NCBI GenBank assembly: GCA_022562855.1
Contig: JADFON010000105.1
Location: 1-6,574, forward strand
Reading direction: 5' to 3'
DNA from: Candidatus Zhuqueibacterota bacterium
GTDB taxonomy: Bacteria; SM23-31
DNA: 6,574 nt
Positions 1 through 6,574 of the stretch are shown piece by piece. Under the pieces are notes generated by a model. It was not told the origin of the DNA, ran no database searches, and was given only the letters and a program-made list of their open reading frames with translations. The position numbers and the translations under genes were made by a program. The first letter of the stretch is position 1, and each line of letters begins with the position of its first letter.

Positions 1-164
1 CCGTTGAATCCGGGAAAATTGCCAACCTAATTCTTACCAACGGTGATATATTCAATGACGATACGGTAATAAAACATGTATTTATTGATGGGAAAAAAGA
101 AGATATGGAAGAATCTGCGGCGCAAGAACGTGGTAGAGGAAGACGCGGCAGAGGTGGAAGATAA
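1..164 (+). CDS. Amidohydrolase-family protein, C-terminal fragment with Gly-Arg-rich tail
   Basis: Only the last 53 codons (from base 3) lie in the window; the start is off the left edge. The fragment begins VESGKIANLILTNGDIF and continues to VIKHVFIDGKK. This is the usual closing beta-sandwich segment of imidazolonepropionase-like amidohydrolases, which ends on the pattern GKxANLxxxxGD...VxxVFxxGK. It resembles the C-terminus of the gene at 1608-2930 (GKMANIVVTNGDM), so these are probably tandem paralogues. After the domain the protein ends in an acidic stretch (EDMEESAAQE) and an Arg-Gly tail (RGRGRRGRGGR). That tail is unusual for an enzyme of this family; its role is unknown. The next gene starts 76 bases downstream and no terminator is visible between them, so cotranscription is plausible. 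The family call is firm. Substrate and catalytic competence cannot be judged because the metal-binding part is missing. Confidence 0.75.
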   Translation, partial: VESGKIANLILTNGDIFNDDTVIKHVFIDGKKEDMEESAAQERGRGRRGRGGR

Positions 165-240
165 AACCGAATAATTGCAAAATTAATTTCAATATTGAAT
201 TATAAACAGAGCAATGAAGAATAAAAATAAGGAGAACGAT

Positions 241-1611
241 ATGCGCGGATTTCAACTCAAGACTGTCCTGCAGTTAAGCGGGGTGGCTTGCGCCATTATC
301 CGGGTCTTATTTGTGTGTATGCTTTTTGTCGGTGTAACCGTTCCCTCTGTATTCGGACAGGCTGATTTATTTATATCGAACGCTACCATTCTGACAGGAA
401 CCGGCGAAACCATCGAAAACGGATCGATCTTGATCCGGGATGGAAAAATTGCACAAATAGGAACAAATTTGAGCGCTCCTTCAGGCGTTAGTGTTATCGA
501 TGCCACAGGTCAGTACGTTATGGCAGGTATCATCGATCATCATTCACATATGGCAGCATCCGGGATCAACGAGAGCACTTCGCAAAATTCGTCTATGGTC
601 GATATATCGGATGCAATACGTCATGACGATTACGGCATGTACCGCGCTCTTGCAGGCGGCGTTACCACAATCCATGTACTTCACGGAAGTGCAAACAATA
701 TCGGCGGACGAGATGAAGTACTCAAACTAAAATGGGGACGACCCTGGGAAGACTTGCTGATTGAAGGCAACATGGAAGGCGTCAAGTTTGCCCTTGGTGA
801 AAACCCAATAAGAAGAGAAAACAGATATCCGAACTCACGCATGGGACAGGAATTCCAGATACGCAGTTATTTTATACAAGGCGAGGAATATAAACGTCAA
901 TGGGACGAATACGAGGCAAAGATAGCCGGGAAAATCCCCCCTGCGAATGATTATGAAAAGGAAAACGGTCCCATACCCCCGCGAAAAGATCTCCGGATGG
1001 AAACAATGAAAGGCATTCTTGAAGGAACTATCCGTGTACACAGCCATGGTTACAGCAACCAGGAATTGGCGATGTTGATAAGATTAATGGGTGATTTCGG
1101 TACCGCCCCTTACAGCCTCGAACATGCTCTTGAAGGATATATGATCGCTGACGAAATGGCAGCTGCAGGCACGGTTGCTTCGATCTTTCAGGACAGTTGG
1201 AATTATAAGGTAGAAGCTTCGAAATCGATTCCTTTTGCTGCAGCATTGTTGACAGAACGAGGGGTAAAAGTAGCTATCAATTCCGACAGTGGCGAGCGGG
1301 TCAGAAGATTGAACATCGATGCCGCAAAGACCTTGAGATATGGTGACGGGATGTCCGAAACGGACGCTATTAAAACTATCACTGCTAATCCTGCCTACGG
1401 ACTTAGGCTGCATGAACGAATTGGCACAATCGAGGTGGGCATGGATGGCGATATTGCCTTATGGGACGGTCATCCTCTTTCAGTGTTTTCGAAGTGTGTG
1501 AAAACGATTATCGAAGGGGAAGTGTTCTTTGACCGCGAGAAAGCCACGACAACCGATAAATGGCTGCAGGGTGATAAGCCTACGTTTAAACCGATTGGAG
1601 GCGCCAGATGA
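241..1611 (+). CDS. Secreted amidohydrolase, imidazolonepropionase-like, with metal ligands intact
   Basis: A 456-residue protein of the metal-dependent amidohydrolase superfamily, which hydrolyses amide or other C-N bonds; the substrate is unknown. The start at 241 is preferred over the in-frame ATG at 214 because AAGGAG (229-234) sits 6 bases before it. Residues about 12-40 form a signal peptide or anchor (hydrophobic stretch ending VPSVFGQ), so the enzyme should be exported. The N-terminal beta segment is SNATILTGTGETIENGSILI. The metal motif is IIDHHSHM (H101, H103). Other candidate ligands are K182 in VKFALGENP (the site of the carboxylated lysine in relatives), H267 in RVHSHGYSNQE, H295 in SLEHALEGY and D349 in NSDSG. 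The C-terminal signature is GTIEVGMDGDIALWDGHPL. Its stop overlaps the start of the next gene by 4 bases (ATGA), which implies translational coupling. In related bacteria, pairs of secreted amidohydrolases are common, and peptide, dipeptide or cyclic amide hydrolysis are possible roles. Family assignment is strong; function is open. Confidence 0.88.
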   Translation: MRGFQLKTVLQLSGVACAIIRVLFVCMLFVGVTVPSVFGQADLFISNATILTGTGETIENGSILIRDGKIAQIGTNLSAPSGVSVIDATGQYVMAGIIDHHSHMAASGINESTSQNSSMVDISDAIRHDDYGMYRALAGGVTTIHVLHGSANNIGGRDEVLKLKWGRPWEDLLIEGNMEGVKFALGENPIRRENRYPNSRMGQEFQIRSYFIQGEEYKRQWDEYEAKIAGKIPPANDYEKENGPIPPRKDLRMETMKGILEGTIRVHSHGYSNQELAMLIRLMGDFGTAPYSLEHALEGYMIADEMAAAGTVASIFQDSWNYKVEASKSIPFAAALLTERGVKVAINSDSGERVRRLNIDAAKTLRYGDGMSETDAIKTITANPAYGLRLHERIGTIEVGMDGDIALWDGHPLSVFSKCVKTIIEGEVFFDREKATTTDKWLQGDKPTFKPIGGAR

Positions 1612-2930
1612 GAAAACATGCGATTTTCATGTTGGCGGCGCTTTTAGCTGCCGCTATACCGGCAACGATTTCAGCACAGCAATATGCAATTACGAATGCT
1701 ACTATTGTAACTGTCACACAAGGAACGATCAACAACGGCACGCTGGTAATCGACGGCGAATCAATTTCTGCGATTGGCGCTAATGTTAGCGTACCTTCCG
1801 GCGCCGTAGTAATCGACGGAACGGGATTGATGGTGTATCCCGGTATGATCAATACGAATACAAGCCTCGGTTTGACGGAAATCGGAGGCGTTACTCAGAC
1901 CCAGGACCAAAACGAAACAGGCGCATATAATACATTTATCCGGGCGTCTCAAGGCGTCAATCCTAATACGATTATGAAAGGTATCGCACGGTGGAACGGG
2001 ATAACAACGGTTATTACTTCACCCCGTAATCAGGGGCAGGGAGTGTTTGCCGGACATGAAGTCCTTTTAAACTTGAACGGATGGACCGTAGATGAAATGA
2101 CAGTCAGAGACCCGGTCGCCATGCAGATGACTTTTCCGGCTGCCATTGCCTCCGGAGGCAGGGGACGAGGCGGCAGAGGACGAGGCGGACAGACAAGCAG
2201 TAACCGGGAAGACCTTCGGAAACGTTCGGAAAGAATTCAAACTACGGTAAAGGCGTTGTTTGATAAAACGAGACTATACATAAAAGCAAAAGAAGATTTC
2301 GCCGCAGGTCGCAGGTCTACCCCTCCCGCACCGGATCCGACGCTTGAAGGATTGATACCGGTGGTTCAACGCGAAGTACCTGTTAGTATAATTGTTGGCG
2401 GAGTAGATAATATTCGCGATGCAATAAAATTCGTACAAGAGGCAAATATAAGGGCGGTATTTGTCGGAGCAAGCGACGCGTGGAAAATTGCGGATGAATT
2501 AGTACAGGCTGACATCCCTGTTCTGTATTCTCAGTTGCTGTCATCACCCGGTCAAGGCGTTCCTTATGATCTCTACTATACTATTCCATCACTGCTAAGC
2601 AAAAGCGGGGTAAAGTTTGCATTTTCAATCTCCAGTGCGTCGGGAATGTTCGATTTACCGTTTCATGCGGGAATGGCAGTAGCGTATGGTCTGTCAAAGG
2701 ATGAAGCCCTCAAAGCGGTAACCTTATATCCGGCTCAAATGTATGGCGTAGACGATATTATGGGCAGTCTTGAAGTCGGCAAAATGGCAAATATTGTTGT
2801 CACGAATGGAGATATGCTGGAGCCTTCAACAAAGGTACTGTATGAATTTATCCGCGGCGAAAAAGTCGACCTGGATGATAATTATCATTACAAGCTCTAT
2901 ATGAAATACAGAAGCAGGATAAAAAAGTAA
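1608..2930 (+). CDS. Secreted amidohydrolase paralogue, probably catalytically degenerate
   Basis: A 440-residue amidohydrolase-fold protein. The start is set by GGAGG (1597-1601) 6 bases upstream and by the ATGA overlap with the previous gene. Residues 1-24 are a classical signal peptide (LAALLAAAIPATISAQ). The fold signatures are present: SNATI-like ITNATIVTVTQGTINNG, VYPGMI at about 76-81, and EALKAVTLYPAQMYG followed by GSLEVGKMANIVVTNGD near the end. However, the first metal motif, normally D-x-H-x-H, reads NTNTS (N84 and S86 in place of the two His). The strand expected to carry the third His reads SIIVGGVDNIRDA, the fourth reads AVFVGASDAW, and the Asp position reads FSISSASG. These losses suggest a non-catalytic partner, perhaps a subunit of a heteromer with the upstream enzyme. 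Residues 183-194 form a Gly-Arg insertion encoded by a 15-base tandem repeat. Genuine activity with alternative ligands cannot be excluded. Confidence 0.85.
   Translation: MRKHAIFMLAALLAAAIPATISAQQYAITNATIVTVTQGTINNGTLVIDGESISAIGANVSVPSGAVVIDGTGLMVYPGMINTNTSLGLTEIGGVTQTQDQNETGAYNTFIRASQGVNPNTIMKGIARWNGITTVITSPRNQGQGVFAGHEVLLNLNGWTVDEMTVRDPVAMQMTFPAAIASGGRGRGGRGRGGQTSSNREDLRKRSERIQTTVKALFDKTRLYIKAKEDFAAGRRSTPPAPDPTLEGLIPVVQREVPVSIIVGGVDNIRDAIKFVQEANIRAVFVGASDAWKIADELVQADIPVLYSQLLSSPGQGVPYDLYYTIPSLLSKSGVKFAFSISSASGMFDLPFHAGMAVAYGLSKDEALKAVTLYPAQMYGVDDIMGSLEVGKMANIVVTNGDMLEPSTKVLYEFIRGEKVDLDDNYHYKLYMKYRSRIKK
2157..2186 (+). repeat. 15-base tandem duplication encoding a Gly-Arg insertion
   Basis: Two adjacent 15-base units, GGCAGGGGACGAGGC (2157-2171) and GGCAGAGGACGAGGC (2172-2186), differ at one base. 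They keep frame and encode the core of the GGRGRGGRGRGG segment (residues 183-194) of the degenerate amidohydrolase. The unit probably arose by slippage. The same kind of Arg-Gly sequence ends the upstream paralogue at 129-161. Confidence 0.85.
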
Positions 2931-2958
2931 CTATTTCAATACGATTTTTGTAGATTTT

Positions 2959-3003
2959 ATACCCGGTACTGCATATATTTATAAGTGGCGCCGGGTATTT
3001 TTT
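2959..3003 (+). terminator. Rho-independent terminator after the amidohydrolase block
   Basis: ATACCCGG (2959-2966) pairs perfectly with CCGGGTAT (2991-2998), and a run of six T (2998-3003) follows. The loop is long at 24 bases, though partial pairing inside it could shorten it. The element starts 28 bases after the amidohydrolase stop and ends before the promoter of the sigma gene, which is the expected place for a transcription unit boundary. Confidence 0.7.
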
Positions 3004-3036
3004 ATGCTATTGGCGGATAGAATAAATTGAATCAAA

Positions 3037-3064
3037 CGAATCCTTTTGCGAAAAGGTACATCTA
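3037..3064 (+). promoter_or_regulatory. Putative ECF-sigma promoter (autoregulatory) before the sigma gene
   Basis: CGAATCCTTTT (3037-3047), 11 bases, then CATCTA (3059-3064). The identical pair of blocks with identical spacing recurs at 3934-3961 before the thioredoxin gene. Taking AATCC as the core of the -35 and CATCTA as the -10 gives a spacer of about 15 bases, typical of ECF promoters, and sigma factors of this class commonly transcribe their own genes. A start about 7 bases after CATCTA would fall on the ATG at 3071, giving a leaderless message. The spacer also holds the inverted repeat CCTTTT-gcg-AAAAGG (3042-3056). Assignment to the adjacent sigma factor is inference. Confidence 0.55.
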
Positions 3065-3070
3065 TAAGAA

Positions 3071-3643
3071 ATGAAGGAAATTGACGAATCGGAACTGGTA
3101 AGCAAGGCGAAGAAAGGTGATAGGTACGCCTTGACCAAAATTGTTCAATTATACGAAAAGAAAATTTACAATTTCGCCCTGCGTTATCTTCATAACAAAG
3201 AAGATGCTGAAGACGTTTTACAAGAGACATTTTTGAGTGTTGTCAAGGCTATCAACTCTTTTAAGGGGAAGTCAAGCCTGTCGACCTGGATATATAGAAT
3301 TGCCGCAAACGCTTCGTTGATGAAACTTCGGACCCGTGACAGGGTTTTTGAATCGTTTGATGAGGAAAGGATAGATCTTTCAAGAGATTATCCGGCTATG
3401 GACCAGCGTCTTTCACGTTCTCCATTTGATGTAGTAAGCGACAGGGATTTAGCCGAGAGTATTACAAAAAACATTGATAGTCTTTCCCCAAAATACCGTT
3501 CTGTATTCTTACTGAGGGACGTTGAAGGTTTTTCTTCAAAAGAAGTATCAAATATGCTGAATATGACCATTCCGGCAGTCAAGTCGAATCTCCGGAGAGC
3601 GCGTATCGCGCTGAGAGACAAACTGTCTGATGTGTTGGTCTAA
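3071..3643 (+). CDS. ECF-type RNA polymerase sigma-70 factor (RpoE-like)
   Basis: A 190-residue sigma factor with only regions 2 and 4, the normal size and layout of the extracytoplasmic function group. Region 2 (about residues 28-90) includes YNFALRYLHNKEDAEDVLQE and the helix SSLSTWIYRIAANASLMKLR, which recognises and melts the -10. Region 4 (about 132-185) includes LSPKYRSVFLLRDVEGFSSK and the helix-turn-helix TIPAVKSNLRRARIALRDKL, which reads the -35. The linker (about 91-131) is rather long and charged. An in-frame stop lies at 3065-3067, so the ATG at 3071 is the earliest possible start. It lacks a well-spaced Shine-Dalgarno: AAAAGG (3051-3056) is 14 bases away, which fits a leaderless transcript from the putative promoter. 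A zinc-binding anti-sigma gene begins 11 bases after the stop, so the two should be cotranscribed. Confidence 0.93.
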   Translation: MKEIDESELVSKAKKGDRYALTKIVQLYEKKIYNFALRYLHNKEDAEDVLQETFLSVVKAINSFKGKSSLSTWIYRIAANASLMKLRTRDRVFESFDEERIDLSRDYPAMDQRLSRSPFDVVSDRDLAESITKNIDSLSPKYRSVFLLRDVEGFSSKEVSNMLNMTIPAVKSNLRRARIALRDKLSDVLV

Positions 3644-3654
3644 ACAAGGAAAGG

Positions 3655-3879
3655 ATGTACATGGACTGCATTAAACGTATTGAAGATATTTGCGGCGCAC
3701 TCGGCGAAGATCTTAATTCTGCTAAATGTCTCGAGATCAAAAAACACCTTGATGACTGTCCAACGTGCTGCGCTTATGTCGATACAATTAAAAAAACAGT
3801 CGAAATTTATAAAGTCCTTCCCGACCAAGAGGTGCCTGGTTCTGTTCATCGAAAGCTTTGGAAGGTATTGAAGTTATAG
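3655..3879 (+). CDS. Zinc-binding anti-sigma factor (ZAS / RsrA-like), small and soluble
   Basis: A 74-residue protein, 11 bases after the ECF sigma gene, with the anti-sigma zinc motif HLDDCPTC (H31, C35, C38). C5 lies 26 residues before H31, giving C-x25-H-x3-C-x2-C. This matches the zinc ligand spacing I recall for the redox-sensing anti-sigma RsrA of Streptomyces (C11, H37, C41, C44). Extra cysteines at C13, C25 and C39 could take part in disulfide switching. There is no transmembrane segment, so it should act in the cytoplasm, binding the sigma factor until zinc is lost. The C-terminal part (residues about 40-74) is predicted helical. An ATG at 3661 is an alternative start: AAAGG (3650-3654) precedes it by 6 bases and the motif is unaffected. 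Redox sensing rather than another signal is inferred from the cysteines and from the thioredoxin gene next door. Confidence 0.82.
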   Translation: MYMDCIKRIEDICGALGEDLNSAKCLEIKKHLDDCPTCCAYVDTIKKTVEIYKVLPDQEVPGSVHRKLWKVLKL

Positions 3880-3914
3880 CGATTAAATGAATTTAAAAGT
3901 GTGCGGTTTTTGAG

Positions 3915-3937
3915 TTCGATAATCAAAAATTATCGAA
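3915..3937 (+). promoter_or_regulatory. Perfect inverted repeat overlapping the thioredoxin -35 element
   Basis: TTCGATAAT (3915-3923) and ATTATCGAA (3929-3937) are exact reverse complements separated by CAAAA. The right arm overlaps the first bases of the putative -35 block (3934-3944). It could be an operator for a dimeric regulator or a weak terminator for the sigma/anti-sigma unit. The stem is AT-rich and only TCC then four T follow, so a terminator role is doubtful. The sequence alone does not decide. Confidence 0.5.
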
Positions 3938-3961
3938 TCCTTTTCAAGCCAGATGCATCTA
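3934..3961 (+). promoter_or_regulatory. Putative ECF-sigma promoter for the thioredoxin cluster
   Basis: CGAATCCTTTT (3934-3944), 11 bases, CATCTA (3956-3961): the same blocks and spacing as before the sigma gene. The predicted start near 3968 would leave an untranslated leader of about 48 bases before the thioredoxin ATG at 4016, which has a good ribosome site (GGAG at 4005-4008). The spacer bases differ from those at the other site, so only the two blocks are conserved, as expected for a promoter rather than a recent duplication. Confidence 0.58.
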
Positions 3962-4015
3962 ACTTAATATAGAAAATAATTTTAGTTTAATATTTAATAT
4001 GAATGGAGAGAAAAA

Positions 4016-4348
4016 ATGGGAAATTTAGTAACTCTAACCGATGCGAATTTTGATGAAGAGGTTTTACAGTCAGATAAACCCGTCCTGGTGGATTTTTGGG
4101 CGGAATGGTGTCAGCCCTGTCATATGATTGCACCTACGGTAGAGGCATTGTCTAATGATTACGATGGACAGGTAAAGGTCGGCAAACTGGATATAGACAG
4201 CAACCAGGGAACAGCCTCAAAATACCAAATTATGAGTATCCCTTCATTGTTAATCTATAAAAATGGCGAGGTTGTTGAACGCATTGTCGGCGTCGCATCA
4301 AAAGATCATATAGCTGGATTACTTGACACACATTCTAAGGCGGAATAA
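4016..4348 (+). CDS. Thioredoxin with CQPC active site
   Basis: A 110-residue thioredoxin, a cytoplasmic dithiol-disulfide oxidoreductase that reduces protein disulfides. Landmarks fall at the same numbers as in E. coli TrxA: buried D26 in VDFW, active-site cysteines C32 and C35, cis-proline P76 in MSIPSLLIYKNGE, and G92. The active-site loop reads WCQPC rather than the canonical WCGPC, and H36 replaces the usual Lys after it. Residues between the cysteines tune redox potential and partner choice, so this is a real departure rather than a trivial one. GGAG (4005-4008) lies 7 bases before the ATG. There is no signal peptide. It is the first gene after the second putative ECF promoter and is followed 10 bases later by an OsmC-like gene, so it probably leads an operon. 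An anti-sigma with many cysteines upstream makes it a candidate partner or reset enzyme for that protein. Confidence 0.93.
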   Translation: MGNLVTLTDANFDEEVLQSDKPVLVDFWAEWCQPCHMIAPTVEALSNDYDGQVKVGKLDIDSNQGTASKYQIMSIPSLLIYKNGEVVERIVGVASKDHIAGLLDTHSKAE

Positions 4349-4358
4349 GGGGTATATT

Positions 4359-4766
4359 GTGAAGATTGAAGCCAAGTGGCAAAGCGGAATGCATTTTAAA
4401 TGCACTTCTCCGTCCGGTCACACTATAGACGTGGACTCCGGTTCCGACGGGATGACCAAAGGACCTTCTCCAATGGAGTTGTTGCTCCATTCGGTGGCAT
4501 GCTGTTCAGGGATAGATGTGGTGCTTATTTTGCAAAAAAAGAGAAAAGAACCGGAATCGTTGAATGTAACCGTTGAAGGGATCCGGTCGGAATCGCATCC
4601 AAAAAAATATACAGATGTAAAGCTGCATTTCTCCGTCAAACAGGACAGCGTAACAAACGAAGAGATGGAGCAGGCGATAAATCTGTCCCTCGACAAATAT
4701 TGCTCGGTAATCGGTACAATAACGCCAGCAGCAAAAATATCCTGGGATTATACCATAAATAATTGA
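4359..4766 (+). CDS. OsmC/YhfA-family protein (peroxide or thiol stress)
   Basis: A 135-residue OsmC-like protein. The start is the GTG at 4359, preceded by AAGGGG (4347-4352) at 6 bases; this is better than the in-frame TTG at 4323, which lies inside the thioredoxin gene and has no ribosome site. The two conserved cysteines of the family appear as C49 in SVACCSGIDVVLIL and C115 in DKYCSVIGTI. GPSPMELLLHSVA is the helix leading to the first. The GIDVV and KYCSV patterns point to the YhfA-like branch rather than classical Ohr. Characterised OsmC/Ohr members reduce organic hydroperoxides using this cysteine pair; the substrate of YhfA-like members is less clear. C48 next to C49 is an extra cysteine. 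Its place directly after thioredoxin fits a thiol-dependent peroxidase needing a reductant, but this is inference. Confidence 0.87.
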   Translation: MKIEAKWQSGMHFKCTSPSGHTIDVDSGSDGMTKGPSPMELLLHSVACCSGIDVVLILQKKRKEPESLNVTVEGIRSESHPKKYTDVKLHFSVKQDSVTNEEMEQAINLSLDKYCSVIGTITPAAKISWDYTINN

Positions 4767-4824
4767 ACAATGTGTTAGAGGTTCATTGCAAAATAGGTGA
4801 ATTATACTTCGAGGGGAGGGAGTC

Positions 4825-5211
4825 ATGAAATATGGATATTCAAAAAAAGTCGATTTAAGCTTTGATGAGGCGATAGAAAAAGTAATAAGTGAGTTACAAA
4901 ATGAAGGGTTTGGTGTGCTGACGGACATAGATATAAAGAAGACGCTGAAAAAGAAACTCGATGTAGATTTCAGACCTTACCGGATATTAGGAGCATGTAA
5001 TCCTCCGGCGGCGTACAAAGCGCTCATGACAGAGGAAGAAATCGGATTGCTTCTACCCTGTAATATTATTGTGTACGAAAATAAAGAAAACGAAATTATT
5101 GTGTCGGCTACCGAAGTCGATGCGCTATTGTCTTTAGTCGGGAAACCGGAGATAAATGCCGTTGCGCAGGACATAAAGAAAAAACTGCACAATGTCATTG
5201 ATTCCTTATAG
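4825..5211 (+). CDS. DUF302-domain protein
   Basis: A 128-residue single-domain protein matching the DUF302 family throughout. It begins MKYGYSKKVDLSFDEAIEKV, continues with EGFGVLTDIDIKKTLKKKL, then has the hallmark RPYRILGACNPPAAYKAL and the segment EEIGLLLPCNIIVYE. The two conserved cysteines are C58 and C79. The family has no settled biochemical function; members often sit with redox, heavy-metal or sulfur genes. A purine-rich ribosome site, GGGGAGGGAG, ends 3 bases before the ATG. No signal peptide is present, so it is probably cytoplasmic. A 58-base gap separates it from the OsmC-like gene, with no clear terminator, so it probably belongs to the same transcript, although an internal promoter is possible. 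Confidence 0.88.
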   Translation: MKYGYSKKVDLSFDEAIEKVISELQNEGFGVLTDIDIKKTLKKKLDVDFRPYRILGACNPPAAYKALMTEEEIGLLLPCNIIVYENKENEIIVSATEVDALLSLVGKPEINAVAQDIKKKLHNVIDSL

Positions 5212-5222
5212 AGGAAATTTTT

Positions 5223-5429
5223 ATGCCGATGTATGAATTTGAATGCAGAGAATGTGGACAGGAATTTGAAGACCTGGTATTTTCATCAAATTATTCTCCA
5301 GAAGATATTAAGTGTCCCGCCTGCAGCGCCTCAAAGCCGGAGAGAAAGATCTCAGCAGCGGCTGTCGGTGTTTCTTCGCGTTCGAACGGAGGGTCGTGCA
5401 GTTCGGGTTACTCCAGTGGATTTTGCTGA
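5223..5429 (+). CDS. FmdB-type zinc-ribbon protein
   Basis: A 68-residue protein beginning MPMYEFECRECGQEFEDLV, the FmdB-family signature. The zinc ribbon uses C8 and C11, then C31 and C34 (KCPACSASKPERKIS). The tail (residues about 49-68) is low-complexity Ser/Gly with two further cysteines (C59 and the terminal C68), which resembles the Ser-Gly-Cys tails of many small FmdB proteins. These proteins were first named as putative regulators near formamidase genes, but their molecular role is unresolved. AGGA (5212-5215) lies 7 bases before the ATG and the gap from the DUF302 stop is 11 bases, so the two are surely cotranscribed. A hairpin (5451-5471) follows its stop. Confidence 0.87.
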   Translation: MPMYEFECRECGQEFEDLVFSSNYSPEDIKCPACSASKPERKISAAAVGVSSRSNGGSCSSGYSSGFC

Positions 5430-5450
5430 CGAAATTAACCCTGGTTCGGG

Positions 5451-5471
5451 AGCCGGATAGGTTATCCGGTT
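5451..5471 (+). other. Strong short hairpin between zinc-ribbon and CoA-binding genes
   Basis: CCGGATA (5453-5459) and TATCCGG (5463-5469) pair perfectly across a 3-base loop (GGT); A-T and G-T closing pairs extend the stem to 9. Only a short T-poor tail (TTTGTGG) follows, so this is not a convincing rho-independent terminator. It could lower read-through, stabilise the upstream message, or separate expression of the CoA-binding gene. Confidence 0.45.
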
Positions 5472-5506
5472 TGTGGAATTGAATTAATCAGAAAAAGATA
5501 AATATT

Positions 5507-5962
5507 ATGGAATGCGAAATTCCTCTTCGGAACGCCACAAGCGGAGAGATAAAATCCGTTTTCAATAAATATGATACTGTAGCCGTGGTCGGTTTGTCCA
5601 CCAATCCTGCTAAAGACAGTAACATCATAGGTCATTACCTCAAGGACAACGGTTTTACCATTATTCCGGTACATCCATACGCTAAGGAAATTCTCGGAGA
5701 AAAAGCATATCCTTCTCTCAAGGATATCCCTCATGACGTTCAAGTCGAAATAGTCTGTGTCTTCCGCCCCTCCGGTGAAGTCAGTGAAATAGTCGATGAT
5801 GCAATTAGTGTTTCAGCCAAAGTAATCTGGACGCAGCTTGGCATAGCAAATAACACCGCCGCAGATAAAGCAAGATCAGCCGGACTACAAGTTGTTATGA
5901 ACAAATGTATGAAGGTTGAACACTATCTTTGGCTTAACCGGAGAAGAGAAATTCCTGCCTGA
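5507..5962 (+). CDS. YccU-like CoA-binding (Rossmann) protein
   Basis: A 151-residue stand-alone CoA-binding domain of the CoA_binding_2 / YccU type. Landmarks in order are: the Rossmann start TVAVVGLSTNPAKDSNIIG (about 24-42) with the GLSxxPxKxS loop, FTIIPVHPYAKEILGEKAY (about 50-68), VCVFRPSGEV (about 83-92), IWTQLGI (about 107-113), and the closing VVMNKCMKVEH (about 129-139). Family structures show a CoA-binding fold, like the first domain of succinyl-CoA synthetase alpha, but no catalytic domain is attached and the physiological role is unknown. The ribosome site is weak (GAAAAAGA at 5491-5498), unlike its neighbours. The gap before it is 77 bases with a hairpin, so it may be only partly coupled to the redox genes. 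CoA persulfide or CoA-redox links have been suggested by gene neighbourhoods but are not shown here. Confidence 0.87.
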   Translation: MECEIPLRNATSGEIKSVFNKYDTVAVVGLSTNPAKDSNIIGHYLKDNGFTIIPVHPYAKEILGEKAYPSLKDIPHDVQVEIVCVFRPSGEVSEIVDDAISVSAKVIWTQLGIANNTAADKARSAGLQVVMNKCMKVEHYLWLNRRREIPA

Positions 5963-6065
5963 CAATAACTGCTTGCGTTTTACTTCCCAATTTTTTACTA
6001 TAAATTTTTAGTCTTTGAATTACCTGTATTGTATAATCCATAGGACACTTAAAGGAGAACGAAAT

Positions 6066-6320
6066 ATGTTTAATTACCAGTCCTCCCCTGTACGTATTAT
6101 GATGATTTTATTTGTATTGACCGGGATTTCCGGCTCCTCATTTGCACGGGTTCAAGCCGATACTCAGGACGCATCCTCAAAAGACCTGAAAAACCTGTAT
6201 AAAACAGGGTACATCCTGCAGGACAGAAATGATGACAGTGTAATTGACTTTGTAAATACAAAAATCATTCTCCCGGCAAACATTAAAATCGGCGATCTTG
6301 TTAGCGGCTCTATGGGCTGA
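6066..6320 (+). CDS. N-terminus of an exported protein, cut off at a chimeric join
   Basis: The start at the ATG at 6066 is supported by AAAGGAG (6051-6057) 8 bases upstream. The in-frame TTG at 6015 has no ribosome site. Residues about 1-28 are a signal peptide (basic start, then IMMILFVLTGISGSSFA). The mature part includes KDLKNLYKTGYILQDRNDDSVIDFVNTKIILPANI. DRNDDSVID resembles a calcium-binding DxNxDxxxD loop, a pattern seen at the N-terminus of larger secreted proteins; I do not recognise the family with confidence. The native coding sequence probably ends at about 6284-6294. The remaining codons to the TGA at 6318-6320 read out of frame through AroA-coding DNA, so this stop is not the true end of the gene. 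Confidence 0.6.
   Translation: MFNYQSSPVRIMMILFVLTGISGSSFARVQADTQDASSKDLKNLYKTGYILQDRNDDSVIDFVNTKIILPANIKIGDLVSGSMG
6284..6294. other. Junction between unrelated sequences (probable chimera)
   Basis: Left of this point the DNA is AT-rich and encodes an exported protein in the frame of 6066. Right of it the DNA is about 62-65% GC (37 of 60 bases at 6361-6420, 39 of 60 at 6421-6480) against about 42% at 6181-6240, and encodes AroA in another frame. AroA-like residues can be followed back to the K codon at 6286, so the join lies in this short interval and could involve shared bases such as AAATCGGC. Confidence 0.7.
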
Positions 6321-6574
6321 CGGGCGAACGACGGTCAAATCGCCCGCTCCGAGTCGCGATCACACCGAGCGGATGCTTCTGACCATGGGCGTACCGCTAC
6401 AGCAGGAGTCGGACGACATCGTTTCGGTGACCGGGCCCGCAACTTTGACCGGCACCGCGATCGAGATCCCGGGTGACTTCTCTGCCGCCGCATTTTTCAT
6501 CGTTGCGGGTCTTCTCGGCGCCACCGACGGCCTGTTGCTGCCTGCGGTCGGGATTAATCCCACTCGAACCGGAT
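6286..6574 (+). CDS. aroA: 3-phosphoshikimate 1-carboxyvinyltransferase (EPSP synthase) internal fragment
   Basis: Reading codons from 6286 gives 96 uninterrupted residues of EPSP synthase, the shikimate-pathway enzyme that joins phosphoenolpyruvate to shikimate 3-phosphate. Hallmarks are KSAILLAALWADGRTTV, SPAPSRDHTERML, IPGDFSAAAFF and the edge motif VGINPTRTG, all in the usual order and spacing for the middle of the roughly 430-residue protein. The common PGDISSAAFF reads PGDFSAAAFF here. No start codon or N-terminal half is present: the reading frame closes upstream at a TAA (6253-6255) and homology stops at the join. The right end is cut by the window. Composition differs sharply from every other gene here, so this piece comes from a different, high-GC genome or locus. 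The aroA identity is strong; its being native to this locus is very doubtful. Confidence 0.88.

Follow-up and report, generated by a model that had tools for sequence, protein, structure and literature searches.

GAATC-N16-CATCTA elements before an ECF sigma gene and a thioredoxin gene as candidate promoters of the sigma factor encoded beside them

In contig JADFON010000105.1 of a Candidatus Zhuqueibacterota draft genome (GCA_022562855.1), the same two sequence blocks precede an ECF sigma gene and a thioredoxin (trx) gene. Are they promoters, and are they read by the sigma factor encoded between them? The whole stretch analysed, here called the window, comprises 6,574 nucleotides and is contig C111 of the draft genome G000. 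Both copies were found exactly where the earlier note had placed them, with equal spacing and unlike spacer bases: element 1 is CGAATCCTTTT-GCGAAAAGGTA-CATCTA and element 2 is CGAATCCTTTT-CAAGCCAGATG-CATCTA. The features of the locus are listed below, with reference to G001 (another genus of the same family), G005 (another family of the same class), and the genome G271.

2959–3003, + strand: hairpin followed by a T run, likely the terminator of the upstream amidohydrolase genes (−18.4 kcal/mol, z −2.9).
3037–3064, + strand: element 1, candidate ECF promoter for autoregulation, placed and spaced alike in G001 and G005; putative −35 GAATC at 3038–3042, spacer of 16 nt, putative −10 CATCTA at 3059–3064, predicted +1 at about 3071–3072.
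3071–3643, + strand: ECF sigma factor, 190 aa (Pfam Sigma70_r2 2.1e-19, Sigma70_r4_2 2.3e-14).
3661–3879 (start may be 3655), + strand: short soluble zinc-type anti-sigma factor, 72 aa (RsrA TIGR03988, conserved residues).
3934–3961, + strand: element 2, candidate trx operon promoter, same position in G001, G005, and G271 (N17); putative −35 GAATC at 3935–3939, putative −10 CATCTA at 3956–3961, predicted +1 at about 3969.
4016–4348, + strand: thioredoxin, 110 aa, active site WCQPC (Pfam PF00085 5.4e-33; TIGR01068 above cut-off).
4359–4766, + strand: OsmC-like protein, putative trx operon (Pfam PF02566 1.2e-18).
4825–5211, + strand: DUF302 protein, putative trx operon (Pfam PF03625 2.2e-24).
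5223–5429, + strand: FmdB-type zinc ribbon protein, putative trx operon (Pfam PF09723 4.9e-13; TIGR02605).
5507–5962, + strand: CoA-binding-domain protein (Pfam PF13380 2.5e-39).

All genes of the locus lie on the + strand, with two amidohydrolase genes (214–2930) upstream of the hairpin and the sigma gene and its followers behind it. The hairpin ends 67 nt before the sigma gene and was missed by the terminator scanner, as its loop exceeds the scanner's rule; on the + strand between 2880 and 4030, the scans gave neither a sigma-70-like promoter nor a terminator. The sigma ATG (3071) comes 6 nt after the end of element 1, and the trx ATG (4016) 54 nt after that of element 2. The sigma protein consists of Sigma70 regions 2 and 4 only, and both Pfam matches are above cut-off. 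The adjoining anti-sigma gene encodes the motif H29xxxC33xxC36 together with C11 and C23; these five residues are invariant in the four closest anti-sigma sequences and lost in some Elusimicrobia. A profile of the anti-sigma factor matched no solved structure. At other loci of the sigma group, too, homologues of the CoA-binding protein come behind the anti-sigma gene. At the contig end (6320–6574), the G + C content rises from about 0.42 to 0.64 and the sequence codes for a piece of aroA / prephenate dehydrogenase-EPSP synthase; this end is probably an assembly chimera that cuts the gene starting at 6066.

Dinucleotide shuffles of the window (n = 200, up to three mismatches) gave on average 0.04 matches, and none of them gave two. 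Across the 2.51 Mb of G000, the window copies are the only exact copies of CGAATCCTTTT-N11-CATCTA (reversed control: 0), and a third intergenic site, CGAATCTTTTT-N11-CATCTA, is found at C65:121–148. G001 and G005 keep the order sigma, anti-sigma, trx; their sigma factors share 66% and 55% identity with the window sigma, respectively. The element before the sigma gene is GAATCTTTTTTGAAAATGGCGCATCAA in G001 and GAATCTTTTTTCAAAATGAAGCATCAA in G005, and the one before trx is GAATCCTTTTTCTTTTTCCTGCATCTA and GAATCCTTTTTACTTTTTCTGCATCTA, respectively; the gap length is that of the window, and most spacer bases differ. The earlier note had named a lack of conservation in relatives as an outcome that would speak against it; instead, the element is kept at both positions in both genomes. 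This by itself rules out chance. In G001 and G005 (L245 925–951, L246 390–416), the spacer of the promoter contains an ATG in frame with sigma (AAAATG), some 18 nt ahead of the predicted start; at this place the window reads AAAAGG.

For a wider comparison, a sigma profile was built from seven sequences and searched against 386 genomes. About 45 matches had E < 1e-58 and ranked above other ECF genes; 56 loci were retrieved, mostly from this group and some from weaker matches. When GAA[TAC]C-N-CATC was counted within 260 nt upstream of sigma in 57 loci, the spacing was 16 nt in 11 and 17 nt in 3, and no locus had a spacing of 8–15 or 18–23 nt. GAA[TA]C-N16/17-CATC was found upstream of sigma 11 times, whereas 300 dinucleotide shuffles averaged 0.21 and never exceeded 3; when the window and its two nearest relatives were left aside, 8 matches remained, and the shuffles averaged 0.21 and never exceeded 2. 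About 40 of the 57 loci gave no clear element before sigma, so either promoter specificity varies in the group or elements were missed. Among Elusimicrobia, the element precedes both sigma and clpB in record L063; in L064, it precedes sigma, and a variant lies before a ClpB/ClpC-type AAA gene. A further Elusimicrobia record, L091, has two GAATCCTTTT/GAATCCTTTC...GCATCCAAAG elements at 3868 and 5695. On the sigma tree, the element is scattered through the group, yet clustered beyond any of 500 label shuffles. Such a pattern is as expected of a group-wide promoter that would have drifted in places. A bipartite candidate −35/−10 element, its 16-nt spacer inside the range of 15–18 nt, thus precedes the window's sigma gene and is kept in relatives. 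These comparisons refine the conserved core to GAA[T/C/A]C-N16(17)-CATC[T/C]A, the CTTTT run being softer.

Acidobacteriota homologues of sigma with GAANCC...CATCCAA close to the start of sigma were not counted, as CATCCAA at that place consists of sigma codons (M-P-A-I-Q). In L109, L110, L122, L124, L127, L128, and L137, GAANC-N16-CATCCAA lies some 64 nt ahead of the sigma match, with CATCCAA in the first sigma codons; this may reflect constraint on the coding sequence or a promoter that overlaps the start of the gene.

Which genes does the element precede elsewhere? We scanned six whole genomes (G000, G001, G346, G271, G005, and G010) with the strict motif GAATC-N16-CATCTAA and obtained six matches, all intergenic and gene-directed (reversed control: 1). 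The genes behind them are trx (2), sigma, clpB, copper efflux, and ferritin. In G000, the two strict matches are before trx and at C65:122, the latter 234 nt 5' of a Cys/His-rich reading frame, with CusC-, CusB-, and CusA-like genes and one for a heavy-metal-domain protein behind it. G001 has one match, before trx; G346 has two, before sigma and clpB; and G271 has one, about 75 nt before a gene read as ferritin from its translation. The whole genomes of G005 and G010 gave no strict match. As the draft of G000 is about 80% complete, its regulon is a lower bound. In scans with one and three mismatches most matches fell inside genes, and near-exact matches alone were retained. The exact motif in its relaxed form occurs once in G002 and once in G003, in both cases within a gene on the antisense strand, and these two look like chance. 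Two further sites were seen at sigma loci: in G271, an N17 element lies between the anti-sigma gene and trx at a locus that also has trxB and osmC, and in G050, GAATC-N16-CATCTAA directly follows sigma, ahead of a TlpA-DUF1858-OsmC cluster. Homologues of trx, trxB, OsmC, TlpA, DUF302, FmdB, CoA-binding, or ClpB genes lie downstream of sigma in 16 of the 56 loci. The earlier note had proposed a searchable regulon motif and named enrichment before redox genes, in the rest of the genome and in relatives, as support. The strict form occurs only before stress and redox genes, and it widens the predicted regulon to copper efflux in G000 and, in other lineages, to clpB or ferritin.

The scheme of ECF promoters is a GAA-type −35 and a short −10 at tight spacing, and GAATC-N16-CATCTA fits it. 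By profile, the closest sigma factors are SigW (Bacillus subtilis, with RsiW) and RpoE (Escherichia coli, with RseA); the nearest solved structures are SigW (5wuq, E 3.6e-42), RpoE-type sigma-H, and RpoE. SigW promoters carry an AT-rich run after the −35, a likeness to the elements described here. The anti-sigma factors RsiW and RseA are membrane-bound, whereas the one in the window, with 72 aa, is too short for a membrane domain and is encoded beside thiol-redox genes. In gene arrangement, the locus resembles SigR/RsrA of Streptomyces and SigH/RshA of Mycobacterium and Corynebacterium (ECF12), where an ECF sigma gene is likewise followed by a short HxxxCxxC anti-sigma gene. An autoregulatory promoter is common to SigR/RsrA, SigH/RshA, and this locus, as are thioredoxin system targets, to which clpB is added in some lineages here. 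The anti-sigma factor is RsrA-like (HxxxCxxC, an upstream cysteine ligand, gene beside sigma), but its match to NCBIfam RsrA TIGR03988 (E 5.7e-6, 26.3 bits) is below the 62.5-bit cut-off. Against SigH_actino, the window sigma scores 89 bits, below the cut-off of 251.55, and is nearer to SigW/RpoE. Published SigR promoters read GGGAAT[G/C]-16-[C/G]GTTG (PMC3489674). The −35 GAAT[C] and the 16-nt spacer are alike, but the −10 is CATC[T/C]A here and [C/G]GTTG in SigR promoters, so that a full SigR-type promoter is not present. Judged by these comparisons, the window sigma is not a SigR orthologue. The wiring and the GAATC-N16 architecture parallel actinobacterial SigR/RsrA: the pair would work in the manner of SigR/RsrA while scoring below both family cut-offs.

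Taken as promoters, the elements might be read by another ECF sigma factor of G000, which carries at least seven ECF genes. The obvious candidate is a SigR-like sigma at C403, which scores 182 bits against SigH_actino, where the window sigma scores 89; moreover, the −35 and the spacing of the elements resemble SigR promoters. It is encoded in a second ECF/zinc anti-sigma pair (C403:5988–6778, L254), far nearer to actinobacterial SigH and with a longer anti-sigma factor. We regard its reading of the elements as improbable, because across phyla the element accompanies the sigma group to which the window sigma belongs, it is located before the window's sigma gene, and GAATC-N16-CATC is absent before C403 and the other ECF sigma genes of G000. 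Even less probable is that the elements are operators of a DNA-binding regulator. The perfect inverted repeat CCTTTT-GCG-AAAAGG in element 1 (3042–3056) would suit such a regulator, but it is missing from element 2 and from the relatives, and the conserved blocks are asymmetric, invariably gene-directed, and 16–17 nt apart.

It is hardly credible that the blocks recur by chance or stem from a mobile repeat. The chance expectation of about 0.001 given in the earlier note holds for 17 fixed bases; the gap length, however, was picked post hoc, and with about 20 gap lengths the value becomes about 0.02. The lone window is therefore insufficient to dismiss a lucky 17-base match, and it is conservation in relatives, with position and spacing kept across phyla, that refutes it. 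A mobile repeat fares no better, as the match is limited to the two blocks, the spacers are unlike, and the genome holds three copies.

Hence, the two elements are very probably promoters of the ECF sigma factor encoded at 3071–3643 and would provide autoregulation together with thiol-redox and protein-repair control. The proposal of the earlier note that they form the recognition sequence of this sigma factor, including autoregulation, gains support from conservation in relatives and the spacing fixed throughout the group. From the sequence, we infer recognition by the window sigma, the transcript starts, and the redox switching of the sigma/anti-sigma pair. Soluble anti-sigma factors with an HxxxCxxC motif often serve in redox sensing (PMC7406223). 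Together with the conserved residues, this suggests that under reducing conditions the anti-sigma factor (3661–3879), in its reduced zinc form, binds the sigma factor, and that thiol oxidation or disturbance of the zinc site would set it free. RNA polymerase with the freed sigma factor would then start at element 1, so that sigma and anti-sigma are positively autoregulated, and at element 2, for thioredoxin, OsmC, and the genes after them; a copper/silver-type efflux operon elsewhere in G000 would also be transcribed.

The position of element 1 may bear on translation. If the C of CATC is set at −10, the predicted sigma transcript starts at 3072, one base inside the ATG (3071), and an earlier start codon is excluded by the in-frame TAA at 3065–3067, immediately 5' of the ATG. 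The window and G346 have an in-frame sigma start no more than 2 nt from the predicted +1, whereas G005, G341, G211, G257, G348, and G002 have theirs at +6 to +12; G001 has a predicted sigma-driven transcript without any usual start codon, and the G010 family has a long sigma leader. The predicted trx transcript has a normal leader of about 47 nt with GGAGAG at 4005–4010. With predicted starts, an autoregulatory promoter that usually abuts the sigma start codon implies a leaderless or near-leaderless mRNA in part of the group. It is possible, at somewhat less than even chance, that this ECF group has its autoregulatory promoter fused to the sigma start, such that self-induction yields an mRNA with little or no leader and target mRNAs have normal leaders. 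SigR also has a translational twist: a GTC start codon and, from the upstream autoregulatory promoter sigRp2, a longer isoform, SigR' (PMC5472188); control of translation may thus be a recurrent trait of this node. In the window, by contrast, the autoregulatory promoter directly adjoins the sigma ATG. If the self-induced mRNA is leaderless or nearly leaderless, the feedback loop would, under stress, shift sigma translation to an RBS-free mode or a different N-terminus.

A literature search for the motif strings together with ECF gave no match. For the stress response of uncultured phyla, the element offers a candidate promoter sequence tied to a sigma group, none having been assigned in the literature searched, and the motif is specific enough for regulons to be listed straight from draft genomes. 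The SigR-like wiring of sigma, zinc anti-sigma, and thioredoxin or ClpB is found here with a sigma factor other than SigR. Thus, thiol-stress control by zinc anti-sigma factors may have arisen repeatedly, or it may predate the actinobacterial example.
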